Shown: in pieces, positions 1 to 64,000 of the stretch
How positions within the stretch are numbered: the first letter of the stretch is position 1
How the letters are laid out: each line of letters starts with the position of its first letter
NCBI GenBank assembly: GCA_947444925.1
Contig: CANFBW010000005.1
Location: 1-64,000 of the forward strand
DNA from: Flavobacteriales bacterium
GTDB taxonomy: Bacteria; Bacteroidota; Bacteroidia; Flavobacteriales_C; GCA-002722245
Direction of reading: 5' to 3'
Length of the DNA stretch: 64,000 nt
Translations under genes and position numbers: made by a program
Notes under the pieces: generated by a model
What the model was told of the DNA's origin: nothing
Seen by the model: the letters and a program-made list of their open reading frames with translations, nothing else
Database searches by the model: none

Positions 1-629
1 AACTTTTTAAAATCACTCAACACATCGTCCCACTTGGGTTTACATTCGCCCTGAAACCACACCGTGAAATTACTTTCGCGCACTTTGTAACTGTTGCTTT
101 GCAAGGTGGCACTGGCCATAAAAGGACTGTCGGCCAGCTGATCAAAACTTTGCGCAGCATAAACGTTTTTTTTGAGTTTACTCATCCCCGTTGCAACAAT
201 ATAGTGAGCAGGAATATCCAATGTCAATTCTATAGCGTGGTACGAGTGCTCTAAAGTGTACAAGCAACAATTCACTGGATTAACATACATTTGCGACGCA
301 TCAACATATGCAGCTCCAGCATCAAGCTGATTAGCATAATAAGTATACTTCACTACAATCTCCTCTACTCCACGTGCCTCAAGCTCCCAGCAGCTTTTGC
401 TGATTTTTTCAAACTTCAACTCCACCCCTCTTGCGCTGAAAAAACGAATGCTTTGAATGTTTTTCGCATAATCCGCCAATTCATAGCGACCCGGACGCCA
501 CACAGGAAGGTAAAACTGCATCAAATCGCGGCCTTCCTTGTTTTTGAGACGCATTTCAATATCTAAAAAATGACTGCCCGGATTAAGCGAAGCAATGGTA
601 TAGAGTACTTTGTTTTCTTGATTTTGCAT
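1..629 (-). CDS. M61-family peptidase (glycyl aminopeptidase-like), N-terminal part only
   Basis: The gene runs off the left edge of the window, so only about 209 N-terminal codons are present, starting at the ATG whose complement is 627-629. The visible protein begins MQNQENKVLYTIASLNP and continues with the beta-rich N-terminal domain typical of family M61, including the segment YLPVWRPGRYELADYAKNIQ and a later KYTYYANQLD stretch. In this family the N-terminal domain is followed by a thermolysin-like HExxH catalytic domain and often a PDZ domain; those parts lie outside the window and cannot be checked. No signal peptide is seen at the chosen start. A TAnnTTTG promoter box lies 16 bases upstream. 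It is divergent from lpdA. The family call rests on the N-terminal domain alone. Confidence 0.75.
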   Translation of the reverse strand, partial: MQNQENKVLYTIASLNPGSHFLDIEMRLKNKEGRDLMQFYLPVWRPGRYELADYAKNIQSIRFFSARGVELKFEKISKSCWELEARGVEEIVVKYTYYANQLDAGAAYVDASQMYVNPVNCCLYTLEHSYHAIELTLDIPAHYIVATGMSKLKKNVYAAQSFDQLADSPFMASATLQSNSYKVRESNFTVWFQGECKPKWDDVLSDFKK

Positions 630-645
630 AAAATAGATTGTGCGC

Positions 646-653
646 CAAAGTTA
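646..653 (-). promoter_or_regulatory. Promoter -7 box for the M61 peptidase gene
   Basis: The minus strand reads TAACTTTG here, an exact match to the Bacteroidota primary sigma -7 consensus TAnnTTTG. It lies 16 bases before the M61 start codon, giving a very short leader. I did not identify a convincing -33 element. Confidence 0.55.
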
Positions 654-767
654 AGGAAATTAGTCCACAGGCAGAAATAGCACGCCTTACAAACTTTGAA
701 CCTTGATCTTTAAACTTTCAACTTTGAATTTATTATCTTCGCCCCTTAACTTAGAAAATATACCCTT

Positions 768-2156
768 ATGAATTTCGATCTTATCGTTATAGGAAGCGGT
801 CCTGGTGGATATGTCGCTGCCATCCGTGCTTCACAATTAGGATTAAAAACAGCTATTGTTGAACGTTCTGAACTGGGCGGCATCTGCTTGAATTGGGGCT
901 GCATACCTACCAAGGCCTTATTGAAAAGCGCCAATGTATTTGAATACATCAATCACGCTGCCGACTATGGCATCACTGTTAAAGGCGCTGAGGTAGACTT
1001 TAAAGGAGTGGTAAAAAGAAGCAGAGACGTTGCCGACGGCATGAGCAAAGGCATTCAGTTTTTGATGAAGAAAAATAAAATCGAAGTTATTGCAGGTACT
1101 GCAAAAATTAAAGCTGGAAAAGTAGTTGAAGTAACGGCTGCCGACGGAAAAAAATCCGACATCAGCGCCAAAAGCATCATCATCTCTACAGGAGCGCGCT
1201 CCCGCCAATTGCCAAACTTACCACAAGACGGAAAAAAAATAATAGGATACCGCGACGCATTGGTATTGCCGAAAGCGCCTAAGTCAATGGTTATTGTTGG
1301 ATCAGGAGCAATTGGCGTTGAATTCGCATACTTCTATAAAGCAATGGGCACCAACGTTACCGTTGTTGAATTCCTTCCGAACATCGTTCCAATTGAAGAC
1401 ATCGACGTATCTCAAGCTTTGGAAAAATCGTTCAAAAAACAAGGCGTCACAGTAATGACCAACGCCGCTGTTGAGAAAGTTGACACGAGTGGAAAAGATT
1501 GCAAAGTGACCATCAAAACAAAAGATGGCGAAAAAGTGCTTGACGCTGAAATCGTTCTTTCTGCTGTAGGTATTGAAGCAAATATTCAAAACATCGGCTT
1601 GGAAGAAGTAGGTATCGTTACCGACAAGGGCAGAATTTTGGTGGATGAATATTACCAAACCAACATGCCGGGTTATTACGCTATTGGCGATGTTATTCCA
1701 ACACCAGCATTGGCGCACGTTGCATCGGCAGAAGGCATCATTTGCGTTGAAAAAATAGCGGGCCACCACCCTGAACCATTGGATTACTCAAACATTCCGG
1801 GCTGTACCTATTGCTCTCCTGAAATTGCCTCTGTGGGCATGACGGAGAAAAAAGCAAGAGAAGCTGGTCACGAAGTTAAAATTGGTAAATTTCCTTTCAG
1901 TGCATCCGGAAAAGCTTCAGCTGCTGGCGCGAAAGACGGTTTTATCAAAATGATTTACGATGCTAAATACGGCGAACTTTTGGGTGCGCACATGATAGGC
2001 TTAAACGTTACTGAAATGATTGCAGAGATAGTTGTTGCTAAAAAACTAGAGACCACAGGTCACGAAATTTTGAAAGCAGTGCATCCGCATCCTACAATGA
2101 GCGAAGCGATTATGGAAGCTACTGCTGCGGCCTATGGCGAAGTGATACATTTGTAG
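768..2156 (+). CDS. lpdA: Dihydrolipoyl dehydrogenase (E3)
   Basis: A full-length 462-residue flavoprotein disulfide oxidoreductase that reoxidises the lipoyl groups of 2-oxoacid dehydrogenase complexes (and glycine cleavage) with NAD+. The N-terminal FAD-binding GSGPGGYVAA motif is at residues 9-18. The redox-active cysteines are C40 and C45 in GGICLNWGCIPTKALL. A second dinucleotide motif, VGSGAIGVEFA, binds NAD. The FAD-contact motif YAIGDV follows, and the C-terminal dimerisation domain carries the catalytic HPHPTMSEAIMEA His-Glu pair. All key residues are present. The GICLNWGCIPTKALL form is usual in Bacteroidota. It is a single-gene unit with a strong terminator right behind it, and no E1/E2 subunit genes are adjacent. 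A near-match to the -7 box (TATCTTCG) lies upstream. Confidence 0.96.
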   Translation: MNFDLIVIGSGPGGYVAAIRASQLGLKTAIVERSELGGICLNWGCIPTKALLKSANVFEYINHAADYGITVKGAEVDFKGVVKRSRDVADGMSKGIQFLMKKNKIEVIAGTAKIKAGKVVEVTAADGKKSDISAKSIIISTGARSRQLPNLPQDGKKIIGYRDALVLPKAPKSMVIVGSGAIGVEFAYFYKAMGTNVTVVEFLPNIVPIEDIDVSQALEKSFKKQGVTVMTNAAVEKVDTSGKDCKVTIKTKDGEKVLDAEIVLSAVGIEANIQNIGLEEVGIVTDKGRILVDEYYQTNMPGYYAIGDVIPTPALAHVASAEGIICVEKIAGHHPEPLDYSNIPGCTYCSPEIASVGMTEKKAREAGHEVKIGKFPFSASGKASAAGAKDGFIKMIYDAKYGELLGAHMIGLNVTEMIAEIVVAKKLETTGHEILKAVHPHPTMSEAIMEATAAAYGEVIHL

Positions 2157-2180
2157 AATTAGCTTCATCAAATATGTTTA

Positions 2181-2210
2181 AAGGGCGAAGGAAATTTCTT
2201 CGCCCTTTTT
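2181..2210 (+). terminator. Rho-independent terminator of lpdA
   Basis: AAGGGCGAAG and CTTCGCCCTT form a perfect inverted repeat around a short AAATTT-like loop, followed by a T run. It sits 25 bases after the lpdA stop. Confidence 0.88.
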
Positions 2211-2714
2211 AATTTTAAATGATAGATATTTGTGGGTAGCAGTGAAACACCGAGCGATGTCTCGCATACCTATTCTCACTTTTAGCACATCTTTGAAATA
2301 AAGCCCAAGGACGTCGACGTACAAATATCGAGCAGGCAAAGGAAGCCTAACAGAAGCGGTGATTCATGACAAAAAAAGAAAAGGGCATTCTATCTTCCTC
2401 AGATAGAAAAAAACGATGACTCAGAATCTTACAGTGTAATATATTTGAGCTCTTTTAATATAAAAATCTTGAAATAGCTACTAACGCCGCCACGATTAGC
2501 GTTCTTTTCGCTAAGCGATTTATCCACCCCAAAGGATTAGCCTCAATTTTCGGATTAAAAAATAAAATAGTTGAAGGCATAAAGCACACTGATATCTCAT
2601 AGCATTTGTTTCGAAATAGCGAATGCACAAAGCCGCTTTCAACTCAGTGAAGAACCACAACAACAAAGCCAAAATAATTACACAAAAACATTTGCCTATC
2701 TACTAATAGGTAAC
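2211..2714. other. Gene-free stretch; possible relic or dispersed repeat
   Basis: About 500 bases without a convincing gene on either strand. The only structure I see is a minus-strand reading frame from about 2362 down to 2217 that lacks a start codon; its peptide includes LYVDVLGLYFKDVLKVR and RDIARCFTATHKYLS. Translations of this sort occur in Bacteroidota intergenic repeats, so this may be a repeat copy or a gene fragment rather than an active gene. A weak hairpin (TTAGCG / CGCTAA, 2496-2514) has no T run. Nothing else is recognisable. Confidence 0.4.
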
Positions 2715-2722
2715 TATCTTTG
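2715..2722 (+). promoter_or_regulatory. Promoter -7 box of the TetR operon, nearly touching the start codon
   Basis: TATCTTTG matches TAnnTTTG exactly and ends only four bases before the GTG start at 2727. Transcription would begin at or about the start codon, predicting a leaderless mRNA. The overlapping inverted-looking sequence CCTATCTACTAATAGGTA could also serve as an operator for the TetR protein, but this is a guess. Confidence 0.5.
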
Positions 2723-2726
2723 TCTC

Positions 2727-3278
2727 GTGACCACCAAACAAAAAATATTACACCTCAGCGATGAGCTTGTCAGGGAAAGGGGCTTCAATGCCTTTAGTTT
2801 CTACGATCTATCGAAAGCGATTGGCATCAAAACCGCTTCCATTCATTACCATTTTCCAACGAAAACCGATTTGGGTATTGAACTGTTGAAATACCACACT
2901 GAAAAAACAAAAGAATTAAGAGGCAAATTCAAGAACCAATCGCCTGAAAAAAAACTGAATGCATTTTTGTCGATCTACACCAAAATAAAATCCGAGCACA
3001 AGGTGTGCATCGTTGGCTCGTTGGCGACCGACCTGCATTCACTTGACCCAAAAATGGCAGCTGAGGTGAAAGTGCTTGCGGCAGAGATTTTAAACTGGGT
3101 CACTGAAATTCTGAAAGAAGGAAAGACGCAAAATATATTTCATTTTGAAATTCCAGCACGCACAAAAGCCCTGATGATAATAGGCAGTATGCTGGCGGCA
3201 CTGCAATTGTCGCGCTTGACAACAGACAAAGATTTTAACACCATAACAAAAACACTTCTTAACGACCTAAAAAAATAA
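2727..3278 (+). CDS. TetR/AcrR-family transcriptional regulator
   Basis: A 183-residue one-component repressor-type regulator. Residues 1-50 form the TetR DNA-binding domain: the stretch FSFYDLSKAIGIKTASIHYHF is a clear helix-turn-helix with the family-typical final Tyr-His-Phe. The C-terminal two thirds is a helical ligand-binding and dimerisation domain without recognisable specificity. The GTG start is supported by the helix layout and by the promoter box just upstream. It is the first gene of an operon with a hotdog thioesterase (one base after the stop) and a FabF-type synthase, so it probably senses an acyl-CoA or fatty-acid-like ligand and controls this operon. That role is inferred from context only. 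Confidence 0.85.
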   Translation: MTTKQKILHLSDELVRERGFNAFSFYDLSKAIGIKTASIHYHFPTKTDLGIELLKYHTEKTKELRGKFKNQSPEKKLNAFLSIYTKIKSEHKVCIVGSLATDLHSLDPKMAAEVKVLAAEILNWVTEILKEGKTQNIFHFEIPARTKALMIIGSMLAALQLSRLTTDKDFNTITKTLLNDLKK

Positions 3279-3279
3279 T

Positions 3280-3720
3280 ATGGATGCTTTAAAAATGTTG
3301 CAACACAGTATTGGGAAAGAAGCACAAGGCACACCATCGGCTTTTATGAATTGGCTGCGGCCCACCATTCTCAGTGCCGTAAAAGGAAAACTATCGCTGC
3401 AGTACACTGTGCGCAACGAAATGACAAATGCCATGGGTAATTTACACGGCGGCGTGACCTCTGGTATCGTTGACGATATTTTGGGCGCTACTGTTTTTTC
3501 GCTGGGAGAACCACACTTCTATGCAACCATCAACTTGTCTATCGACTATCTTTCAGCAGTAAAAGAAGGTGAGGTTGTAATTGCCCACAGCGAAGTGATC
3601 AAGCAAGGGCGACAACTCATTCACGCCCAATGCGAAATTTGGAATGCCGATCAAACAAGATTGGTGGCCCGAGGACAATCAAATTTATTAAAAACCGAAA
3701 TCTCAAAACCAAATGAATAA
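3280..3720 (+). CDS. PaaI-type hotdog-fold acyl-CoA thioesterase
   Basis: A 146-residue single-domain hotdog protein. The motif NAMGNLHGGVTSGIVDDILG at about residues 50-69 is the PaaI/YbgC-like active-site segment (N-x-x-G-x-x-H-G-G followed by an acidic residue in the central helix). Family members hydrolyse acyl-CoA or aryl-CoA thioesters in the cytoplasm, usually as dimers or tetramers; the substrate cannot be read from the sequence. It starts one base after the TetR stop and overlaps the FabF-type gene by 8 bases, so the three are certainly one transcript. The context suggests fatty-acid or acyl-CoA metabolism rather than phenylacetate degradation, because no paa genes are present. Confidence 0.83.
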   Translation: MDALKMLQHSIGKEAQGTPSAFMNWLRPTILSAVKGKLSLQYTVRNEMTNAMGNLHGGVTSGIVDDILGATVFSLGEPHFYATINLSIDYLSAVKEGEVVIAHSEVIKQGRQLIHAQCEIWNADQTRLVARGQSNLLKTEISKPNE

Positions 3721-4966
3721 TTTAAAAAGAGTAGTCATCACTGGTATGGGCGCGCTTACGCCGATTGGAAACAATGCACATGATTTTTGGGAGGCCTTGA
3801 AGAAGGGACAAAATGGTGCGGGTCCCATTACCAAATTCGAAGCATCAAAATTTAAAACTCGATTTGCCTGTGAACTGAAAAACTTCAACGCCCTCGACCA
3901 CATCGACAAAGGAGAGGCGCGACGCTACGACCCCTTTACGCAATATGCCTTGGTAGCTGTAGCCGAAGCGGTAAAGCACGCACAAATTGATTTCTCTGCA
4001 CTCAACCGCAACCGTATTGGTGTGATTTGGGGCAGCGGCAACGGTGGCATAAGTTTTTTTGAGGAACAGGTGAAGGAATACGCGAAGGGCGATGGAACCC
4101 CGCGTTTTAGTCCCTTCTTGATTCCAAAAATGATCGTAGACATTGCAGCAGGCATCATTTCCATTAAATACGGCTTACGGGGCGTTAATTTTTCACCAGT
4201 ATCGGCCTGCGCCACCTCAAATACAGCAATCATTGACGCTTTCAACCACATTCGTTGGGGCAAAGCCGACATGATCATTACCGGCGGCTCAGAAGCCCCA
4301 ATCACCGAAAGTGCCATTGGTGGATTCAGTGCTGCGAAGGCGCTTTCAACACTCAACGAAAACCCCGAGCACGCCTGCCGTCCCTTTGATATCAAACGCG
4401 ATGGATTCGTTATGGGAGAAGGCGCTGGCGCTTTGATTCTTGAAAGCTACGAAAGCGCCATCAAACGCGGCGCTCCTATTCTTGCCGAAATAGTTGGTGG
4501 CGCAATGACAGCCGACGCCTACCACCTCACGAGTACGCATCCCGATGGCGAAGGCGCTTACCTAGGCATGATTGAAGCGATGGACGAAGCAGGTATTCGT
4601 CCCGACGAGGTCGATTACATCAACCTTCACGCAACATCAACGCCACAAGGTGATGTGAGCGAACTGCGCGCAGCAGAAAGAGTTTTTGGCGCAAATCCGA
4701 ATGCCTCTATTAGCGCAACCAAATCAATGACCGGACACTTGCTTGGTGCCGCCGGTGTAGTAGAAGCCATTGCTTGTATTATGGCAACAAGAGAAAACAT
4801 TGTTCCTCCCACCATCAATACCGATGAACCCGATCCGCTTTACGCCAATAAATTTGATTTAACGCTTGGAAGTGCAAAACACAGAACCGTGAATTACGCA
4901 ATGAGCAATACCTTTGGCTTTGGGGGCCACATCGCTGTTTCTATTTTCAAGAAATTTCAACAATAA
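3713..4966 (+). CDS. Beta-ketoacyl-ACP synthase, FabF (KAS II) type
   Basis: A 417-residue thiolase-fold condensing enzyme, the usual FabF length. The nucleophile cysteine is in PVSACATSNTAI, the first catalytic histidine in NLHATSTPQGDVSE, and the second in SATKSMTGHLLGAAG together with its lysine, so the Cys-His-His triad is complete. It would elongate acyl-ACP with malonyl-ACP. The first His motif is HATSTP, not the more common HGTSTP. It overlaps the thioesterase gene by 8 bases. Its place behind a TetR regulator and a thioesterase, with no fabD, fabG or acpP beside it, suggests an accessory rather than the housekeeping FabF. I therefore leave the symbol blank. Confidence 0.88.
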   Translation: MNNLKRVVITGMGALTPIGNNAHDFWEALKKGQNGAGPITKFEASKFKTRFACELKNFNALDHIDKGEARRYDPFTQYALVAVAEAVKHAQIDFSALNRNRIGVIWGSGNGGISFFEEQVKEYAKGDGTPRFSPFLIPKMIVDIAAGIISIKYGLRGVNFSPVSACATSNTAIIDAFNHIRWGKADMIITGGSEAPITESAIGGFSAAKALSTLNENPEHACRPFDIKRDGFVMGEGAGALILESYESAIKRGAPILAEIVGGAMTADAYHLTSTHPDGEGAYLGMIEAMDEAGIRPDEVDYINLHATSTPQGDVSELRAAERVFGANPNASISATKSMTGHLLGAAGVVEAIACIMATRENIVPPTINTDEPDPLYANKFDLTLGSAKHRTVNYAMSNTFGFGGHIAVSIFKKFQQ

Positions 4967-4980
4967 TATGCGACAAATAT

Positions 4981-4988
4981 TATCTTTG
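4981..4988 (+). promoter_or_regulatory. Promoter -7 box of the polysaccharide locus
   Basis: TATCTTTG, an exact TAnnTTTG match, ends seven bases before the ATG of the asparagine-synthetase-like gene, again predicting a leaderless or nearly leaderless mRNA. It marks the start of a new transcription unit after the fatty-acid operon. Confidence 0.6.
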
Positions 4989-4995
4989 TACCCAC

Positions 4996-6882
4996 ATGTG
5001 CGGAATTAGCGGAATAGTAAGCAAACAAGACCTATCGAAAAGCGATATAGAACGACTCGATGCGTCGGTTGCTACTTTAAAGAAAAGAGGTCCAGATAGC
5101 AGCGGCACCTATACGCACAACAACGTTGGACTCGGCCACACGCGACTCGCAATTTTAGACACCAGCAATGCCGCTTCCCAACCATTTTTTAGCGAAGACC
5201 AAAATTATGTTCTGGTATTCAATGGTGAAATATACAATTTCATGGATTTGCGCCGCGACCTTGAAAAAGAAGGTTTGGTTTTTAAAACACATTCCGACAC
5301 CGAAGTTTTATTGGCGCAATACATCCGTGACAAAGAAAAATGTTTGGAGAAATTCATGGGTTTCTTTGCCTTTGCCGTTCTTGACAAAAGAGACAACTCT
5401 GTTTTCATTGCTCGAGATCGCTTTGGAATCAAGCCTCTGTACATTTATCAAGACGAAAAACAAATTCTATTTGCTAGTGAACTCAAAGCCATCATGGCCT
5501 TTGACATCAAAAAAAACATCAACCATACGGTGCTTTTTCAATACCTGCAATTCAATTACATACCCGGCAAACAATGCATCTTCAAAGATGCATCGAAGCT
5601 TGAACCGGGACATTATGCAGTGATTAAAAACAATGAAATAACGACAGCGTCCTACTACAAAATTCCATACGATCGCAGCGAAAAATGCAGTTTGACTTAT
5701 CCTCAAGCGCAAAAAAAATTAATGGAATTATTGGAGAAATCAGTAGAACGCAGAATGATTTCAGATGTTCCTTTGGGCGCATTTTTAAGTGGTGGTACCG
5801 ACTCCTCCATCATCACCGCCTTGGCGAGTAGACAAACAAAAAGACTCAACACCTTTTCTATCGGCTACCAAGATGAACCCATGTTCGACGAAACATCCTA
5901 CGCTGAAGAAGTTGCTAAAAAGTTCGACACCGAACATACGGTATTCAAGCTAACCAATAAAGATTTGCTGGATGTCGTTTTTGAAGTACTGGACTACACT
6001 GACGAACCCTTTGCGGACTCATCATCACTTGCGGTTTATATCCTCAGCCGCGAAACACGAAAAAAAGTAACTGTAGCCCTTTCAGGAGACGGAGCCGACG
6101 AATTGTTTTCAGGCTACAGCAAACACAAGGCGGAATTTTTAATGCGCAACCCTACGGCAGCCAACGCAATGATCACCAATTTGGATTGGCTTTGGAAAAA
6201 ACTGCCCCAATCTCGAAACAGTGCTGTCGCCAACAATATTCGCCAATTTGAAAAATTCGCTACAGCCTCCAAATTAACAACTAAAAATCGCTATTGGAAG
6301 TGGGCCAGTCTGATGAATGAGAGGACAGCCGAAAGCATGCTAAAGGAAGAAGTTGACTACGATCTTTACCAAAAAGAAAAAGCTATTCTACTAGCTCCTT
6401 TCACAAAAAACGGAGACTTCAATGAGGTATTAATGACCGACATGAATATGGTTTTAGAAGGTGACATGCTGACCAAGGTTGACCGCATGTCAATGGCGAA
6501 TAGCTTAGAAGTACGCGTGCCATTTCTTGATCACGAATTGGTAAACTTTGCTTTTTCACTGCCCGAAGAATTCAAAATTTGCAGCACGCACCGCAAAAGA
6601 ATTTTGCAAGACACCTTTAGAGACATACTTCCTGAAAGACTCTACAAAAGACCAAAGCATGGCTTTGAAGTGCCATTAAAATCTTGGTTTAGCAGTGATT
6701 TGAAAAATTTAATTGACAACGACTTGCTGTCTCGAAAATTCATCGAAGAACAAGGCATTTTCAATCCTGATAAAATAGATGAATTGAAATTCAAGCTAAA
6801 CAGTTCAAATCCGCAAGAGTCAACAGGAAACATTTGGGGCTTGATCGTTTTTCAGTATTGGTGGAAAAAGTGGATTAATTGA
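4996..6882 (+). CDS. asnB: Asparagine synthetase (glutamine-hydrolysing) family amidotransferase
   Basis: 628 residues. The protein starts MCGISGIV, so Cys2 becomes the N-terminal nucleophile of the class II glutamine amidotransferase domain (about 1-200). The synthetase domain follows, with the PP-loop ATP-binding motif LSGGTDSSIITAL near residue 268 and the conserved ALSGDGADELFSGY segment. The enzyme family transfers ammonia from glutamine to an AMP-activated carboxylate, normally aspartate. Members placed at the head of Bacteroidota and other exopolysaccharide loci may instead amidate a sugar acid; the sequence does not decide this. A glycosyltransferase gene follows after 29 bases, and the promoter box just upstream makes this the first gene of the locus. 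Confidence 0.9.
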   Translation: MCGISGIVSKQDLSKSDIERLDASVATLKKRGPDSSGTYTHNNVGLGHTRLAILDTSNAASQPFFSEDQNYVLVFNGEIYNFMDLRRDLEKEGLVFKTHSDTEVLLAQYIRDKEKCLEKFMGFFAFAVLDKRDNSVFIARDRFGIKPLYIYQDEKQILFASELKAIMAFDIKKNINHTVLFQYLQFNYIPGKQCIFKDASKLEPGHYAVIKNNEITTASYYKIPYDRSEKCSLTYPQAQKKLMELLEKSVERRMISDVPLGAFLSGGTDSSIITALASRQTKRLNTFSIGYQDEPMFDETSYAEEVAKKFDTEHTVFKLTNKDLLDVVFEVLDYTDEPFADSSSLAVYILSRETRKKVTVALSGDGADELFSGYSKHKAEFLMRNPTAANAMITNLDWLWKKLPQSRNSAVANNIRQFEKFATASKLTTKNRYWKWASLMNERTAESMLKEEVDYDLYQKEKAILLAPFTKNGDFNEVLMTDMNMVLEGDMLTKVDRMSMANSLEVRVPFLDHELVNFAFSLPEEFKICSTHRKRILQDTFRDILPERLYKRPKHGFEVPLKSWFSSDLKNLIDNDLLSRKFIEEQGIFNPDKIDELKFKLNSSNPQESTGNIWGLIVFQYWWKKWIN

Positions 6883-6911
6883 TTAGTTTTACACAAAGAT
6901 AACGAGCGCCA

Positions 6912-8102
6912 ATGCCTAGAATATTAAGGATAATAAATAGATTCAACCTCGGAGGACCAACTTATAACGCTGCGTATTTAACCAAATACATGCCACCGCA
7001 CTACGAAACGCTACTCATTGGCGGGGAAAAGGAAGAATCAGAAGAAAGCAGCGCACATATTTTAAATAGTCTAGACCTCACTTCTACCATCATACCGGAA
7101 ATGAAGCGTTCAATTAATCCACTAAATGACTACAATGCCTACAAAAAAATAAAAAACATTATCAAAGAATACAAGCCCGACATTGTGCATACGCACGCAG
7201 CAAAGGCAGGTACAATAGGGCGACTGGCGGCTTACACCTCAAAAGTACCGGTGATCGTTCACACTTTTCACGGACATGTGTTTCACTCCTATTTCAACAA
7301 AGCGAAAACATCCGTTTTCAAAAACATTGAACGAAATTTGGCGGCGAAGAGCACAAAAATCATCGCCATTAGCGAAAAACAAAAATATGAATTGGGTACT
7401 ATTCATAGAATTTGCCCCCCTGAAAAGATAGAGATCATCCCTCTTGGCTTTGACCTCAGCAGGTTTCAAGAAAACATTGAAGACAAAAGACGCGCATTCA
7501 GAAAGCAATACAACATTGCAGATGACGAGATAGCCGTTGGTATTGTAGGTCGAATTGTTCCTGTTAAAAACCATGAACTATTTGTGCGCGCATGGAAAGA
7601 AGTGTGCGACAAAAGCACTAAAAAAATTCGAGCCTTCGTTGTAGGTGACGGTGAAGATCGAGGCAAAGTAGAAGAATTGGCGCTTTCATTGGGCATTTCA
7701 ATCTGCGTTGGAGATTTTGAAAATTCCAAATGTAGTCTTACGTTTACATCGTGGATAAAAGACGTGGATGTTGTGAATGCAGGCGTAGATATTATAGCAC
7801 TCAGTTCTTTAAACGAAGGCACGCCAGTTAGTTTGATTGAAGCGCAAGCGGGCAACAATCCTGTAGTGAGCACAAAAGTAGGCGGAATCGAAAATGTGGT
7901 CATCCACAACAAAACAGGGCTGCTGTCTGAAATTGGAGACACGCAAGGCTACGCCAACAATCTACTTAGGCTAATTGAAGATGTAGACCTGCGTTTGCAA
8001 ATGCAAAAACTTGGATGGGAAAATGTGAGAGAAAAATTTCACTACACAAGGCTAGTGAAAGATATGGACAAATTATACAGTACTTTACTGCATTCAAAAT
8101 GA
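6912..8102 (+). CDS. GT4-family glycosyltransferase
   Basis: A 396-residue GT-B fold enzyme. The N-terminal part carries NRFNLGGPTYNAAYLTKYM, the acceptor-side glycine-rich loop, and HTHAAKAGTIGRLAAY. The C-terminal half carries VGIVGRIVPVKNHELFVRAW and the nucleotide-sugar binding E-x7-E region ALSSLNEGTPVSLIEAQA, both typical of GT4 (WcaL/PelF/RfaB-like). It is cytoplasmic and likely adds one sugar to an undecaprenyl-linked repeat unit. Its stop codon overlaps the start of the export lipoprotein gene (ATGA), showing tight coupling to polysaccharide export. It is the only glycosyltransferase of this type in the locus. Donor and acceptor are unknown. Confidence 0.9.
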   Translation: MPRILRIINRFNLGGPTYNAAYLTKYMPPHYETLLIGGEKEESEESSAHILNSLDLTSTIIPEMKRSINPLNDYNAYKKIKNIIKEYKPDIVHTHAAKAGTIGRLAAYTSKVPVIVHTFHGHVFHSYFNKAKTSVFKNIERNLAAKSTKIIAISEKQKYELGTIHRICPPEKIEIIPLGFDLSRFQENIEDKRRAFRKQYNIADDEIAVGIVGRIVPVKNHELFVRAWKEVCDKSTKKIRAFVVGDGEDRGKVEELALSLGISICVGDFENSKCSLTFTSWIKDVDVVNAGVDIIALSSLNEGTPVSLIEAQAGNNPVVSTKVGGIENVVIHNKTGLLSEIGDTQGYANNLLRLIEDVDLRLQMQKLGWENVREKFHYTRLVKDMDKLYSTLLHSK

Positions 8103-8932
8103 AATACGACATAAAAACATATTCCTTTTTACTCCTATTGATCGTCGCGCTTTCTTCATGCGCAACCTTTAATCCCAGCAAAATGCTGAAAATCCCAGCA
8201 GATTATCCCTATGCAAAATTCCCGGATTCGGTCAAAATTGAGCCCTACAAAATTGCAATCAACGATGTGATCAATTTTAGCTTGTACACCAATGACGGCT
8301 TTAAAATGGCCAGTGTATCAGGGTACGCAACTGAAACAGGAATCTCAACAGGTGCTGGAATGACAACATTCAAAGTGCGCTCTAATGGTAAGGTTAAAAT
8401 GCCGGTACTAGGAGAGTTGCCAGTTGTTGGCCTGACAGTTAAAGAAATGGAAGAATTATTAGAGGATAGGTTTAAACAATATTTCGTCAATCCATTTGTA
8501 ACCCTTGAAATAACGAACAAGAGAATCTATTTATTTCGCGGTGGTATATCTGCATCTATGGTTACCCTTGAAAGTGAAAACACTACGCTTTTCGAAGTTC
8601 TTGCAAAATCCGGAGGGGTATCTGGTGGCGGCACCGGAACAAGTGCCGCAAATTCCAGTATGGGATCGAGTGCCAGTGGTATGAACTATGCTAGTAAAAT
8701 TAAGATTATTAGAGGCGACTTAAAAAAACCCGACATCTATTTAGTTGATCTTTCTAGAATCGAAGGGTTAAAAGACGCTGACATCATTATGCACTCCAAC
8801 GACATCGTATACATTGAACCAGTAATCAACTACGCCTATACCATACCATCAGACATAGCTTCATTCACAGGATTAATATCATCTGTACTGAGCGTGTTTT
8901 TAGTGTACAAGCTTGTTAGCGCAAAACAATAA
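8099..8932 (+). CDS. Wza-type polysaccharide export outer-membrane lipoprotein
   Basis: 277 residues. I chose the ATG at 8099, which overlaps the previous stop as ATGA, because it gives a lipoprotein signal peptide: MKYDIKTYSFLLLLIVALSS followed by the lipobox cysteine. An upstream in-frame ATG at 8015 would bury that signal. After it come a Poly_export domain (AINDVINFSLYTNDG) and an SLBB-like segment (KVKMPVLGELPVVGLTVKEM). A Gly/Ser-rich linker occurs around residues 180-200. A C-terminal hydrophobic helix (SFTGLISSVLSVFLVYKLV) may form the outer-membrane helix as in Wza. The protein should form the export channel, working with the Wzc-type kinase encoded three bases downstream. Confidence 0.9.
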   Translation: MKYDIKTYSFLLLLIVALSSCATFNPSKMLKIPADYPYAKFPDSVKIEPYKIAINDVINFSLYTNDGFKMASVSGYATETGISTGAGMTTFKVRSNGKVKMPVLGELPVVGLTVKEMEELLEDRFKQYFVNPFVTLEITNKRIYLFRGGISASMVTLESENTTLFEVLAKSGGVSGGGTGTSAANSSMGSSASGMNYASKIKIIRGDLKKPDIYLVDLSRIEGLKDADIIMHSNDIVYIEPVINYAYTIPSDIASFTGLISSVLSVFLVYKLVSAKQ

Positions 8933-8934
8933 AA

Positions 8935-11346
8935 ATGGAAAGAAAAAAAATAGGCTTACTCAATGACGATTTTGACCTAGCACTCGCGCTAAAGATATCT
9001 AAAGTGTCTTACCCATGGGTAATATTTCTGCTTACATTGGGTTATTGCTTAGCGTTTTTGTATAATAGGTACACCCAACCTGTTTATCAATCAAAAGCCA
9101 TTGTAAAGATTGGAGAAGCGAACAACATGAACAAAATCATGCAATTCGAAAACATCTACGATATGCCGATTGCTGGTGAGATTGAATTGATACGATCAAA
9201 AACACTTATTAAAAGAGCTCTACAAAAGTTACCACTAGACATTTCGTACATTTCTGAAGGATCATTCCTGAATTTTGAAGAATACAAGAATTCTAGGTAT
9301 AGGGTAAGCTACCAAGTAAAAGACCAAGCTATATTTGCAACCCCCATTTATGTGAAGTTTATAGAGGATGAAAAGGTGCAAATTAATTATGTGATTAACG
9401 ATATTTTGCACGAATACACTTTCCCCATAAACTCTTGGACAACTCTTCCAGAAATTGAAATAAAAATCAGCATCTCGCAGAGTAACTATTATAAAATTCA
9501 AAAGGAAGAAACTACTAGTCCAATGTACTTCAGTTTAAACAGCCAAGAAGATATATTGAACAATTGCCTCGCGCAAATGATGATCAACATTGTCAGCGAA
9601 GAGGCAAAGACTGTTGAAATTGAATTCACATCCAACAATCCTTTAAAAGCGGCTGATTTAGCGAACGCAATTTCAACAGAATTTCTAGCATATAATGTTG
9701 AAAAAAAGAGCGAAAGCGCCAATCAAATGATCAATTTCACGAACGATCAACTACTTGCAATCAGTGAGAAAATTAATGACTACTCAAAAACGCTGGAACC
9801 ATATATGACCAAAGATGACAACGGTCAAAAATTTAATCCAATGCTTTTCGACAATGTCTCTCAAAAAGAAGAACTCTTGAATGATCAATACCACTTGTTA
9901 AATTTTGAATTACAAGCACTTATTGATTACAAAGGAAAGTTATCTCGTCTGCAAGGCGACGACTATATTTATGCACCTTTACTGACATCGCCCAACACGC
10001 ATTCTCTTTTAGGTGTAATCCAGCAATACCAAATGATGATTACGCAACGCAAAGAATTGCAGTATCAATACACGAGCAATAGCGGTCCAATTAAGGAGTT
10101 AGACTACAAAATTCAATTAAACAAAAGAGAATTAATTGAAAACGTTGATATCGCAATTTCTGAAATGCAAGATCAACTTGCCTCTTTAGAAAAAAGAAGA
10201 TCATCTAAAAAAATAGAAAACACAGCCATAGAAAATTCAACTAAAATAAAAACTTCTGAGATCAATCAAATCGAAAGGATGTTTGAAATTAGCCAAGATT
10301 ATTACACCAAATTATTACAGAAAAAATCTGAATTTGAAATGGTTAAAGCGGGCTTTGTTTCCAACAATGACATTTTAGAATATGCATATAGCAATGATAT
10401 TCCAATCGAACCGCAGCGCAGATTAGTGTACGTTCTGTTTATTTCCATAGGAGCACTAATTGGATTCGGCATCATAATTGTTCGTTATTTGCTGCACAAC
10501 ACTGTTTCGACTATCATTGATATCGTTAAATACACCAATCAAGTCGCAATATTGGGCATGATACCAGAATACAAAGAAAGCATTCCAATTTCCCAGTTGC
10601 TGGTAGACAAAAATCCAAAGTCATTAATGACAGAAGCATTCCGTTCAGTGCGATCGAATCTTCAGTTTTTGACAAAAAATGAAGGCTCTAAGATTTTAGC
10701 AGTGACATCAACAGTCAGTGGTGAAGGAAAAACTTTCGTAGCCATCAACTTAGGAGGAATTATTGCCTTTTCAGGCAAAAAAGTAATCATTCTTGACCTT
10801 GACATGCGAAAACCAAAAACACACATTGGATTTAACGCCGAAAATAAAGTAGGGATGAGCACGCTTTTAATAGGCAAGTCAAGTCTTCAAGAATGCATTC
10901 AACGTAGCGCCTTAGAAAACCTGCACTTCATTACAGCGGGACCAATACCTCCAAATCCATCGGAATTGATCATTAGTCCTAACATGGATCTAATTCTTGA
11001 CGAACTCAAAAAAACATACGAAATCATAGTGATTGACAATCCGCCAGTAGGTATTGTAACGGATGCTCTCCCCATCATTAAAAAAGCCGATTACCCAATT
11101 TATATCTTGAGAGCAAACGTATCCAAAAAAGCATACTTACAAAACATCAACCACCTTAAAGAGGTAAACAACATAACTAATTTATCAGTAATTTTAAACG
11201 GCTCAAGCAATCGCTCACGAAAAGGCGGATACGGTTATGGTTACGGTTATGGCTACGGTTATGGTTATGGTTATGGTTATGGTTATTACGAGGAGCCAAC
11301 GAAAGCAAAAAAAAGAAAAAACATCTTCTCTAAACTATTTGAATAA
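8935..11346 (+). CDS. Wzc-type polysaccharide co-polymerase and tyrosine autokinase (BY-kinase)
   Basis: 803 residues. A first membrane helix (about residues 28-46) starts the Wzz domain, followed by a long periplasmic coiled-coil region (about 250-480). The GNVR-type motif NDIPIEPQRRLVYVLF leads into the second membrane helix. The cytoplasmic kinase has Walker A STVSGEGKTFVAINL, Walker A' IILDLDMRKPK and Walker B IIVIDNPPVGIVTDA. The C-terminus is a tyrosine cluster built of Gly-Tyr repeats (11 tyrosines), the autophosphorylation tail. The protein controls chain length and export of the polysaccharide by cyclic phosphorylation. No separate Wzb phosphatase gene is in the window. Confidence 0.94.
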   Translation: MERKKIGLLNDDFDLALALKISKVSYPWVIFLLTLGYCLAFLYNRYTQPVYQSKAIVKIGEANNMNKIMQFENIYDMPIAGEIELIRSKTLIKRALQKLPLDISYISEGSFLNFEEYKNSRYRVSYQVKDQAIFATPIYVKFIEDEKVQINYVINDILHEYTFPINSWTTLPEIEIKISISQSNYYKIQKEETTSPMYFSLNSQEDILNNCLAQMMINIVSEEAKTVEIEFTSNNPLKAADLANAISTEFLAYNVEKKSESANQMINFTNDQLLAISEKINDYSKTLEPYMTKDDNGQKFNPMLFDNVSQKEELLNDQYHLLNFELQALIDYKGKLSRLQGDDYIYAPLLTSPNTHSLLGVIQQYQMMITQRKELQYQYTSNSGPIKELDYKIQLNKRELIENVDIAISEMQDQLASLEKRRSSKKIENTAIENSTKIKTSEINQIERMFEISQDYYTKLLQKKSEFEMVKAGFVSNNDILEYAYSNDIPIEPQRRLVYVLFISIGALIGFGIIIVRYLLHNTVSTIIDIVKYTNQVAILGMIPEYKESIPISQLLVDKNPKSLMTEAFRSVRSNLQFLTKNEGSKILAVTSTVSGEGKTFVAINLGGIIAFSGKKVIILDLDMRKPKTHIGFNAENKVGMSTLLIGKSSLQECIQRSALENLHFITAGPIPPNPSELIISPNMDLILDELKKTYEIIVIDNPPVGIVTDALPIIKKADYPIYILRANVSKKAYLQNINHLKEVNNITNLSVILNGSSNRSRKGGYGYGYGYGYGYGYGYGYGYYEEPTKAKKRKNIFSKLFE
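11224..11289 (+). repeat. Hexanucleotide repeat (GGTTAY) encoding the Gly-Tyr tail of the tyrosine kinase
   Basis: About ten consecutive copies of a GGTTAT/GGTTAC/GGCTAC unit encode alternating glycine and tyrosine and end with a double tyrosine. The last five units are identical GGTTAT copies, which makes the tract prone to slippage in steps of two residues without a frameshift. Confidence 0.92.
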
Positions 11347-11358
11347 GTCCGAATACCT

Positions 11359-11901
11359 ATGCGCGTAATTACAACACCGATAAAAGATTTGTTGCTTATT
11401 GAACCCAAGGTTTTTGGTGACGATAGGGGCTATTTTTACGAAAGCTACAATGAAAAGCTCTTTCACTCCAATAATGTAACCGCCAATTTTGTACAAGACA
11501 ATATTTCAAAATCATCCAAAGGCATATTGCGCGGACTGCATTTTCAAACACCCCCTTTTACCCAAGGAAAATTAGTGAAAGTGATACAAGGTTCTGTCTT
11601 AGATGTTGCGGTAGACTTACGCGCAGCTTCGCCCACTTTTGGTCAGCATTTTAAAATGGTGCTCTCCGAGGAAAACCACAAAATGATGTGGATTCCCGAA
11701 GGTTTTGCCCATGGCTTTCTCACTTTAGAAGACGACACGATTTTTCTATACAAATGCACCAATTTTTACAACGCAAGTGCCGATAGATCAATACTATGGA
11801 ATAGTCCTGAACTAAATATTGATTGGGGCATTACCAACCCAATACTTTCAGACAAAGACCGCAACGGAAAAACACTCAATGAATTCAAGGGTTTGTTTTA
11901 A
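11359..11901 (+). CDS. rfbC: dTDP-4-dehydrorhamnose 3,5-epimerase
   Basis: A 180-residue cupin-type epimerase of the RmlC family, the standard length. Motifs include the N-terminal EPKVFGDDRGYFYESYNE, the catalytic-histidine segment ILRGLHFQTPPFTQGKLVKV and the later MWIPEGFAHGFLTLEDDT. It converts dTDP-4-keto-6-deoxyglucose to dTDP-4-keto-rhamnose in the dTDP-L-rhamnose pathway. The other pathway genes rfbA, rfbB and rfbD are not beside it and must be elsewhere if the pathway is complete. It lies 12 bases after the tyrosine-kinase gene, so it is probably co-transcribed with the export genes. Confidence 0.92.
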   Translation: MRVITTPIKDLLLIEPKVFGDDRGYFYESYNEKLFHSNNVTANFVQDNISKSSKGILRGLHFQTPPFTQGKLVKVIQGSVLDVAVDLRAASPTFGQHFKMVLSEENHKMMWIPEGFAHGFLTLEDDTIFLYKCTNFYNASADRSILWNSPELNIDWGITNPILSDKDRNGKTLNEFKGLF

Positions 11902-11914
11902 CGGCCTATTATCG

Positions 11915-11922
11915 TATTTTTG
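11915..11922 (+). promoter_or_regulatory. Promoter -7 box before the WecA/TagO-type gene
   Basis: TATTTTTG, an exact TAnnTTTG match. It overlaps a possible TTG codon at 11920, which argues that the real translation start is the ATG at 11941. Confidence 0.5.
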
Positions 11923-11940
11923 CTCTATAGAACAGAAAAA

Positions 11941-13047
11941 ATGCTGAAAATTAACGAACTACTTTTTTACATTTCTTTTTTTATTATCCTCATCGGATTC
12001 TCCGCCTTGATTAACGGATTGTTTCTCAAATTCGCCAAAACGTTGGGTATGCGCAATAGCGGCAGCAGCAATAATGACGAAACCATTATCCGCTGGGGCA
12101 GTACATCAAAACCAGCATTTGGCGGAATCTCTTTTTATATACTCTTTTTGTTCTCTTTCATCGTTGCTGCATTTAAACACAATCTTATCGACACCCAAGT
12201 TTTAGGAATTCTGATTTCGGTATCATTAGGATTTATGATAGGTCTTGCTGATGACGCCTACAACACCAAACCACTTTTAAAGTTTTTAGGACAAGTTACA
12301 TGCGCCGTAGTGCTGGTCGCTACCAAAACCAAAATCAATCTTTTTGAAAACGATATGGTGAACATTGCGCTCACTATATTTTGGGTCATTGGCATGATGA
12401 ATTCAGTAAACATGCTTGACAATATGGATGGAATCACAACCTCTGTGTCAATATTTGTTTTCCTCACCACTTTGTTGCTCTTCGTTGTAAAAGGTGACTT
12501 TAACAACATTTTTTTTATCATATGCCTGGGACAAGTCGCAGCCCTAATGGGCTTTCTGTACTTTAATTGGAACCCGTCTAGAATGTATATGGGCGACAGT
12601 GGAAGTCAATTTTTGGGCGTGCTCCTGGCGGCAGTGGGCATTCTCTTCTTTTGGAATGCTGAACAGTCAAATGGTGTTTCATTAGAATTTTCGCGCAAGA
12701 TATTAGCAGCTGTAACCGTCTTCATTCTACCAATTGTAGATACAACTAGTGTTACCATAAACCGCCTACTGAAAAAACAAAGTCCTTTTGTTGGCGGAAG
12801 AGACCACACCACACACCATTTGTCCTACGCTGGATTTAGCGATAGAGAGGTGGCGATTGTATTTTGTGCAATTGCAGCGATCTCCATGTTCTTGTCAATT
12901 TATATTCTGCGTTATATTGAAATATGGAACAACCAGGCCATCGTGCTATTTAGCAGCTACTGTATCGTAATATTTTCAATTCTTTATTATCTTACAAGAA
13001 TCAAAAGACCTCAAAAAGTAAGTGAAGTAGTAATTGAAGAAAAATGA
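11941..13047 (+). CDS. WecA/TagO-type undecaprenyl-phosphate sugar-1-phosphate transferase
   Basis: 368 residues from the ATG at 11941 (an in-frame TTG at 11920 falls in the promoter box). It is a polytopic membrane protein with about ten helices. The family motifs are present: FMIGLADDAYNTKPLLKF, the Asp-rich NSVNMLDNMDGIT, YMGDSGSQFLG and the C-terminal FVGGRDHTTHHLSYAG (the GRDHxxHHL signature). It starts polysaccharide assembly by moving a sugar-1-phosphate, usually GlcNAc, from a UDP-sugar to undecaprenyl phosphate. It overlaps the transglycosylase gene by 4 bases (ATGA). MraY is excluded by the surrounding genes and by the WecA-like HHL motif. Confidence 0.9.
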   Translation: MLKINELLFYISFFIILIGFSALINGLFLKFAKTLGMRNSGSSNNDETIIRWGSTSKPAFGGISFYILFLFSFIVAAFKHNLIDTQVLGILISVSLGFMIGLADDAYNTKPLLKFLGQVTCAVVLVATKTKINLFENDMVNIALTIFWVIGMMNSVNMLDNMDGITTSVSIFVFLTTLLLFVVKGDFNNIFFIICLGQVAALMGFLYFNWNPSRMYMGDSGSQFLGVLLAAVGILFFWNAEQSNGVSLEFSRKILAAVTVFILPIVDTTSVTINRLLKKQSPFVGGRDHTTHHLSYAGFSDREVAIVFCAIAAISMFLSIYILRYIEIWNNQAIVLFSSYCIVIFSILYYLTRIKRPQKVSEVVIEEK

Positions 13048-14045
13048 AAAAAGGGATAATCGCACTTTCATCCATTGCCCTGCTCTTTGTTACTATTGAG
13101 TTGTTTACCTTTTCCACAAAGGGAGACAAGATGCCTTATTACATGATTTTTAAGGATTTTAAGATTTCACCTACCATCAATTTTTGTGGAGAACCAGTGC
13201 CCTTTCAAAGTGTAGACATTCGTGAGCGCTTCGATAGAGAAATTTTAAAAAATGCATATTGGCAATCAGAAACCATCATGTACTTCAAAAGAGCGAAGCG
13301 ATGGTTTCCTGTGATTGAACCGATATTAAAAAAATACGGACTTCCTGAAGACTTAAAATACGTAGCAATTATTGAAAGCGGACTGGTAAATGTGGTGAGT
13401 CCAGCTGGAGCAACAGGCTTCTGGCAAATAATGGAGCGCACCGGCAAAGAATACGGAATGGAAATTCGCGAAGAGGTTGATGACCGTTACGACGTAGAAA
13501 AATCAACGCATGCTGCTTGTAAGTATTTCAGATCCGCTTATCGCAAATTCAAATCATACACCGCTGCAGCTGCTTCTTACAACATGGGAATGAGCGGACT
13601 AGCGAGCAAAATGGACGAGCAAGGCGTCAACAGCTATTACGACTTATTGCTCAACCAAGAAACATCTCGTTATGTTTTTCGCATTCTGTCGTACAAAGAG
13701 ATTTTCAACAACCCAAAATACTATGGATACGATCCCGAAGAAATCGACGGCTACCCTCCATACGATGTTTATGAAGTGAAAATCGACAGTACCATTCCTG
13801 ACTTAATGAAATATGCTTTGTCAGTGAACTCCAATTATAAAATTGTTAAAACATTAAATCCTTGGCTGCGCGAACGCAGACTGTCGGTGCGAAACGGTAC
13901 GACCTACACCTTGAAACTACCAAAAAGCGGCATCTACCAGTACGACGAATTAATTGCCAGCTCAGCGGATTCAATTGCTAAACTGCCTTTTTTGAGCGAC
14001 ACGGCAATGATCGATTTATCAGAGCCACACTTAGGCAAAGAATAG
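13044..14045 (+). CDS. Membrane-anchored lytic transglycosylase (SLT domain, MltD-like)
   Basis: 333 residues. An N-terminal hydrophobic segment (residues 5-22) acts as signal or anchor. The SLT domain holds the catalytic glutamate in YVAIIESGLVNVVSPAGATG, followed by WQIMERTGKEYGM and the C-terminal AAASYNMGMSG motif. Such enzymes cleave the MurNAc-GlcNAc bond of peptidoglycan with formation of 1,6-anhydroMurNAc. No LysM repeats are visible, although the last 70 residues (LNPWLRERRLSVRNGTTYTL) resemble a degenerate one. It is translationally coupled to the initiating transferase gene, so it may open the wall for the polysaccharide machinery; this is inference. Confidence 0.9.
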   Translation: MKKGIIALSSIALLFVTIELFTFSTKGDKMPYYMIFKDFKISPTINFCGEPVPFQSVDIRERFDREILKNAYWQSETIMYFKRAKRWFPVIEPILKKYGLPEDLKYVAIIESGLVNVVSPAGATGFWQIMERTGKEYGMEIREEVDDRYDVEKSTHAACKYFRSAYRKFKSYTAAAASYNMGMSGLASKMDEQGVNSYYDLLLNQETSRYVFRILSYKEIFNNPKYYGYDPEEIDGYPPYDVYEVKIDSTIPDLMKYALSVNSNYKIVKTLNPWLRERRLSVRNGTTYTLKLPKSGIYQYDELIASSADSIAKLPFLSDTAMIDLSEPHLGKE

Positions 14046-16813
14046 TGGCAACTCCCAAAGAATACATTAAGGTTTTTGGTGCCCGTGAGCACAACCTTAA
14101 AAATATAAGTATAGAGATTCCGCGCGATCAATTGGTCGTAATCACTGGCTTGAGCGGCAGCGGTAAATCTTCTCTCGCATTTGACACCATTTACGCCGAG
14201 GGACAGCGCCGTTACATCGAAAGTTTTTCAGTATACGCTCGACAATATTTAGGGAATTTAGAGAAGCCCGACGTTGACAGCATAGAGGGCTTGAGTCCGG
14301 TTGTTTCCATTGAACAAAAAACAACAAGCAAGAGTCCGCGTTCAACGGTTGGCACTATCACTGAAATATACGACTTGCTGCGATTGCTCTTCGCGCGAGC
14401 AGGAACAGGCTATTCCTATGAAACAGGTGAAGAAATGGTGCGCTTTACAACAGCCCAAATCATTGATAAAATTAGCAGCAATTACAAAAACAAGAAATTG
14501 GTGTTATATGCTCCGCTCATCAAAGGACGAAAGGGACATTACCGTGAATTGTTTGAAAAACTAATCAAACAGGGTTTCCTAAAAGTGCGTGTTGACGGAA
14601 CGATTGTGGAGATGACCAAAGGCTTTCAAGTCGATCGTTACAAAACACACGATATCGAAGTTGTAGTTGACCGTCTCGACCTTTCTATGGAGCCAGGTGA
14701 TCGCCTCAAGAGCTCCATCGAAGCTGCATTGAAATTAGGCAATGGTATTTTGATGGCTGGTGAACATGAATCGAAGCAACTCAAATATTACAGCAGAAAT
14801 TTGATGTGTCCCACATCAGGCCTCTCCTACCCCGATCCTGAACCAAACCTATTTTCGTTTAACTCACCGTACGGCGCTTGTCCACATTGCAAAGGACTGG
14901 GAAGCCTGCCTGAATTGGACGAATCCAAAATAATACCCAATAAAAACCTGTCGATCAAAAGCGGTGCGCTATTGCCGCTGGGCAAACACAAAGACAATTG
15001 GGTGTTTGCACAACTCGATAAACTGTGTCAAAAACACAATAGTTCAAGTGCTGTCGCCATTAAAGACTTGCCTGAAGAATTGCTCGCTGAAATATTGTAC
15101 GGTGAACCCGACGGCTTTCCAGGCATACTCAGCTTGCTTGAGCAACTTGCCGACGAACAAGAATCAACTTCCGACAAATGGTTGAGCACTTTTTCCAATT
15201 ACATTACCTGCAAAGTATGCAATGGATCGCGACTGAACAAAGTGGCAATGCATTTTAAAGTGGGAGAAAGTAGCATGCAAGAATTGGTGAACAGAGACAT
15301 TGATGATTTTTATGAGTGGACTTTAGCCTTGCCCACAAAACTAAATCATCAACAAATTCAAATCGCCTCAGAAATCATCAAAGAAATCAAAAGAAAAACA
15401 GAGTTTCTCGTGGACATAGGCCTTGCCTATATCACGCTCAACCGCAGTTCCAAAAGTTTATCAGGCGGCGAAAGCCAACGCATCCGTCTAGCTTCACAAA
15501 TTGGCTCTGACCTCGTTGGAGTGCTTTACATTTTAGACGAGCCAAGTATTGGTTTACACCAAAAAGACAATATTAAATTGATCTCCGCCCTCAAAAAATT
15601 GCGTGATACAGGTAATTCCATTTTAGTTGTTGAACACGACAAAGAAATGATGGAAGCTTCCGACTATGTCATCGACATGGGGCCTGGAGCTGGAATTCAT
15701 GGCGGCCAAATCATCGACGCCGCACACCCTTCTAAACTGAGCAATGTTGCCTCAACTACCTATCAATATTTAAAAGGAATAAAAAAAATAAACGTTCCTA
15801 CAGAACGACGAAAAGGCAATGGCAAAACACTCATTATCAAAGGAGCAACAGGCAATAATTTAAAAAACGTAAATCTTACTTTGCCTCTAGGAAAACTTGT
15901 TTGCGTAAGCGGTTTGAGCGGAAGTGGAAAATCAACACTCATTAACGAAACTCTTTATCCTGCCGTCAATCAACACGTCAACAAAGGCAGTAATATTTCG
16001 CTACCCTTCAAGTCTATTGAAGGACTTGAAAATATCGATAAAGTCATTCAAATTGACCAAGCTCCAATTGGCCGCACGCCGCGCTCAAATCCAGCAACTT
16101 ACACTGACGTATATACCGAAATACGCAATCTTTACGCACTGCTTCCCGACTCTAAAATCAAAGGCTATAAAGCCAATAGATTTTCATTCAACATCTCTAG
16201 CGGACGCTGTGAAGAATGTAAAGGCGCTGGCGTTAAAAAAGTTGAAATGAATTTTCTGCCCGACGTATTGGTGCAATGCGAAACTTGTTCAGGCAAGAGA
16301 TTTAACCAAGAAACGCTGCGCGTCAAATACAAAGGAAAAAACATCAATGATGTGCTGAATCTATCCATCAACGAAGGCACGCAATTTTTTGAAAACCATC
16401 CCAAAATCTACCACAAATTAAAAACACTGCAGGACGTAGGACTAGGCTACATCAACCTCGGACAACCCTCTACCACGCTCTCTGGTGGCGAAGCTCAGCG
16501 CATTAAGTTAGCGGCTGAACTGTCAAAAAAAGACAGCGGAAAAACATTGTACATTCTTGACGAACCCACTACCGGCTTACATTTTGAAGACATCCGCATC
16601 CTTTCCGACATATTGCTTCGATTGGTCGACAAAGGAAATTCAGTACTTGTGATCGAGCACAATTTAGACATCATCAAACTGGCCGACCACGTCATAGACA
16701 TGGGACCAGAAGGAGGCAAAAATGGAGGAAACATCGTTGCCGAAGGAACACCTGAACAAATCTCAAAAAACAAAAAAAGCGTGACAGGCGTGTTTCTTAA
16801 AGGAGAATTATAG
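14045..16813 (+). CDS. uvrA: Excinuclease ABC subunit UvrA
   Basis: 922 residues starting with GTG, which shares one base with the preceding stop (TAGTG). Two ABC ATPase modules are present: Walker A TGLSGSGKSSLAFDT with signature SLSGGESQRIRLASQ, and SGLSGSGKSTLINETLY with signature TLSGGEAQRIKLAAEL. Zinc-binding cysteines of the C-terminal finger are intact (CEECKGAGVKK and CETCSGKRFN). In the first finger the expected second cysteine is Ser258 (MCPTSGLS), while C255, C279 and C282 remain. UvrA finds bulky DNA lesions and loads UvrB in nucleotide excision repair. It is likely read from the upstream polysaccharide/transglycosylase transcript or from an internal promoter I did not identify. 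Confidence 0.96.
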   Translation: MATPKEYIKVFGAREHNLKNISIEIPRDQLVVITGLSGSGKSSLAFDTIYAEGQRRYIESFSVYARQYLGNLEKPDVDSIEGLSPVVSIEQKTTSKSPRSTVGTITEIYDLLRLLFARAGTGYSYETGEEMVRFTTAQIIDKISSNYKNKKLVLYAPLIKGRKGHYRELFEKLIKQGFLKVRVDGTIVEMTKGFQVDRYKTHDIEVVVDRLDLSMEPGDRLKSSIEAALKLGNGILMAGEHESKQLKYYSRNLMCPTSGLSYPDPEPNLFSFNSPYGACPHCKGLGSLPELDESKIIPNKNLSIKSGALLPLGKHKDNWVFAQLDKLCQKHNSSSAVAIKDLPEELLAEILYGEPDGFPGILSLLEQLADEQESTSDKWLSTFSNYITCKVCNGSRLNKVAMHFKVGESSMQELVNRDIDDFYEWTLALPTKLNHQQIQIASEIIKEIKRKTEFLVDIGLAYITLNRSSKSLSGGESQRIRLASQIGSDLVGVLYILDEPSIGLHQKDNIKLISALKKLRDTGNSILVVEHDKEMMEASDYVIDMGPGAGIHGGQIIDAAHPSKLSNVASTTYQYLKGIKKINVPTERRKGNGKTLIIKGATGNNLKNVNLTLPLGKLVCVSGLSGSGKSTLINETLYPAVNQHVNKGSNISLPFKSIEGLENIDKVIQIDQAPIGRTPRSNPATYTDVYTEIRNLYALLPDSKIKGYKANRFSFNISSGRCEECKGAGVKKVEMNFLPDVLVQCETCSGKRFNQETLRVKYKGKNINDVLNLSINEGTQFFENHPKIYHKLKTLQDVGLGYINLGQPSTTLSGGEAQRIKLAAELSKKDSGKTLYILDEPTTGLHFEDIRILSDILLRLVDKGNSVLVIEHNLDIIKLADHVIDMGPEGGKNGGNIVAEGTPEQISKNKKSVTGVFLKGEL

Positions 16814-16916
16814 TCGAATACCCTCAGCAATTAACAAAACACTTTTAATACTTCCTTCGAACTTTTTCCCTTTTGGTCCGTAGAGCAGCTAACTTTAAAA
16901 TGCAATATTAGCGCTC

Positions 16917-17630
16917 ATGAAAGAAAAAGAAGATCAAAAAAAAGTTAGAGAAGCCTTCAAAAAGAAAAAATGGAACGAGATCAAAACCAACGATTCTTGG
17001 GCGATCTTCAAAATAATGGCGGAATTCGTTGAAGCCTTCGACAAGCTTGCGCGCATCGGTCCTTGCGTTTCTATCTTTGGATCAGCGCGCACCCCGAGCG
17101 ACAACAAATACTATCAACTTGCTGAAGAAATTGCATTTAAATTAACGCAAAATGGCTACGGCGTGATCACAGGCGGGGGGCCTGGAATCATGGAAGCTGC
17201 GAACAAAGGCGCAAACAAAGGCGGAGGAATATCCGTGGGACTGAACATTGATTTGCCTTTCGAACAATCGTCAAACGCCTACATTGACCATGACAAAAAT
17301 GTTGACTTTGAATACTTCTTTGTACGTAAGGTGATGTTCGTGAAATATGCTCAGGGTTTTATTGTACTACCTGGAGGCTTCGGTACTCTTGATGAATTAT
17401 TTGAAGCGATCACCCTTATTCAAACGCAAAAAATTGGTCACTTCCCGATTATCCTTGTTGGCAAAGACTTTTGGAGCGGACTGATCGATTGGTTTAAAAG
17501 CACTTTGTTAAAAGAAAAAAATATCAGTGAAGAAGACCTCTCGTCTTACTTCGTGGTAGATACCGCAGATGAAGCCGTTGCGGAGATCAACAAATTCTAT
17601 GGCAAATATTTATTAAAACCCAATTTCTAG
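16917..17630 (+). CDS. LOG-family (TIGR00730) nucleotide 5'-monophosphate phosphoribohydrolase
   Basis: 237 residues, with a charged Lys/Glu-rich N-terminal extension of about 45 residues before the Rossmann-like core. The family signature GGGPGIMEAANKGA and the catalytic VLPGGFGTLDELFEAITL (PGGxGTxxE) are both present. Family members hydrolyse the N-glycosidic bond of nucleoside monophosphates (AMP or cytokinin ribotides); older databases call them lysine decarboxylases, which is wrong. The natural substrate here is unknown. The gene stands alone about 100 bases after uvrA, and no clear promoter box was found. Confidence 0.87.
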   Translation: MKEKEDQKKVREAFKKKKWNEIKTNDSWAIFKIMAEFVEAFDKLARIGPCVSIFGSARTPSDNKYYQLAEEIAFKLTQNGYGVITGGGPGIMEAANKGANKGGGISVGLNIDLPFEQSSNAYIDHDKNVDFEYFFVRKVMFVKYAQGFIVLPGGFGTLDELFEAITLIQTQKIGHFPIILVGKDFWSGLIDWFKSTLLKEKNISEEDLSSYFVVDTADEAVAEINKFYGKYLLKPNF

Positions 17631-17718
17631 GTCCAATCGAAAATCGAAGCACCATGAAATCAGGCATTTGTTTAAAATTTATTATAAATTAGACCTCTCG
17701 CAAAAAGCGAAAACTTTT

Positions 17719-19050
17719 ATGAATATTCGTCTAACTGCTTTATTATCATTTCTGTTCTCAGCTTTCTCTGCGTTTGCGCAGGACAGCACTGAAACAACAA
17801 TTGAAGTATCTGCAGTTCAGCACAATTTATTCAAAGTAGGTCTTGGCGCTGGTACCTTTGTATTCGACGGCGACGTTGGTGTTTTTTCAAAAATAGGGAA
17901 AGTGGAAGACCTGCGTTTAGGCTACACCCTTTCGCTAAGTCAGCGTTTTTTAACAATGTTCAGCGCCAATTTGAATGGCTTCTACGGCTCTGTTTCTGCA
18001 AGCGAAAGAAGCGGTGCACGCAACCTGAATTTTGCTTCTGATGTAATGGGCGGCGATTTCACTATCGGCCTGCATCTAGACAATAAATATTCCATTTTCA
18101 GCAACGGCAAATTTGGCCCTTATCTCTTTGGTGGCGTCGGCTATTTTTTGTTTGATCCCAAAGGCGATTTAAAAGACGCAAACAATCAATTGTACTATTA
18201 CTGGAGCGATGGAAGTACGCGTGACCTTCCTGAAAGCCAAGAAAATTCGAAGCCATCAAAAATTTTAAAAAGAGATTATAAATATGAAACTGCGCTAAGC
18301 GACCCCAATAACAAATACACAAAAAGCGTTCTTTACTTCCCTATTGGTGTTGGCGTAAAAGTGAAATTGATAAAAAACTTAGATTTTTACGTAAACGGCA
18401 CTTACTACCTTACTCAAACTGATTTTCTTGACAACTTTAAAGCTGGCGCTAACAACGATGCGATGTGGTCAGCAACCGGTGGATTGCTTATTAATTTTCA
18501 AGGGAAATCAATATCATCCATCAACAAAAAACAAAACTACGATGTTGATGTAAGAAGTATTGTAATGAAATCAGACCGGGATGTAGATGGTGTTGTAGAC
18601 ATGAATGATCTTTGTCCGGGCACTCCTGAGGGCACTAAAGTAGACGCGCGCGGTTGCCCACTCGACAAAGACAAAGACGGCATTCCGGACTACCAAGACA
18701 AGGAAGTTGAATCGGCAAAAAACACGATGGTAAACGATAGCGGCATTACCGTTGCCGACAGCATTTTTCTTGCGCGCTTTAACGACTCTATTGTCATGAA
18801 CCATGATATTATTTGTAAAGTTTACCCAAGCCTGTGCGATGATAAATACGTTGACAGTAGTGCGAAAAATGAAGGAAATGCAAAAAGCGCTGCAAAACTT
18901 CCTATGCCATATTCAGAAGCCGACATGAACAATGACGGAGTGATTACGACTGATGAAATTTACAAAGTAATCGATCGTATTTTTGATGACGCCATCAACG
19001 TCAACGTCAATGATGTTCACAAAATCATCGACTATTTCTTCGAGCATTAA
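17719..19050 (+). CDS. Outer-membrane beta-barrel protein with calcium-binding repeat and EF-hand-like tail
   Basis: 443 residues from the ATG at 17719, which gives a clean signal peptide MNIRLTALLSFLFSAFSAFA-Q; an in-frame ATG at 17668 would precede it with a charged stretch. Residues about 30-260 alternate short hydrophobic and polar segments as in a porin-like barrel. Then come thrombospondin type-3-like acidic repeats (DRDVDGVVDMNDLCPGTPEG and DKDKDGIPDYQDKE). These often precede an OmpA domain in Bacteroidota, but no OmpA-type peptidoglycan-binding domain follows. Instead the C-terminus holds two EF-hand/dockerin-like loops (DMNNDGVITTDEIYKVID and INVNVNDVHKIIDYFF). Function unknown; probably cell-surface and calcium-binding. 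Confidence 0.72.
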   Translation: MNIRLTALLSFLFSAFSAFAQDSTETTIEVSAVQHNLFKVGLGAGTFVFDGDVGVFSKIGKVEDLRLGYTLSLSQRFLTMFSANLNGFYGSVSASERSGARNLNFASDVMGGDFTIGLHLDNKYSIFSNGKFGPYLFGGVGYFLFDPKGDLKDANNQLYYYWSDGSTRDLPESQENSKPSKILKRDYKYETALSDPNNKYTKSVLYFPIGVGVKVKLIKNLDFYVNGTYYLTQTDFLDNFKAGANNDAMWSATGGLLINFQGKSISSINKKQNYDVDVRSIVMKSDRDVDGVVDMNDLCPGTPEGTKVDARGCPLDKDKDGIPDYQDKEVESAKNTMVNDSGITVADSIFLARFNDSIVMNHDIICKVYPSLCDDKYVDSSAKNEGNAKSAAKLPMPYSEADMNNDGVITTDEIYKVIDRIFDDAINVNVNDVHKIIDYFFEH

Positions 19051-19196
19051 AGCTTAAAAAAACAACTATTTATTTTTTCATTGACTGCGACGCCATTGTT
19101 CGCTTGAATTTATTTTTCAACATTTTACCTACCTTATTAACAAATATCTGTTTACAATAATGACTAAGTCACTTCATTATCGCTTTCTAATTAAAA

Positions 19197-19204
19197 TAGA
19201 TTTG
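19197..19204 (+). promoter_or_regulatory. Promoter -7 box of the duplicated-domain envelope gene
   Basis: TAGATTTG, an exact TAnnTTTG match, 22 bases before the ATG at 19227. It follows a 140-base A/T-rich gap in which I see nothing else. Confidence 0.55.
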
Positions 19205-19226
19205 TGAGAACTGAAGAATTCTCTTT

Positions 19227-20879
19227 ATGATAAAAAGTTTGCTCGTATACATTAACATTATCTTCCTCTCCCTACTCGGGTTTTTTGCGGCAGATCAAGT
19301 TACTGTTGATGCTAGTTTACCGGCATCAGCTAACCCAGGCGAAGACTTCACTATGACTGTAACGCTGAAAAAAGGCAGCGTTAGAGAATTTGCAAAACTT
19401 CAATTTTTACTTCCTGCTGGATTTAGTGCTACAAACATCGATAGCAAAGATGGAGCATTCTCTTTTGCTGATCAACAAGTAAAGGTAATATGGACGGCAT
19501 TACCAAGTGAAGCTGAATTTCAAGTGCGTTTCAAAATTAAAACATTAGCAAGTGTTTCTGGATCAAAAACAATAAGCGGCAAATTCTCTTATGTTATGGA
19601 AGGCAGTAAACACGAAGCAATTTGTCCTGTAAAAAGCATCAACATTGGGTCAACAGCGATCGCCAAAACAAGCACCACTAAAGAAGCCACAACAACGGCA
19701 ACAGCTCAAGACGCTGCAAAAACAGCAACAAAAACTGAGAGCACTGCAAATGCTGCAGCAGAAAAAACAGCGCAACAACCAGTGCAAACTGTTACCAATA
19801 AAGAAAACATTGCAGTAGTGAACAATGCTGCAACAGAAACTAAAAACACAAGTACCGCAGCTACAGCAGCCGCAACAAACAATGCAGTCAAAGAAAGTTC
19901 CACTACCGTTGCAGACGAAAATATTTCAGTGAAGAGAAATTTATCTTCTTCAAATGTCAAAAAAGGAGAATCTTTTACGGTTGAATTAACAATAAACAAG
20001 GGAGGTGCCAGTGGCTTCGCCAAAATAATGGAAACACTTCCATTAGGTTTTGTAGCGGAAGAAGTTGATGCTTTCGGCGGCATCTTTTCTTTTCAAGATG
20101 GAAAGGTGAAAATACTTTGGATGACAATGCCTGCTTCAGCTGAAATTAAAGTGAAATACAAAGTGACCGCAGGAATGGACATGAGCGGCACGCAAAACAT
20201 TGAAGGTTTTTTCTCTTACTTAAAAGAAAGCGATGGAACCAACAAAAAAATTGCATTTGAAAACAGTCAAGTCACTATACTTGAGCAAAACGCAGAACCA
20301 GTGGCTATAGTAGAACCTGCTAAAACGGAAGTTGAAAAAACAACACCAAAAGAAATAACCGTTGTAGCTAAAGAAGAAGTTAAAGAAATCGCAGCTGTTG
20401 AAGAAAAAAAGAAAGAAGTAGTGAAAAAAGAAGTAGTGAAGAAAGAAGCGACAACTAAAGAAAGCACTACCGTGAACATCGTTGAAAAAGGTGAAGAAGT
20501 GAAGATTGCGAAAAAAGACAAAACCCGCGTAAAAACACCAGTTGCTACAGAAGAATTGGCAGCAAAAGATTTTGGTGTCAGCAATCCCAATCAAAGCTTG
20601 TACTACAGCGTTCAAATTTGCGCAACAAAAAAGCAAGTGGATGTTTCTTACTTTGCAAAAGCAAACAACATCCTAGAGAAGATTTATACTATGATGCACG
20701 AAGGTTGGCACAAGTACGTTGTGGGGGAATTTAACGAGTACAAAGAGGCTCGTGACCATAGAGAAAAGGTGAAAAATGAAAACAAGGTGGTAGGTCCATT
20801 TGTCACTGCATACAATAAAGGAACAAGAATAACAGTGCAAGAAGCATTGATGATCTCTGGTCAAAAGTGGATTCAGTAA
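19227..20879 (+). CDS. Secreted/envelope protein with two copies of an unnamed domain, low-complexity linkers and a SPOR-like tail
   Basis: 550 residues. An N-terminal hydrophobic segment (about 1-22) is a signal peptide or anchor. Residues about 27-140 and 228-345 are two copies of the same beta-rich domain, sharing the pattern GFxAxxxD..G.FSF.D..VK..W...P...E..V..K (for example LPAGFSATNIDSKDGAFSF versus LPLGFVAEEVDAFGGIFSF). Between them lies an Ala/Thr-rich linker, and after the second a Lys/Glu/Val-rich one. The last 90 residues (YYSVQICATKKQVDVSYFAK onward) resemble a divergent SPOR domain. I do not recognise the repeated domain; its pattern suits an Ig-like or DUF11-like adhesion fold. 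It converges on gldN. Confidence 0.6.
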   Translation: MIKSLLVYINIIFLSLLGFFAADQVTVDASLPASANPGEDFTMTVTLKKGSVREFAKLQFLLPAGFSATNIDSKDGAFSFADQQVKVIWTALPSEAEFQVRFKIKTLASVSGSKTISGKFSYVMEGSKHEAICPVKSINIGSTAIAKTSTTKEATTTATAQDAAKTATKTESTANAAAEKTAQQPVQTVTNKENIAVVNNAATETKNTSTAATAAATNNAVKESSTTVADENISVKRNLSSSNVKKGESFTVELTINKGGASGFAKIMETLPLGFVAEEVDAFGGIFSFQDGKVKILWMTMPASAEIKVKYKVTAGMDMSGTQNIEGFFSYLKESDGTNKKIAFENSQVTILEQNAEPVAIVEPAKTEVEKTTPKEITVVAKEEVKEIAAVEEKKKEVVKKEVVKKEATTKESTTVNIVEKGEEVKIAKKDKTRVKTPVATEELAAKDFGVSNPNQSLYYSVQICATKKQVDVSYFAKANNILEKIYTMMHEGWHKYVVGEFNEYKEARDHREKVKNENKVVGPFVTAYNKGTRITVQEALMISGQKWIQ

Positions 20880-20880
20880 T

Positions 20881-21717
20881 TCAGTATTCCCAAAAATCCT
20901 CCTCTGTCTTTCGAATTTTATTTTTGATGTTTTCCGCTTCCAACAAAGCATCTTTCCCCCAAGTATAATTGGAGATTGCAGCGCCACGCACATTGCTTTC
21001 CATATAAATATAACTTGAAAAACGACGCTCGCTGAACAGTTGAAAATAATTGTAAGCTTGCGCATCGTTGTTATTTGTGAATGCTAAATTGTGTTCCAAT
21101 GCACAAATGCATTTCGGAAAATAAACCCAAAACAAAGGCTGATCTCCTCGGTAATTGCCCTCATCGTCATAACTTTCAATAACGGGACAAAGACCGATAA
21201 TACGCACCTCCATCACCGAGCGCTGTGGATCAAAAAACCAATCTTCCTTCACGCGCACTCTTTTTACCAAACGCATATCCACGGCTTTCCTAATTGGATT
21301 TGCAATTTTTTCACCATCAGCATTAGCGCTCCACAACGTATCTTTTTTCACAAAAACAGACAAGAGTTCATCCGCACTTAAAACAACGCTAAAATCATCG
21401 CGCAAAGGCGAATAGGCCAACAAAGAACCATTCAGCACTTCATCGCGAAGCAATGTTGCCAAATTCTTTTGATTGCCAATGGCTTCCAAGGGAAAATACA
21501 AAGGATGGTTTACCTTTTCACGCATATCTATAACGCGCCAAACACGTTTTGCCCAAAGGACATTGGCTTCGCGCAAATATGGATAAGTATAGCCACCGCT
21601 ATTATCGGGCCCAAGTATGGTGGGATCACATTGTCCGCACACCAACTCACAAAAAAAATAAAGAGGAGCAAAACCAAGAAGAGACTTCATCGGCATTGAT
21701 TTATATATCAACGCCAA
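20881..21717 (-). CDS. gldN: GldN/PorN-like type IX secretion and gliding protein
   Basis: Up to 278 residues; the likely starts are the ATGs at 21696 or 21690, which put MKSLLGFAPLYFFCELVCGQ at the N-terminus as a signal peptide. The mature protein matches GldN throughout: REANVLWAKRVWRVIDMREK near the start, then RVKEDWFFDPQRSVMEVRII, QPLFWVYFPK, and the C-terminal WGKDALLEAENIKNKI. GldN is a periplasmic T9SS component that forms the ring with GldK. It is normally the last gene of gldKLMN, but here it follows a sodium/solute symporter gene by 11 bases with no gldK, gldL or gldM nearby. It may therefore be a second, GldO-like paralogue. Confidence 0.85.
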   Translation of the reverse strand: MALIYKSMPMKSLLGFAPLYFFCELVCGQCDPTILGPDNSGGYTYPYLREANVLWAKRVWRVIDMREKVNHPLYFPLEAIGNQKNLATLLRDEVLNGSLLAYSPLRDDFSVVLSADELLSVFVKKDTLWSANADGEKIANPIRKAVDMRLVKRVRVKEDWFFDPQRSVMEVRIIGLCPVIESYDDEGNYRGDQPLFWVYFPKCICALEHNLAFTNNNDAQAYNYFQLFSERRFSSYIYMESNVRGAAISNYTWGKDALLEAENIKNKIRKTEEDFWEY

Positions 21718-21728
21718 AACACCATATG

Positions 21729-23213
21729 TTATTTCACCTGTTGCTTCGTAGAAAATACGTACATGAAAACAAAAGTCATTAACGAATTAAACATAATCAT
21801 CTCGTGCTTGATTTTGTAGTCAAACCCAAACAATTGCTCTTGAAAAGAATAGACAAAGATTGAAAAAGCAATGGCCAATGCAGAAGACAAAAGAGAGTAA
21901 TAATCTTTTTTAAGTTCACGTTTGGTGAAAATTCCGAAGGCATAAAAACCAATCAGCGGACCATAAGTAAATCCAGCAAAAAACAAGATAGATTCAATAG
22001 CATTATCTGACACCAATTCTTTCAACACCACAATGGTGAGCAGCAGAACAAGCGACATTAAGATATGCCCCCTATCTTTCCATTTTTTTTGATCGGGCAA
22101 AGTCATTCTTTTGATATTGAGAAAATCAACACAAAACGAAGTCGTTAAACTTGCCAAGGCTGAGTCAGCGCTAGCGTACGCTGCAGCGATCAAACCCAAA
22201 ATAAATAAAATAGCCATAACCACCGGAAAACCGCTGTGCAGCGCAATATGTGGAAATAATAAGTCGGTGCGCACTTTGCCATCAAGCATAGGCACCGAGA
22301 TTCCCATTTTATCGGCATACATATACAATGTGGCGCCTAACAATAAAAAGATCACGTTCACAATCACCATAATAAACGAAAAACTGATCATATTTTTTTG
22401 TGCCTCCTTAATGTTTTTACAACTCAAATTTTTCTGCATTAAATCTTGATCGAGCCCCGTCATTCCAATGGTAATAAACATACCCACCAAGAATTGACGC
22501 AGAAAATGATTGCCCTTGGTGATGTCGTCAAAGAAAAATATTTGCGAATAAGAACTATCGGCCACTGCACTAAACAAGCCACCCTTCTCCGTTAAATTCA
22601 AAGCATCGGAAATATAATACACGGTAACGCCCAATGACAAGAGCATGAAGAAACTCAAGAAAGTGTCGGTCCACACAATGGTTTTGATTCCGCCTTTATA
22701 AGTGTATAACCAAATAGCGGCGATAGAAATAAATACCGTCACGAAAAAAGGAACGCCCCAAGCATCAAAAATTAAAAACTGAAATACATTGGCCACGAGC
22801 AACAATCGAATAGACGCACCTAAAATGCGCGATACCATAAAAAAACTCGCCCCTGTTTTGTAAGTCCAAATACCAAATCGGTCTTCCAAATAAGTGTAAA
22901 TCGAAATTAAATTCATTCGATAATAAATCGGCAACAGCACATATACGATCACAAAATAGCCGGCAAAATAACCAAGCACCACCTGCAAATAAGCAAAATG
23001 CCCGAGTTCTACAGCGCCGGGCACAGACATAAACGTGACACCAGACATACTAGCGCCAATCATTCCAAAGGCAACTACATACCAAGATGAATTTTTATTA
23101 CCTGAAAAAAAACTGTCGTTGTCAGCGCCCTTACTAGTAAAATAAGCGATGAGCATCAACACGCCCAAGTACAATCCGATAACCAATAAAATAAATGCAG
23201 GACTCATATTCAA
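21729..23213 (-). CDS. Sodium:solute symporter (SSS family)
   Basis: 494 residues with about 13 hydrophobic helices, typical of the SSS (SLC5) family. Recognisable segments include GMIGASMSGVTFMSVPGAVE in the second helix region, the sodium-site helix AAAYASADSALASLTTSFCVD and GMFITIGMTGLDQDLMQKNL. It would import a small organic solute with Na+. The substrate is not readable; sialic acid, sugar, proline and pantothenate carriers share this layout. It is upstream of gldN on the same strand with an 11-base gap, so the two are probably co-transcribed. Its 5' side faces rimM. Confidence 0.9.
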   Translation of the reverse strand: MNMSPAFILLVIGLYLGVLMLIAYFTSKGADNDSFFSGNKNSSWYVVAFGMIGASMSGVTFMSVPGAVELGHFAYLQVVLGYFAGYFVIVYVLLPIYYRMNLISIYTYLEDRFGIWTYKTGASFFMVSRILGASIRLLLVANVFQFLIFDAWGVPFFVTVFISIAAIWLYTYKGGIKTIVWTDTFLSFFMLLSLGVTVYYISDALNLTEKGGLFSAVADSSYSQIFFFDDITKGNHFLRQFLVGMFITIGMTGLDQDLMQKNLSCKNIKEAQKNMISFSFIMVIVNVIFLLLGATLYMYADKMGISVPMLDGKVRTDLLFPHIALHSGFPVVMAILFILGLIAAAYASADSALASLTTSFCVDFLNIKRMTLPDQKKWKDRGHILMSLVLLLTIVVLKELVSDNAIESILFFAGFTYGPLIGFYAFGIFTKRELKKDYYSLLSSALAIAFSIFVYSFQEQLFGFDYKIKHEMIMFNSLMTFVFMYVFSTKQQVK

Positions 23214-23330
23214 TATCTTTCAAGCAAGGTAAAAATTATAGTGCCCGCAAAATTCGCTAAAGCAAATAAAAATCAAACATCGAATGTTAATGGAACAAGA
23301 ATCTTGCGAGCACATCCCGAATGCTTTTTG

Positions 23331-23338
23331 TAAATTTG
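23331..23338 (+). promoter_or_regulatory. Promoter -7 box of the rimM-trmN6 operon
   Basis: TAAATTTG, an exact TAnnTTTG match, 19 bases before the rimM start. Confidence 0.55.
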
Positions 23339-23357
23339 ACACAAATAAATAGCGACG

Positions 23358-23873
23358 ATGATATTAGAAGATACATTTTATTTTGGCGTTTTAACAAAAC
23401 TCAAAGGCTTCAAAGGAGAAATTCATTTCAAGGCAGAGGCCTTCATTGAAGATGCGCACGAGATCGCCACAATATATCTACAAATAGGCAAACATCTGGC
23501 CGAATACAAGGTTGAAAAACTTTCACTGAACGGTGAAAAAGGCGTTGTTAAATTTGAAGGCATCAGCACGGAAGCCGATGCACAATCGTTGCTGAAATTT
23601 CAAATGTATTTGCCTTCTGCTGATTTTCCCGACGTAAACGACGATGGCAATGTATTGGAATTACTGAATTATAAAGTATACGACAAAGACGCGGGTTATT
23701 TGGGAGAGGTTACTGAAATCAACGATTCAACTGCTCAAACTTTGATCACCATAAAAAACAATAGAAGCGAAGTGTTGATTCCGTTGGTAGATGAATTCAT
23801 CGATTCAATTGATGCTGAGAAAAAAGAAATTCATGTTTCGGTACCCGAAGATCTGTTGCGATTAAATGAATAA
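23358..23873 (+). CDS. rimM: Ribosome maturation factor RimM
   Basis: 171 residues, the usual length. The N-terminal half is the RimM beta-barrel domain, starting with the family-typical TFYFGVLTKLKGFKGEIHFK. The C-terminal half is the PRC-barrel domain, with LLNYKVYDKDAGYLGEVTEI and VLIPLVDEFIDSIDAEKKEI. RimM binds protein S19 and assists maturation of the 30S head and 16S rRNA. In Bacteroidota it commonly lies next to rpsP; rpsP is absent here, and the gene instead leads into trmN6 with an 8-base overlap. Confidence 0.93.
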   Translation: MILEDTFYFGVLTKLKGFKGEIHFKAEAFIEDAHEIATIYLQIGKHLAEYKVEKLSLNGEKGVVKFEGISTEADAQSLLKFQMYLPSADFPDVNDDGNVLELLNYKVYDKDAGYLGEVTEINDSTAQTLITIKNNRSEVLIPLVDEFIDSIDAEKKEIHVSVPEDLLRLNE

Positions 23874-24591
23874 AAACAGCTCAAAATACGAAGCCTTTCG
23901 CTTCAAAAAATTCACAATACAACACAAGCTGTGCTCCATGAAAGTGGGTATTGACGGCGTTTTACTTGGCGCCTGGGCCAACTGCAATGATTGTGAAAAT
24001 ATTTTAGATGTAGGAACAGGCAGCGGCTTAATTGCATTGATGCTAGCGCAGCGCAATCCTACAGCACAAATTCAAGCAATAGAAATTGAGCACTCCGCCT
24101 ACCTGCAAACACAAATCAATTTCAACGCATCGCCTTGGGCATCGCGACTGAGCGCAGAAGAATGTGATTTCACGAAATTTAGTAGTGACGTAAAATTTGA
24201 TTTAATCATCAGCAATCCTCCTTATTTTTCAAACAGCTATTTGAGTGGAAATAACGCACGTGATATCGCGCGACACACGCTAACATTAAGCATCAATAAC
24301 TTGATAGAACACGCAGCCTCATTGCTTTCTGATCGAGGTAAAATTTGTTTAATATATCCTTTTGAAAGCACGAGCGAATTAGAATTCAATGTTGCTAAAA
24401 TGGACTTATCAATAAAAAAACTTACTTTAGTTAAACCCAACAGCAGAAAATCCCCAAAAAGAATCTTGGTTGAAATCACCAAAAAAACAACACTAAAATG
24501 CGTGAACGACGAATTACTTATTCATTTACACAATGGTGAATACGCATCGGAGTTCATTGAATTGACAAAGGATTTTTACATCAAGTTTTAA
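23866..24591 (+). CDS. trmN6: tRNA1(Val) (adenine(37)-N6)-methyltransferase-like (YfiC/TrmN6)
   Basis: A 241-residue class I SAM-dependent methyltransferase. The SAM-binding motif ENILDVGTGSGLIALMLAQ is followed by the acidic residue in IQAIEIEHSAYLQ. The catalytic N6-adenine motif is NPPY in FDLIISNPPYFSNSYLSG. The early segment HKLCSMKVGIDGVLLGAWAN is also conserved in this family. It methylates A37 of tRNA-Val in the characterised relatives. It overlaps rimM by 8 bases, and its stop is directly followed by the ATG of the next gene. Confidence 0.88.
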   Translation: MNKNSSKYEAFRFKKFTIQHKLCSMKVGIDGVLLGAWANCNDCENILDVGTGSGLIALMLAQRNPTAQIQAIEIEHSAYLQTQINFNASPWASRLSAEECDFTKFSSDVKFDLIISNPPYFSNSYLSGNNARDIARHTLTLSINNLIEHAASLLSDRGKICLIYPFESTSELEFNVAKMDLSIKKLTLVKPNSRKSPKRILVEITKKTTLKCVNDELLIHLHNGEYASEFIELTKDFYIKF

Positions 24592-26115
24592 ATGAAAGAA
24601 CTTAAAACCATATTTTTCATTTTACTCAACGTCTCCACTTTGGTGTCATGGGCGCAAATCAACTGTACTATAAGCGTGGCTGATTCTGTAGAAATTTGTG
24701 AAGGCGAATCAATTCAGTTGCTAACATCAGGAACTATATACGAATTCAACTGGTCGAAAAAATCAGGATTAAACGACTCTACAATACCCAATCCAATTGC
24801 TTCTCCTGCAAGCACTACAAAATATTACGTCACCAATCGATATCTATTTCCAACTGAGAGTATAATCAATGGCGATTTTGAAAATGGAAATACTGATTTC
24901 ACTAGTCAATATGTTCAAAAATGCATCAACGGCAGAATGGACTGGGGGGCTTATTGCATAAGCAAAGTTTCAAATATTTTTTGGAATGGTTGGGGAGATT
25001 GTTCTGATCACACCAATGGTTTGGGAAACATGATGGTGATGGATGCTGCTGTTGCAGCTGGAGTTGGTATTTGGTGTGAAACTTTGCCAATCAATCAAAA
25101 TACCGATTATCAATTTACAACTTGGGTAACTTCTATGGTTTCACTAAATCCCGCTTTACTACAATTTTCAATTAACAATAAAGTATTGGATCAGCCTTTT
25201 CGTGCGGCAAGTGAAGTTTGTAAATGGAAGGAATTTTATGCTCTTTGGAATTCAGGTTCTGCCACCTCAGCGGAAATATGTGTGATTAATCAAAATACGG
25301 AAGATCAGGGTAACGACTTCGCCTTAGATGACATTTCATTTAAATCCATTTGCGTAAGTACCGATAGCATTGTAGTACAAGTTCATCCTCAGGTTTCAGT
25401 AGAACTTGGAGGTGATAAAATAGTGTGTGAAGGAGATTCAATTTTGATAGACACGAAACTCCCTTCAAACTATATTTACAATTGGTCAACTCCAAGCGGA
25501 CCTAATGCCAAAAGCATATGGGTAACGAAAACAGGAACCTATTCCGTTGACGTAGACAACGGGCTTGGATGCACCGACAATGACGCCATCACTCTAACGC
25601 CTATTGAAAACCCAATAAATACGCTAGAAAAAGACACAACAATTTGTTTTGCTTTTCTCCCCGAATTTGAATTACATGGTGGAAGTGCGCTCAAATACAT
25701 TTGGTCAACAGGTGATACTTCCGCTACCATTTCAGTGGCAGATAGTGGACAATATATTTTAACATTATACAACGGTAAAAACTGCAGCATCATCGACACT
25801 GTTAACATTGAGAATTATTGCAATCCAACCTTCTTTTACATTCCCAACTCCTTTACGCCAAATGGAGATGGCATCAACGATGTTTTTACAGTGAAAGGAG
25901 AATACCTTTACATTTTTAAATTGTCGATTTTCAGTCGCTGGGGAGAATTGCTTTTTGAAACTACTAACCCCGAAAAAGAATGGGATGGCAACGGGCCAAA
26001 AGGTGCCGCACCAACAGATATTTATGTTGTTTTATACGAATACGAAGGGCTTTCGCCAAATACTTTACACAGAATAAAAGAACGTAAACATACACACCTT
26101 AGTTTGATCAGATAA
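24592..26115 (+). CDS. Secreted T9SS cargo protein with type B (gliding-associated) C-terminal domain
   Basis: 507 residues. The signal peptide is MKELKTIFFILLNVSTLVSWAQ-like (residues 1-22). An Ig-like segment starts with a SVEICEGESIQL motif, then a probable carbohydrate-binding or jelly-roll-like region (about 90-250), then a second CEGDSILI Ig-like repeat. The C-terminus is the CHU_C/type B sorting domain: YIPNSFTPNGDGINDVFTV, then FSRWGELLFET and EWDGNGPKG. These domains direct export through the T9SS and attachment by the PorU or SprF-dependent route. The gene starts on the base after the trmN6 stop and overlaps the convergent dehydrogenase gene by 8 bases. Target ligand unknown. Confidence 0.87.
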   Translation: MKELKTIFFILLNVSTLVSWAQINCTISVADSVEICEGESIQLLTSGTIYEFNWSKKSGLNDSTIPNPIASPASTTKYYVTNRYLFPTESIINGDFENGNTDFTSQYVQKCINGRMDWGAYCISKVSNIFWNGWGDCSDHTNGLGNMMVMDAAVAAGVGIWCETLPINQNTDYQFTTWVTSMVSLNPALLQFSINNKVLDQPFRAASEVCKWKEFYALWNSGSATSAEICVINQNTEDQGNDFALDDISFKSICVSTDSIVVQVHPQVSVELGGDKIVCEGDSILIDTKLPSNYIYNWSTPSGPNAKSIWVTKTGTYSVDVDNGLGCTDNDAITLTPIENPINTLEKDTTICFAFLPEFELHGGSALKYIWSTGDTSATISVADSGQYILTLYNGKNCSIIDTVNIENYCNPTFFYIPNSFTPNGDGINDVFTVKGEYLYIFKLSIFSRWGELLFETTNPEKEWDGNGPKGAAPTDIYVVLYEYEGLSPNTLHRIKERKHTHLSLIR

Positions 26116-27439
26116 TTTGTTTGTCAATAAAATGGATGCCGTATTTTTTCAGTTCCAACAAAATAGGCGCATATACTTCTTGCTCAACAGGCACTAAAAC
26201 ACCTCGGTTTTTGATATCGCCATTCAACAGCATTTTCGCAACAATAGCAACAGGCAATCCAACGGTTTTAGCCATAGCTGTTTTGTGTCCGTCGTCGCCC
26301 TCCACCACCAAATACGAATGCAACTCCTTCATTTCATTGTTGATTTTGTAGTTGAAACGGTGAAACAAGATGATCATGTCTTTGTCATTTTGATTCAACT
26401 GCCATTTCTTCTCCAAGATATGCTGCAAAATCTGCGCAGGACTAGCATTTTTCAGCGTAATTCTCTCATTGCTAAAAATCCCGGTGTACTCAAGTTTTTC
26501 CCAAATATCAACGTCGTCTTGCTCAAGTTTCAAATAGTATTTCAGCTTCAATTCTACCGAATCATGCTTGTTGTAAGCCAAAAATAAATTGATGAATTGA
26601 CGATGCGTCATTTTATCTGAATCAGTAATTTGATACGAGTCATCCGTCATGCCCAGCTGCACAAATAAATCCCAGGCTCGACAAAATCCTAGGCGACGCA
26701 GCGTTCCTCTAAAAATAGTTTTGATACCGTGCAAACCATAAATATCAATGTATTTTAAGGAGTCGCGATTGGCATAACCTTCAAACTTGCCATAACCTTC
26801 AACATCAATCACCTCGGTGCGGCGAAATAATTTATGGTAGGGAATATATTTATAACTTCCTTCTTGCAAAAACTTCGCAGCCCCCCCTTGGCCCGCCACT
26901 ATCACATTTCGCGGGTTCCAAGTAAACTTATAGCGCCACGGATTGCTGTCACTTTCTGGAGCAATCAAGCCACCACAAAAAGATTCAAAACCATGTATAA
27001 TAGCCCCTTGCGCCCTCAATTCATCAATGATCTTCATGGCTGACATATGGTCGAGCCCTGGATCAAGTCCCGCTTCATTCATGAATACCAAACCCGCTGC
27101 CTTCACCTCCGCATCCATTGCCATCATTTCTGGAGAAACATAGGATGCCGTAACCAAGTTTTTTTTGTATTTCAAACAAAGCTGTGCAATCTCCAAATGA
27201 CAATTGGCGGGCAACATAGAAATAACCACATCTGCCACTCGCACCAATTCTTCTTTAACATTGTTGACATTCAAATCAATAAAACGAAAAGAGGAATGAC
27301 CTTGAACAATGTCCATCGCCAGCTCCAACGACAAATCTGCCACAGTAATTTCCCATTGCTGCGCCACAGCATGTTCCTTAAAATATTCAAGCAGTACCGA
27401 ACTGCTCCTGCCTGCGCCCAACAATACAATGTGCTTCAT
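26108..27439 (-). CDS. Saccharopine dehydrogenase family protein
   Basis: 443 residues. An N-terminal Rossmann domain begins MKHIVLLGAGRSSSVLLEYF, with an acidic residue after the second strand (ITVADLSLELA). The C-terminal saccharopine-dehydrogenase domain holds NEAGLDPGLDHMSAMKIIDE and a substrate-region segment FESFCGGLIAPESDSNPWRY. These match LYS9-type saccharopine reductases, which interconvert saccharopine and aminoadipate semialdehyde plus glutamate, used in lysine metabolism. A role in lysine degradation is the more likely one in Bacteroidota, but no partner lysine-ketoglutarate reductase is nearby. It converges with the T9SS cargo gene. Confidence 0.87.
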   Translation of the reverse strand: MKHIVLLGAGRSSSVLLEYFKEHAVAQQWEITVADLSLELAMDIVQGHSSFRFIDLNVNNVKEELVRVADVVISMLPANCHLEIAQLCLKYKKNLVTASYVSPEMMAMDAEVKAAGLVFMNEAGLDPGLDHMSAMKIIDELRAQGAIIHGFESFCGGLIAPESDSNPWRYKFTWNPRNVIVAGQGGAAKFLQEGSYKYIPYHKLFRRTEVIDVEGYGKFEGYANRDSLKYIDIYGLHGIKTIFRGTLRRLGFCRAWDLFVQLGMTDDSYQITDSDKMTHRQFINLFLAYNKHDSVELKLKYYLKLEQDDVDIWEKLEYTGIFSNERITLKNASPAQILQHILEKKWQLNQNDKDMIILFHRFNYKINNEMKELHSYLVVEGDDGHKTAMAKTVGLPVAIVAKMLLNGDIKNRGVLVPVEQEVYAPILLELKKYGIHFIDKQII

Positions 27440-27601
27440 GCTCTACTTTTTTTTTAAATCTACTGATTTGCGCTTTCCGATCAAAGGAGAACTGTTGTTA
27501 ATTAAAATTTCATTTTATCGAAACTAAAATCACTTCGCTCACGTTTCGATAGACAGACGCATTTACACTACGAACAACTAATTTCTTAATACAAACTACC
27601 C

Positions 27602-28471
27602 ATGAGACAACTTAAAATCAGCAAACAGGTTACCAATAGAGAAACCATTTCTTTGGATAAGTATCTGCATGAAATCAGCAAGGAAGGTCTTATAACTGCC
27701 GAACAAGAAGTTGAACTGGCCATTAAAATAAAAGCCGGTGACGCAGCAGCGTTAGAAAAACTAACACGTGCCAATCTTCGATTTGTTGTATCGGTATCTA
27801 AGCAATATCAAAATCAAGGCTTGACTTTACCCGACTTAATCAACGAAGGGAATCTTGGACTGATTAAAGCCGCGCAACGCTTTGACGAAACGCGAGGATT
27901 TAAATTCATCTCCTATGCGGTATGGTGGATTCGTCAATCCATTTTGCAGGCCTTGGCAGAGCAAGCGCGTATTGTAAGATTACCACTCAATAAAATCGGT
28001 GCGATCAATAAAATAAACAAAACATTTTCACAACTTGAACAGGAATTTGAACGCGAGCCATCTGCCGACGAAATCGCTTTTGCGCTTGACCTTCCCGTAG
28101 AAGAAGTGCGAGAATCACTGAAAAGCAATTCACGCCACGTATCCATGGACGCTCCATTGCAAGAAGGAGACGATGCCGGAAACATGTACGATTTGATGAC
28201 GAGCAATGACAGTCCGCGTCCCGATCACCAATTGCTCGACGATTCACTCAAAGAAGAAATCAAAAGAACCCTCGATACCTTAGCGCCAAGAGAAGCCGAC
28301 GTGATTACCTTGTATTTCGGATTGGGCACTGACAACCAATCATTGACGCTTGAAGAAATTGGCGAGAAATTCGATTTAACAAGAGAACGTGTGCGCCAAA
28401 TCAAAGAGAAAGCTTTGCGCCGTCTTAAACACACCTCTCGCAGCAACATATTGGTAAAATACTTGGGATAA
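27602..28471 (+). CDS. rpoD: Primary RNA polymerase sigma factor (SigA/RpoD, short Bacteroidota form)
   Basis: 289 residues. There is no region 1.1; the protein starts [20 protein letters not shown], identical in style to Bacteroidota primary sigma factors. Region 1.2 ([20 protein letters not shown]), region 2 with the core-binding [19 protein letters not shown] and the melting segment [20 protein letters not shown], region 3, and region 4 with [20 protein letters not shown] are all present. This sigma recognises TAnnTTTG -7 boxes, many of which occur in this window. Monocistronic, with a strong terminator behind it. I saw no clear promoter box in the 160 bases upstream. Confidence 0.95.
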
Positions 28472-28492
28472 CAACATCCCACTTTTCTGATC

Positions 28493-28527
28493 AAAGAGTC
28501 GCGTCCAAAACCGCGACTCTTTTTTTT
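28493..28527 (+). terminator. Rho-independent terminator of the sigma factor gene
   Basis: AAAGAGTCGCG and CGCGACTCTTT form an 11-base perfect stem with an eight-base loop, followed by a T run. It separates the sigma gene from rpe. Confidence 0.92.
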
Positions 28528-28575
28528 GGTTAATAAAAACACAAAACTTTCAACTTTACAATTTGAAGTTCTTAT

Positions 28576-28583
28576 TACCTTTG
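28576..28583 (+). promoter_or_regulatory. Promoter -7 box of rpe (fixes its start)
   Basis: TACCTTTG, an exact TAnnTTTG match, 11 bases before the ATG at 28595. A longer in-frame start at 28526 would lie upstream of this promoter and inside the terminator region, so it is rejected. Confidence 0.6.
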
Positions 28584-28594
28584 AAAAAAAACTC

Positions 28595-29245
28595 ATGGCC
28601 CATTTAATCGCTCCTTCTATACTTGCCGCTGATTTTGCCAACTTGAGCAAAGACATTGAATTGGTAAACAACAGCAATGCCGATTGGTTTCACCTCGACG
28701 TGATGGACGGCGAATTTGTACCCAACATCTCTTTTGGTTTGCCAGTGATTGAAGCCATCAAACGCCACGCAAAAAAAACATTGGACGTTCATTTGATGAT
28801 CATTCAACCCGATCGCTATATTTCAGCATTTAAAAAAGCTGGGGCCGATGTGCTCACCGTGCATTACGAAGCTTGTCCGCATTTGCACCGCACCATTCAA
28901 GCCATACAAGCCGAAGGCATGAAAGCCGGCGTAGCACTCAATCCTCACACTCCAGTTTCTGTGCTAGAAGATGTCATTCAAGACATTGACGTGGTATTAA
29001 TCATGTCGGTGAATCCTGGATTTGGCGGTCAGAAATTTATTGAAAAAACCTATGATAAAATAAAAAAATTAAAAGCACTTATTCAATCGTCGGGCAGCTC
29101 TGCCATAATTGAAATTGACGGTGGTGTTGGTCTAGGAAACTACAAACAACTAGTAGAATGTGGTGCGGATGTTTTGGTAGCAGGCAATTCTGTTTTCGCA
29201 GCAAAAGACCCCTTACAAGCGATCACTGAATTAAAAAAAATATAA
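28595..29245 (+). CDS. rpe: Ribulose-phosphate 3-epimerase
   Basis: 216 residues from the ATG at 28595, which gives the standard N-terminus MAHLIAPSILAADFANLSKD. It is a TIM barrel with the metal-binding motifs WFHLDVMDGEFVPNISFG and LDVHLMI. The phosphate-binding end has MSVNPGFGGQKFIE and EIDGGVGLGNY. The enzyme interconverts ribulose 5-phosphate and xylulose 5-phosphate in the pentose phosphate pathway. Monocistronic, between two terminators. Confidence 0.95.
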   Translation: MAHLIAPSILAADFANLSKDIELVNNSNADWFHLDVMDGEFVPNISFGLPVIEAIKRHAKKTLDVHLMIIQPDRYISAFKKAGADVLTVHYEACPHLHRTIQAIQAEGMKAGVALNPHTPVSVLEDVIQDIDVVLIMSVNPGFGGQKFIEKTYDKIKKLKALIQSSGSSAIIEIDGGVGLGNYKQLVECGADVLVAGNSVFAAKDPLQAITELKKI

Positions 29246-29281
29246 AAGCAACTGCTGCAACAGCAGGCAATAGTTAAACCT

Positions 29282-29319
29282 AAAAAAGGCAGAGATTTTT
29301 AAAAATCTTTGCCTTTTTT
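29282..29319 (+). terminator. Terminator of rpe
   Basis: AAAAAAGGCAGAGATTTTT and AAAAATCTTTGCCTTTTTT pair with one G-T mismatch. The A and T flanks could let it work in both directions, serving also the convergent CDGSH gene. Confidence 0.85.
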
Positions 29320-29384
29320 ATAGCCTTTAATAGACCTACAAAGCTGACTTTGCAAAGGCCATCATATCACGACGTTGCGAACCA

Positions 29385-29621
29385 CTACAACTTTGAATGT
29401 GCTCCATCGCAAAACGGAGCCTTTCCACTCGCTTTGCATCCGCACCACGCTACTTTTTTGGCTTCTGTAATTTCAGTAATTACTGGCGAAAATCCAGTGC
29501 CCTTGTGCGAACCATCGCAATAAGGTTGATTTTTACTTTCACCACACGCACACCATGCATATTTTCCTGGCTCAACATCCATTACAAATGGTTTTGTTTG
29601 AGCAATTTTCGGCTTATCCAT
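29385..29621 (-). CDS. CDGSH iron-sulfur domain protein with two CDGSH motifs
   Basis: A 78-residue cytosolic protein built of two 2Fe-2S CDGSH motifs: CACGESKNQPYCDGSH at about residues 24-39 and CGCKASGKAPFCDGAH at about 59-74. Each has the three-Cys one-His ligand set. Tandem-motif CDGSH proteins of this size are common in Bacteroidota and are thought to act in redox or iron-sulfur transfer. No membrane anchor, unlike mitoNEET. It stands alone, converging on the rpe terminator. Confidence 0.9.
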   Translation of the reverse strand: MDKPKIAQTKPFVMDVEPGKYAWCACGESKNQPYCDGSHKGTGFSPVITEITEAKKVAWCGCKASGKAPFCDGAHSKL

Positions 29622-29839
29622 ATTTAAACTTTTAGAAAAAGATATGATTAAAAAAATTATCTATTGGAAAAGTAATATAAGTTTTTCAATTTTACTTGTA
29701 CAAACAATTATTGTTTTAACCAAGGAACAATTATTTGCATTGCAACGCATCTTTTTTTTCAAAACATCGACAAAACAGCATTACACAATAACACTTACTC
29801 CACTAATCATTAGTTTTAAAATACTTATACCGAAACAAA

Positions 29840-30862
29840 ATGAGCAAAGACACCATCCTAAAAATAAAAGCCTTGGGCTTTCCATGGGCAACACAAGATC
29901 CTTTTTTGTTTTGCGCGCACCACCGCGATGAATACCCTAAGGGCAATGATGCAATGGGACCCGACGCCTCATTGCGTGGCCGAAATATCGGACAAGACTT
30001 CACCATTAAAGACGGCTGGCGCATGTACCACGGCGAAACCATGCCCGGATTTCCGTATCACCCCCACCGCGGATTTGAAACCATCACCATTGTGAAGGAA
30101 GGCATCGTTGATCACAGCGATTCATTAGGAGCAGCCGGGCGCTTTGGCAGTGGCGACGTACAATGAATGACTGCTGGAAAAGGCGTTCAACATTCAGAAA
30201 TGTTTCCGCTTCTTAACCAAGACAAAACCAACCCTCTTGAGATTTTTCAGGTATGGCTCAACCTCCCAAAAGCCAGTAAATTTGCAGCACCACATTTTAA
30301 AATGCTTTGGAGCGACGCCATACCACTAATCCAAGAAAGCGACAACAATGGAAAAAAAACAGAAATAAATCTCATTGCCGGACAATTAAAACAACACCTT
30401 GCTCCAGCGCCAACGCCTGATTCTTGGGCCGCTGACGCGAACAATCAAGTAATGGTATTGACCATAAAAATGGAAGCAGAAGCAAAATGGACTTTACCAA
30501 AATCCGCTGCTTCGGTAAACCGCACACTTTACTTCTACAAAGGAAACGGCATGCGCATAGAAGGCGAAAACATCTCAGCCAACCATTCCATTCAAGTGCA
30601 ATCCGATCAAGACATTGCGCTTGAAGCTGGAGCTAACGACTGCTACCTGCTTGTGCTGCAAGGCAGAGCGATTGGCGAACTTGTTGCACAACACGGACCT
30701 TTTGTGATGAACACCATGCTCGAAATACAACAAGCCTTTCAAGAATACCAGCGCACTCAATTTGGTGGATGGCCTTGGCCCAAACGCGAACAAGCACACG
30801 ACCGCAGCGAAGGCCGTTTCGCCTTGCACGCTGATGGCAAAAATGAAACAAGAGATTTATAA
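29840..30862 (+). pseudogene. Pirin-family cupin gene interrupted by an in-frame TGA in place of a Trp codon
   Basis: The two reading frames 29840-30166 and 30167-30862 are in the same frame and join into one pirin-like bicupin of 340 residues. Codon 109 is TGA, exactly where family members have a tryptophan in GDVQ-W-MTAGKGVQHSE. A single TGG to TGA change explains it. The first part holds the metal-ligand histidines of YHPHRGFET; the second holds the His-Glu pair of HSEMF, so the stop splits the metal site. The base after the TGA begins ATG, so reinitiation could yield a separate C-terminal fragment. Intact pirins are Fe-dependent, quercetinase-like or regulatory proteins. All else is well conserved, so the lesion is recent, or the base is wrong. 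Confidence 0.85.
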
Positions 30863-30865
30863 ATA

Positions 30866-30902
30866 AAAACGGGACTCTTCTTTTTAAGAAAAGTCCCGTT
30901 TT
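30866..30902. terminator. Terminator between the pirin gene and tRNA-Leu
   Basis: AAAACGGGACTCTTC and GAAAAGTCCCGTTTT form an imperfect long stem with A and T flanks. It can serve both the plus-strand pirin gene and the minus-strand tRNA, whose 3' end is one base away. Confidence 0.85.
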
Positions 30903-30903
30903 G

Positions 30904-30987
30904 TGCCCGGGAAGAGACTCGAACTCTCATGCCCTTACGAGCGCCACCCCCTCAAGATGGTACGTCTGCCAATTTCGCCACCCGGGC
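30904..30987 (-). tRNA. tRNA-Leu, anticodon GAG
   Basis: An 84-base class II tRNA on the minus strand. The acceptor stem GCCCGGG pairs with CCCGGGC, followed by discriminator A; CCA is not encoded. The anticodon stem CCATC/GGTGG encloses the loop TTGAGGG, giving anticodon GAG (Leu, CUY codons). A long variable arm (CGCTCGTAAGGGC region) and the T-arm with GAGAGTTCGAGTCTC are present. Confidence 0.96.
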
Positions 30988-31065
30988 AGAATTGCTGGGC
31001 AAATGTAAGCATATCCCTGTAAAAAACTCAAATATCGATCACGATTTTCGCGAGCTCCTCCGAAA

Positions 31066-31692
31066 TCAAAGGAAATCAATCACGACTGGATCATTGTTCA
31101 TTTCATAATTTTCATTCAGCACAGCGCCATTTATACAATGCGTAGCGCCATTTTGCTGCCTTCCGTATGACTCGTGAATATGGCCAAAAAGAAAGTATTT
31201 AGGATTGATCCTTTCTACCGCCGCTGACAGCGCAGCGCAGCCTACCGACAATCCTGAAAATATTTGATCCAACATACCCTGCATCGGGCCGTGCGTCAAC
31301 AAAACATCAATATCATCGGGAATCAAATCCCATTGCTCTTTTATTTTTGCACCGTGCGATTTCATAAAAGCCCAATTCATGTATTCAGGTGTCCACGGAC
31401 TTCCCCAAATTTTCACGCCCTCTACTTCCGTCATTTCATCTTGAAGATAAATCACATTAGAAGGCAACATCGCTCTAAATTCAGCTGGATGATCTTGAAT
31501 AAAAAAATCATGATTACCGGCAATAAAAATTTTGTGTTTGAAAGGCTGCGCGCTAAACCAGAGTAAAAAATCTTGCACTTCTTCTCTACTTCCTCTTCCT
31601 GAAACATCACCAGCGTGCACCAAAACGTCACCGACAGGCAACATGACCTTTCGATGTTGGTTGTGTGTATCGGAAATAAAAACAATTTTCAT
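31066..31692 (-). CDS. Calcineurin-like metallophosphoesterase
   Basis: 208 residues. All metal-binding motifs of the family are present in order: FISDTHNQHRK at the N-terminus, LVHAGDVSGRGS, FIAGNHDFFIQD, LLTHGPMQGM and FGHIHESYGRQ. The layout matches the short MPPED-like or YfcE-like phosphoesterases. It would hydrolyse a phosphodiester or phosphomonoester with two metal ions; the substrate is unknown. No signal peptide. It lies downstream of a run of minus-strand genes and may share their transcript. Confidence 0.87.
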   Translation of the reverse strand: MKIVFISDTHNQHRKVMLPVGDVLVHAGDVSGRGSREEVQDFLLWFSAQPFKHKIFIAGNHDFFIQDHPAEFRAMLPSNVIYLQDEMTEVEGVKIWGSPWTPEYMNWAFMKSHGAKIKEQWDLIPDDIDVLLTHGPMQGMLDQIFSGLSVGCAALSAAVERINPKYFLFGHIHESYGRQQNGATHCINGAVLNENYEMNNDPVVIDFL

Positions 31693-31713
31693 TCGCTCGG
31701 TTGAGCACGTAAA

Positions 31714-32187
31714 TTACGAATAAAAATAATGTTGTTCTAATCGCAACACCAATTTTTTAGCCACTTGCATGGCTTCCGTAAATTCATTCAATTTGGTTTT
31801 CACCTGCTTTACCTTTGCTGAATTATAGTAATAGCGGTAAGGCAAAACACAAAAATACAGCACTTTTTTGCTCAGCGGAAAATGCTTTACATCCTCGGTG
31901 CTTAAAGTCGGCTTGTTAAACTGAATTTCATTTAATGCGGTCACCAACTCCATCACTTCTTGCTCATAGCGCTGCGCATGAATATGCGTTAGCAACTTAC
32001 GGTAGTTGACCATCCATTTATCGATATGTGGATAGATGGGCGCATCCAAAGGAATGCCGTCCCAATAGTTTTTAAATCCAAAATAACGCTTCGACTCCTC
32101 GTCAACTTTTTTTGAAAAATTATCGAGATAGTTGACCTGATTTCTAATGTATTCAATGTCCTCCGCAATGTTCAACTTGCCTTCCAT
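31714..32187 (-). CDS. Hypothetical protein, mostly helical
   Basis: 157 residues that I do not recognise. No signal peptide or membrane segment. The sequence is rich in Lys, Glu, Tyr and Gln and looks largely alpha-helical, with a central aromatic segment (YFGFKNYWDGIPLDAPIYP) and a predicted helical C-terminus. It is a genuine gene by codon pattern and by its start overlapping the FKBP gene stop by one base (TAATG), so the two are translationally coupled. Any functional link to the isomerase is a guess. Confidence 0.6.
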   Translation of the reverse strand: MEGKLNIAEDIEYIRNQVNYLDNFSKKVDEESKRYFGFKNYWDGIPLDAPIYPHIDKWMVNYRKLLTHIHAQRYEQEVMELVTALNEIQFNKPTLSTEDVKHFPLSKKVLYFCVLPYRYYYNSAKVKQVKTKLNEFTEAMQVAKKLVLRLEQHYFYS

Positions 32188-33089
32188 TACTTGTTAATGT
32201 CTAATAGTTCAACATCAAAAATTAAAGCAGAATAAGCTGGAATTCCATTTTGAGCTTGCTCGCCATAGGCTAAATAATAGGGAATGTACAATTGGTATTT
32301 TGAACCAACGGGCATCACCTGCAAACCTTCAGTCCACCCTTTGATCACTTGATTCAAACCAAACGATGCAGGTTCATTTCTTTTGTACGAAGAATCAAAT
32401 TCTTTGCCGTCAATCAATGTTCCGCGGTAATGCACTTTTACATTATCTGTGGCCTTTGGTTTTGCGCCTTTGCCTTGGGTAATGACCTTGTATTGCAAAC
32501 CACTTGGCAAAGTAATCACACCTGGCTGTGTTTTGTTTTTTTCTAAGAATTCAGCACCAATATCCTTACCTCTTTCCATTTTGTAATTGTTCAAAAAGTC
32601 ATTGGCTTGACGGAAATCCAACTGTAGTGTATTTTCAAACATCCCGTGCTGCATCCCTTTTTTGTATTTAGCAATGTCCATGTTGCTCATATTTCCATAC
32701 AAGTTGTAGCCCGAACCCAACACCACACCATAGGCATAACTCAACTCAGCTTTTTTGGCTGCTTTGTTGTAATTGCTTTTGTTTTGAATGTAGCCATTCA
32801 CGATCACTGAGGCGTCTTCTTTGCTAATGGTAGTCGCTTCATTTTTTACTGCCGCGCTGACTGCCTTTAAAAACGCATTGATGTCAACATCGGCAAACCC
32901 TTCTCTGCGAAGGCCAATGCCAGCATTCGCACCTAAAACGTAAGAAACTTTATCAGTAGAAGTCACCAGCGCCACTGTATCGGTCAGAGATTTTTCAGTA
33001 TTTGAAGCCGCTTCCGTCTTTTCACTTTCTTGTCCAGAACAAGAAAAAAAAGCGCCCGCCAAAACGATTGGAATAAAATATTTAATCAT
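32187..33089 (-). CDS. FKBP-type peptidyl-prolyl cis-trans isomerase, lipoprotein (FkpA/Mip-like)
   Basis: 300 residues. The N-terminus MIKYFIPIVLAGAFFSCSGQ is a lipoprotein signal with the lipobox cysteine at residue 17. A helical dimerisation domain of the FkpA type covers about 40-190. The FKBP domain (about 200-300) includes VKVHYRGTLIDGKEFDSSYK, VIKGWTEGLQVMPVGSKYQL and the C-terminal AYSALIFDVELLDI. The protein would be a periplasmic or outer-membrane folding helper. It ends one base inside the start of the hypothetical gene. Confidence 0.91.
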   Translation of the reverse strand: MIKYFIPIVLAGAFFSCSGQESEKTEAASNTEKSLTDTVALVTSTDKVSYVLGANAGIGLRREGFADVDINAFLKAVSAAVKNEATTISKEDASVIVNGYIQNKSNYNKAAKKAELSYAYGVVLGSGYNLYGNMSNMDIAKYKKGMQHGMFENTLQLDFRQANDFLNNYKMERGKDIGAEFLEKNKTQPGVITLPSGLQYKVITQGKGAKPKATDNVKVHYRGTLIDGKEFDSSYKRNEPASFGLNQVIKGWTEGLQVMPVGSKYQLYIPYYLAYGEQAQNGIPAYSALIFDVELLDINK

Positions 33090-33143
33090 AAAAGTGTATT
33101 TGTAAATGTAGACGCGAAATTGATGAAATTTAAAACAGATTCA

Positions 33144-34616
33144 TCACTCTTCTTCCAAAACTTTTAAACAAGTGTTTAGTGGATTCGCATTCAAAAACAA
33201 GGCTTCAAAATATGCATTTCCGTATTTGGCATAGAATTCCAAGAAGTTCACCCTTCTTTCTTGAAAGACGCCTTCAGGAAACAATTGCGCTTTAATCTTG
33301 TCGATTTTATTCAAATCAATTTCGTGGCGTACCTTCTCCGCTTTCTTGATACGCCCCATCAATGCTTCAATTTGCTTCAAAGCCTTAGCTTTTTCTGCTT
33401 CAACAGCTCCCTCCAGAGAACCATCCACTTTTATTGCCGCTGATTTAATTTGCGCAAAAAGATTTTCCAGCTGCTGAAAATAACTACTGTCTAGTAATTC
33501 TGACTTCCCTTGCATGTATTGTGCTTTCAATTGCTCAGCCGATAGAAACAAATCCTCAAGGCACAAATTCAATGACGACATCACCTTGCGCTGATTGGAA
33601 TTGATCACCAAAAAAGAATCGCGCAACAACAGTTGAGGAAAGGCAATATGATGTGCAGCAAAAACACCCTTCAACTGAAACCAATAAGCGAGTTCATTTG
33701 GCCCTCCAACATAAGCAACATTAGGCAATATATATTCTTGGTAAAGCGGACGGTAGATAACGTTGGGACTAAATTTCTCAGGCGAATCCAACAACAACTG
33801 CTCCCAGTTTCTGCCGTCATTTTCAGTGAAACGCTCGCGTATATTTTCGTCGAGATAAAAGAAATTAATCTCCCTGGGATGAACTTGCAGTTTGTATTTT
33901 TCTTGCAAAACGGCATTCGTTTTGTCAACTTCTATTTTGCCAATTTTCTCCTTAAATTCATTAGTAATTACAGCAGAAAAACTATTTTTTAAAGCGGCAT
34001 CATCTGCATCAATAACCACCAAACCTTGATTACCAAAAAGATGGTGTAAAAAATGACGCGTAAAATCCGCCAGATTTTTTTCCTTAGCCGCATTTCGCAA
34101 AATAGTCAGCACTTCGCTATCGCCTGTCAACACTTTAATTTCCTCAAGCAAGGCATCCAAACCAGCAGTACTCAATCTACCCACTGCTCCCTTTGCCTCG
34201 CGCTGCCACTGTATTTTTTTGCCAAACAAATACAAGTGATTCACCTCTTCAAAATCGTGGTCTTCAGAAGCCATCCAAAACACCGGCACAAAGTTTTTGT
34301 CAGGATATTTTTGCGAATAAATGCGCGCCGCAGAAATTGCAGAAACAATTTTATAAATGAAGTAAGCCGGTCCGCCAAACAGACACAATTGATGACCAGT
34401 AGTCACGGTAAATGTGTTTTCATCCAGCAGAGAGGCTATACTTTCAACGACAGGCGCATTGCGAGGCAATGAATTGTATTGTAACTGAAGCTGCGCGATC
34501 AATAATTTTCTATCGGCAGTGCTTTTGAAATTCAAATTTTCCTGCTGCAGCAAATCCTGCACAATTGGTGGAACCAAAGTAGTTTTCGAAAGCGGTATTT
34601 CAGATAAGTGCAGCAC
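33144..34616 (-). CDS. bshC: Bacillithiol biosynthesis cysteine-adding enzyme BshC
   Basis: 490 residues. The signature region TVTTGHQLCLFGGPAYFIYK, PVFWMASEDHDFEEVNHLYL and later YVGGPNELAYWFQLK is diagnostic of BshC (formerly YllA). It adds cysteine to GlcN-malate, the last step in bacillithiol synthesis, so this organism probably uses bacillithiol as its low-molecular-weight thiol. A C-terminal coiled coil (about 370-440) is typical. The start is GTG, sharing a base with the rimO stop (TAGTG). bshA and bshB are not in the window. Confidence 0.92.
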   Translation of the reverse strand: MLHLSEIPLSKTTLVPPIVQDLLQQENLNFKSTADRKLLIAQLQLQYNSLPRNAPVVESIASLLDENTFTVTTGHQLCLFGGPAYFIYKIVSAISAARIYSQKYPDKNFVPVFWMASEDHDFEEVNHLYLFGKKIQWQREAKGAVGRLSTAGLDALLEEIKVLTGDSEVLTILRNAAKEKNLADFTRHFLHHLFGNQGLVVIDADDAALKNSFSAVITNEFKEKIGKIEVDKTNAVLQEKYKLQVHPREINFFYLDENIRERFTENDGRNWEQLLLDSPEKFSPNVIYRPLYQEYILPNVAYVGGPNELAYWFQLKGVFAAHHIAFPQLLLRDSFLVINSNQRKVMSSLNLCLEDLFLSAEQLKAQYMQGKSELLDSSYFQQLENLFAQIKSAAIKVDGSLEGAVEAEKAKALKQIEALMGRIKKAEKVRHEIDLNKIDKIKAQLFPEGVFQERRVNFLEFYAKYGNAYFEALFLNANPLNTCLKVLEEE

Positions 34617-35932
34617 TAATCATTAATTATTTGCCCACTAAGGTCAAAATAGTCGGCGCTTTCAATTTTCACATTTGCGAAATCCCCTAAGCGCAAATAA
34701 TTTCCTTTTGTTGGCACCAATACTTCGTTGTCCACTTCTGGCGAATCAAACTCCGTTCTACCAATGAAATTACCACCTTCAGCTCTGTCAAATAGCACAC
34801 GTAGCGTTTGTCCGATTTTTCGTTGATTGTTTTCATAAGAAATATTGGCTTGCACTTCCATGATCTCTTCTGCACGACGCTGCTTTTCTTCAGGCGCCAC
34901 ATCGTCTACCAACAAATGGGCGTGCGTATTTTCTTCGTGAGAATAGGTGAATGCGCCCAAACGATCAAATTTTTGTTCAGCCACCCATGCTTTCATCTCT
35001 TCAAAATCTTCAACCGTTTCACCGGGATAGCCCACAATCAATGTCGTGCGCAAAGAAATTCCAGGCACTTTAGCGCGAATTTCTTTCAGTAATTTATTTG
35101 TTTTCTCCTTTGTTGTCCCTCTGCGCATTGATTTTAAAACAGAATTTGAAATGTGCTGCAAGGGCATGTCGAGATAATTGCAAATATTTTTTCTTTCGTT
35201 CATTACATCCAACACATCCATCGGGAATCCATGTGGAAATGCGTAATGCAGACGAATCCATTCAATTCCTTCCACATCAGAAAGCTGACGCAACAAGTCG
35301 GCCAAATTTCTTTTGCCATAAATATCCAAACCATAATAGGTCAAATCCTGGGCAATCAACATCAACTCTTTCACCCCTTTTGCCGCAAGTGTTTTTGCTT
35401 GCGCTACCAGCTCCTCCATTGGCGTCGACAAATGTTTGCCGCGCATCAAAGGAATTGCACAAAACGAACAAGGGCGATCGCAGCCTTCTGAAATTTTCAA
35501 ATAGGCAAAATGATTGGGCGTTGTCAATACGCGCTCACCCACTAACTCGTGCTTGTAATCGGCTTTCAACGCTTTAAGCAATCGCGGCAAATCACGGGTT
35601 CCAAAGTATTCATCTACATTTGGAATTTCCTTCTCTAAATCTGGTTTATAGCGTTCAGATAGACAGCCTGTAACATATACCTTATCAAGCAATCCCTTTT
35701 CCTTGGCTTCAACAGCCGCCAAAATGGTGTTAATGGATTCTTCCTTCGCATTATCAATAAAACCACAGGTATTGATAATCAAAATACCTGCATCTTTTTT
35801 TGTGGATTCGTGTTCCACTTCAATATTATTAGCGCGCAACTGTCCCATCAACACTTCGGAATCGTAAATGTTTTTCGAGCAACCGAGTGTAATGACGTTG
35901 ACCTTATTTTTTTTGAGTGTTTTGGTTTTCAT
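34616..35932 (-). CDS. rimO: Ribosomal protein S12 methylthiotransferase RimO
   Basis: 438 residues. The N-terminal UPF0004 domain holds cluster cysteines in TLGCSKNIYDSEVLMGQL and INTCGFIDNAKEES, with a third in VTGCLSERYKPDLE. The radical SAM motif CxxxCxxC appears in SEGCDRPCSFCAIPLMRG. The C-terminal TRAM domain covers the last 65 residues. It adds a methylthio group to the conserved Asp of ribosomal protein S12. RimO rather than MiaB, given the length, the FGTRDLPRLL segment and the gene order with ftsY. Confidence 0.95.
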   Translation of the reverse strand: MKTKTLKKNKVNVITLGCSKNIYDSEVLMGQLRANNIEVEHESTKKDAGILIINTCGFIDNAKEESINTILAAVEAKEKGLLDKVYVTGCLSERYKPDLEKEIPNVDEYFGTRDLPRLLKALKADYKHELVGERVLTTPNHFAYLKISEGCDRPCSFCAIPLMRGKHLSTPMEELVAQAKTLAAKGVKELMLIAQDLTYYGLDIYGKRNLADLLRQLSDVEGIEWIRLHYAFPHGFPMDVLDVMNERKNICNYLDMPLQHISNSVLKSMRRGTTKEKTNKLLKEIRAKVPGISLRTTLIVGYPGETVEDFEEMKAWVAEQKFDRLGAFTYSHEENTHAHLLVDDVAPEEKQRRAEEIMEVQANISYENNQRKIGQTLRVLFDRAEGGNFIGRTEFDSPEVDNEVLVPTKGNYLRLGDFANVKIESADYFDLSGQIIND

Positions 35933-35945
35933 TTTTCAAATATTA

Positions 35946-36899
35946 TCAAGCGCCAAAAAGCGAGTCTACAAATTCCTTTCTTTTAAAAACCTGCAGATCT
36001 TCCATGCCTTCACCAACACCAATGTATTTCACTGGAATTTTGAACTGATCGGAAATCCCAATCACCACGCCACCTTTAGCAGTACCGTCCAATTTCGTCA
36101 ATGCAAGCGCAGTCACTTCGGTCGCCAGTGTGAATTGTTTTGCTTGCTCTATAGCGTTTTGACCAGTAGAACCATCGAGTACCAACAACACCTCATGTGG
36201 TGCACCCGGCACCACTTTCTCCATCACCTTTTTGATTTTGGTTAGCTCGTTCATTAAATTGATCTTGTTGTGCAAACGCCCCGCTGTATCAATAATTACA
36301 ACATCAATGTCTTTGGCCTTGGCCGATTGCAAAGTGTCGTAAGCAACCGCCGCAGGATCAGCATTCATGCCCTGCTCAACAATAGGCACATCAGCACGCC
36401 CAGCCCATATTTTCAATTGATCAACTGCCGCAGCCCTAAAGGTATCAGCAGCACCCAACATTACTTTTTTACCTGCTTTTTTGTACTGATAGGCCAACTT
36501 TCCTATAGACGTTGTTTTACCAACGCCATTCACCCCTACTACCATTATAACGTAAGGTTTTGTGGCCAAAGGCACATCAAATTCCGACCCGTCTATTGAA
36601 TTGTTTTTTTCAAGCAGAGCAGCGATTTCATCGCGTAAAATACCATTGAGCTCTTGCGTACCCATGTATTTGTTTTTCGCAACTTTCTCTTCGATGCTCT
36701 TGATGATTTTAATGGTGGTCTCCACACCCACATCAGAAGTAATAAGCACTTCCTCGAGATTGTCTAACACCTCAGCATCAACCGTTGATTTACCAACCAC
36801 TGCACGCGCCAACTTAGAAAAAACGCTTTCCTTGGTTTTCGACAAGCCCTCATCTAATTTTTGTTTTTTTTCTTTTGAAAAAAAATCGAATAAACCCAT
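35946..36899 (-). CDS. ftsY: Signal recognition particle receptor FtsY
   Basis: 317 residues from the ATG at 36899, which gives the usual N-terminus MGLFDFFSKEKKQ; an in-frame ATG at 36956 adds 19 unrelated residues. It has a short Bacteroidota-type N region without the long acidic A domain. The NG domain has P-loop GVNGVGKTTSIGKLAYQYKK, the AADTFRAAAVDQLKIWA segment, DTAGRLHNKINLMNEL and ALTKLDGTAKGG. It docks SRP-ribosome complexes at the inner membrane. It follows DUF4295 and rpmG and precedes rimO, a gene order common in Bacteroidota. Confidence 0.95.
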   Translation of the reverse strand: MGLFDFFSKEKKQKLDEGLSKTKESVFSKLARAVVGKSTVDAEVLDNLEEVLITSDVGVETTIKIIKSIEEKVAKNKYMGTQELNGILRDEIAALLEKNNSIDGSEFDVPLATKPYVIMVVGVNGVGKTTSIGKLAYQYKKAGKKVMLGAADTFRAAAVDQLKIWAGRADVPIVEQGMNADPAAVAYDTLQSAKAKDIDVVIIDTAGRLHNKINLMNELTKIKKVMEKVVPGAPHEVLLVLDGSTGQNAIEQAKQFTLATEVTALALTKLDGTAKGGVVIGISDQFKIPVKYIGVGEGMEDLQVFKRKEFVDSLFGA

Positions 36900-36993
36900 T
36901 GCCCTTGATTTTACTGCGTTTTCCCGCTCGACACTAAAAATAAAAAAAGCCCCCATCTCGCGACAGAAGCTTTTATAAATACCTGCATGGAAA

Positions 36994-37152
36994 TTACTTT
37001 CCCGCTAAAAAATCAGCAACCTTTTCATTCAAAACCATTTCTTCCTTGAAAGAATACGATCCTGTTTTAGGTGATTTTATAGCTCTTATAACCTTAGTCA
37101 AAGATTTGCTAACTGATTTATCTTTAAAGCTTGCTACCGTTTTCTTAGCCAT
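36994..37152 (-). CDS. DUF4295-family small protein
   Basis: A 52-residue basic protein beginning MAKKTVASFKDKSVSKSLTK and ending VADFLAGK. DUF4295 is a Bacteroidota-specific small-protein family found between rpmG and ftsY, and this copy lies 7 bases after rpmG. The position and basic charge suggest a ribosome-associated role, but no function is established that I know of. Short, complete and clearly real. Confidence 0.9.
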   Translation of the reverse strand: MAKKTVASFKDKSVSKSLTKVIRAIKSPKTGSYSFKEEMVLNEKVADFLAGK

Positions 37153-37159
37153 GACTTAC

Positions 37160-37342
37160 TTATTTAATTTCTTTATGAATAGTGTACTTCTTTAATATAG
37201 AATTGTATTTTTTCAATTCAATTCTATCAGGAGTGTTTTTCCTGTTTTTTGTTGTGATGTATCTAGATGTACCCGACATACCTGTCGTTTTGTGTTCTGT
37301 ACACTCTAAAATCACTTGTATCCTGTTACCTTTCTTTGCCAT
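37160..37342 (-). CDS. rpmG: 50S ribosomal protein bL33
   Basis: 60 residues, beginning [20 protein letters not shown] and containing [20 protein letters not shown], the standard bL33 pattern. It lacks the Cys pairs of the zinc-binding form (one Cys only). rpmB (bL28), usually just upstream in Bacteroidota, is not present; the next gene upstream is the fused mutase. It is preceded by its own promoter box. Confidence 0.95.
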
Positions 37343-37364
37343 GATTAAAACTTTTTTCGGACGG

Positions 37365-37372
37365 CAAACTTA
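37365..37372 (-). promoter_or_regulatory. Promoter -7 box of rpmG-DUF4295-ftsY
   Basis: The minus strand reads TAAGTTTG, an exact TAnnTTTG match, 22 bases before the rpmG start. Confidence 0.55.
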
Positions 37373-37439
37373 TGAAGAAAGAATTTATTTCACAACTCTT
37401 TGGCAAGAAATAAAACAAACTTTCTCACTTTTTTCATTC

Positions 37440-40400
37440 CTACATGTTTCTGCGGTACTGTCCACCCACCTCAAACAGCGCATTGGTAAGCTGTCCAAGA
37501 GAACACACCTTCACCGCATCCATCAACACTTCAAACACATTCCTGCCTTCAATCACCGCTTTTTTAAGATCGAGTAGCGACTTTTCGCTGACTTTTAGGT
37601 GAGATGTTTGCAAAAGATGCAATCCCTTAATCTGATTTTCCTTTTCCACTGCATCTGCTCGAATCACCTCCTTTGGCAAAACTGTAGGCGACCCCTTGGA
37701 CGAAAGAAAAGTGTTCACCCCTATGATAGGGAAGGCGCCACTGTGTTTCAATCCTTCGTAAAACATGGATTCTTCCTGTATTTTCGAGCGTTGATACATT
37801 GTTTCCATGGCCCCTAGCACGCCACCGCGCTCGGTAATACGGTCAAATTCAGCCATCACCGCTTCTTCTACAAGGTCCGTCAACTCTTCAATTATAAAAG
37901 ACCCCTGCAAAGGATTTTCATTTTGGGTCAAGCCCAATTCCTTGTTAATGATCATTTGAATGGCTAATGCGCGGCGCACCGACTCTTCGGTAGGGGTTGT
38001 TATTGCTTCGTCGTAAGCGTTGGTATGCAAAGAATTGCAATTGTCGTAAATTGCATACAAGGCCTGAAGCGTGGTGCGAATGTCATTAAAATCAATTTCC
38101 TGCGCGTGCAGTGAGCGTCCAGAAGTTTGAATATGGTATTTTAGCATTTGTGCCTTTTCATTCGCGCCATATTTCAATTTCATTGACTTTGCCCATATTC
38201 GTCGCGCCACGCGACCAATCACCGCATATTCAGGATCAAGTCCATTTGAAAAGAAAAAACTGAGATTGCCCGCAAAATCGTTGATATTCATGCCTCGACT
38301 CAAATAATACTCGACGTAGGTAAAGCCATTTGCCAAAGTGAAAGCCAACTGCGTTACGGGATTGGCCCCTGCCTCGGCTATGTGATAACCCGACACCGAC
38401 ACCGAATAATAATTTTGAACTTTGTGGTCAATAAAATACTGCTGCACATCGCCCATCATCTTCAGCGCAAAGTCGGTAGAAAAAATACACGTGTTTTGCG
38501 CTTGGTCTTCTTTCAAAATATCGGCTTGCACTGTGCCTCTAACCTGCTGCAAAGTATCGGCTTTAATTTTTTCGTACACTTCTTTCGGCAAAATGGCATC
38601 TCCTGTCGTGCCGAGCAACATCAACCCCAAACCATTATTGCCCTCAGGCAAAGCACCACAATACTTGACCTCCTTTGAACGCTGAACCTTCAACTTTGCA
38701 TTTTGTATGTACTTCTCACACTGTTGATCAATCGCCGCATTCAAAAAGAAAGCCAGCACGATGGGTGCCGGACCATTGATGGTCATGCTCACAGAGGTGT
38801 TGGGGCTACACAAATCAAAACCAGAATACAATTTTTTCATATCGTCGAGACTGCACACCGACACCCCTGAATTGCCTACTTTTCCATATATATCGGGACG
38901 ATGCTCCGGATCGCGACCATACAGCGTTACCGAATCAAAAGCAGTTGACAATCGCTTTGCCGGCATAGCAGCGCTCACATAGTGAAAACGTTTGTTGGTG
39001 CGCTCTGGCGATCCTTCACCTGCAAACATGCGCGCAGGATCTTCACCACTGCGCTTGAACGGAAACAATCCCGCTGTGTAAGGAAAAGAACCTGGCACAT
39101 TTTCCTGCAAGCACCAACGCAAAATATCACCCCAAGCTTCATAACGAGGCAAAACAACTTTTGGGATTTGGTTGTGCGACAGCGACTCGGTAAACAAGGG
39201 CACTTTTATTTCCCTGCCTCTTACAGTGTATCTAAATTCTTGCTGGGCATAAGCTTCTTTTCGCGACTTCCATTCTTGTATGATTTTTAAATTCTCGATA
39301 GAAAAGCCCTTGAGCAATTCCTTTCTTTTCTCGAGCAACTCCTTATTTTTTACCAACGACAACACCTTCTCAAAACCATACAACACATTGGCGATCTCAA
39401 CCTGAGCATCAACATCACGGTTGTATTTACGCAACAGTTCGGCAATTTCCGACAAATAACGTACCCGACCAGCCGTTACAACTGCTGGCACTTCAACTTC
39501 ATTTTTAGCAATCGATTGAATTTTGAATGTACCGCCTTTAGCGTTCAGCAGCGCCACCAATCGCGCATAAAGCACATTGCTACCCTCATCATTGAAACGA
39601 GAAGCAACAGTGCCAACAACGGGCATCTCGTCGGTGTTTTTCGACCAAAGAGAATGATTGCGCTGGTACTGCTTTTTAACATCACGCAACGCATCCAAGC
39701 CGCCCTTCTTATCAAATTTATTGAGCACAATGACATCGGCAAAATCCAACATATCAATTTTCTCCAACTGGCTTGGCGCGCCAAACTCAGGAGTCATCAC
39801 GTAAACATTGACGTCGGCATAGCTGGTGACTTCTGTATCCGATTGACCAATTCCTGATGTTTCTAAAAATATCAAATCAAAATCCGACGATTTTAGCACT
39901 GATAAGGCATCCGCAACAAATGGTGACACAGCTAAATTTGCTTGCCTTGTAGCCAACGAGCGCATGTAAACTCGGTCGTCTGATGCAGCATTCATCCGAA
40001 TTCTATCACCCAATAACGCACCTCCTGTTTTTCGTTTGGAAGGATCCACAGAGATCACCGCAAACTTCATTGTAGTATTTTGCAGTAAAAATCTACGCAA
40101 AAGTTCGTCGGTAATGGTTGATTTTCCAGCGCCACCCGTTCCTGTAATCCCAAGAACAGGAATTGACTTTTGTTTCATTTTTTTGAGCAAAACCTTGGCT
40201 GCCTTGGGGTCGTTTTCACATAGCGAAATAGCCTGCGCAAGGGCCGCACTGTTGTTTACAGGCTTTATTCTTTTGACTTTTGACGTCGAAATTCGATGCA
40301 ACATATCATCAACCATCCCTTGCAAACCCATATTTCTGCCGTTATCAGGATGGTAGATTTTAGAAATTCCATAGGCTTCTAACTGCATGATTTCATCAGG

Positions 40401-40709
40401 CAAAATTGTACCTCCTCCTCCACCAAAAATTTGAATGTGCCCCACTCCTTCCGACTGCAGCAAATCAAACATATATTTAAAAAACTCCATGTGCCCACCT
40501 TGGTATGATGTCAAGGCAATGGCATCGGCATCCTCTTGAATGGCACAAGTAACTATTTCCTTTACCGAACGGTCGTGACCAAGATGTATCACCTCAACAC
40601 CTGAAGCTTGAATGATTCTGCGAAAAATATTGATAGACGCATCGTGCCCATCAAATAAAGATGCGGCAGTTACAATTCTTATTTTATTTTTGATAGAGAT
40701 TTTCGTCAT
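37440..40709 (-). CDS. icmF: Fused isobutyryl-CoA mutase (IcmF)
   Basis: A 1089-residue fusion. The N-terminal B12-binding domain has [16 protein letters not shown], supplying the cobalt-ligand histidine in a DxH motif. The central MeaB-like G-protein chaperone has Walker [19 protein letters not shown]. The C-terminal acyl-CoA mutase TIM barrel follows. This order is diagnostic of IcmF, not of methylmalonyl-CoA mutase plus separate MeaB. The substrate pocket has Phe562 (RMFAGEG) and Gln738 ([10 protein letters not shown]) where methylmalonyl-CoA mutase has Tyr and Arg, the isobutyryl-type pair. It interconverts isobutyryl-CoA and n-butyryl-CoA and may accept isovaleryl-CoA. The promoter box is only five bases from the ATG. 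Confidence 0.93.
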
Positions 40710-40714
40710 ACATT

Positions 40715-40722
40715 CAAATGTA
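40715..40722 (-). promoter_or_regulatory. Promoter -7 box of icmF, nearly touching the start codon
   Basis: The minus strand reads TACATTTG, an exact TAnnTTTG match. Five bases separate it from the icmF ATG, predicting a leaderless mRNA. The divergent YdcF-like gene starts only 20 bases from icmF, so their promoters overlap each other's coding regions. Confidence 0.5.
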
Positions 40723-40729
40723 AAAGTAA

Positions 40730-41500
40730 ATGTTCTTCATTCTATCTAAAGTTCTCGCTTTTTTAATATCGCCATTCACTTGGATAATCATTGGAGTGCT
40801 GTACGGCATTTTCACAAAGGTGGCAACACGCAAGAAAAAGGCTTTTGTGTTTTCCATCGTCGTATTTTTTATATTTTCCAATGAGTTTCTTGCAGAAGAG
40901 GCAATGCGCCAACTTGAATATCCCGACAAAAAGCTAAGCACTAAAGACCATTTTGACGTTACTATTGTGCTGGGCGGAATGATAAAATACGACGGGAAAA
41001 ATGAAAAATTAATCTTCAATGGAAACATTGACCGATTGCTGCAAGCAATCGTTTTGCAGCGAAAAGGAATTGTGGACAAAATTCTTATTTCGGGCGGCTC
41101 TGGCGACATTGGCTATCCTGATGTAGCAGAAGCAAAATTGCTTTTAAATTTCTGCATAGAAATGGGCTTCGACTCCACGGCCATTTGGATTGAATCAGAA
41201 TCAAGAAACACTGCTCAAAACGCACAGTTAAGCTACACACTAATGAAAACAAAATTTCCGCATCCTGAACAAAAAAGCTACTTAATCATCACCTCGGCTT
41301 CACACATGAAACGGGCAATGGCTTGTTTTTCGGCCACCGGATTACCTGTCACCGATTACAGCACCGGACGCATCGCTGGTCCGCGCAGATTAGATATCCA
41401 AAACATGCTGATCCCCAATATTTGGGCGATGGCAATATGGGAAAGTGTGCTGCACGAAAGCATTGGCTATGCAGCATATCAAATCAATGGATATCTCTAA
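40730..41500 (+). CDS. YdcF/SanA/ElyC-family (DUF218) membrane protein
   Basis: 256 residues. Two N-terminal membrane helices (about residues 2-28 and 36-52) are followed by a DUF218 domain. That domain has a first strand motif [34 protein letters not shown], the conserved [15 protein letters not shown] and [14 protein letters not shown]. ElyC and SanA relatives act in envelope integrity and polysaccharide/peptidoglycan precursor handling; the biochemical reaction is not known. It is divergent from icmF and convergent with valS, standing alone. Confidence 0.85.
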
Positions 41501-41507
41501 GCACTTC

Positions 41508-44126
41508 CTACATCCCTGCCAAACCTTCTTCCAGCATTTTAATTTTCGCTTCCGCATCAGCCTTTTTCTTGCGCTCTGCGTCAATCACCTGAGGATTCGC
41601 ATTTTGCACAAAACGCTCGTTGGATAATTTTTTTTCAACCGAAATCAAAAAACCTTTATTGTACTCCAACTCCTTTAGCATACGTTCCCTTTCATCTTCA
41701 GCGTTGACTTCCAAAGGAATAAAAACCTCATCTGTTTTCACCAGAAATGATTTCGCATCAGCCACTTTTTCAAGCACATATTCAAGTGTAGATACATTGG
41801 CCAGTTTGCGCACCAAATGCTCAAAAACAGCGTAATTTTCGCGCTGTGGCGTTTTTATCTTTACCTCCAGCGATTCCTTTGGCGACAAATTGTTTTGATT
41901 GCGTACGTTGCGAATCCCCGTCACCAAATCCTTCATTATCTCACCTTGTTGCAAAACCAACACATTGTTTGATTTTTTAGACGACCACTTCAGCAGCATA
42001 ATGCTTTCACCCGCCTTGCGCTCGCCCAATTTCTGCCAAATCTCTTCTGTAATAAAAGGCATAAACGGATGCAACAATATCATTAATTCCTCAAAGTACT
42101 GTATTGTTTTTTCAAGCACATTTCGAGCAATAGGCTGTCCGAATTCAGGCTTTACCAACTCGAGATACCATGCGCAAAACTCATCCCAAATCAAACGATA
42201 AGTCTCGAGTAAAGCGTCAGAAATACGGTATTTATCAAAAGCATCGTTGATCTTCACTAAACTTTCAGACATCTTATTTTCAAACCATTCAAAAACAGCA
42301 TTGTGCTCAGTGCTTTCAGTTTCCGTAATTTCCAAGCCCTTTATCAATCGCAGTGCATTCCATATTTTATTGGCAAAATTTCGCCCTTGCTCACATTGTT
42401 TTTCATCAAAGATCAAATCGCCTCCCGCTGGTGAAGAAAACAAAACACCAACGCGAACGCCATCAACGCCATACTTGTCGAAAATTTCAAACAAATCAGG
42501 AGAGTTCCCTAGAGACTTCGACATTTTCCGACCTTGTTTATCGCGCACCATTCCAGTAAAATAAACGTCTTTGAATGGGATTTCATGTTCATACTCCAGT
42601 CCCGCCATAATCATACGCGCCACCCAAAAAAAGATAATGTCTTGCCCTGTCACCAACACATTTGTAGGATAATAATATTTAACATCAGCATTCCCCGGAT
42701 CATTGATACCATTGAAAACTGCTGTTGGCCATAACCATGAAGAAAACCAAGTATCCACAACATCTTCATCTTGTTTGAGATCAGCAATTTCAAGATTTAC
42801 ATTTCCTGATTTCTCACGTGCGATCAACAAAGCTTTCTCTGCCGTTTCAGCCACCACAAAATCATTCACTCCCGTTCCAAAATAAAAAGCCGGAATGCGC
42901 TGTCCCCACCACAATTGACGAGAAATACACCAATCATTAATATTCTCCAACCAGTGTCGATAGGTATTTACCGCATTTTTTGGATGGAATTTCAATTCTT
43001 CTTCGAGCACTACTTTCAATGCTGGCTCTGCCAAATCCTTCATTTTACAAAACCATTGCATAGATAATTTAGGCTCGACAACAGCATGCGAACGTTCTGA
43101 ACAAGAAACTTTATTTCGAATTTCCTCCACCTTCACCATTTGTCCACCTTCTTCTAAACTTTGTGCAATTAATTTTCGCGCTGCAAATCGATCTTTACCA
43201 ACAAACAATTGTGCTTTTTCATTCAATGTTCCGTCAGCATTCAATATGTCAATGATCTCTAAATTGTGCTTCATGCCCAATTTGTAGTCATTTTCATCGT
43301 GAGCTGGCGTTACTTTTAGGGCTCCCGTTCCAAATTCTTTGTCAACGTAGTCGTCAAAAATGATAGGAATCACTCGGTTTACCAATGGAACAATCGCTTT
43401 TTTACCCTTCAAATGCAGGTAACGATCATCTTCCGGATGAACACAAATGGCAGAGTCACCCAAAATGGTTTCAGGTCGAGTCGTCGCCACTGTAATAAAA
43501 TCAGCCGTTCCTTCAACTTGATATTGAACATGGTACAATTTAGAATTTACTTCTTTGTAGTACACCTCTTCGTCAGACAACGCCGTTTGACGCATTGGAT
43601 CCCAATTCACCATGCGCACTCCTTTGTATATATGTCCCTTATTGTATAAATCAACAAAAACCTTGATCACCGATTGGTATTGATTGTCGTCCATTGTAAA
43701 AGCTGTACGGTCCCAATCACAAGAAGCACCCAAACGCTTTAATTGACTTAAAATAATTCCACCATATTTCTCTTTCCACTCCCAAGCGTACTTCAAAAAT
43801 TCGTCGCGTGACAAATCTTTTTTGTTGATGCCTTTTTCCGCCAACATTTCAATGACCTTATTCTCTGTAGCAATCGACGCGTGATCAGTGCCTGGCACCC
43901 AGCATGCATTTTTTCCTTGCAAACGCGCTTTTCTAATCAATATATCTTGAAGCGTATTGTTTAGCGTATGTCCCAAATGCAACTGCCCCGTAACATTGGG
44001 CGGAGGCATTACTATGGTAAAAGGCTCCCTTTCATCGGGTGTAGATTTAAAAAAACCTTTATCCAACCAGTATTGCAGCCATTTTCCTTCAATTTCAGAA
44101 GGATCGTATTTTGTATCGATCAACAT
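41508..44126 (-). CDS. valS: Valine--tRNA ligase
   Basis: 872 residues, standard for the family. The class I HIGH motif is in MPPPNVTGQLHLGHTLNN, the editing CP1 domain has VATTRPETILGDSAICVHPE, and the KMSKS motif is in DKQGRKMSKSLGNSPD. The anticodon-binding domain and a C-terminal coiled-coil arm (KELEYNKGFLISVEKKLSNE) close the protein. A promoter box lies 19 bases upstream. It charges tRNA-Val and edits mischarged threonine. Confidence 0.97.
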   Translation of the reverse strand: MLIDTKYDPSEIEGKWLQYWLDKGFFKSTPDEREPFTIVMPPPNVTGQLHLGHTLNNTLQDILIRKARLQGKNACWVPGTDHASIATENKVIEMLAEKGINKKDLSRDEFLKYAWEWKEKYGGIILSQLKRLGASCDWDRTAFTMDDNQYQSVIKVFVDLYNKGHIYKGVRMVNWDPMRQTALSDEEVYYKEVNSKLYHVQYQVEGTADFITVATTRPETILGDSAICVHPEDDRYLHLKGKKAIVPLVNRVIPIIFDDYVDKEFGTGALKVTPAHDENDYKLGMKHNLEIIDILNADGTLNEKAQLFVGKDRFAARKLIAQSLEEGGQMVKVEEIRNKVSCSERSHAVVEPKLSMQWFCKMKDLAEPALKVVLEEELKFHPKNAVNTYRHWLENINDWCISRQLWWGQRIPAFYFGTGVNDFVVAETAEKALLIAREKSGNVNLEIADLKQDEDVVDTWFSSWLWPTAVFNGINDPGNADVKYYYPTNVLVTGQDIIFFWVARMIMAGLEYEHEIPFKDVYFTGMVRDKQGRKMSKSLGNSPDLFEIFDKYGVDGVRVGVLFSSPAGGDLIFDEKQCEQGRNFANKIWNALRLIKGLEITETESTEHNAVFEWFENKMSESLVKINDAFDKYRISDALLETYRLIWDEFCAWYLELVKPEFGQPIARNVLEKTIQYFEELMILLHPFMPFITEEIWQKLGERKAGESIMLLKWSSKKSNNVLVLQQGEIMKDLVTGIRNVRNQNNLSPKESLEVKIKTPQRENYAVFEHLVRKLANVSTLEYVLEKVADAKSFLVKTDEVFIPLEVNAEDERERMLKELEYNKGFLISVEKKLSNERFVQNANPQVIDAERKKKADAEAKIKMLEEGLAGM

Positions 44127-44145
44127 GAGAATAAATTTTGAGCGA

Positions 44146-44153
44146 CAAAAATA
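44146..44153 (-). promoter_or_regulatory. Promoter -7 box of valS
   Basis: The minus strand reads TATTTTTG, an exact TAnnTTTG match, 19 bases before the valS ATG. Confidence 0.55.
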
Positions 44154-44286
44154 GTGATTTGCTTTAACAAGTCGTTAACAGCATTTGGAATAGTATTTGA
44201 ATAGATTAGCAGCAATAAAATAGTTCAACATACATTAGACAAGCAAATAAAGGTCCGAAGCAATTAACACTAAAAATAGATCGATT

Positions 44287-44673
44287 ATGAAATACCTGTT
44301 TTTGTCCTTCCTAATACTTGCAAGTACGTTTCACGCATTTGCGCAAGACGAAGCCGAAACCAACGCACCGGTTTTAAAATTAGAAAAAATGATACTCGAC
44401 TATGGCACAGTAGCCAAAGGCTCGAATAAGATCAGATCCATTAAATTCACTAACCTTGGCAAATCGCCTTTAATCATCACCAGTTGTGAAGGATCCTGCG
44501 ATTGCACAACAGGAAAATGTCCGAAAGAACCCATTATGCCTGGCAAAAGTGGTGAAATAACAGTGAGCTACAACACTGACAAAGTAGGCAAATTCAATAA
44601 AACGGTTACAATTTCTTCAAACAATGGTAACGGAAATGTTTATTTGAATGTAAAAGGAGTAGTTCAGGAATAA
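44287..44673 (+). CDS. DUF1573 secreted protein (first of a tandem pair)
   Basis: 128 residues with signal peptide MKYLFLSFLILASTFHAFAQ. The mature part is one DUF1573 domain: LDYGTVAKGSNKIRSIKFTN, ITSCEGSCDCTTGKCPKE and VSYNTDKVGKFNKTVTISSN. This Ig-like domain is common in secreted Bacteroidota proteins; no molecular role is established. The Cys-rich loop (CxxxCxCxxxxC) could bind metal or form disulfides. A near-copy follows 92 bases downstream. Periplasmic or surface location is inferred from the signal peptide. Confidence 0.86.
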   Translation: MKYLFLSFLILASTFHAFAQDEAETNAPVLKLEKMILDYGTVAKGSNKIRSIKFTNLGKSPLIITSCEGSCDCTTGKCPKEPIMPGKSGEITVSYNTDKVGKFNKTVTISSNNGNGNVYLNVKGVVQE

Positions 44674-44765
44674 CGTTAACAAGTCATTAACAAGAATAAT
44701 TGAAAAGCTGACTTAACTTGGTACAATCATTGAAACAACACAAAGACAACCAAAACGAAAAAAAA

Positions 44766-45209
44766 ATGAAAAAACTAATTTTATCTTTTGCTATTTTGAT
44801 GACTGCTGCAATCAGCGGATTTGCCCAGGAAGCAGCGCCACAAGTTGATCCAAAAGCACCTAAAATTGAATTCCAAACTTTAGACATTGACTTTGGAACC
44901 ATTAAACAAGGATCAGATCCTTTCAGAAACGTAAAATTTACCAACACAGGAAAAACACCATTGATCATTACAACATGTCAGGGTTCATGCGGCTGCACAG
45001 TACCTACTTGCCCAACTGAGCCTACAATGCCAGGCGAAAAAGGAGAAATGCAAGTGAGATATGACACCAATAGATTGGGTGCTTTTACCAAAACAGTGAC
45101 AGTGATGTCAAATGCAGGTAATGGAACCATCACTTTAAAGATACACGGTACAGTAGAAGCTGCTGAAACTGGCTTGCCAGAAAAGAAATCAGGACCTACA
45201 GCACAATAA
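44766..45209 (+). CDS. DUF1573 secreted protein (second of a tandem pair)
   Basis: 147 residues from the ATG at 44766, which gives signal peptide MKKLILSFAILMTAAISGFA-Q; an in-frame TTG at 44718 is not needed. It has the same domain as its upstream neighbour: LDIDFGTIKQGSDPFRNVKF, ITTCQGSCGCTVPTCPTE and VRYDTNRLGAFTKTVTVMSN. It has a longer N-terminal spacer and a 20-residue polar tail. The pair arose by tandem duplication and has since diverged. A strong terminator follows. Confidence 0.87.
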   Translation: MKKLILSFAILMTAAISGFAQEAAPQVDPKAPKIEFQTLDIDFGTIKQGSDPFRNVKFTNTGKTPLIITTCQGSCGCTVPTCPTEPTMPGEKGEMQVRYDTNRLGAFTKTVTVMSNAGNGTITLKIHGTVEAAETGLPEKKSGPTAQ

Positions 45210-45253
45210 GAAGTTCACAAGTTCAATTTTATCAGATTATAACTTACTTACAG

Positions 45254-45283
45254 AAAAACCCTCCGAAAATCGGAGGGTTTTTT
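45254..45283 (+). terminator. Terminator after the DUF1573 pair
   Basis: AAAAACCCTCCG and CGGAGGGTTTTT form a perfect stem around AAAAT and run into T's. It isolates the following peptide locus from the DUF1573 genes. Confidence 0.92.
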
Positions 45284-45327
45284 ATTTGGTTCCATTTTCA
45301 TAATTTTCTACCATCTATTCATAATTA

Positions 45328-46212
45328 ATGAAAACATTTACATATTTACAAATTGCCAAATTCACGATTAGTGTCAGCAGCGCAGAAGATCATAAGGTTT
45401 TTATAGCTGACGGATACTTGCCTTTCGTGATCGATAAGCCACTAAACAATGATATAGTGATCGTGGTTCATCCTCAAATTCCAGCAAGTCTAATAAATAC
45501 TGAAAACATTCTTTACAAAGCGATGATTGGGAGCAATGATTTCTGGATCATTTGCAAATACAACAAAGGCTATAAATTCATAATCTACAAACAAGAAAAA
45601 CCCAATGAAATTCAACAAATTGCTTTAGTAGACGAAGGATTTACAAAATGGGAGGTATACATGTACCCACAAGAAAATAAAAAAACTGGCTTATCAGAAC
45701 TTGAAGCGCTGCAATATCCTTTAGGACCACTAATTCTTTATTACCTCACAGTAAATCACGAAGCAATAATGATACACGCTTCAGGAATTTTTGATGGAGA
45801 AAAAGGTAGGATTTTCAGCGGGTTTTCAGGAGTTGGCAAAAGCACAATGGCGCAATTATGGAAGAATGCAGGAAGCATACTTATCAATGACGATCGCCTA
45901 ATTATTAGAAGAATAAACAATCAATATCACTTTTTCAACACACCAATGTTTTATGCCGATGAGCCTAAATCTGCTCTTCTTACACACTTGTATTTACCCT
46001 ACCATTCCGCAGAAAATAAATACAATTTAATTTCTGGATCAAGAGCTGTTGCGCGACTTCTCGCCTATTGCATTCAACATGGCTATAACAAAGCGCACAT
46101 GCAACATCACCTTTCCTTTTTGACGACACTTTGTTCCCAGCTTCCAGTAGCAGAACTTGGGGTCGTGCCCACGCCAAATATAATTTCCTTCATAAAGGAA
46201 TATGATGTCTGA
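45328..46212 (+). CDS. HPr-kinase-like ATPase/kinase of a peptide-modification locus
   Basis: 294 residues. The C-terminal half is an HPr kinase/PEP-carboxykinase-type nucleotide-binding domain: a preceding MIHASGIFDGEKGRIFSG strand pair, Walker A GFSGVGKSTMAQLW, and the acidic ILINDDRLIIRR motif. The N-terminal 140 residues are unlike HprK and have no recognised domain. Stand-alone HprK-like proteins next to PqqD and nucleotidyltransferase genes occur in RiPP-like clusters; in the paeninodin lasso cluster such a kinase phosphorylates the C-terminal Ser of the precursor. Here the neighbours are PqqD-like, nucleotidyltransferase and four peptide genes. There is no HPr or PTS gene. Start ATG at 45328 follows the terminator. 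Confidence 0.8.
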   Translation: MKTFTYLQIAKFTISVSSAEDHKVFIADGYLPFVIDKPLNNDIVIVVHPQIPASLINTENILYKAMIGSNDFWIICKYNKGYKFIIYKQEKPNEIQQIALVDEGFTKWEVYMYPQENKKTGLSELEALQYPLGPLILYYLTVNHEAIMIHASGIFDGEKGRIFSGFSGVGKSTMAQLWKNAGSILINDDRLIIRRINNQYHFFNTPMFYADEPKSALLTHLYLPYHSAENKYNLISGSRAVARLLAYCIQHGYNKAHMQHHLSFLTTLCSQLPVAELGVVPTPNIISFIKEYDV

Positions 46213-46672
46213 AAAAAATAATATTATTCTAAACACCGCTTTACACATACTCAACGAAGAACTCTTGGTAAAAATGGAAGTGGCTGGAAATAGCATGTAT
46301 CCATTTCTGAGAGAAGGCGATTTCATTTTCATGCGAAAAGACGCAATGCATTTGCTTAAACCTGGCGACATCATTGCTTTCAAAAGAAACAATTATTGGG
46401 TAGCGCACCGTCTTCTTGCGGCGAAATTAAACCATGGCGAAATAATTTTTCTATGCAAAGGCGATTCTTGTGTAAAATGTGATGAGGAAATACAAAAAAA
46501 TAATTTCGTTGGGAAAATTGTGGCTTACTCAAGAAATGGCAAAAAAGTAGACCTAGAAAAAGGATGGCAAAAAAAACTAGGTCAAATATTAGTTACTACG
46601 TCACCTGTCAATAAATACATACTCAATTTAAGTATGCGCGTCATTTTCAAAATAAAAAGAATGTTGCGATAA
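46202..46672 (+). CDS. S24/S26-family serine peptidase (signal-peptidase-like, soluble)
   Basis: 156 residues, overlapping the kinase gene by 11 bases (or 8 if the second ATG is used). The nucleophile serine is in VAGNSMYPFLREGDFIF (SxMxP). The second conserved region is PGDIIAFKRNNYWVAHRLLA, where the His of HR fits the Ser-His dyad of the S26B/archaeal type rather than the Ser-Lys dyad of bacterial LepB. There is no N-terminal membrane helix, which is unusual for a signal peptidase; the C-terminal VIFKIKRML segment may touch the membrane. A role in trimming or releasing the short peptides encoded nearby is inferred from context. Confidence 0.78.
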   Translation: MMSEKNNIILNTALHILNEELLVKMEVAGNSMYPFLREGDFIFMRKDAMHLLKPGDIIAFKRNNYWVAHRLLAAKLNHGEIIFLCKGDSCVKCDEEIQKNNFVGKIVAYSRNGKKVDLEKGWQKKLGQILVTTSPVNKYILNLSMRVIFKIKRMLR

Positions 46673-46696
46673 ACGAACTTACAATTATGACAATTG

Positions 46697-47905
46697 CTAG
46701 GCTTTTGAAAAAGTGAATTTTAATACTATTTTACTTAGCCCTATCCATATTCTCCATAAATAGTAAATCGGCAAGAGAAATGTATATCGCATCTTGTACC
46801 TTGCAACCATATATGATTTTTGCGGAAAAACATCATCAACAACATAGCGCAATTTGCTTTTCCAGCCACTAAAGCTGCTCAAAATAATCACATTTGAAAT
46901 TTGATACTGCACTTTTGCCAAGGCCTTTTGCACACCAAATTGATCACCGTTCAATGCACAAAGAAAAACTGATTCCAGCTCGTTTATGGGTGATGCAATA
47001 CCGTCAAAAAAGAAAGGAGGCACATTTGAATTCCAATAGCTTTGACATAAAAACATAATTTGCTGCAACTCCTTCAAACAATTGTACTGAACAGAACTAG
47101 CGTATAACAAATGCCAATCAATTTGATCCCGATGCAGAAGCAGCATCTCAACAATATCGTTAAAAGAACTAAACCTAAATTGACCACTTATTAAATGAGT
47201 GTATTGATGCGTGCACAAATGCTGCAAAAGATCTTCTACACAGAAATTCCGCCCATTCACACCTGAAAAGGCGCAGAAAACACTTCTACTCCAATAATCG
47301 TCTATATTGATGTTAAAATGCGAAAACGAAGAATGCACATGACGATGTAATTCTATCACCGAATTATTTTTGATTAGACAATAAGGATGATGGAATATTT
47401 CTTGACGCTCAAAGAATTCCGATTTTTTGGGGTGCGTCAACACCAATTTCCATTCATTATTTAACAAAACATTTTTCACCCTTTCAACATCCTGTGCTCT
47501 AACCAATAAATCGATATCGTTGGTAATCCTAAGTCCATAATCAACATACAAAACATCTAGTAACATGATGCCTTTTAATGGAATAAAATCCAAACCTTCC
47601 TGCTGCAGAACCTTTGCTGCATGTGTAAAATCATTGTACAAACGAATATTACTCGATAAATATCTATAGTAATTCGCTTTTAGTGTTTTCACAACCTGGT
47701 TGGGAAGTAAATTTTGATCAGAAAACCGAGTGCAATTTTTGAAAATCAAAGCAGCTAAAGCTGTAGATTGCGCTTTAGTCAGCACGGAATCCCAATCAGA
47801 AATATTTTGAGAAATTTGCTCTAAACGCAATAAATCGGGAGAGGAAATATGAAGAGTAGAGCCTAAAAGCAAAAATTGTTCTTCCCAAGACAAATCTGAG
47901 AACAT
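46697..47905 (-). CDS. Nucleotidyltransferase-family protein (NTP_transf_5-like)
   Basis: 402 residues from the ATG at 47905 (MFSDLSWEEQFLLLG), one base after the pqqD-like stop; starts at 47953 or 47974 would overlap that gene. The central region IPLKGIMLLDVLYVDYG then ITNDIDLLVRAQDVERV has the K-G and D-x-D pattern of the minimal nucleotidyltransferase family PF14907. The C-terminal half is helical. Such proteins accompany PqqD and HprK-like genes in lasso and HPr-rel-A type loci; their reaction is not generally established. It is convergent with the peptidase gene with a 24-base gap and belongs to the precursor operon. Confidence 0.8.
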   Translation of the reverse strand: MFSDLSWEEQFLLLGSTLHISSPDLLRLEQISQNISDWDSVLTKAQSTALAALIFKNCTRFSDQNLLPNQVVKTLKANYYRYLSSNIRLYNDFTHAAKVLQQEGLDFIPLKGIMLLDVLYVDYGLRITNDIDLLVRAQDVERVKNVLLNNEWKLVLTHPKKSEFFERQEIFHHPYCLIKNNSVIELHRHVHSSFSHFNINIDDYWSRSVFCAFSGVNGRNFCVEDLLQHLCTHQYTHLISGQFRFSSFNDIVEMLLLHRDQIDWHLLYASSVQYNCLKELQQIMFLCQSYWNSNVPPFFFDGIASPINELESVFLCALNGDQFGVQKALAKVQYQISNVIILSSFSGWKSKLRYVVDDVFPQKSYMVARYKMRYTFLLPIYYLWRIWIGLSKIVLKFTFSKA

Positions 47906-47906
47906 A

Positions 47907-48191
47907 TTAAGCCAAAACGTATTTTGATAATTTTTCAAGAAATGAAACCACATCCTGTTCAGCAGTTTCAACATCTACTTCAAACTCCTTGACCAAGGAT
48001 GCAACGATGGTTTCCAAAGAACTTACTTCGGTCAATTGCTCCCAAATGAAAGACCCGCTTTCATTTAAAGTAAACATCTCGTTCATCTCGGCGACATTGC
48101 CTTTTAACGGCACCAAAATCAAATCATTCGCCACCTTTTGAACAGCGAAGGCATTCTTGTGTGCAACAATATTCGGAATAATAGAATTCAT
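47907..48191 (-). CDS. PqqD-like peptide-binding (RRE) protein
   Basis: 94 residues with the winged-helix PqqD/RRE fold pattern: a strand VQKVANDLILVPLKGNVAEM, then the typical FTLNESGSFIWEQLTEVSSL and the helix IVASLVKEFEVDVETAEQDV, ending LEKLSKYVLA. PqqD-type proteins bind leader peptides of ribosomally made peptides and hand them to modifying enzymes. It lies between the four peptide genes upstream and the nucleotidyltransferase gene downstream, all on the minus strand. This is the strongest single hint that the small peptides are substrates. Confidence 0.85.
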   Translation of the reverse strand: MNSIIPNIVAHKNAFAVQKVANDLILVPLKGNVAEMNEMFTLNESGSFIWEQLTEVSSLETIVASLVKEFEVDVETAEQDVVSFLEKLSKYVLA

Positions 48192-48318
48192 TTAGCTTAT
48201 TAAAATTGGAACAAATACGGTAAATACCATCAAAATCAATTTGATTTAAAGGAACCCCTCTGAAAACAGCACTATTGATATTTAAAGATGCCTTTCATTT
48301 AATTCGACATAACAAAAA

Positions 48319-48399
48319 TCAAGGTGTCCCCATTAATATCGAAATTTCACTGTCTAAATCTACCTTAATTACTTCTGGTTTCTCGTATTTCTTCTTCAT
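48319..48399 (-). CDS. Putative precursor peptide 4 of four (26 aa)
   Basis: Twenty-six codons, ATG complement at 48397-48399 and stop TGA. It begins MKKKYEKPEVIKVDLDSEIS and ends ILMGTP. It is the copy closest to the pqqD-like gene and the most diverged at DNA level. Its upstream spacer is only 21 bases but keeps the TTGGACTGAT motif that precedes copies 2 and 3. The Y-x-x-P-x-V motif fits a leader-recognition site. The C-terminus has a Thr before the last Pro. Confidence 0.72.
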   Translation of the reverse strand: MKKKYEKPEVIKVDLDSEISILMGTP

Positions 48400-48420
48400 A
48401 TCAGTCCAAAATTAAGTCAA

Positions 48421-48498
48421 TTATGATGCCATTAATATTGAAATTTCACTGTCCAAATCCACCTTAATTACTTCTGGTTTTTCGTATTTCTTTTTCAT
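48421..48498 (-). CDS. Putative precursor peptide 3 of four (25 aa)
   Basis: Twenty-five codons, starting as the other copies (MKKKYEKPEV) and ending SILMAS. The terminal residue is Ser. Its DNA and its upstream spacer are almost identical to copy 2 for about 90 bases, showing recent duplication, yet the last four residues differ. Stop is TAA. Confidence 0.72.
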   Translation of the reverse strand: MKKKYEKPEVIKVDLDSEISILMAS

Positions 48499-48554
48499 AT
48501 CAGTCCAATTAATTAAATTTTTCTCCACTAAATCAAATTCATCTCCTAAAATTA

Positions 48555-48638
48555 TTAGGTAGGTGACAACATTAACGTTGAAATTTCACTGTCCAAATCC
48601 ACCTTAATTACTTCTGGTTTTTCGTATTTCTTTTTCAT
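48555..48638 (-). CDS. Putative precursor peptide 2 of four (27 aa)
   Basis: Twenty-seven codons, starting MKKKYEKPEV and ending STLMLSPT. It is the longest copy, with one residue added at the C-terminus relative to copy 1. Stop is TAA, immediately followed by a second TAA in frame. Confidence 0.72.
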   Translation of the reverse strand: MKKKYEKPEVIKVDLDSEISTLMLSPT

Positions 48639-48698
48639 ATCAGTCCAATTAATTAAATTTTTCTCCACCAAATCAAATTCATCACCTAAAACGATTAC

Positions 48699-48779
48699 TC
48701 AAGGCGACAACATTAATGTTGAAATTTCACTATCTAAATCCACCTTAATCACCTCTGGTTTCTCGTATTTCTTTTTCAT
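48699..48779 (-). CDS. Putative precursor peptide 1 of four (26 aa)
   Basis: Twenty-six codons, the first gene of the minus-strand operon, starting MKKKYEKPEV and ending STLMLSP. Stop is TGA. Promoter box TAAATTTG lies 22 bases upstream. The gene is too short for most gene callers, but four paralogous copies sharing the protein frame with mostly synonymous changes (for example GAG/GAA, GTG/GTA, GAT/GAC) support real coding. No hydrophobic signal sequence. Confidence 0.75.
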   Translation of the reverse strand: MKKKYEKPEVIKVDLDSEISTLMLSP

Positions 48780-48801
48780 ACTTCATCAAGCGTTAGTGTT
48801 T

Positions 48802-48809
48802 CAAATTTA
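48802..48809 (-). promoter_or_regulatory. Promoter -7 box of the precursor-pqqD-nucleotidyltransferase operon
   Basis: The minus strand reads TAAATTTG, an exact TAnnTTTG match, 22 bases before the first precursor ATG. It lies in the 65-base divergent gap shared with the aminotransferase gene. Confidence 0.55.
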
Positions 48810-48844
48810 CAAAAAGAACAATATAAAAGCGAATACAATTCACA

Positions 48845-50092
48845 ATGACGAAAAAAAATAAGAAATTTGCCCCCACTCAACAATTGCACACTATGATAAA
48901 AATTTCAGAAAGAGGAAAAGAAATCACTTTGTCTCCCATACGTAAACTAGCTCCTTTAGCCGAAGCTGCGCAGCGCAAGGGAGTGCATGTTCATTTTTTA
49001 AACATCGGTCAACCCGATATCCCTACCCCTGAAATTGCATTGAACGCCGTAAAAAACGCTGACTTAAAAGTTTTAGAGTACAGTCATTCCGCAGGAAATT
49101 TGAGCTTTCGCACGAAATTGGTGGAATACTACAGCAAATTCAGCATTGGCTTAAGTACAGAAGACATCATCATTACCTCTGGTGGATCAGAAGCCATATT
49201 GATCGGTTTCTTGGTTTGCTTAAATCCGGGCGACGAAGTATTGGTTCCAGAACCCTTTTATGCCAACTACATCAGTTTTGCGAAAGCGGCCAGTGCTTCT
49301 ATTAAGACGATACCCACTAAAATTGAAGACAATTTCGCTTTGCCTCCAATTTCAACATTTGAGAATTATATCACGGATAAAACCAAAGCCATAATGCTTT
49401 GCAATCCGGGAAATCCTACGGGAAAAATATATTCAAGAGAAGAACTCGAACAATTAAAAGAATTGGTAAAAAAGCACGACATGTTTCTTTTTGCCGATGA
49501 AGTGTACCGTGAATTTTGCTACGATCAAGCCACTCCATTTTCAGTAATGCAATTGGAGGGCGTTGACGACAACGTGATTTTAATAGATTCAATTTCAAAA
49601 AGATACAGCATGTGCGGCGCACGCATCGGCACATTGATTTCACGCAACAAATCGGTTATTGAAACAGCCCTTAAATTTGCACAGGCGCGTTTGAGTCCAC
49701 CTACATACGGTCAAATTGCCGGCGAAGCAGCACTTGATGTAAAACAAGAATACTTCGACAATGTCAAAAGCGAATACATCAAACGAAGAGATTTACTGTG
49801 CGATGCTCTGTCAAAAATGCAAGGTGTTTTCTTTTCAAAGCCTGCAGGCGCTTTTTACATTATGGTAAAATTACCTGTTGATAGCGCTGATACCTTTTGC
49901 AAATGGCTGCTTACTGATTTCTCTTATGAAGGAGAAACAGTAATGCTTGCGCCAGGCAATGGCTTTTATTCGACAAAAGGAATGGGCGAGCAAGAAGTGC
50001 GAATGGCATATGTACTCAACCAAAGCGCGTTAACCAAAGCCATGAAATGTTTGCAAGTGGCATTATCACAATACCCAGGAAAAATAGCATAA
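48845..50092 (+). CDS. Class I/II pyridoxal-phosphate aminotransferase (aspartate aminotransferase family)
   Basis: 415 residues; relatives usually start near MIKISERGKE, so the ATG at 48893 is an alternative start (399 residues). Motifs include HFLNIGQPDIPTPEIAL at the N-terminus, the PLP-phosphate region TSGGSEAILIGFLVCLNPGD, CNPGNPTGKIYSREEL, the FADEVYREFCYD acid, and the PLP-lysine in LIDSISKRYSMCGARIG. It would transfer the amino group between an amino acid and 2-oxoglutarate; the exact amino acid cannot be told. It is divergent from the precursor operon; a role in that system is possible but not supported. Confidence 0.9.
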   Translation: MTKKNKKFAPTQQLHTMIKISERGKEITLSPIRKLAPLAEAAQRKGVHVHFLNIGQPDIPTPEIALNAVKNADLKVLEYSHSAGNLSFRTKLVEYYSKFSIGLSTEDIIITSGGSEAILIGFLVCLNPGDEVLVPEPFYANYISFAKAASASIKTIPTKIEDNFALPPISTFENYITDKTKAIMLCNPGNPTGKIYSREELEQLKELVKKHDMFLFADEVYREFCYDQATPFSVMQLEGVDDNVILIDSISKRYSMCGARIGTLISRNKSVIETALKFAQARLSPPTYGQIAGEAALDVKQEYFDNVKSEYIKRRDLLCDALSKMQGVFFSKPAGAFYIMVKLPVDSADTFCKWLLTDFSYEGETVMLAPGNGFYSTKGMGEQEVRMAYVLNQSALTKAMKCLQVALSQYPGKIA

Positions 50093-50267
50093 TTCAGCAT
50101 GTACTTGAACTAGCGTACCCTTGATGAGCCAAGCAAAAATTCAAAACAATTGCTATTTTTTCTTTTGAAAAACTTGATTACAATATTTATTTGCAATTCT
50201 TAGCACGCTTATTGCTCATTTCACGTTATTAGCAATAATTTAATGAGAACAGTGATTTGAATCCGCA

Positions 50268-53200
50268 ATGAAACACCTAACGATTATTCTTCTATGCACT
50301 ATGCACCTTCTAACTTTCGGGCAGGGAGAAGACAATCAATGGTATTTTGGAGAAGGAGCAGCGCTCGACTTCAACAGTGGTAATCCCATCGCCAAATTAT
50401 CGAGCGTGATGAACATTAGCGAAGATCAAGTAGAGGGAAGCGCTTCAATCGCCGACTGTAAAGGTCAACTTCTTTTTTACTCCAATGGAGAGCAAGTTTG
50501 GAACAGAAACAACCAACTCATGCTAAATGGCAGTGGCCTAAATGGGGACAAATACTCTACACAATCGGCGCTCATCGTTAAAAAACCCAATAGCAGCAAC
50601 ACCTATTACTTGTTTACAGCTTCTGACGAGCATGGCCTGCAGTACTCTACCGTGAATATGCTTCTAAACGGCGGCAAAGGCGATGTGATCGCAAAAAACA
50701 CAGCCCTTAATCCAACAGGAACACAAAAATTAACGCTAACGCGACATGCCAACGGACAAGATGTTTGGGTGATTACCCATTACAACAACAGTGCTCGTTT
50801 TGATGCATTTTTAATAAATAGCAGTGGCGTATCAATTTCACCAGTGACTAGTTTATCAGGCCCAATGCACAATTCAGGGCATGGAGACATTAAAATTTCA
50901 CCCGACGGAAGTAAGATTCTAACCTGCGTGCAGCGCATGGACTTGGTTTGTCTATCCAGCTTTAACACTGCAAATGGTAGCGTCAGCAATACCAGCGCCA
51001 CCCTAAAATTTCCGCAGCCACATGGCGGAGAGTTTTCTGCAAATAGCCAAGTCGCTTATTTGAATGCACTTTGCTTTAGCGGTTTTTCGTGCACCAACGC
51101 AGGCATCTCGCAACTCAATTTATTGGCTGGAAGTACTAGTTTAATTTGGAGTACTTCCAAGGTTATTTCAAATAAAACATTTCTCGAAGGTTCCATGCGC
51201 CGCCACAGCAATGGCATCATCTATTGCACTGGTGACGATATGCAGTCATTGTCGGCCATCAAAAACCCAAACACATTGGGTCTAGGTTGCAATTTCACAA
51301 ACAATGCAGTGAGTCTCGGCGGACGAACAACAAGTTGGGAATTGCCAAACAATGTGCTTTTAAGTCCGCCAATTGTTCCCGGAAGTATTGATTTTACAGC
51401 GACAGCAGGCATCTGTCCCCAAGATCCTTACAATTTCAACATTGTTAGCACACAGAACATCACCGCGGTTTCATGGAATTTTGGAGACCCTGGTTCAGGC
51501 GGAAACACGTTTTCTTCCTTACTGACGCCAACACATACTTTTTCAGCACCAGGCACTTTCACTATTTCCGTTTTTCTTACTATTGATGGTTGTTACAACA
51601 CTTCACTTACTAAAACAATCACCGTTATCGCCAACCCAAAGGCAGTTGCAGGACCCGATCTAAATATCTGTAGCGGCAGTGCCGCCAGTATTGGAGCTGC
51701 TGCAGGGGCACCCTATTCCTACTTTTGGTCGCCCTCAATTGGTTTATCGAATGCCAACATTGCAAATCCAAAAATCACTAAAACGAATGCAGGCCCAGCA
51801 AACACCGTCAGCACCTACACCTTGACAACAAGCTACCAAACATGCATGTCATTAGATACAGTGGAAGTTACTATCAAAGCGCTCCCCACGGTTGACGCTG
51901 GCAACAACAGCTCACTTTGTTCAGGCGACAGTATTTCAATTGGCGCTGCAGCAAACAACGCCATTTTAACTTACACTTGGTCACCAACAGTCGGTCTCAG
52001 TTCAAGCTCAATTTCCAATCCAAAACTAAGCCTGAGCAACAACAGCACCGCAGTTTACAAATACGTTGTAAGTGTGCAAGGAAAAAATGCTTGCACTAAC
52101 AAGGACTCTATTTTAATTACCCTACACCCTTTACCAAATGCAGGAAAAAGAAGCAACTACCTCTGTCCCGGTGGCAACCTACAACTAACAGCCGTCAATA
52201 ATGGAACTTCGTACGCTTGGACACCCAATCAAAATATTTCTGATACTACGATATACAACCCAACTGTGTGGCCATTGAATCCACAGTTCTATTTTTTGAA
52301 AGTCACCGACGTTAACAGCTGTAGTAATTTCGACAGTGTTTTTGTAAACAGCACTGGAACTGTGCCCACCGATGCTGGAGCAGACAGCAGTATTTGCAAA
52401 GGTGACAGCATTAAAATTGGTGGAAATCCCAGTGCCCCAGTAGGAATCACGTATCAATGGCTGCCAACACAAGGACTGAGCAATTCGCATATTGCTAACC
52501 CAATGGCAAGTCCTTCAAATACCACTAAATACTACTTGCACACACAAAGTGACACCTGTGTTGGGCTTGATTCTATTGTCGTTCTAGTGCATCAACTCCC
52601 CACCGTTGACGCAGGTCAAGCTGCTGAAATTTGTTTTGGCGACAGCATTCAACTACACGCCAGCGGGGCCGAAAAATATCTATGGAGTCCAAACAACAAT
52701 ATCGACCGTACGGACAGCGCAGCGCCTAAGGTGTTTCCAAAAAAAACAGGTTTCTTTACTGTAAGTGGAATCGACCAGTTTTCTTGCATCAATAGAGACA
52801 GTGTGGAGATTAGTGTGAATCCGCTGCCTCCCGCCAATGCAGGATTAGACAGTGGATTGTGCATTAGAGATAGTATTCAATTGCATGCGACTGGAGGTAC
52901 CCAATATTTATGGAGTCCTGCCCTCACTTTGTCATCCGCAACGATTGCCAATCCTTTCGCTTTTCCAAAACAAAACACCATCTATGCTTTAGTCGTAACC
53001 GATTCAAAGGGTTGTAAAAAAGCTGACAGCATTGCCATTTCAGTGCATCACTTGCCAGTCATTCAAACTTTAAGCAACACCTTAATCTGCGAAGGAAGCA
53101 GTATTCATATGTACGCAAGCGGTGGAGTAAAGTACCATTGGTGGCCAACTGAAAGCTTAAACGATAGCAACTCATCAAAACCCTGGGCACAACCATTAAC

Positions 53201-53810
53201 GCCCACTACCTATTATGTTGCCGTTACAGATTCCTACCATTGTACCGACACAGCTTCATTTCAAATATCCCTTAATATTGTTCCTAAAGCTGAATTCACA
53301 GTAATTAAACAAACACCAGGTTGCGAAGGCTATCGCAGTGAATTCACAAACACTTCAATAAATGCCGATAGCCAATTGTGGATCTATGGCGACGGAGGCA
53401 GCTCAACTGAAAAAACGCCTCAACACACCTACCCCTTCGGCAAAAATGTGGTCACGCAACTCATCGTCACCAACAACGGTTTGTGCAGTGACACCATGTC
53501 AATTCCCCTAAACATCAAAGACATTGCAGACGCCGTGAACATCTCCAATGGAAATGTTTTAACACTTAATAACGATGGACTAAACGAATGTTTTACTGTA
53601 TCGGTAAAAGACGAATTTGAAAAGTGTGTTGCGGTTAAAATTTACGACCGATGGGGAGTACTGATGTACAAAAGCAATACCTACGGTGAATGCTGGGATG
53701 GCAAAAACAGCAGCACTCAACAACTGGTGGCAAATGGCACTTATTACTACATCATATCCATTAACGATTACAGTAAAACTGGATACATCACGATTTTCGG
53801 TGCACAGTAA
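50268..53810 (+). CDS. Large T9SS type B cargo protein with Ig-like repeats and PKD domain
   Basis: 1180 residues. The signal peptide is MKHLTIILLCTMHLLTFGQ. The N-terminal 360 residues (start QWYFGEGAALDFNSG) resemble the beta-propeller-like head of surface proteins of Bacteroidota. A PKD domain follows (VSWNFGDPGSGG, then PTHTFSAPGTFTISV). Then about seven Ig-like repeats of some 85 residues each start with a DAGxDxxIC.GDSI pattern (for example TDAGADSSICKGDSIKIG, VDAGQAAEICFGDSIQLH). A second PKD segment contains WIYGDGGSST. The C-terminus is the gliding-associated type B domain (VKIYDRWGVLMYKS, CWDGKNSS). It is probably a surface adhesin exported by the T9SS. No catalytic motif seen. Confidence 0.86.
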   Translation: MKHLTIILLCTMHLLTFGQGEDNQWYFGEGAALDFNSGNPIAKLSSVMNISEDQVEGSASIADCKGQLLFYSNGEQVWNRNNQLMLNGSGLNGDKYSTQSALIVKKPNSSNTYYLFTASDEHGLQYSTVNMLLNGGKGDVIAKNTALNPTGTQKLTLTRHANGQDVWVITHYNNSARFDAFLINSSGVSISPVTSLSGPMHNSGHGDIKISPDGSKILTCVQRMDLVCLSSFNTANGSVSNTSATLKFPQPHGGEFSANSQVAYLNALCFSGFSCTNAGISQLNLLAGSTSLIWSTSKVISNKTFLEGSMRRHSNGIIYCTGDDMQSLSAIKNPNTLGLGCNFTNNAVSLGGRTTSWELPNNVLLSPPIVPGSIDFTATAGICPQDPYNFNIVSTQNITAVSWNFGDPGSGGNTFSSLLTPTHTFSAPGTFTISVFLTIDGCYNTSLTKTITVIANPKAVAGPDLNICSGSAASIGAAAGAPYSYFWSPSIGLSNANIANPKITKTNAGPANTVSTYTLTTSYQTCMSLDTVEVTIKALPTVDAGNNSSLCSGDSISIGAAANNAILTYTWSPTVGLSSSSISNPKLSLSNNSTAVYKYVVSVQGKNACTNKDSILITLHPLPNAGKRSNYLCPGGNLQLTAVNNGTSYAWTPNQNISDTTIYNPTVWPLNPQFYFLKVTDVNSCSNFDSVFVNSTGTVPTDAGADSSICKGDSIKIGGNPSAPVGITYQWLPTQGLSNSHIANPMASPSNTTKYYLHTQSDTCVGLDSIVVLVHQLPTVDAGQAAEICFGDSIQLHASGAEKYLWSPNNNIDRTDSAAPKVFPKKTGFFTVSGIDQFSCINRDSVEISVNPLPPANAGLDSGLCIRDSIQLHATGGTQYLWSPALTLSSATIANPFAFPKQNTIYALVVTDSKGCKKADSIAISVHHLPVIQTLSNTLICEGSSIHMYASGGVKYHWWPTESLNDSNSSKPWAQPLTPTTYYVAVTDSYHCTDTASFQISLNIVPKAEFTVIKQTPGCEGYRSEFTNTSINADSQLWIYGDGGSSTEKTPQHTYPFGKNVVTQLIVTNNGLCSDTMSIPLNIKDIADAVNISNGNVLTLNNDGLNECFTVSVKDEFEKCVAVKIYDRWGVLMYKSNTYGECWDGKNSSTQQLVANGTYYYIISINDYSKTGYITIFGAQ

Positions 53811-53838
53811 ATTCTTTTCAAAGCCTAAGGCATTTTAT

Positions 53839-53846
53839 TATATTTG
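53839..53846 (+). promoter_or_regulatory. Promoter -7 box of the TonB receptor operon (fixes its start)
   Basis: TATATTTG, an exact TAnnTTTG match. A TTG codon at 53844 lies within it, so translation must begin at the ATG at 53877, 30 bases downstream. Confidence 0.6.
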
Positions 53847-53876
53847 ACGCTGATAAAATCAATAATCAGCGCCCTA

Positions 53877-56800
53877 ATGGCCACAAAACTGTTTCGCTTT
53901 TTAATTTTCCTTTTACTGCCCATCGCTGCGCAAGCACAAACAGGTACGCTGAAGGGAACCGTGAAAGACGAAGCAGAAAATCCTTTGGCCTACGCCACTA
54001 TCACAGTTCAAAAAAACGGAGAAAGTGTGTCCATTACACAGAGCAATGAAAAAGGCGAATACACTATCAAGCCCTTGAATCCAGGAAACTACGATGTATT
54101 GACCACCTACCTTGGACTGCAAAGTGAAAGCACCGAAGGACTTCAAATCATGATCGAAAAAATCTCATTTTTAGATGTCGTGCTGAAAAAAGTGGTCACC
54201 ATTGATGCGATCGTCATAAAAAAATATAAAGTACCGCTCATTGATCCCGACTTTAAATCGGGCAGCACCAAAACTGCCGAAGACATTATTAAATCACCAC
54301 TCAATAATGTGGCAGCAATAGCTTCTACTACTGCAGGTGTTTACATGGAAGACAACGGAAGCAACGACCTCAACATACGAGGTTCACGTGCCAACGGAAC
54401 CCTATATTTTATTGATGGGATTAAGTTGCGTGGCGCCATTGACCTGCCCAAATTAGGCCTGGAGCAAATTACAGTGATCACCGGTGGATTTCCTGCGCGC
54501 TACGGCGACGCCACAGGAGGATTGGTTTTGGTAACCACCAAAGGACCAACGCGCAAACACGAGCACGGAATCAACTTCGAGAGCTCTAAATTTTTAGATG
54601 GATACAACAACAGCACGGCTGAATTCTTTTTTTTAGGCCCGCTTTACAAATCAAAAAAAACACCCTTGTTTATTGGTTATTCCTTACTCGGACAAGGCTA
54701 CTACATGCAAGACCAAGACCCATCGGCAGTTGGTGTTTGGACTGTGAAAGATGATGTTTTTGCCTCTTTGCAACAAAATCCTTTGGCGCCATCACCCGCC
54801 GGACAAGGCACCATTCGTCGCGCCGAATTACTTACTGCCAAAGACTTGCAGTGGAACAAGGCACACCCCAACAGTGCTTCAAAAGGCTTTGTAGTGAACA
54901 CGAAACTTGAAATAAAACCCAGCAAAAGACTGACCTTTACAATTGGAGGATATGCAAACTATACCAACAACCACACTACCGAACAACGATACTCACTGCT
55001 CAACTACGAAAACAATGCAATGAATACCAGTTTCAATTGGAGAGTTTACGCGCGCATGACCCAAAAAATAGGCGTTCAAGACGAAGACTTGGCGCCAGAT
55101 GATAAAAAACCGAAAATCAAAAACGTTTACTACACCTTGCAAATGGATTACGACCAATTGCAAAGCACTTCTGAAGACGACAGTCATGGTAAAAATATTT
55201 TTGATTACGGTTATATTGGCCAGTTCAAAACCACCAAAGAAAAAACCTATGCTTTTGACTCCACTGGAGCAAATGGCGCGAAAAACTACTTGCAGGGATG
55301 GACAGACAAGCGCTTTGAGCTACTAAACACTGGCAACAACGCCACAGCATCAAGATACACGCAACAGTACTACGAATTTTACAAAGACTTTGTCGTTGGC
55401 AATTACGAGAACTATGCCCAAGTGCAAAAAGGCGGCGCTCTGCTCAACGGAGACCGACCGCAACATGTGTACGACATTTGGTTCAACACCGGACGACAAT
55501 CCAATGGCTATTCCAAATCACAAGACGACCAATTTCGATTTACTGGAAGTATTTTCGCCGACATTCAACACCACGAAGTCAACGTGGGATTTGAATACGA
55601 ACAGCGCATTGAGCGCTACTATTCCATTTCACCAATGGGACTTTGGACGCTTGCCCGCCAATTGGCCAACGCCAAAAACAGCGAACTCGACAAAAACCAT
55701 CCCATCATTGCTGGCGACACCGTAAACTACAACCGTCTTTATGTCCCCACCGTTGATGCCTACAACGGAAAAGTGATCAATGGTTTTTTTGAAAATGTAC
55801 GCAGTGCAACAGGCGCTTCAGTGACCGATTTTATAGATACTGATCAACTTACACCGACAGATTTATCATTGAGCATGTTCAACGCTGGGGAACTTCTGCA
55901 AACTGGAAACAATAGTCTATACAGCACCATCGGGTACGACTATCTTGGAAATACATTAAGCAACAACACTTCCATCGGAAACTTCTTCAACCAACGCGAC
56001 AACAACAATGCTTTACTGCGCAACATGCCAGGTTTTCAACCTGTGTATATGGCGGGTTACATACAAGATAAATTTACTTTTGGAGACATTATTTTCAACG
56101 TCGGATTACGCATTGAGCGCTACGACGCCAATCAAATGGTGCCAAAAGACTTATACTCACTTTATCCCATTAAATCAGCAAAAGAAGCACGCAGCGAGGG
56201 CATAATTATTCCCAACAGCGTGGGCGACAATTATAAAGTATACATTGCCGACCAGAATGCTGCCGTAAAAACAGCAACAGGTTTTCGCGATGAAAACAAC
56301 AAATGGTACAATGCCCAAGGAACGGCTGTAAATGATCCGGCAGTGATTGCATCGTCAACAGCTACTGGAACAATTACTCCTTACCTCGTCAATCCGAAAT
56401 CGAATGTGAAATCCAGCGATTTCGATTTCGCTGGATCTTTCCAAAAATACGAAGCACAATTTGCAGTGTTACCGCGTATCTCATTGTCCTTCCCCATTTC
56501 CACAGAAGCAATGTTTTATGCACATTACGATATTTTAGCGCAGAGACCTGTAGATGGAGCGTCGATCAACAATCCACTCAATTACCTTTTTATGGAAAAT
56601 TCGGTTGGAGGCTTGGTGAACAACCCGAATTTAAAACTGCAAAAAACCACCGATTACGAATTGGGATTTGTTCAAACCCTCTCCAAATTATCAGCCATCA
56701 ATATATCGGCTTTTTACCGTGAAATTAAAGATATGGTGCAACTCACTGCCATCAGATATGCCTATCCCGTGAACTACATGACTTTTCAAAATCAGGATTT

Positions 56801-57527
56801 TGGAACCGTAAAAGGGTTGTCGGTGAGCTACGATCTGCGTCGAATCAACAACATAAAAATGGGCGCCAATTACACCTTGCAGTTTGCTGAAGGAACAGGA
56901 AGCTCCATCTTCAGTAGTCTGAATATCTTGAACTCGGGATCTCCCAATTTGCGAACGATACTTCCATTAGATTTTGACCGCCGACACAATATCAACGTGG
57001 AAGTAGATTACCGCTACGGGCGTGGAAAAACATATGAAGGTCCATCATGGGGTCGAAAAATACTTGCTGGTTTTGGCGTCAATTTCTTGCTGCGCACTGG
57101 ATCAGGAACCCCATATTCGCGCCAGTCCAATATCACAGAAGACCTTGCACTTTCAAAAAGCCAGGGCAGAACGCTGAGCGGACAAATTAATGGCTCCAGC
57201 TTAGCGTGGACCTTTAGAATTGATACCCGCGTTGATAAAAATGTGGTCATTAAATTGGGGAATGATGAAGACAAGAAAAAAATCACGGTACTCAACATCT
57301 ATTTATCGGTGAACAATTTACTCGACACCCGAAACGTAGTCAATGTATACCATTACACGGGAAATCCCAATGACGATGGTTTTTTGACCGCGGCCGTTTC
57401 TCAGCAAGAAATCAATGCCAAAACAAACCCACAATCCTTTATCGATTTGTATGCGATTGCAGTAAACAGTCCATTCAACTACAGTTTACCGCGCATTATC
57501 AAATTGGGGGCGATATATAATTTTTAA
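53877..57527 (+). CDS. TonB-dependent outer-membrane receptor with carboxypeptidase-like N-domain
   Basis: 1216 residues from the ATG at 53877, with signal peptide MATKLFRFLIFLLLPIAAQA-Q. Next is a CarboxypepD_reg-like domain (GTLKGTVKDEAENPLAYATI), then a plug domain (NNVAAIASTTAGVYMEDNGS and ANGTLYFIDGIKLRG) and a 22-strand barrel, ending LPRIIKLGAIYNF. No paired SusD gene is present, so it is not a classical SusC glycan importer. It is followed one base later by a huge T9SS cargo gene and then a PorV/PorQ-like gene. The trio suggests the receptor works in surface protein secretion or uptake linked to that cargo. Confidence 0.88.
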   Translation: MATKLFRFLIFLLLPIAAQAQTGTLKGTVKDEAENPLAYATITVQKNGESVSITQSNEKGEYTIKPLNPGNYDVLTTYLGLQSESTEGLQIMIEKISFLDVVLKKVVTIDAIVIKKYKVPLIDPDFKSGSTKTAEDIIKSPLNNVAAIASTTAGVYMEDNGSNDLNIRGSRANGTLYFIDGIKLRGAIDLPKLGLEQITVITGGFPARYGDATGGLVLVTTKGPTRKHEHGINFESSKFLDGYNNSTAEFFFLGPLYKSKKTPLFIGYSLLGQGYYMQDQDPSAVGVWTVKDDVFASLQQNPLAPSPAGQGTIRRAELLTAKDLQWNKAHPNSASKGFVVNTKLEIKPSKRLTFTIGGYANYTNNHTTEQRYSLLNYENNAMNTSFNWRVYARMTQKIGVQDEDLAPDDKKPKIKNVYYTLQMDYDQLQSTSEDDSHGKNIFDYGYIGQFKTTKEKTYAFDSTGANGAKNYLQGWTDKRFELLNTGNNATASRYTQQYYEFYKDFVVGNYENYAQVQKGGALLNGDRPQHVYDIWFNTGRQSNGYSKSQDDQFRFTGSIFADIQHHEVNVGFEYEQRIERYYSISPMGLWTLARQLANAKNSELDKNHPIIAGDTVNYNRLYVPTVDAYNGKVINGFFENVRSATGASVTDFIDTDQLTPTDLSLSMFNAGELLQTGNNSLYSTIGYDYLGNTLSNNTSIGNFFNQRDNNNALLRNMPGFQPVYMAGYIQDKFTFGDIIFNVGLRIERYDANQMVPKDLYSLYPIKSAKEARSEGIIIPNSVGDNYKVYIADQNAAVKTATGFRDENNKWYNAQGTAVNDPAVIASSTATGTITPYLVNPKSNVKSSDFDFAGSFQKYEAQFAVLPRISLSFPISTEAMFYAHYDILAQRPVDGASINNPLNYLFMENSVGGLVNNPNLKLQKTTDYELGFVQTLSKLSAINISAFYREIKDMVQLTAIRYAYPVNYMTFQNQDFGTVKGLSVSYDLRRINNIKMGANYTLQFAEGTGSSIFSSLNILNSGSPNLRTILPLDFDRRHNINVEVDYRYGRGKTYEGPSWGRKILAGFGVNFLLRTGSGTPYSRQSNITEDLALSKSQGRTLSGQINGSSLAWTFRIDTRVDKNVVIKLGNDEDKKKITVLNIYLSVNNLLDTRNVVNVYHYTGNPNDDGFLTAAVSQQEINAKTNPQSFIDLYAIAVNSPFNYSLPRIIKLGAIYNF

Positions 57528-57528
57528 C

Positions 57529-60500
57529 ATGAAGCACAGCAGCATTACATATCTCTTTTTGATTTTGGCTTTAGCGCTGAGCACTCCTTCGTGGGCAAGA
57601 GAAAGCGTAGGCATCACCACCCCCAACTTACCTGCTGCGAGCGAATATCGAGCTGCCGACTGCGATCCCGCAACCAGTGAAATTGACCTAAGCTTAAACA
57701 ACGTGCGCGCCCGTATATTGGGTGGAGGCGACATGTGGTGGGACCTCAACAAAACAGCACAGTATGAAATTCCAAAAAACGGCGGCGTAAGCTCCCTATT
57801 TGCCGGTGCACTTTGGATTGGTGGAACGGATCAAAATGGCAATTTAAAAGTGGCGGCAATGACCTATCGCCAAGCGGGAAATGATTTTTGGCCTGGCCCA
57901 GTAAGCAAAACAACGGGGAGTACCGACAGATCAACTTGCCTGCTATACGACAAACACTATCAAGTCAAAAGAAAAGAAGTAGAAGACTTCGCTGCAGCTT
58001 ATGCTGCTGGCCTCAATCCAAACATTCCTGAATCCGTTTTGAACTGGCCTGCGCACGGCAGCACAGCTCTAGGACAAGATTATTTTTTAGCACCTTTTCA
58101 CGATGCCGATGGTGACAATATTTACAATCCTGCAAAAGGAGACTATCCCAACTATGACCTCAGCGGACAATCAGGTTGCGACGGCAGTTACCTTTACGGT
58201 GACGAAACCATTTGGTGGATTTTCAACGACGTAGGCAGCATTCATACTGAAACGGGCGGGCAGTCCATCGGTTTACAGGTGAAAGCGCAAGCATTTGCAT
58301 TCAGCACCAACGATGAAATCAACAACATGACTTTCTACAATTATGAAATTGAAAACAAGTCGAGTTTTTCAATGAAAAACACGTATTTCGGACAATGGGT
58401 AGATCCTGATTTAGGCGGACCGCATGATGACTACATTGGTTGTGATGTTTCACGCGGATTGGGTTACTGCTACAACGCTGATGACAATGACGCTGCTGAC
58501 CAAGGTAGCGCAGGATACGGGCAAACACCTCCAGCCATCGGTATCGATTTTTTTCAAGGACCAAAGGCCGATGACTTCGATGGCATAGACAACGACAGAG
58601 ATGGCGCTATTGACGAAGCCGGAGAATTGATCATCATGTCAAATTACATGTACTACCGCAATGACATGACCGACATGGGCAATCCACAAAACGCCACCCA
58701 TTTTTACAGCTATTTAAAAAATGTTTGGAAAGACGGCACACACCTCCAATACAAAGGCAATGGCTGGCCATCAGGCGGAAATACGAATGGCGTCAACACC
58801 AATTTTGCCTTTCCCGACAACAGCGATGCCACTCAATTTGGTGCTTATGGCGCTTGGTCACAAATCACTGAAAACGATATTCCCGCAGACTTACGTTTCA
58901 TTCATTCAGCAGGGCCATTTACACTTCAGTCAGGGCAAGTCAATAAAATCACCGTGGGTGCAGTGTGGGCACGCGCGCAGCAAGGCGCATCAGCATGGGC
59001 TTCTGTTGAAAAAGTAAAGGAGGCTGACGACAAGGCACAAGCGCTTTTCGACAATTGTTTTAAAGTGTTGAATGGGCCAGATGCCCCCGAATTAAACATT
59101 CAAGAAATGGAGAACAGCCTGATTCTCTCCCTGGAAAATAAGGTGTCTTCCAATAATTACCTTGAAAAATACACCGAATTCGATCCTTTGATCGATGCTT
59201 CAGGCACCAAAAATTACGACTCACTGTACCGCTTTCAGGGCTACCAAATTTACCAATTGCAGAGCGCTTCGGTTTCTGCCTCTGAACTGAACGACCCTTC
59301 GAAAGCACGCCTTGCAGCGCAATCCGATCTTGCCGACGGGGTTTCACAAATCATCAACTACAACCAAGACGAAGCCCTTGGCGCACTTGTTCCGATTGAA
59401 ATGGCAAAGGGCAACGACAAAGGAATTGTGCACAGTTTTAAAATTGAAAAAGACTTGTTCGCAAGTGGCGACGACAGACTTGTAAACCACAAACAATACT
59501 ATTATATGGCAGTTGCCTATGGGTACAATGAATTTAAAAAATTCACTTTTAGTGACCCTACCTCTTTTGATGGACAGAAAAAACCTTACAAAGCTGGCCG
59601 CCGAAATGTAAAAGTATACCAAGCCATGCCACACAATCCAATGCCCGAACTCGGCGGAACGCAAGTCAATGGAAGCTATGGCATGCAACCAAAACTCACG
59701 CGCACACAGGGAAAAGGTCACGGCAAAGAATTTATTAATCTATCCGCAGAAACCATCGCTGAAATTTTAACAAACAACAGTGCAGCAACCATCACCTATG
59801 CCAACGATGGCGCTCCTGTCAATATCAAAGTTATTGATCCATTGATGGTGCCTGATGGGAATTTCACTTTTAAAATCCTCGACACCATCACTCCCAATGA
59901 TCTCAAAGACGCTTATTGGATGCTCATTTACAACGAAAAAAAAGACACCGTGTATGCCGAGAAAACAATCGCGGCAGCGAACGAGCAAATCATCAAGAAA
60001 TGGGGTTTGTCGATTACCGCTCTTCAAAGTTATGGACCTGGTGACACAAAAGCCCTCAACAATGGATATGTTGGAGCGGCAATGTCTTTTGGGAAAGATG
60101 GAAAAGGTATTACCTGGCTGAGCGGAGTCAAAGATTTGGACGGCGCTTTAAACTTTCAAGACTGGATCAAATCAGGAGCGGGCGACAATGATGAAAGTCC
60201 GGGAACCAACAAAAGCAATAAGATTGACTTGAACCAGGATTACGAAAAAATACTCGACGGCATCATCGCGCCCTACCGCTTGTCATCGCATGACAAATGC
60301 GGACCAGCTTGGAACTGGACGATATCACTCACACAAAACCGCATCAGCAGCTTGATGTCGGTGGATATTGTCATTACTTCTGACACCTCAAAATGGACCC
60401 GCTGTCCGGTGCTGGAGATGTGCGACAGTTCAGGAATCAGCGAAGGAGGAGCTGGCAAACTCGATTTGCGACAATCTGCTTCGGTGGACAAAAAAGGCAA

Positions 60501-61332
60501 TGCCGACAACTCAGGAACCATTGGCATGGGCTGGTTTCCTGGCTACGCGATCAATATTGAAAATGGCCATCGCCTAAACATGGCATTTGGTGAAAACTCA
60601 AGTCTGATTAGCAATCACGGCAGAGACATGAAATGGAATCCGACGAGCAACGATTTTAACACCAAAATTGACACGTTCAAAATTACCGATGTTCTTTTTG
60701 GCGGCATGCATTCGATCTTTGTTTTTCAAGACGGTAAAGATGTTCCATTGTATGACAAAGGAGAATTTGTGCGCACCAAACTAATGGCCAACAACATCAA
60801 TGAAAAAACCAAAGCAATTAAAGACATTGAATGGGTTTTCGCTTACCCACTGGCCAATGAGGTATTTGGCTATATTCCTTCTGACGTAACGATTCAACTG
60901 CGCGTTGCGAAACCTTATACTTCTTTTGGAAACACTGAACCTTTGCCCGAATTTACTTTCAATACCGCCGACATCAAAGCCGTTACAAGTGATGCCAATG
61001 CCGCGAAATTCGCACTGAATAAAATCAATATTGTACCCAATCCCTACTACGGTTACTCTGCGTATGAGCAGCGACAACTCGATAGAATAGTGAAAATTGT
61101 AAACCTTCCCGACAAATGTAAAATTCGAATTTTCGCACTCAATGGCACCATCGTTAAAACCATTCACAAAGACGATAAAAGCACCACAAACGTAGAATGG
61201 AATTTGGACAACGATTCCGGTATCCCTATTGCCTCTGGACTGTACATAGTGCATGTGGAAGTGGAAGGTGTTGGTGAAAAAATATTGAAATGGTTCGGCG
61301 TAATGAGACAAACCGACTTGAGTACTTTTTAA
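57529..61332 (+). CDS. Large secreted T9SS protein of the TonB-receptor/PorV operon
   Basis: 1267 residues. The signal peptide is MKHSSITYLFLILALALSTPSW. The N-terminus has the segment ILGGGDMWWDLNKTAQYEIP, then LFAGALWIGGTDQNGNLKVA, known from a widespread family of long Bacteroidota surface proteins. Calcium-type loops occur (DADGDNIYNPAKGDYPN, DDFDGIDNDRDGAIDEAG). The last 100 residues are a FlgD-like/T9SS type A sorting domain (NIVPNPYYGYSAYE, then IASGLYIVHVEVEGVGEK). No enzyme motif was found. It begins one base after the receptor stop and ends one base into the PorV-like gene. Confidence 0.82.
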   Translation: MKHSSITYLFLILALALSTPSWARESVGITTPNLPAASEYRAADCDPATSEIDLSLNNVRARILGGGDMWWDLNKTAQYEIPKNGGVSSLFAGALWIGGTDQNGNLKVAAMTYRQAGNDFWPGPVSKTTGSTDRSTCLLYDKHYQVKRKEVEDFAAAYAAGLNPNIPESVLNWPAHGSTALGQDYFLAPFHDADGDNIYNPAKGDYPNYDLSGQSGCDGSYLYGDETIWWIFNDVGSIHTETGGQSIGLQVKAQAFAFSTNDEINNMTFYNYEIENKSSFSMKNTYFGQWVDPDLGGPHDDYIGCDVSRGLGYCYNADDNDAADQGSAGYGQTPPAIGIDFFQGPKADDFDGIDNDRDGAIDEAGELIIMSNYMYYRNDMTDMGNPQNATHFYSYLKNVWKDGTHLQYKGNGWPSGGNTNGVNTNFAFPDNSDATQFGAYGAWSQITENDIPADLRFIHSAGPFTLQSGQVNKITVGAVWARAQQGASAWASVEKVKEADDKAQALFDNCFKVLNGPDAPELNIQEMENSLILSLENKVSSNNYLEKYTEFDPLIDASGTKNYDSLYRFQGYQIYQLQSASVSASELNDPSKARLAAQSDLADGVSQIINYNQDEALGALVPIEMAKGNDKGIVHSFKIEKDLFASGDDRLVNHKQYYYMAVAYGYNEFKKFTFSDPTSFDGQKKPYKAGRRNVKVYQAMPHNPMPELGGTQVNGSYGMQPKLTRTQGKGHGKEFINLSAETIAEILTNNSAATITYANDGAPVNIKVIDPLMVPDGNFTFKILDTITPNDLKDAYWMLIYNEKKDTVYAEKTIAAANEQIIKKWGLSITALQSYGPGDTKALNNGYVGAAMSFGKDGKGITWLSGVKDLDGALNFQDWIKSGAGDNDESPGTNKSNKIDLNQDYEKILDGIIAPYRLSSHDKCGPAWNWTISLTQNRISSLMSVDIVITSDTSKWTRCPVLEMCDSSGISEGGAGKLDLRQSASVDKKGNADNSGTIGMGWFPGYAINIENGHRLNMAFGENSSLISNHGRDMKWNPTSNDFNTKIDTFKITDVLFGGMHSIFVFQDGKDVPLYDKGEFVRTKLMANNINEKTKAIKDIEWVFAYPLANEVFGYIPSDVTIQLRVAKPYTSFGNTEPLPEFTFNTADIKAVTSDANAAKFALNKINIVPNPYYGYSAYEQRQLDRIVKIVNLPDKCKIRIFALNGTIVKTIHKDDKSTTNVEWNLDNDSGIPIASGLYIVHVEVEGVGEKILKWFGVMRQTDLSTF

Positions 61333-62363
61333 TGAAGACACTGTATTACATAGGATTCTTTTTATTGCTAAGCACCGCAGCACATGCAGGCAATGGTTCG
61401 CGTGCGGGTGAAGCTGGCGCAACACAACTACTCATCAACCCTTACGCCCGTTCATCGGCCCTTGCCAATGCGAACACTTCATCTGTGGAAGGATTGGAAT
61501 CGCAATTCATAAATATTGCAGGGCTCACCAAAACAAAGGGAACAGAACTTATTTTTTGCAGAACCAGCTGGCTTACTGGAACTGACATTAACATCAACAC
61601 CTTTGGCTTCAGTCAAAAATTAGGGGAGAAAAACTTTCTCTCCTTCGGCATCATGTCATTCAGCATGGGCAACATTCAAATCACAACAGTGGATTTGCCA
61701 GAAGGTGGCATTGGCACATACAGTCCGCAATTCGTAAATGTAGGAGGATCGTACGCTCGGCAATTCACAAATAGCATTTCGGGCGGAGTCACCTTACGCG
61801 TTATCTCTGAAGCCGTTGCCAACATACAGGGGATTGGCGTTGCCATTGATGCAGGCATACAATACCTTACTGGAAAGAAAAAACACATTGGTTTCGGCAT
61901 TGCTTTGAAAAATGTGGGGCCAAAAATGAGTTATGGTGGAGATGGCCTCTCTGTAAAAGCAATGTTCAGTGCCGACCGTCAATTGGTTTCACTAGAGTCA
62001 CGCTCGCAAGCCTTTGAACTTCCTCTCTTAATGAATATTGGTGCGCACTACCGTTTTGACATCGCCACGCACCATCAATTGCTGGCGCAGGCGACCTTCG
62101 TTTCCAATGCCTTTATGAAAGATCAATATTGTTTGGGCTTAGAATATCGATTCAAAAAGTATTTAATGCTGCGCACCGGCTTTGCCTACGAAGAAGGCAT
62201 TTTCAATATCAACACCAGATCTACAGCATTAACAGGACCCACAGCTGGATTCTCTATTGAAATTCCCTACAAAGAAAAAACAGTTTTCGCCTTTGATTAC
62301 GCGTATCGCGATACGAGTCCTTTTTCCGGAACACACAGCTTTGGCGCTAGAATTAGTTTTTGA
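61332..62363 (+). CDS. PorV/PorQ-family outer-membrane barrel protein
   Basis: 343 residues from the ATG at 61332, which overlaps the previous stop by one base and gives signal peptide MKTLYYIGFFLLLSTAAHA. The mature start GEAGATQLLINPYARSSALA with N-P-A/R...GxA pattern is the PorV/PorQ signature, and the remainder forms a FadL-like barrel with strands such as GVTLRVISEAVANIQGIG. PorV shuttles T9SS cargo to the sortase PorU. This copy is probably specific for the cargo encoded just upstream, judging by the coupling. Confidence 0.85.
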   Translation: MKTLYYIGFFLLLSTAAHAGNGSRAGEAGATQLLINPYARSSALANANTSSVEGLESQFINIAGLTKTKGTELIFCRTSWLTGTDININTFGFSQKLGEKNFLSFGIMSFSMGNIQITTVDLPEGGIGTYSPQFVNVGGSYARQFTNSISGGVTLRVISEAVANIQGIGVAIDAGIQYLTGKKKHIGFGIALKNVGPKMSYGGDGLSVKAMFSADRQLVSLESRSQAFELPLLMNIGAHYRFDIATHHQLLAQATFVSNAFMKDQYCLGLEYRFKKYLMLRTGFAYEEGIFNINTRSTALTGPTAGFSIEIPYKEKTVFAFDYAYRDTSPFSGTHSFGARISF

Positions 62364-62405
62364 TTTCAATCACTTGTTTCCTTTTTAGCTTTCAAATTAT
62401 TTTTG

Positions 62406-62413
62406 TAATTTTG
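62406..62413 (+). promoter_or_regulatory. Promoter -7 box of greA (fixes its start)
   Basis: TAATTTTG, an exact TAnnTTTG match. A possible TTG at 62419 sits only six bases further and would add 21 atypical residues, so the ATG at 62482 is preferred. Confidence 0.55.
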
Positions 62414-62481
62414 GTTTCTTGGAACAGGATCCCTCGCAATTGGGATTCTTTTTATTTTTACATCGTTTTAAAAGCACCATT

Positions 62482-62955
62482 ATGTCGGACATGATTTATT
62501 TTACTGAGGAAGGGTTGAAAAAACTAAAGGATGAATTGCACCATCTGAAAACATCGGAACGTAAAAAATTATCACAGCAAATCGCAGAAGCAAGAGACAA
62601 GGGCGACCTATCTGAAAATGCAGAATACGACGCTGCGAAAGAAGCACAGGGATTGTTGGAAGTCAAAATCAACAAACTTGAAAGCGATCTTGGCAACGCA
62701 AGACTTATTGATGAATCAAAAATTGACACTTCAAAGGTTTTTATATTGTCAACAGTAACCATCCGCAACACCAAAACAAAAGCGGAAATGCAATATACGA
62801 TTGTAGCTGAAAACGAAGCCGATTTTAAATCCGGCAAAATCTCCGTTAATTCGCCAATTGGCAAAGGTCTTTTGGGAAAAAAGGTGAAAGACAAAACAAC
62901 CATCAAAGTACCTACAGGCGAGATGGAGTTTGAAATTGTAAAAATCAATCGTTAG
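62482..62955 (+). CDS. greA: Transcription elongation factor GreA
   Basis: 157 residues from the ATG at 62482, matching the standard GreA N-terminus (MSDMIYFTEEGLKKLKDEL). The N-terminal coiled coil holds the catalytic acidic tip GDLSENAEYDAAKEAQG; the C-terminal FKBP-like domain has SPIGKGLLGKKVKDKTTIKV. GreA rescues backtracked RNA polymerase by stimulating transcript cleavage. Its stop codon is directly followed by the TTG start of the HIT gene, so the two are co-transcribed. Confidence 0.95.
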   Translation: MSDMIYFTEEGLKKLKDELHHLKTSERKKLSQQIAEARDKGDLSENAEYDAAKEAQGLLEVKINKLESDLGNARLIDESKIDTSKVFILSTVTIRNTKTKAEMQYTIVAENEADFKSGKISVNSPIGKGLLGKKVKDKTTIKVPTGEMEFEIVKINR

Positions 62956-63351
62956 TTGACACCTTCTATTTTCACAAGAATTATTCAAGGTGAAATCCCC
63001 TGCTATAAAATTACAGAAGACGAAGATTTCATAGCCTTTCTTGATGTGAATCCCTTGCAACAGGGACATACTTTGGTGGTGCCGAAAAAGCAAATAGATT
63101 ACATCTACGACTTAGATGATGCGCTATTGACAGACTTACATCTATTTGCAAAAAAAATAGCCAAAGCCATTGAACAGTGTGTGCCTTGCAAGAGAATTGG
63201 AATTGCCGTGATAGGATTAGAAGTTCCGCATGCACATATTCATCTTGTTCCGATTAACGATGTGGGCGATTTGAACTTTTCGAATCAAAGGATACAAATG
63301 ACTAAAGATGAATTCAGTGCTCTCGCACTTAACATTCGTTCTGCGTTATAA
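62956..63351 (+). CDS. HIT-family nucleotide hydrolase/transferase
   Basis: 131 residues beginning with TTG, immediately after the greA stop. The core is the Hint-like HIT domain: FTRIIQGEIPCYKITEDEDF, DVNPLQQGHTLVVPKKQIDY and the histidine triad PHAHIHLVPIND. Such proteins hydrolyse nucleotide phosphoramidates or act as AMP-lysine hydrolases. The exact physiological substrate is unknown. It overlaps the convergent radC gene by 6 bases. Confidence 0.9.
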   Translation: MTPSIFTRIIQGEIPCYKITEDEDFIAFLDVNPLQQGHTLVVPKKQIDYIYDLDDALLTDLHLFAKKIAKAIEQCVPCKRIGIAVIGLEVPHAHIHLVPINDVGDLNFSNQRIQMTKDEFSALALNIRSAL

Positions 63352-64000
63352 AATTCCATCGTCGGCAAAACTGACATAATTTCCACCGCAAAAAATAAGA
63401 TGATCCAACAAAGTGATATCCATCAACTTTGCCGCATCCTTCAGTCTGTGCGTCAATTCAATATCTTGTTTGCTCGGCACAGTATTTCCTGAAGGATGAT
63501 TGTGCGCAACTACAATAGCTGATGCGCTGTAATCCAATGCCGTCTTTAGAATCACTTTAATATCAGCCACCACACCTGATACACCACCAATGGCAATTCG
63601 GTGCTTTTTGATCACACGATTGGCAGTATTGAGCAACAATAACCAAAATTCTTCCACTGGCAATTCTGCAAAATCTTTTTTCATCAATTTAAAAATATCT
63701 GCACTGCAGGATATCTGCACGATGTCGCCCAACTCAGTATTATTGATTCGCGATGCTATTTCGAGCACTGCCAAAATATTTACTGCCTTCGCTGGCCCCA
63801 CACCTTTGAAACGCAGCAAATCATTGTATGTCACCATCGACAGTGAAGAAAGGTTGTTATTGGCCGCAGCCATAATTCTCTGAGCAAGAGAGAGTGCGCT
63901 TTCGTTGTTACTACCAGATCCTAAAACAATGGCCAACAACTCCGCATCCGATAGACTCTTTCGGCCTGTTTGTAGTAATTTTTCTCGCGGACGGTCTTGC
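63346..64000 (-). CDS. radC: RadC/JAB-domain DNA-repair-like protein, N-terminus cut by the window edge
   Basis: About 218 residues visible, with the start outside the window; the frame stays open from 63939 to the edge and reads RPREKLLQTGRKSLSDAELL, the normal early part of RadC. A helix-hairpin-helix segment (LLRFKGVGPAKAVNILAVLE) precedes the MPN/JAB metalloprotease-like domain with the zinc motif VAHNHPSGNTVPSKQD. RadC proteins were once linked to DNA repair, but this role has been withdrawn in E. coli and the function is unclear. Confidence 0.92.
   Translation of the reverse strand, partial: QDRPREKLLQTGRKSLSDAELLAIVLGSGSNNESALSLAQRIMAAANNNLSSLSMVTYNDLLRFKGVGPAKAVNILAVLEIASRINNTELGDIVQISCSADIFKLMKKDFAELPVEEFWLLLLNTANRVIKKHRIAIGGVSGVVADIKVILKTALDYSASAIVVAHNHPSGNTVPSKQDIELTHRLKDAAKLMDITLLDHLIFCGGNYVSFADDGIL

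Follow-up and report, generated by a model that had tools for sequence, protein, structure and literature searches.

The repeat under study lies in a stretch of 64,000 nucleotides from a Flavobacteriales bacterium, hereafter the window, at the 3′ end of a gene encoding an 803-residue protein. The neighboring genes encode an OPX/Wza-like exporter, glycosyltransferases, and a dTDP-sugar epimerase (Table 1). Three Pfam domains score above the cut-offs, namely Wzz (residues 28–99), GNVR (445–518), and AAA_31 (586–722), and one chain joins the Wzz-type periplasmic domain and the GNVR region to the kinase, as the PCP-2a (Wzc) type requires. The protein reaches 165.2 bits against TIGR01007 (eps_fam), the model of the polysaccharide autokinase subfamily, for which the cut-off is 108.05 bits. 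Sequence comparison with the PDB retrieved Wzc (E 2.4e-43), CapAB, Etk, BceF, and VpsO as relatives. The ExxRxxR motif, tied to oligomerization in an excerpt of PMC7485978, and the Walker A, A′, and B motifs are nearly invariant among the relatives. An AF2 model of the kinase domain (mean pLDDT 83.1) is closest in fold to Wzc (Z 29.6) and CapAB (Z 29.4), the next family being MinD (Z 16.4). Because domains, motifs, PDB sequence matches, and fold agree, we assign the product as a BY-kinase of the Wzc type, and the original prediction was right to call it a polysaccharide BY-kinase. It was also right about the repeat, which constitutes the C-terminal tyrosine cluster of the kinase, with 11 tyrosines within the last 47 residues.

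Table 1. Predicted genes and sequence features at the kinase locus, in coordinates of the window.
Feature	Position	Strand	Basis
Group 1 glycosyltransferase, same locus	6912..8102	+	
OPX/Wza-like polysaccharide export protein, adjacent upstream of the kinase	8015..8932	+	Pfam Poly_export, E 8.4e-14
Wzc-type polysaccharide co-polymerase with BY-kinase domain, CDS of 803 aa	8935..11346	+	Pfam, TIGR01007, PDB match
ExxRxxR motif (aa 567-573), BY-kinase oligomerization motif	10633..10653	+	E567 and R573 in 235/235, R570 in 234/235
Walker A, SGEGKT (aa 595-600)	10717..10734	+	G598 and K599 in 235/235
Walker A′, LDLDMRKP (aa 620-627)	10792..10815	+	D623 and R625 in 235/235
Walker B, VIDNPP (aa 699-704)	11029..11046	+	D701 and P704 in 235/235
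(GY)10-Y tyrosine ladder, ten GGN-TAY units + TAC	11227..11289	+	Direct sequence; predicted disordered, pLDDT ~35
Five identical GGTTAT units (hexamers 6-10) within the ladder	11257..11286	+	Direct sequence
Terminal YYEE anchor	11284..11295	+	Last YY, then two acidic residues, in 190/235 relatives
Basic amphipathic C-terminal extension PTKAKKRKNIFSKLFE	11296..11343	+	Family charge, hydrophobic moment
dTDP-4-dehydrorhamnose 3,5-epimerase, same locus	11359..11901	+	

Positions 11224–11289 encode GG(YG)9YY in the reading frame of the coding sequence (8935–11346), at its 3′ end. Ten GGN-TAY hexamers span 11227–11286 and are followed by a single TAC codon. Sequence and translation confirm the tail of 11 tyrosines in a (Gly-Tyr) repeat as well as the claim that the last hexamers are identical, the final five units all reading GGTTAT; units 1–5 are mixed (GGATAC, GGTTAT, GGTTAC, GGTTAT, and GGCTAC). 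TRF calls a period-6 array at 11233–11286 (score 87), and, given the codon usage of the window itself, a run of five identical hexamers has a probability of 0.003. Four tandem GGNTAY hexamers occur at a single place in the window's genome, where the seven overlapping forward matches correspond to exactly ten units. The ladder is a real, non-random feature.

Tyrosine tails are known from other BY-kinases. CapA/CapB from Staphylococcus aureus (PDB 2VED, 3BFV, 4JMP) shares the kinase domain and gives the best profile match (E 1.3e-58), and both systems are tyrosine-tailed; CapA/CapB consists of two proteins with a short and irregular tyrosine tail, whereas the window's kinase is a single chain. 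VpsO from Vibrio cholerae (PDB 6U1Q) is, like the window's kinase, a single-chain BY-kinase with a tyrosine tail controlling exopolysaccharide, according to an excerpt of PMC7485978. Unlike the window's kinase, it has six tyrosines in an irregular cluster, as described there, and no GY ladder. Among Bacteroidota, Ptk1 from Porphyromonas gingivalis, likened here by its description in part of PMC4082711, is a BY-kinase with a C-terminal tyrosine-rich cluster and a wza-like neighboring gene; the same part reports that it autophosphorylates.

To follow the tail through the family, we collected 285 loci, 278 of which match the kinase. After dropping two of these (L258, with an open end, and L100, which is short) and removing 41 loci identical in the last 600 bases, 235 unique relatives remained. 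At least three tandem GY units are present in 216 of the 235. With a query lacking the tail, relatives were detected in 337 of the 396 genomes of the class. Among 159 better-scoring unique relatives, obtained nearly all with this tail-less query, 157 carry at least three and 124 at least five tandem GY units; this set holds the better-scoring matches of each search, the more distant half lying outside it, and its first five species were met first with the full-length query and again with the tail-less one. An independent DNA pattern of at least four tandem GGNTAY hexamers occurs in 281 of the 396 class genomes. The spacing of the tyrosines is also far from random: 2271 of the 2646 tail tyrosines in the 235 relatives lie two residues from another tyrosine, as compared with 1024 (sd 33) in shuffled tails. 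The 76 relatives obtained from a contig scan all end in YYEE, a figure biased by the scan itself, as YGYGYYEE was one of its six patterns. A search at the level of the order returned the same 10 genomes as the search at the level of the family and added nothing. Judged from these sequences, the (Gly-Tyr)n tail is characteristic of the family and did not arise by local slippage. It is probably a lineage-specific variant on an established type of tail, and the open-access literature searched yielded no report of the GY ladder or of its tyrosine count.

Sixteen extra GGNTAY places, 11 of them in genus g21, were read later and are kept outside all counts on the 235 relatives. All lie in proteins matching the BY-kinase query, most of which are paralogues with 23–30% identity to the window's kinase. 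GY tails are also borne by the BY-kinase paralogues L286–L295 (genus g21) and L296–L301. One of them, L286, contains eight identical GGTTAT hexamers in a row and would suit a search for slippage better than the window's tract.

The ladder is followed by a segment of opposite charges. In the family, the mean charge is −2.0 over the first six residues after the ladder and +4.3 over the remainder, and the extension has a median length of about 20 residues. Its helical hydrophobic moment is 0.52 as compared with 0.41 for shuffled sequences, calculated with kinship ignored for the 180 of 235 relatives that are long enough. The AF2 model shows no ordered helix in the C-terminal extension, which neither supports nor excludes a membrane-bound amphipathic helix. 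Possible partners of the extension are the membrane and other parts of the complex.

The closest known system is Wzc from Escherichia coli K30, a PCP-2a protein with BY-kinase (PDB 7NHR, 9EXO, 9I2Q; PMC8285477, PMC11986026). The two kinases have in common the domain order, the Walker A, A′, and B motifs, the ExxRxxR motif, and the fold (Z ~29). In the 2025 structural model, as excerpted from PMC11986026, Wzc is a ratchet in which the tail tyrosines pass singly through the active site of the neighboring protomer. The authors further propose that the tail moves from the C- to the N-terminus, that the tyrosine two residues upstream is held in a pocket, and that the octamer disassembles once four phosphorylations have taken place; they also note that a gap in the YxY pattern at N711 disorders the tail (PMC11986026). 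Earlier K30 work, as cited there, indicates that the extent of phosphorylation matters and not any single tyrosine (PMC11986026).

The K30 tail ends in YGYSYY, the same YxYxYY layout as GYGYGYY in the window's kinase. The ladder of the window, with about 11 tyrosines and no gap, is about twice as long as the K30 tail with five target tyrosines and the gap at N711. K30 Wzc, in its reported numbering, ends at K721, three residues past YY, whereas an acidic patch and a basic extension follow the ladder here. The YxY spacing on which the ratchet relies is present, but the residues of the tyrosine pocket, E675 and P536, are not conserved. P536 aligns with Ser595 (S in 232/235), and E675 aligns with either residue 733 (E in 11/235) or residue 734 (F/Y in 231/235), according to the placement of a one-residue gap. 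We considered a replacement of E675 by a conserved aromatic residue and rejected it, as the alignment with the Etk profile needs this one-residue gap and only the non-conservation of the glutamate stands. Because E675 and P536 are not conserved, the selection of Tyr over pTyr proposed for K30 may not carry over as described. By analogy with K30, the gapless extension to ten GY units points to a ratchet of greater length or a clamp of greater strength.

The tyrosine count ranges from 4 to 24 among the 235 relatives, with a median of 11. We compared it between species in 63 disjoint sister-species pairs whose kinase regions are ≥85% identical, the collections holding one genome per species. The count is equal in 43 of the 63 pairs and differs by one in 16, by two in three, and by six in one, whereas random pairs agree in 12.6% of cases. 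Where the kinase DNA is ≥0.85 identical, it is equal in 15 of 16 pairs (8/8 at ≥0.90 and 7/8 at 0.85–0.90), and the 4-fold sites of count-conserving close pairs are only ~0.6–0.8 identical. The five species of the window's own genus have 11, 11, 12, 12, and 15 tyrosines. Tails of equal count use different synonymous codons, and the conservation therefore operates at the protein level. Between close species, the tyrosine count is mostly kept and does not flicker by slippage.

The DNA of the repeat gives a more mixed picture. Runs of at least five identical hexamers occur in 3 of 130 tracts of the family, with ~3.1 expected from codon usage, and the purity of the window's DNA is therefore not special. 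Longer pure runs exist in relatives, with nine identical hexamers in L157 and eight in L286. Whole neighboring units are identical in 155 of 922 cases, as compared with 162.3 expected from the codon usage of the gene. Pure-run slippage as the main force was accordingly rejected, long runs being at expectation and neighboring units no more alike than codon usage makes them. Units two apart, in a 12-bp register, are identical in 226 of 785 cases as opposed to 137.5 expected (tract-level z 4.5), and the periodicity persists (z 3.3) in 63 well-separated tracts alone, the deeper phylogeny being controlled by thinning only. Codon-pair bias was dismissed as a cause of the 12-bp register, since the codon pairs of 736 flanking genes give a predicted excess near 0 at lags 1 and 2, where −34 and +55 were observed.

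Neighboring tyrosine codons are identical in only 421 of 922 cases, with 510.1 expected (z −4.7). A general avoidance of identical neighboring units, seen with a permutation test, fails for whole units against the gene's own codon usage; the alternation of tyrosine codons is the only part of it that survives. In 137 thinned relatives, this alternation of TAT and TAC leaves 46% of neighbors identical, a value below the 50% under which independent draws cannot fall.

For the turnover of units between species, only pairs equal in both count and run length were kept. In the 14 closest equal-length pairs, glycine codons are identical at 37 of 83 positions, where the rest of the gene predicts 52.9 (z −2.1), and tyrosine codons at 60 of 83, where it predicts 68.1 (z −2.3). 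The excess of turnover is weaker over all 35 pairs (z −1.5 for Gly and −1.0 for Tyr) and is gone in pairs with nucleotide identity of at most 0.85 (Gly, 48/124 vs. 46.5). Slippage-like turnover of units thus probably occurs. These modest statistics suggest that units are recopied, partly in the 12-bp register, with the total held. The net changes of count between sisters, which are mostly of one unit and not of two, fit poorly with this register. Selection appears to hold the tyrosine count while the slippage-like turnover goes on.

The original prediction took the tract for a contingency locus, in which replication slippage shifts the number of tyrosines in frame between cells and thereby tunes polymer length. 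It is favored by the five identical 3′-terminal hexamers of the tract, the longer pure runs of L157 and L286, the single-unit differences in 16 of the 63 sister pairs, and the accelerated turnover of codons in the closest pairs. Nevertheless, the longest pure run in the window comprises five units and falls short of the long uninterrupted runs of a contingency locus; five copies are few beside classic contingency repeats. Runs of this length are not enriched over the family, and identical neighboring units show no excess. Flicker at the rates of contingency loci would randomize the count, and the agreement of sister species, in 15 of 16 pairs at nucleotide identity of at least 0.85, therefore argues against a fast slippage dial. 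The proposed slippage is favored in part by the codon turnover in the closest pairs and the pure runs of eight and nine units, but long runs are not enriched and the count appears to be held; a count serving as a slippage dial finds no support between species. We consider a contingency locus quite improbable.

The ladder could instead be a low-complexity linker tolerant of length, which needs no more than a YxY composition. Its count would then drift slowly, and the likeness of sisters would reflect only ancestry together with a low rate of insertions and deletions. The wide range of counts in the family speaks for such a linker, and so does the importance of phosphorylation extent over any single tyrosine in the K30 work cited in PMC11986026. 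A neutral count, on the other hand, should shift along with the units, whereas the closest pairs show codon turnover without a change of count, and the tracts show the 12-bp periodicity. This evidence is of modest size, and we regard the linker as possible though doubtful.

The best explanation, to which we assign a probability of about 0.6, is an autophosphorylation-tail ratchet, in which selection holds the count and slippage-like copying replaces the units. The 11-tyrosine tract would be the autophosphorylation tail of a Wzc-type co-polymerase/BY-kinase in the form of an extended, gapless YxY ladder. As proposed for K30, each protomer would pass its tail, C-terminal YY end first, through the active site of its neighbor, and phosphorylation would advance rung by rung in the direction of the N-terminus. 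The ring would break at the last phosphorylation step or steps, which would limit both polymerization and export; the phosphorylated tail would be reset by a phosphatase. The genome encodes two candidates, an LMW-PTP (PF01451) and a PHP phosphatase of the CpsB/YwqE type (PF19567), neither of them on the window's contig. The ten GY rungs may set the number of steps of the ring or the strength of its clamp. Selection would keep the number of rungs near an optimum specific to each lineage, single units probably being replaced over time by slippage-like copying; that selection, rather than a low mutation rate, keeps the count is what we infer. A more elaborate version of the ratchet is tentative and, taken as a whole, rather unlikely: a counted ratchet in the Wzc-type kinases of Bacteroidota, whose rungs would be fixed per lineage by selection despite continual recopying, with neighbors unlike in their tyrosine codons lowering 6-bp slippage, the basic amphipathic end serving as an anchor, and the rungs setting ring lifetime and polymer length.

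A natural series of such tails seems to exist in Bacteroidota, where related kinases bear GY ladders of 4 to 24 tyrosines. Most sister species keep an equal number of rungs, and the relation of rung number to ring lifetime and polymer length would become directly testable. The results also correct an attractive assumption that lacks support, by which any repeat within a gene for surface polysaccharide would act as a switch for phase variation.

Elsewhere in the window, the minus strand at 48319–48779 carries four tandem, near-identical mini-ORFs of the form MKKKYEKPEVIKVDLDSEIS[I/T]LM followed by 2–3 variable residues. The array lies upstream of a PqqD-like gene (47907–48191) and an NTP_transf_5 nucleotidyltransferase gene (46697–47974). 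It looks like a set of precursor peptides of a RiPP-type cluster.

Follow-up and report, generated by a model that had tools for sequence, protein, structure and literature searches.

Does a cluster of four very small genes, a PqqD-like protein, an HprK-like kinase, a peptidase and a nucleotidyltransferase constitute a peptide-modifying system and, if so, of which kind? The question arises from a 64,000-nucleotide stretch of a Flavobacteriales genome (hereafter, the window), for which a sequence-only reading had proposed an undescribed RiPP-like system whose combination of components could not be named. All five components of that proposal are found at the positions it gave them, and the locus is real, ordered and conserved. 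We estimate a probability of roughly 0.6 that it belongs to the LPP-type (linear phosphopeptide) pathway, as a branch of it in Bacteroidota.

Organization of the locus

The features of the locus are as follows:

45253..45283, + strand: intrinsic terminator of the upstream DUF1573 gene, a 14-pair stem with a T tail; boundary of the locus
45328..46212, + strand: HprK-like peptide kinase, 294 aa, catalytic H150, K171, D188 and D189
46202..46672, + strand: S24/S26 peptidase, an archaeal/SipW-type S26 (SpI-like) leader peptidase, TIGR02228 (sigpep_I_arch)
46697..47905, - strand: PF14907 nucleotidyltransferase (NTP_transf_5; LppN/PsmN-like); ORF open to 47974
47907..48191, - strand: discrete PqqD-like RiPP recognition element (RRE), PF05402
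48319..48399, - strand: micro-peptide copy 4, MKKKYEKPEVIKVDLDSEISILMGTP (leader + GTP)
48421..48498, - strand: micro-peptide copy 3, MKKKYEKPEVIKVDLDSEISILMAS (leader + AS)
48555..48638, - strand: micro-peptide copy 2, MKKKYEKPEVIKVDLDSEISTLMLSPT (leader + LSPT)
48639..48698, - strand: spacer 3' of copy 1, reading in frame as VIVLGDEFDLVEKNLINWTD; possibly what is left of a lost core
48699..48779, - strand: micro-peptide copy 1, MKKKYEKPEVIKVDLDSEISTLMLSP (leader + LSP)
48802..48809, - strand: TAAATTTG, at most suggestive of a Bacteroidota -7-like box, upstream of copy 1

The kinase and the S26 peptidase on the + strand and the micro-genes, the PqqD-like gene and the PF14907 gene on the - strand form two convergent units that abut at 46672/46697, in agreement with the two convergent operons proposed earlier. 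The terminator that had been taken as the boundary is borne out by a consensus scan, which places its stem at 45253-45283, and at the other end the array adjoins a divergent aminotransferase gene. The most likely start of the nucleotidyltransferase is not 47974 but the ATG at 47905, one base past the PqqD stop. Neither the box pattern TANNTTTG in the window nor sigma-70-type promoters exceeded chance frequency, and no RNA structure was found between the array and the PqqD gene (z-score -0.14).

The enzymes and the recognition element

In profile searches the kinase matches the HprK/PEPCK families weakly; its AlphaFold model (pLDDT 96.6) matches PEPCK and HprK/P structures in a fold search. The His-Lys-Asp-Asp set (H150/K171/D188/D189), which is needed in lasso-tailoring kinases (PMC9266682), is conserved in 77-83 of 83 homologues. 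The peptidase exceeds the cut-off of TIGR02228 (59.4 against 51.85 bits), and its predicted catalytic residues S31, H69 and D88, kept in 68-69 of 71 homologues, are the same in kind as the S29/H68/D93 triad of LppS (PMC13381572). The nucleotidyltransferase matches PF14907 with 158.9 bits (2e-46) and the PqqD-like protein matches PF05402 with 67.9 bits (1e-18). Furthermore, the latter matches 9x90 and 9x8z in sequence, and its model (pLDDT 90), which matches the leader-bound lasso B1 RREs 5v1u, 5v1v and 6jx3, indicates a lasso B1-type RRE fold. All enzyme genes of the locus are intact, and the active sites of the kinase and the peptidase are present.

Kinase loci in related genomes

A genome-wide scan with the kinase alignment yielded 80 loci, 73 of which were taken as the Bacteroidota-type set (mainly Bacteroidota, with a few Chlorobiota, Balneolales and one probable misbin). 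Since many loci are cut by contig ends, the counts are lower bounds: a PqqD-like gene lies at most 1.5 kb from the kinase in 66 of the 73 loci, a peptidase is near it in 62 and a nucleotidyltransferase is present in 35. The sequence-only reading had staked its proposal on the components occurring together in other genomes, and they do. It had also held that the locus lacks a lasso cyclase, a B2 protease, a radical SAM enzyme and a transporter, which is correct for the window. As regards the transporter, however, the absence does not extend to relatives: the peptidase is fused to an ABC transporter in 6/73 loci and stands beside an ABC-sized ORF in 34/73, the ABC calls having been checked against Pfam in three examples. 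No ABC gene is found among the neighbours of the window locus, and its own genome gave generic ABC matches only, with full-length best hits of ~30% identity or less. The Bacteroidota-type kinases are split from two long-branched Clostridia kinases with an SH-aLRT of 100, and no clear LPP-type leader was found in the Clostridia kinase loci. The cassette is absent from the sampled genomes of the window's genus and family, which, like the missing transporter, weighs against an LPP-type reading.

A precursor family with a fixed predicted acceptor position

An iterated profile seeded with the window peptides and two obvious relatives recovered one precursor family at the kinase loci, with at least 53 homologous full-length members when those from an independent search are included. 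In the 53 precursors aligned on the leader tyrosine, Y, P (+3) and D (+11) are invariant, I, F or M occupies +14, and S or T stands at +20 (position 21) in 52. The residues beyond this predicted acceptor number 4-47 (median 23) and form a variable core. The leader opens with YxxPx[VIL] and continues as I.[IL]D.EISL.M.S; the known docking motif of discrete RREs is [Y/W]xxPx[hydrophobic] (PMC13381572). Among 395 genomes of the class, precursors are found in 11, a strong kinase match in 10 and both in 8 (Fisher p 5e-13), G098, G160 and G269 having precursors and no kinase match; very different leaders would be missed, because the model used for searching derives from precursors at kinase loci. 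The window peptides match this family; in many Bacteroidota its members are encoded either next to these enzymes or in trans to them.

Precursors paired with type IX-secreted proteins

The precursors of relatives are scattered through the genome. At kinase loci they lie inside or beside the cassette (in Marinilabiliaceae and Chlorobiota, for example, between PqqD and the kinase) or directly behind a large gene. All 20 large proteins encoded upstream of precursors at kinase loci carry TIGR04183, the type A sorting domain of the type IX secretion system (T9SS). Likewise, in the independent search, where precursors are spread over contigs, all 16 upstream proteins that could be scanned carry it, and a seventeenth (L153) shows by eye the same type of ending. 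The domain was thus present in 36/36 scanned cases, defined as precursors with a same-strand, non-cassette gene directly upstream; the count leaves out L148-L150, and of other precursors that of L138 is preceded by a PqqD gene and that of L152 has no clear partner. TIGR04183 occurs 84 to at least 150 times per genome, taken as at most 8% of genes, and even at 8% the pairing is far beyond chance. In L053, three successive cargo-peptide pairs precede one cassette. Without the sorting domain, the cargos form one BLAST-connected group. A module of ~145 residues preceding the sorting domain was considered as a pair-specific feature and rejected: a class-wide search detected it in 197/395 genomes, so that it goes with T9SS proteins at large, the paired cargos being only some of its carriers.

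This pairing is the most interesting result of the analysis and lies outside the window coordinates; at the window array, which has the divergent aminotransferase as neighbour, no such pairing is seen. We found no paper in the open-access literature linking T9SS to such peptides. As a tentative suggestion, to which we give rather less than even odds, the modified peptide of Bacteroidota might be a dedicated partner (a tag, a tether, a processing factor or a cargo-specific companion) of a single surface protein secreted by the type IX route, and a single cassette would serve numerous pairs spread over the genome; the window would then be what remained after loss of the cargo, its peptides cut to the bare phospho-acceptor.

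The micro-peptide array of the window

The micro-ORFs of the window encode MKKKYEKPEVIKVDLDSEIS[T/I]LM followed by GTP, AS, LSPT or LSP (copies 4, 3, 2 and 1, respectively). Their leaders are under strong purifying selection: the four 23-codon sequences differ at 10 nucleotide sites, nine synonymous and one non-synonymous, with 11.7 synonymous and 57.3 non-synonymous sites available (binomial p ~1e-6). This selection could predate the truncation of the peptides. Position 21 is S, S, S and T in copies 1-4, so that each peptide ends 0-2 residues past the predicted acceptor. The window peptides are atypical of their family, in which the shortest other core has 4 residues beyond the acceptor (L052). 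The tandem paralogous set described in the sequence-only reading thus stands, given the leader pattern and the family in many Bacteroidota, although its truncation relative to that family had been overlooked. No further precursor was found in a genome-wide search of the window genome (99% complete), nor did the paired-cargo module have a match there at E 1e-5.

The window peptides are either minimal phosphopeptides or relics. That unrelated genes came to lie together by chance and that the small ORFs are spurious might be argued from the frequency of short ORFs in AT-rich DNA, but this is refuted by co-occurrence and synteny across Bacteroidota, by the precursor family and by selection on the leaders. 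A decaying remnant is a possibility of a different order, if still a doubtful one: cores would have disappeared once the genome had lost the type IX cargo paired with them, and the leaders would look conserved only because the copies are recent or homogenised. Indeed, all four copies stop just past the leader, where relatives continue into a core, and the window genome yielded neither another precursor nor a cargo with the paired-cargo module. Moreover, in-frame translation of the spacer that follows copy 1 gives a tail resembling a core, with an indel there in copy 2. GDEFDLVEKNLINW from this spacer and relatives' cores GDPEASVIKKLNPLRWW are alike by eye; shuffled sequences reach the score of the pairwise alignment in 2-6.5% of trials (p ~0.02-0.065), for which reason the match was rejected as an identified core remnant and is at most suggestive. 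This tail favours loss, with weak statistics. By contrast, the intact enzyme genes with their kinase and peptidase active sites, the retention of S or T at the acceptor position in 4/4 copies and the 9:1 excess of synonymous differences favour use of the peptides. Furthermore, the pattern of an unchanged leader followed by variable residues 20-23 is that of functional RiPP precursors. Finally, the peptides comprise the complete RRE-binding part and little else, as would be expected if they were not substrates but decoys or regulators, consisting of a leader alone, that sit on the RRE; we regard this as improbable, since it would leave the kinase and the peptidase with no known substrate in the window genome, and every copy retains S or T as acceptor residue.

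Proposed pathway and its significance

In the LPP-type pathway that we favour for the locus, the PqqD-like RRE would grip the YxxPxV part of the leader, and the HprK-like kinase would add at least one phosphate to the Ser/Thr exactly 20 residues past the leader Tyr. The PF14907 enzyme may then attach a sugar or nucleotide to the phosphate, and the SpI-like Ser-His-Asp peptidase would remove the leader. Export of the product in relatives would fall to an ABC exporter, which often adjoins the peptidase or is fused to it, and many precursors would belong with the T9SS-dependent surface protein whose gene directly precedes theirs. The four window precursors have been cut back until little or nothing follows the acceptor Ser/Thr; the phosphopeptides predicted to result are just a few residues long, provided that the truncated peptides are still used.

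To our knowledge, the sole published hint at the role of LPPs is that in Bacilli they lie close to capsule genes. A consistent pairing of the Bacteroidota counterparts with T9SS proteins, dispersed yet served by one enzyme set, offers a direct, testable function for such peptides and would connect the chemistry of peptide natural products with the secretion of proteins or their anchoring at the surface. It would also extend LPP-type systems to a second phylum, in which the window, with precursors trimmed to the acceptor residue, represents an odd extreme.

Comparison with known systems

PQQ biosynthesis (PqqA/PqqD) shares with the locus the PqqD fold and a YxxP-type leader, but neither the radical SAM enzyme PqqE nor other pqq genes are present at the locus, and the PqqD equivalog score is below the cut-off. 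HPr-rel-A and HPr-rel-B (NCBIfam HprK-related kinases A and B, TIGR04352 and TIGR04355) were likewise rejected: their kinases are only distantly similar in sequence to that of the window, which scores 17.3 and 34.6 bits against cut-offs of 200. Lasso systems of the paeninodin/pseudomycoidin type (PadeK, PsmK, PsmN) come closer, having in common an HprK-like kinase with H-K-D-D, a nucleotidyltransferase, a discrete RRE and a [Y/W]xxP leader; moreover, paeninodin is phosphorylated on a C-terminal Ser, and copy 3 of the window also ends in Ser. A lasso peptide is nevertheless rejected, as neither a macrolactam cyclase nor a B2 protease is present at the locus. Elsewhere in the genome, a B2-like protein is encoded in a sugar cluster (contig C77).

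The enzyme set that had been considered beyond naming is the one that Popov et al. (PMC13381572) reported in May 2026 for a Bacillota pathway to linear polyphosphorylated peptides (LPP), and the claim that the combination is undescribed does not hold. The LPP set, encoded by lppABKSDN in Paenibacillus alginolyticus, comprises a SpI-like peptidase, an RRE, an HprK-like kinase, an NTP transferase and an MsbA-like exporter (PMC13381572). In Paenibacillus, biochemistry showed that a kinase and a peptidase of these types carry out the steps proposed here for them, among them the poly-phosphorylation of a single Ser a fixed distance from YxxP (PMC13381572). LPPs were called Bacillota-restricted, and the main text mentions neither Bacteroidota nor type IX secretion (PMC13381572). 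The window shares with LPP the SpI-like Ser/His/Asp peptidase, the discrete RRE, the HprK-like kinase, the NTP transferase and the lack of a lasso cyclase. Both leaders contain YxxPxV, with the acceptor at position 19 from the Tyr in LPP and 21 here; the LPP leader YxxPxVLxHQxIxFETxxS is matched in YxxPx[VIL], whereas its remainder, LxHQxIxFETxxS, is replaced by I.[IL]D.EISL.M.S. LPP belongs to Bacillota and the present systems to Bacteroidota/Chlorobiota, a division mirrored in the kinase split (SH-aLRT 100, with only two, long-branched, Clostridia rows). Unlike LPP clusters, the window locus has no MsbA-like transporter, and its peptides have 0-2 residues past the acceptor in place of a variable core, which relatives do have; also unlike LPP, relatives' precursors are often dispersed and paired with T9SS cargo. 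Given the differences in transporter, second leader half and window core, we do not claim membership. The locus probably works like an LPP system, is new as a Bacteroidota variant and can be named by its mechanism.

Flanks of the window locus and related genes elsewhere

Two features flank the window locus, and a divergent aminotransferase separates the second of them from the nearby micro-peptide array.
44287-45209, two DUF1573-like genes in tandem, ending at the locus boundary
50268-53810, a large protein (1180 aa) whose C-terminus is of the T9SS/gliding type

Contig C113 of the same genome (L001/L025) carries a second PqqD gene with an adjoining peptide gene.
About 1261-1533 (-), PqqD gene
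1692-1850 (-), 52-aa peptide containing KKTWITPEVDFDEVKNVEGGNLINDSEVTMMWRS
Their neighbours encode cupin/JmjC-like and methyltransferase-like proteins, and together the four constitute a putative separate RiPP-like locus, at which a WxxP motif is present.

On contig C77 of this genome (L185), a glycosyltransferase cluster encloses three further genes.
2-2039, partial HprK-related ORF, an additional gene of NTP_transf_5-like type and one encoding a B2-like protein (PF13471)

Among the relatives, one stretch (L078) encodes two identical precursor peptides.
827-988 (-) and 3488-3649 (-), precursor peptides
Each sits behind one of two T9SS proteins whose C-termini are likewise identical, and these twin cargo-peptide pairs probably arose by recent duplication. 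Another contig (L083), with a Bacteroidota-type kinase cassette, is binned under a Methanoregulaceae archaeon, probably a misbin.

Finally, contig C16 of the window's genome (L026) holds a PqqD-like/ATP-grasp group.
3146-5923, short PqqD-like protein, ATP-grasp protein and decarboxylase-like ORF
The N-terminus of the decarboxylase-like ORF, MKKLQYERPVITRL, looks as if a YxxP leader had been fused to the enzyme.

Follow-up and report, generated by a model that had tools for sequence, protein, structure and literature searches.

The window, a 64,000-nucleotide stretch of a Flavobacteriales genome, carries four tandem open reading frames that encode nearly identical short peptides, together with genes for a PqqD-type, predicted leader-binding protein (RRE) and three enzymes (Table 1). 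A sequence-only reading of this DNA had described the four frames as tandem precursor genes with a constant first part and a variable end; the frames are real, with 25 to 27 codons each, and lie on the minus strand, which that reading had left unstated, and the four ends that it gave are correct. Lengths are counted from the Met of MKKKYEKPEV, and longer frames from GTG or TTG starts are possible for copies 2 and 3 according to the ORF list. Residues 1-20 (MKKKYEKPEVIKVDLDSEIS) are identical in all four copies by alignment, and 22 alignment columns are invariant, all of these 20 included; after residue 20, copies 1 to 4 continue with TLMLSP, TLMLSPT, ILMAS and ILMGTP. The copies follow each other at spacings of 141, 140 and 99 nt, the last linker (copy 3 to copy 4) being the shortest, and the repeats partly extend into the linkers. 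No further copy was found in the window's genome, including in searches at E up to 10, and a promoter scan gave nothing above chance.

Table 1. Features of the precursor cluster (window coordinates)
Feature	Position	Strand	Details
HprK-like kinase, LppK/PadeK-like	45328..46212	+	TIGR04355 1.1e-8, below cut-off
Archaeal-type signal peptidase, LppS-like, S31-H69-D94	46202..46672	+	TIGR02228 59.4 bits, cut-off 51.85
NTP_transf_5 nucleotidyltransferase, LppN/PsmN-like	46697..47974	-	PF14907 2.1e-46
PqqD-type RRE, predicted leader-binding, LppB-like	47907..48191	-	94 aa; PF05402 9.7e-19
Precursor copy 4	48319..48399	-	26 aa, end SILMGTP, stop TGA
Precursor copy 3	48421..48498	-	25 aa, end SILMAS, stop TAA
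Precursor copy 2	48555..48638	-	27 aa, end STLMLSPT, stop TAA
Linker behind copy 1	48639..48698	-	Out-of-frame resemblance to WW-containing tail of relatives; possible decayed tail
Precursor copy 1	48699..48779	-	26 aa, MKKKYEKPEVIKVDLDSEISTLMLSP, end STLMLSP, stop TGA

The four copies were compared codon by codon, as the sequence-only reading had proposed. Codons 1-20 contain eight variable base columns, all eight at third positions and all eight silent, and over codons 1-25 the replacements are confined to codons 21-25 (T/I, L/A/G and S/T). The probability that a random single change in codons 1-20 is silent is 0.175-0.263 (kappa 1-4), which gives eight silent changes out of eight a chance of approximately 1e-6 to 2e-5. 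This is strong evidence that the peptides are translated and under selection; the four frames are coding and their first 20 residues are under purifying selection, which upholds the earlier claim of synonymous third-position divergence in a selected coding sequence. A non-coding or chance tandem repeat that is open by accident would suit the shortness of the frames and the partly repeated linkers, but it is refuted by the third-position-only changes in codons 1-20 and by homologous peptides that are open in many genomes with the same motif and the same gene neighbours, and its probability is negligible.

The Lpp names in Table 1 refer to the lpp cluster of Paenibacillus alginolyticus, from which linear polyphosphorylated peptides (LPPs) were described in 2026 (PMC13381572). 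The RRE gene starts 127 nt downstream of copy 4, and a profile of its product matches LppB (9x8z) as well as lasso RREs; the window RRE has an Asp at the column of LppB D70, the Tyr-binding residue in LppB. The nucleotidyltransferase start may alternatively be at 47905, directly past the RRE stop, and an alignment of six homologues has a D-I-D motif in five and D-M-D in the sixth. The kinase and peptidase genes are convergent with those of the RRE and the nucleotidyltransferase. In a seven-row alignment of the kinase, the Walker A motif GFSGVGKST and the motif NDDRLI are conserved. Its matches to HprK families all fall below the curated cut-offs, its matches to HprK structures are weak (E 0.012), an AlphaFold2 single-sequence model (pLDDT 38) gave no confirmation of the HprK fold, and a search of the protein against plasmids gave no match. 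The Ser-His-Asp spacing of the peptidase, 38/25, is common to seven of eight proteins, the window's included, with the third residue not located in the protein of locus L170. Among ORFs with 100 aa or more between 40 and 58 kb, no ABC/MsbA-like exporter, lasso cyclase or B2 protease was recognised.

Two more PqqD genes occur in the window's genome, on contigs C113 and C16. By eye, the first lies in a lasso-like fragment (L013, C113, 1261-4253) with a WITPEV precursor (1692-1850, minus strand), an RRE and the end of an asparagine-synthetase-like gene; longer C113-type versions in the sister genomes G008 and G009 (L015, L016) carry HprK-like, sulfotransferase-like and ABC exporter genes, also by eye. 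WxxP and YxxP systems are present side by side in this genome, as described for Bacillota. At the second locus (L014, C16, 3155-5923), a PqqD-type RRE and an ATP-grasp-like protein precede, by eye, an ORF starting MKKLQYERPVITRL, in which a YxxPxI leader-like N-terminus stands on a PLP-decarboxylase-like frame that continues in a second ORF; this may be an enzyme that carries an RRE tag of its own, or the result of a frameshift.

The presence of an RRE gene next to peptides with a YxxPxV motif agrees with the sequence-only reading, and its assignment of the peptides to RiPP-type precursors is supported by the RRE, kinase, nucleotidyltransferase and peptidase genes nearby. Its likening of the motif to the one gripped by lasso B1/PqqD domains does not extend to the enzymes nearby, which form no lasso set: an HprK-like kinase, a signal peptidase and a PF14907 nucleotidyltransferase are found, as in the LPP system. 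At the D70 column, Asp is present in all 15 LPP-like RREs, Glu in all four lasso-type Bacteroidota RREs (that of the WxxP cluster on C113 among them) and Gln in PbaB1; as Asp is also present in TbiB1, TfuB1 and the C16 RRE, it is consistent with an LPP-like protein, not diagnostic of one. An NVADMN-like insert before the LNE motif is found in 15 of 15 LPP-like RREs and is absent from the lasso-type rows. The four genes could alternatively be lasso precursors of an ordinary B1/B2/C cluster, given that YxxPxV with a discrete RRE is also known from lasso systems and that the C113 fragment of the same genome combines a WxxP precursor, an RRE and a partial asparagine-synthetase-like gene. A local lasso cluster was nevertheless rejected, because neither a cyclase nor a B2 protease was recognised near the four ORFs and a lasso ring with its tail needs more than the 5-7 residues of these ends; additionally, Glu is present and the NVADM-type insert missing in the C113 RRE, whereas the window RRE has Asp and the insert, and we regard this alternative as very improbable.

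Gene sets of relatives were reached through a nucleotidyltransferase search of other members of the class. An RRE, an HprK and a nucleotidyltransferase occur together in six other Bacteroidota genomes (G130, G215, G018, G189, G220 and G371), with a peptidase near this trio in five of the six (locus L039 is without one). In G215 (L036), a 48-aa peptide is encoded directly upstream of the RRE, MKKTYSKPQVKKVKIDNEISLVMGSP followed by FGPGGDPEASIVKMLNPLKWWK. The peptide sits between RRE and HprK in 6 of 19 loci, at distances of -4 to 26 and 5 to 16 nt, and in G790 (L170) the row consists of RRE, precursor, HprK, peptidase, ABC exporter and then a gene with a weak T9SS tail.

At E up to 0.01, a model of the peptides had matches in 15 of the 395 genomes of the class, and the matches in 11 of them were judged real; those within larger ORFs (L063, L065, L066) and weak, DW-ending matches in G048 (L064, L074) were not counted as family. 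The G048 peptides, with MKKKYSSP at the start and an acidic end DW, are another small-peptide type and may constitute a separate Bacteroidota family. HprK of the type described here is likewise found in 11 of 395 class genomes, and eight genomes share peptides and kinase (Fisher p 2e-12, or 7e-11 when the four doubtful peptide genomes stay in). Both p-values overstate independence, as some of these genomes are related to each other and system-linked peptides served as the seed of the model. Peptides without an HprK match occur in G098, G160 and G269, and HprK without a peptide match in G189, G245 and G174. In the order of G220, 22 of the 379 genomes searched encode such peptides, and around G252 the figure is 31 of 61. 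When restricted to the order of the window, here the same as its family, the model matched solely the window genome (1 of 10 genomes), and an RRE search for close relatives among genome contigs gave one Acidobacteriaceae contig.

For each relative, the neighbouring gene immediately upstream was scanned at its C-terminus for a T9SS sorting domain. Matches to TIGR04183 (T9SS type A sorting domain) were obtained for 21 of 23, 19 of 21 and 11 of 19 neighbours in three sets, with Pfam giving 20 of 23 in the first; the search around G252 contributed 19 new loci taken from 59 listed rows. In total, 62 distinct upstream neighbours comprise 51 T9SS type A genes, 7 RRE genes, 1 peptidase gene and 3 that are none of these. 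Locus L144 was scanned twice and is counted once among the 62, which leave out loci at a contig edge or with no upstream ORF in reach (L091, L118, L120, L139, L143, L145), L165 (no ORF), the repeats L116, L122, L125, L138 and L150, and matches without a locus. The gap between T9SS gene and peptide ranges from -4 to 287 nt and is mostly 8-115 nt in the loci measured. PF18962 matches number from 83 to at least 150 per genome (nine genomes); because the domain is thus carried by a few per cent of genes, the adjacency is beyond chance. The window copies are of the operon-linked type, and none of the four follows a T9SS gene. A literature search for T9SS with PqqD or RiPPs, or for small peptides with Por sorting domains, found no such pairing.

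Two loci among the relatives show further arrangements. At L172 (G475 contig 10, 8801-12361), two close precursors, which follow a T9SS cargo gene and a signal peptidase gene respectively, face nucleotidyltransferase, HprK and RRE genes, so that both genomic settings are joined in one locus. At L126 and L141 (G472 contig 19, 182832 and 185493), identical precursors lie 2.7 kb apart with the same T9SS tail upstream, which looks like a recent duplication of cargo end and peptide as one unit.

Across the family, Y-x-x-P-x-[VIL] is followed by [IL]-D-x-E-I-S-x-x-M-x-[ST] and this in turn by a variable tail rich in Pro and Gly; in a 26-row alignment, four positions never vary (Y5, P8, D16 and E18) and four more are almost constant (K2, I19, M23 and S25). 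The window copies end 0, 1 or 2 residues past the conserved Ser/Thr, and the tail is absent. It is conceivable that the four copies are relics whose tails were lost, either remnants of leaders or decoys that bind to the RRE and yield no product. The other full-length members displayed are all tailed, with at least about 9 residues past the conserved Ser/Thr, and part of the linker behind copy 1 is similar, in another frame, to LNPLRWWR, the end of the tail; scores as high came from 4 of 3000 dinucleotide shuffles and, among other pieces of the window, from 6 of 2388. The linker behind copy 2 has a weak similarity to the tail (53 of 500 mononucleotide shuffles as high), and the stretch behind copy 4 has none (260 of 500 shuffles as high). 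These resemblances make a loss of the tail through a stop and a frame change plausible. The stop has the same context, CCT TGA, in copies 1 and 4, however, which suggests that it probably predates the amplification; the silent-only divergence in codons 1-20 of copies that share this stop would then reflect selection after tail loss, and suggests that the short, tail-less peptide is selected in its own right. Gene conversion alone would not confine differences to third positions, and the M-x-S/T block is retained in all four copies. A set of relics is therefore considered unlikely.

Overall, we consider it likely that the four genes encode the precursors from which a linear RiPP of the LPP kind is made in a leader-dependent way, with a putative scheme of docking, phosphorylation, cleavage and action at the surface. 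Residues 5-10 (YxxPxV) would dock on the RRE, as the motif and the RRE residues suggest, and the HprK-like enzyme would phosphorylate the Ser/Thr at residue 25, the last position of the conserved block, by analogy with LppK and the end of the LPP motif. The PF14907 enzyme may then add a sugar or a nucleotide to the phosphate, as reported for pseudomycoidin. Judging from motif spacing, the Ser-His-Asp peptidase would cut off the leader after S20 and release TLMLSP, TLMLSPT, ILMAS and ILMGTP; the short variable end proposed in the sequence-only reading agrees in this respect, as a core from about residue 20/21 would correspond to the LPP cleavage position. The tail-less products would span 5-7 residues, and cleavage after residue 25 would leave almost no core. 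Because the genes of the relatives mostly lie right behind genes of T9SS-exported proteins, the cell surface is the most likely site or target of the product, in concert with T9SS cargo. The window would represent a reduced version, whose short precursor, devoid of the tail, has been amplified under selection on its leader.

A broader proposal is put forward tentatively: these loci may belong to an unreported Bacteroidota RiPP pathway in which phosphopeptides, perhaps phosphoglycopeptides, are partners of T9SS surface proteins. One central set of RRE, kinase, nucleotidyltransferase and peptidase might serve several precursors behind different cargo genes, the modified peptide might help to anchor, link or assemble the cargo at the outer surface, and the window might hold the smallest version. 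With the LPP enzyme set and matching precursors seen in Bacteroidota, the kind would span a second phylum, and the strong tendency of precursors to lie behind T9SS cargo genes offers a clue from genome context to the possible function of such peptides. For enzymology, the copies without a tail point to a substrate of minimal size, 25 residues long and with a single, strongly conserved candidate phosphoacceptor close to the end.

Among known systems, the T9SS type A cargo (TIGR04183/PF18962) is related to the peptides by position, most relatives being encoded directly downstream of such genes; the peptides themselves are unlike cargo and too short for a sorting domain. The paeninodin and pseudomycoidin systems, as reviewed in PMC8498205, share a discrete RRE, an HPr-kinase homologue that phosphorylates Ser and, for pseudomycoidin, a nucleotidyltransferase that adds hexoses to the phosphorylated peptide. 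They differ in that the window is without a macrolactam cyclase or a B2 protease and has YxxP, whereas paeninodins have WxxP.

The LPPs were stated, in PMC13381572, to be restricted to Bacillota, and their role is given there as unknown; a literature search for the LPP name found no other paper. According to the same paper, LppB binds the YxxP leader, with D70 holding the Tyr; LppK adds several phosphates to core S3 and leaves an S3T variant unmodified; LppS cuts after T-1 and has the triad S29/H68/D93; and LppN was inactive in the host used. Relative to the LPPs, the host differs (Bacteroidota vs Bacillota), and so does the gene arrangement, many precursors being scattered behind T9SS cargo genes among the relatives. 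An ABC exporter is present in the related L170 row and absent beside the window cluster; the window precursors have 25-27 aa vs 35-200 for LPPs; and the candidate phosphoacceptor is at core position 5 (Thr in copy 4) rather than 3. Of the LPP precursor motif YxxPxVLxHQxIxFETxxS, YxxPxV and a Ser/Thr at position 16 (Tyr = 1) are matched, but HQ and FE differ, the window block being D-x-E-I-S-x-x-M-x-[ST] in place of HQxIxFETxxS. With no exporter beside the cluster and half of the precursor motif different, the window system is a possible member of the LPP family proper, and because the window RRE profile scores the solved lasso RREs TbiB1 and PbaB1 above LppB, common descent with Bacillota LPPs is no more than possible. 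Common to both systems are a discrete RRE, an HprK-like kinase, an archaeal-type signal peptidase with an S-H-D triad, an NTP transferase, the lack of a cyclase, and a YxxPxV precursor whose conserved N-terminal block ends in Ser and whose C terminus varies. The triad spacing is 38/25 in the window vs 39/25 in LppS (from residue numbers), and, counted from the Tyr, T-1 and S3 of LPPs fall at 16 and 19 and S20 and the last conserved Ser/Thr of the window at 16 and 21. By this comparison of sequences, the window cluster would be a Bacteroidota, T9SS-associated variant of an LPP-like RiPP system, with a putative chemistry of the same kind.
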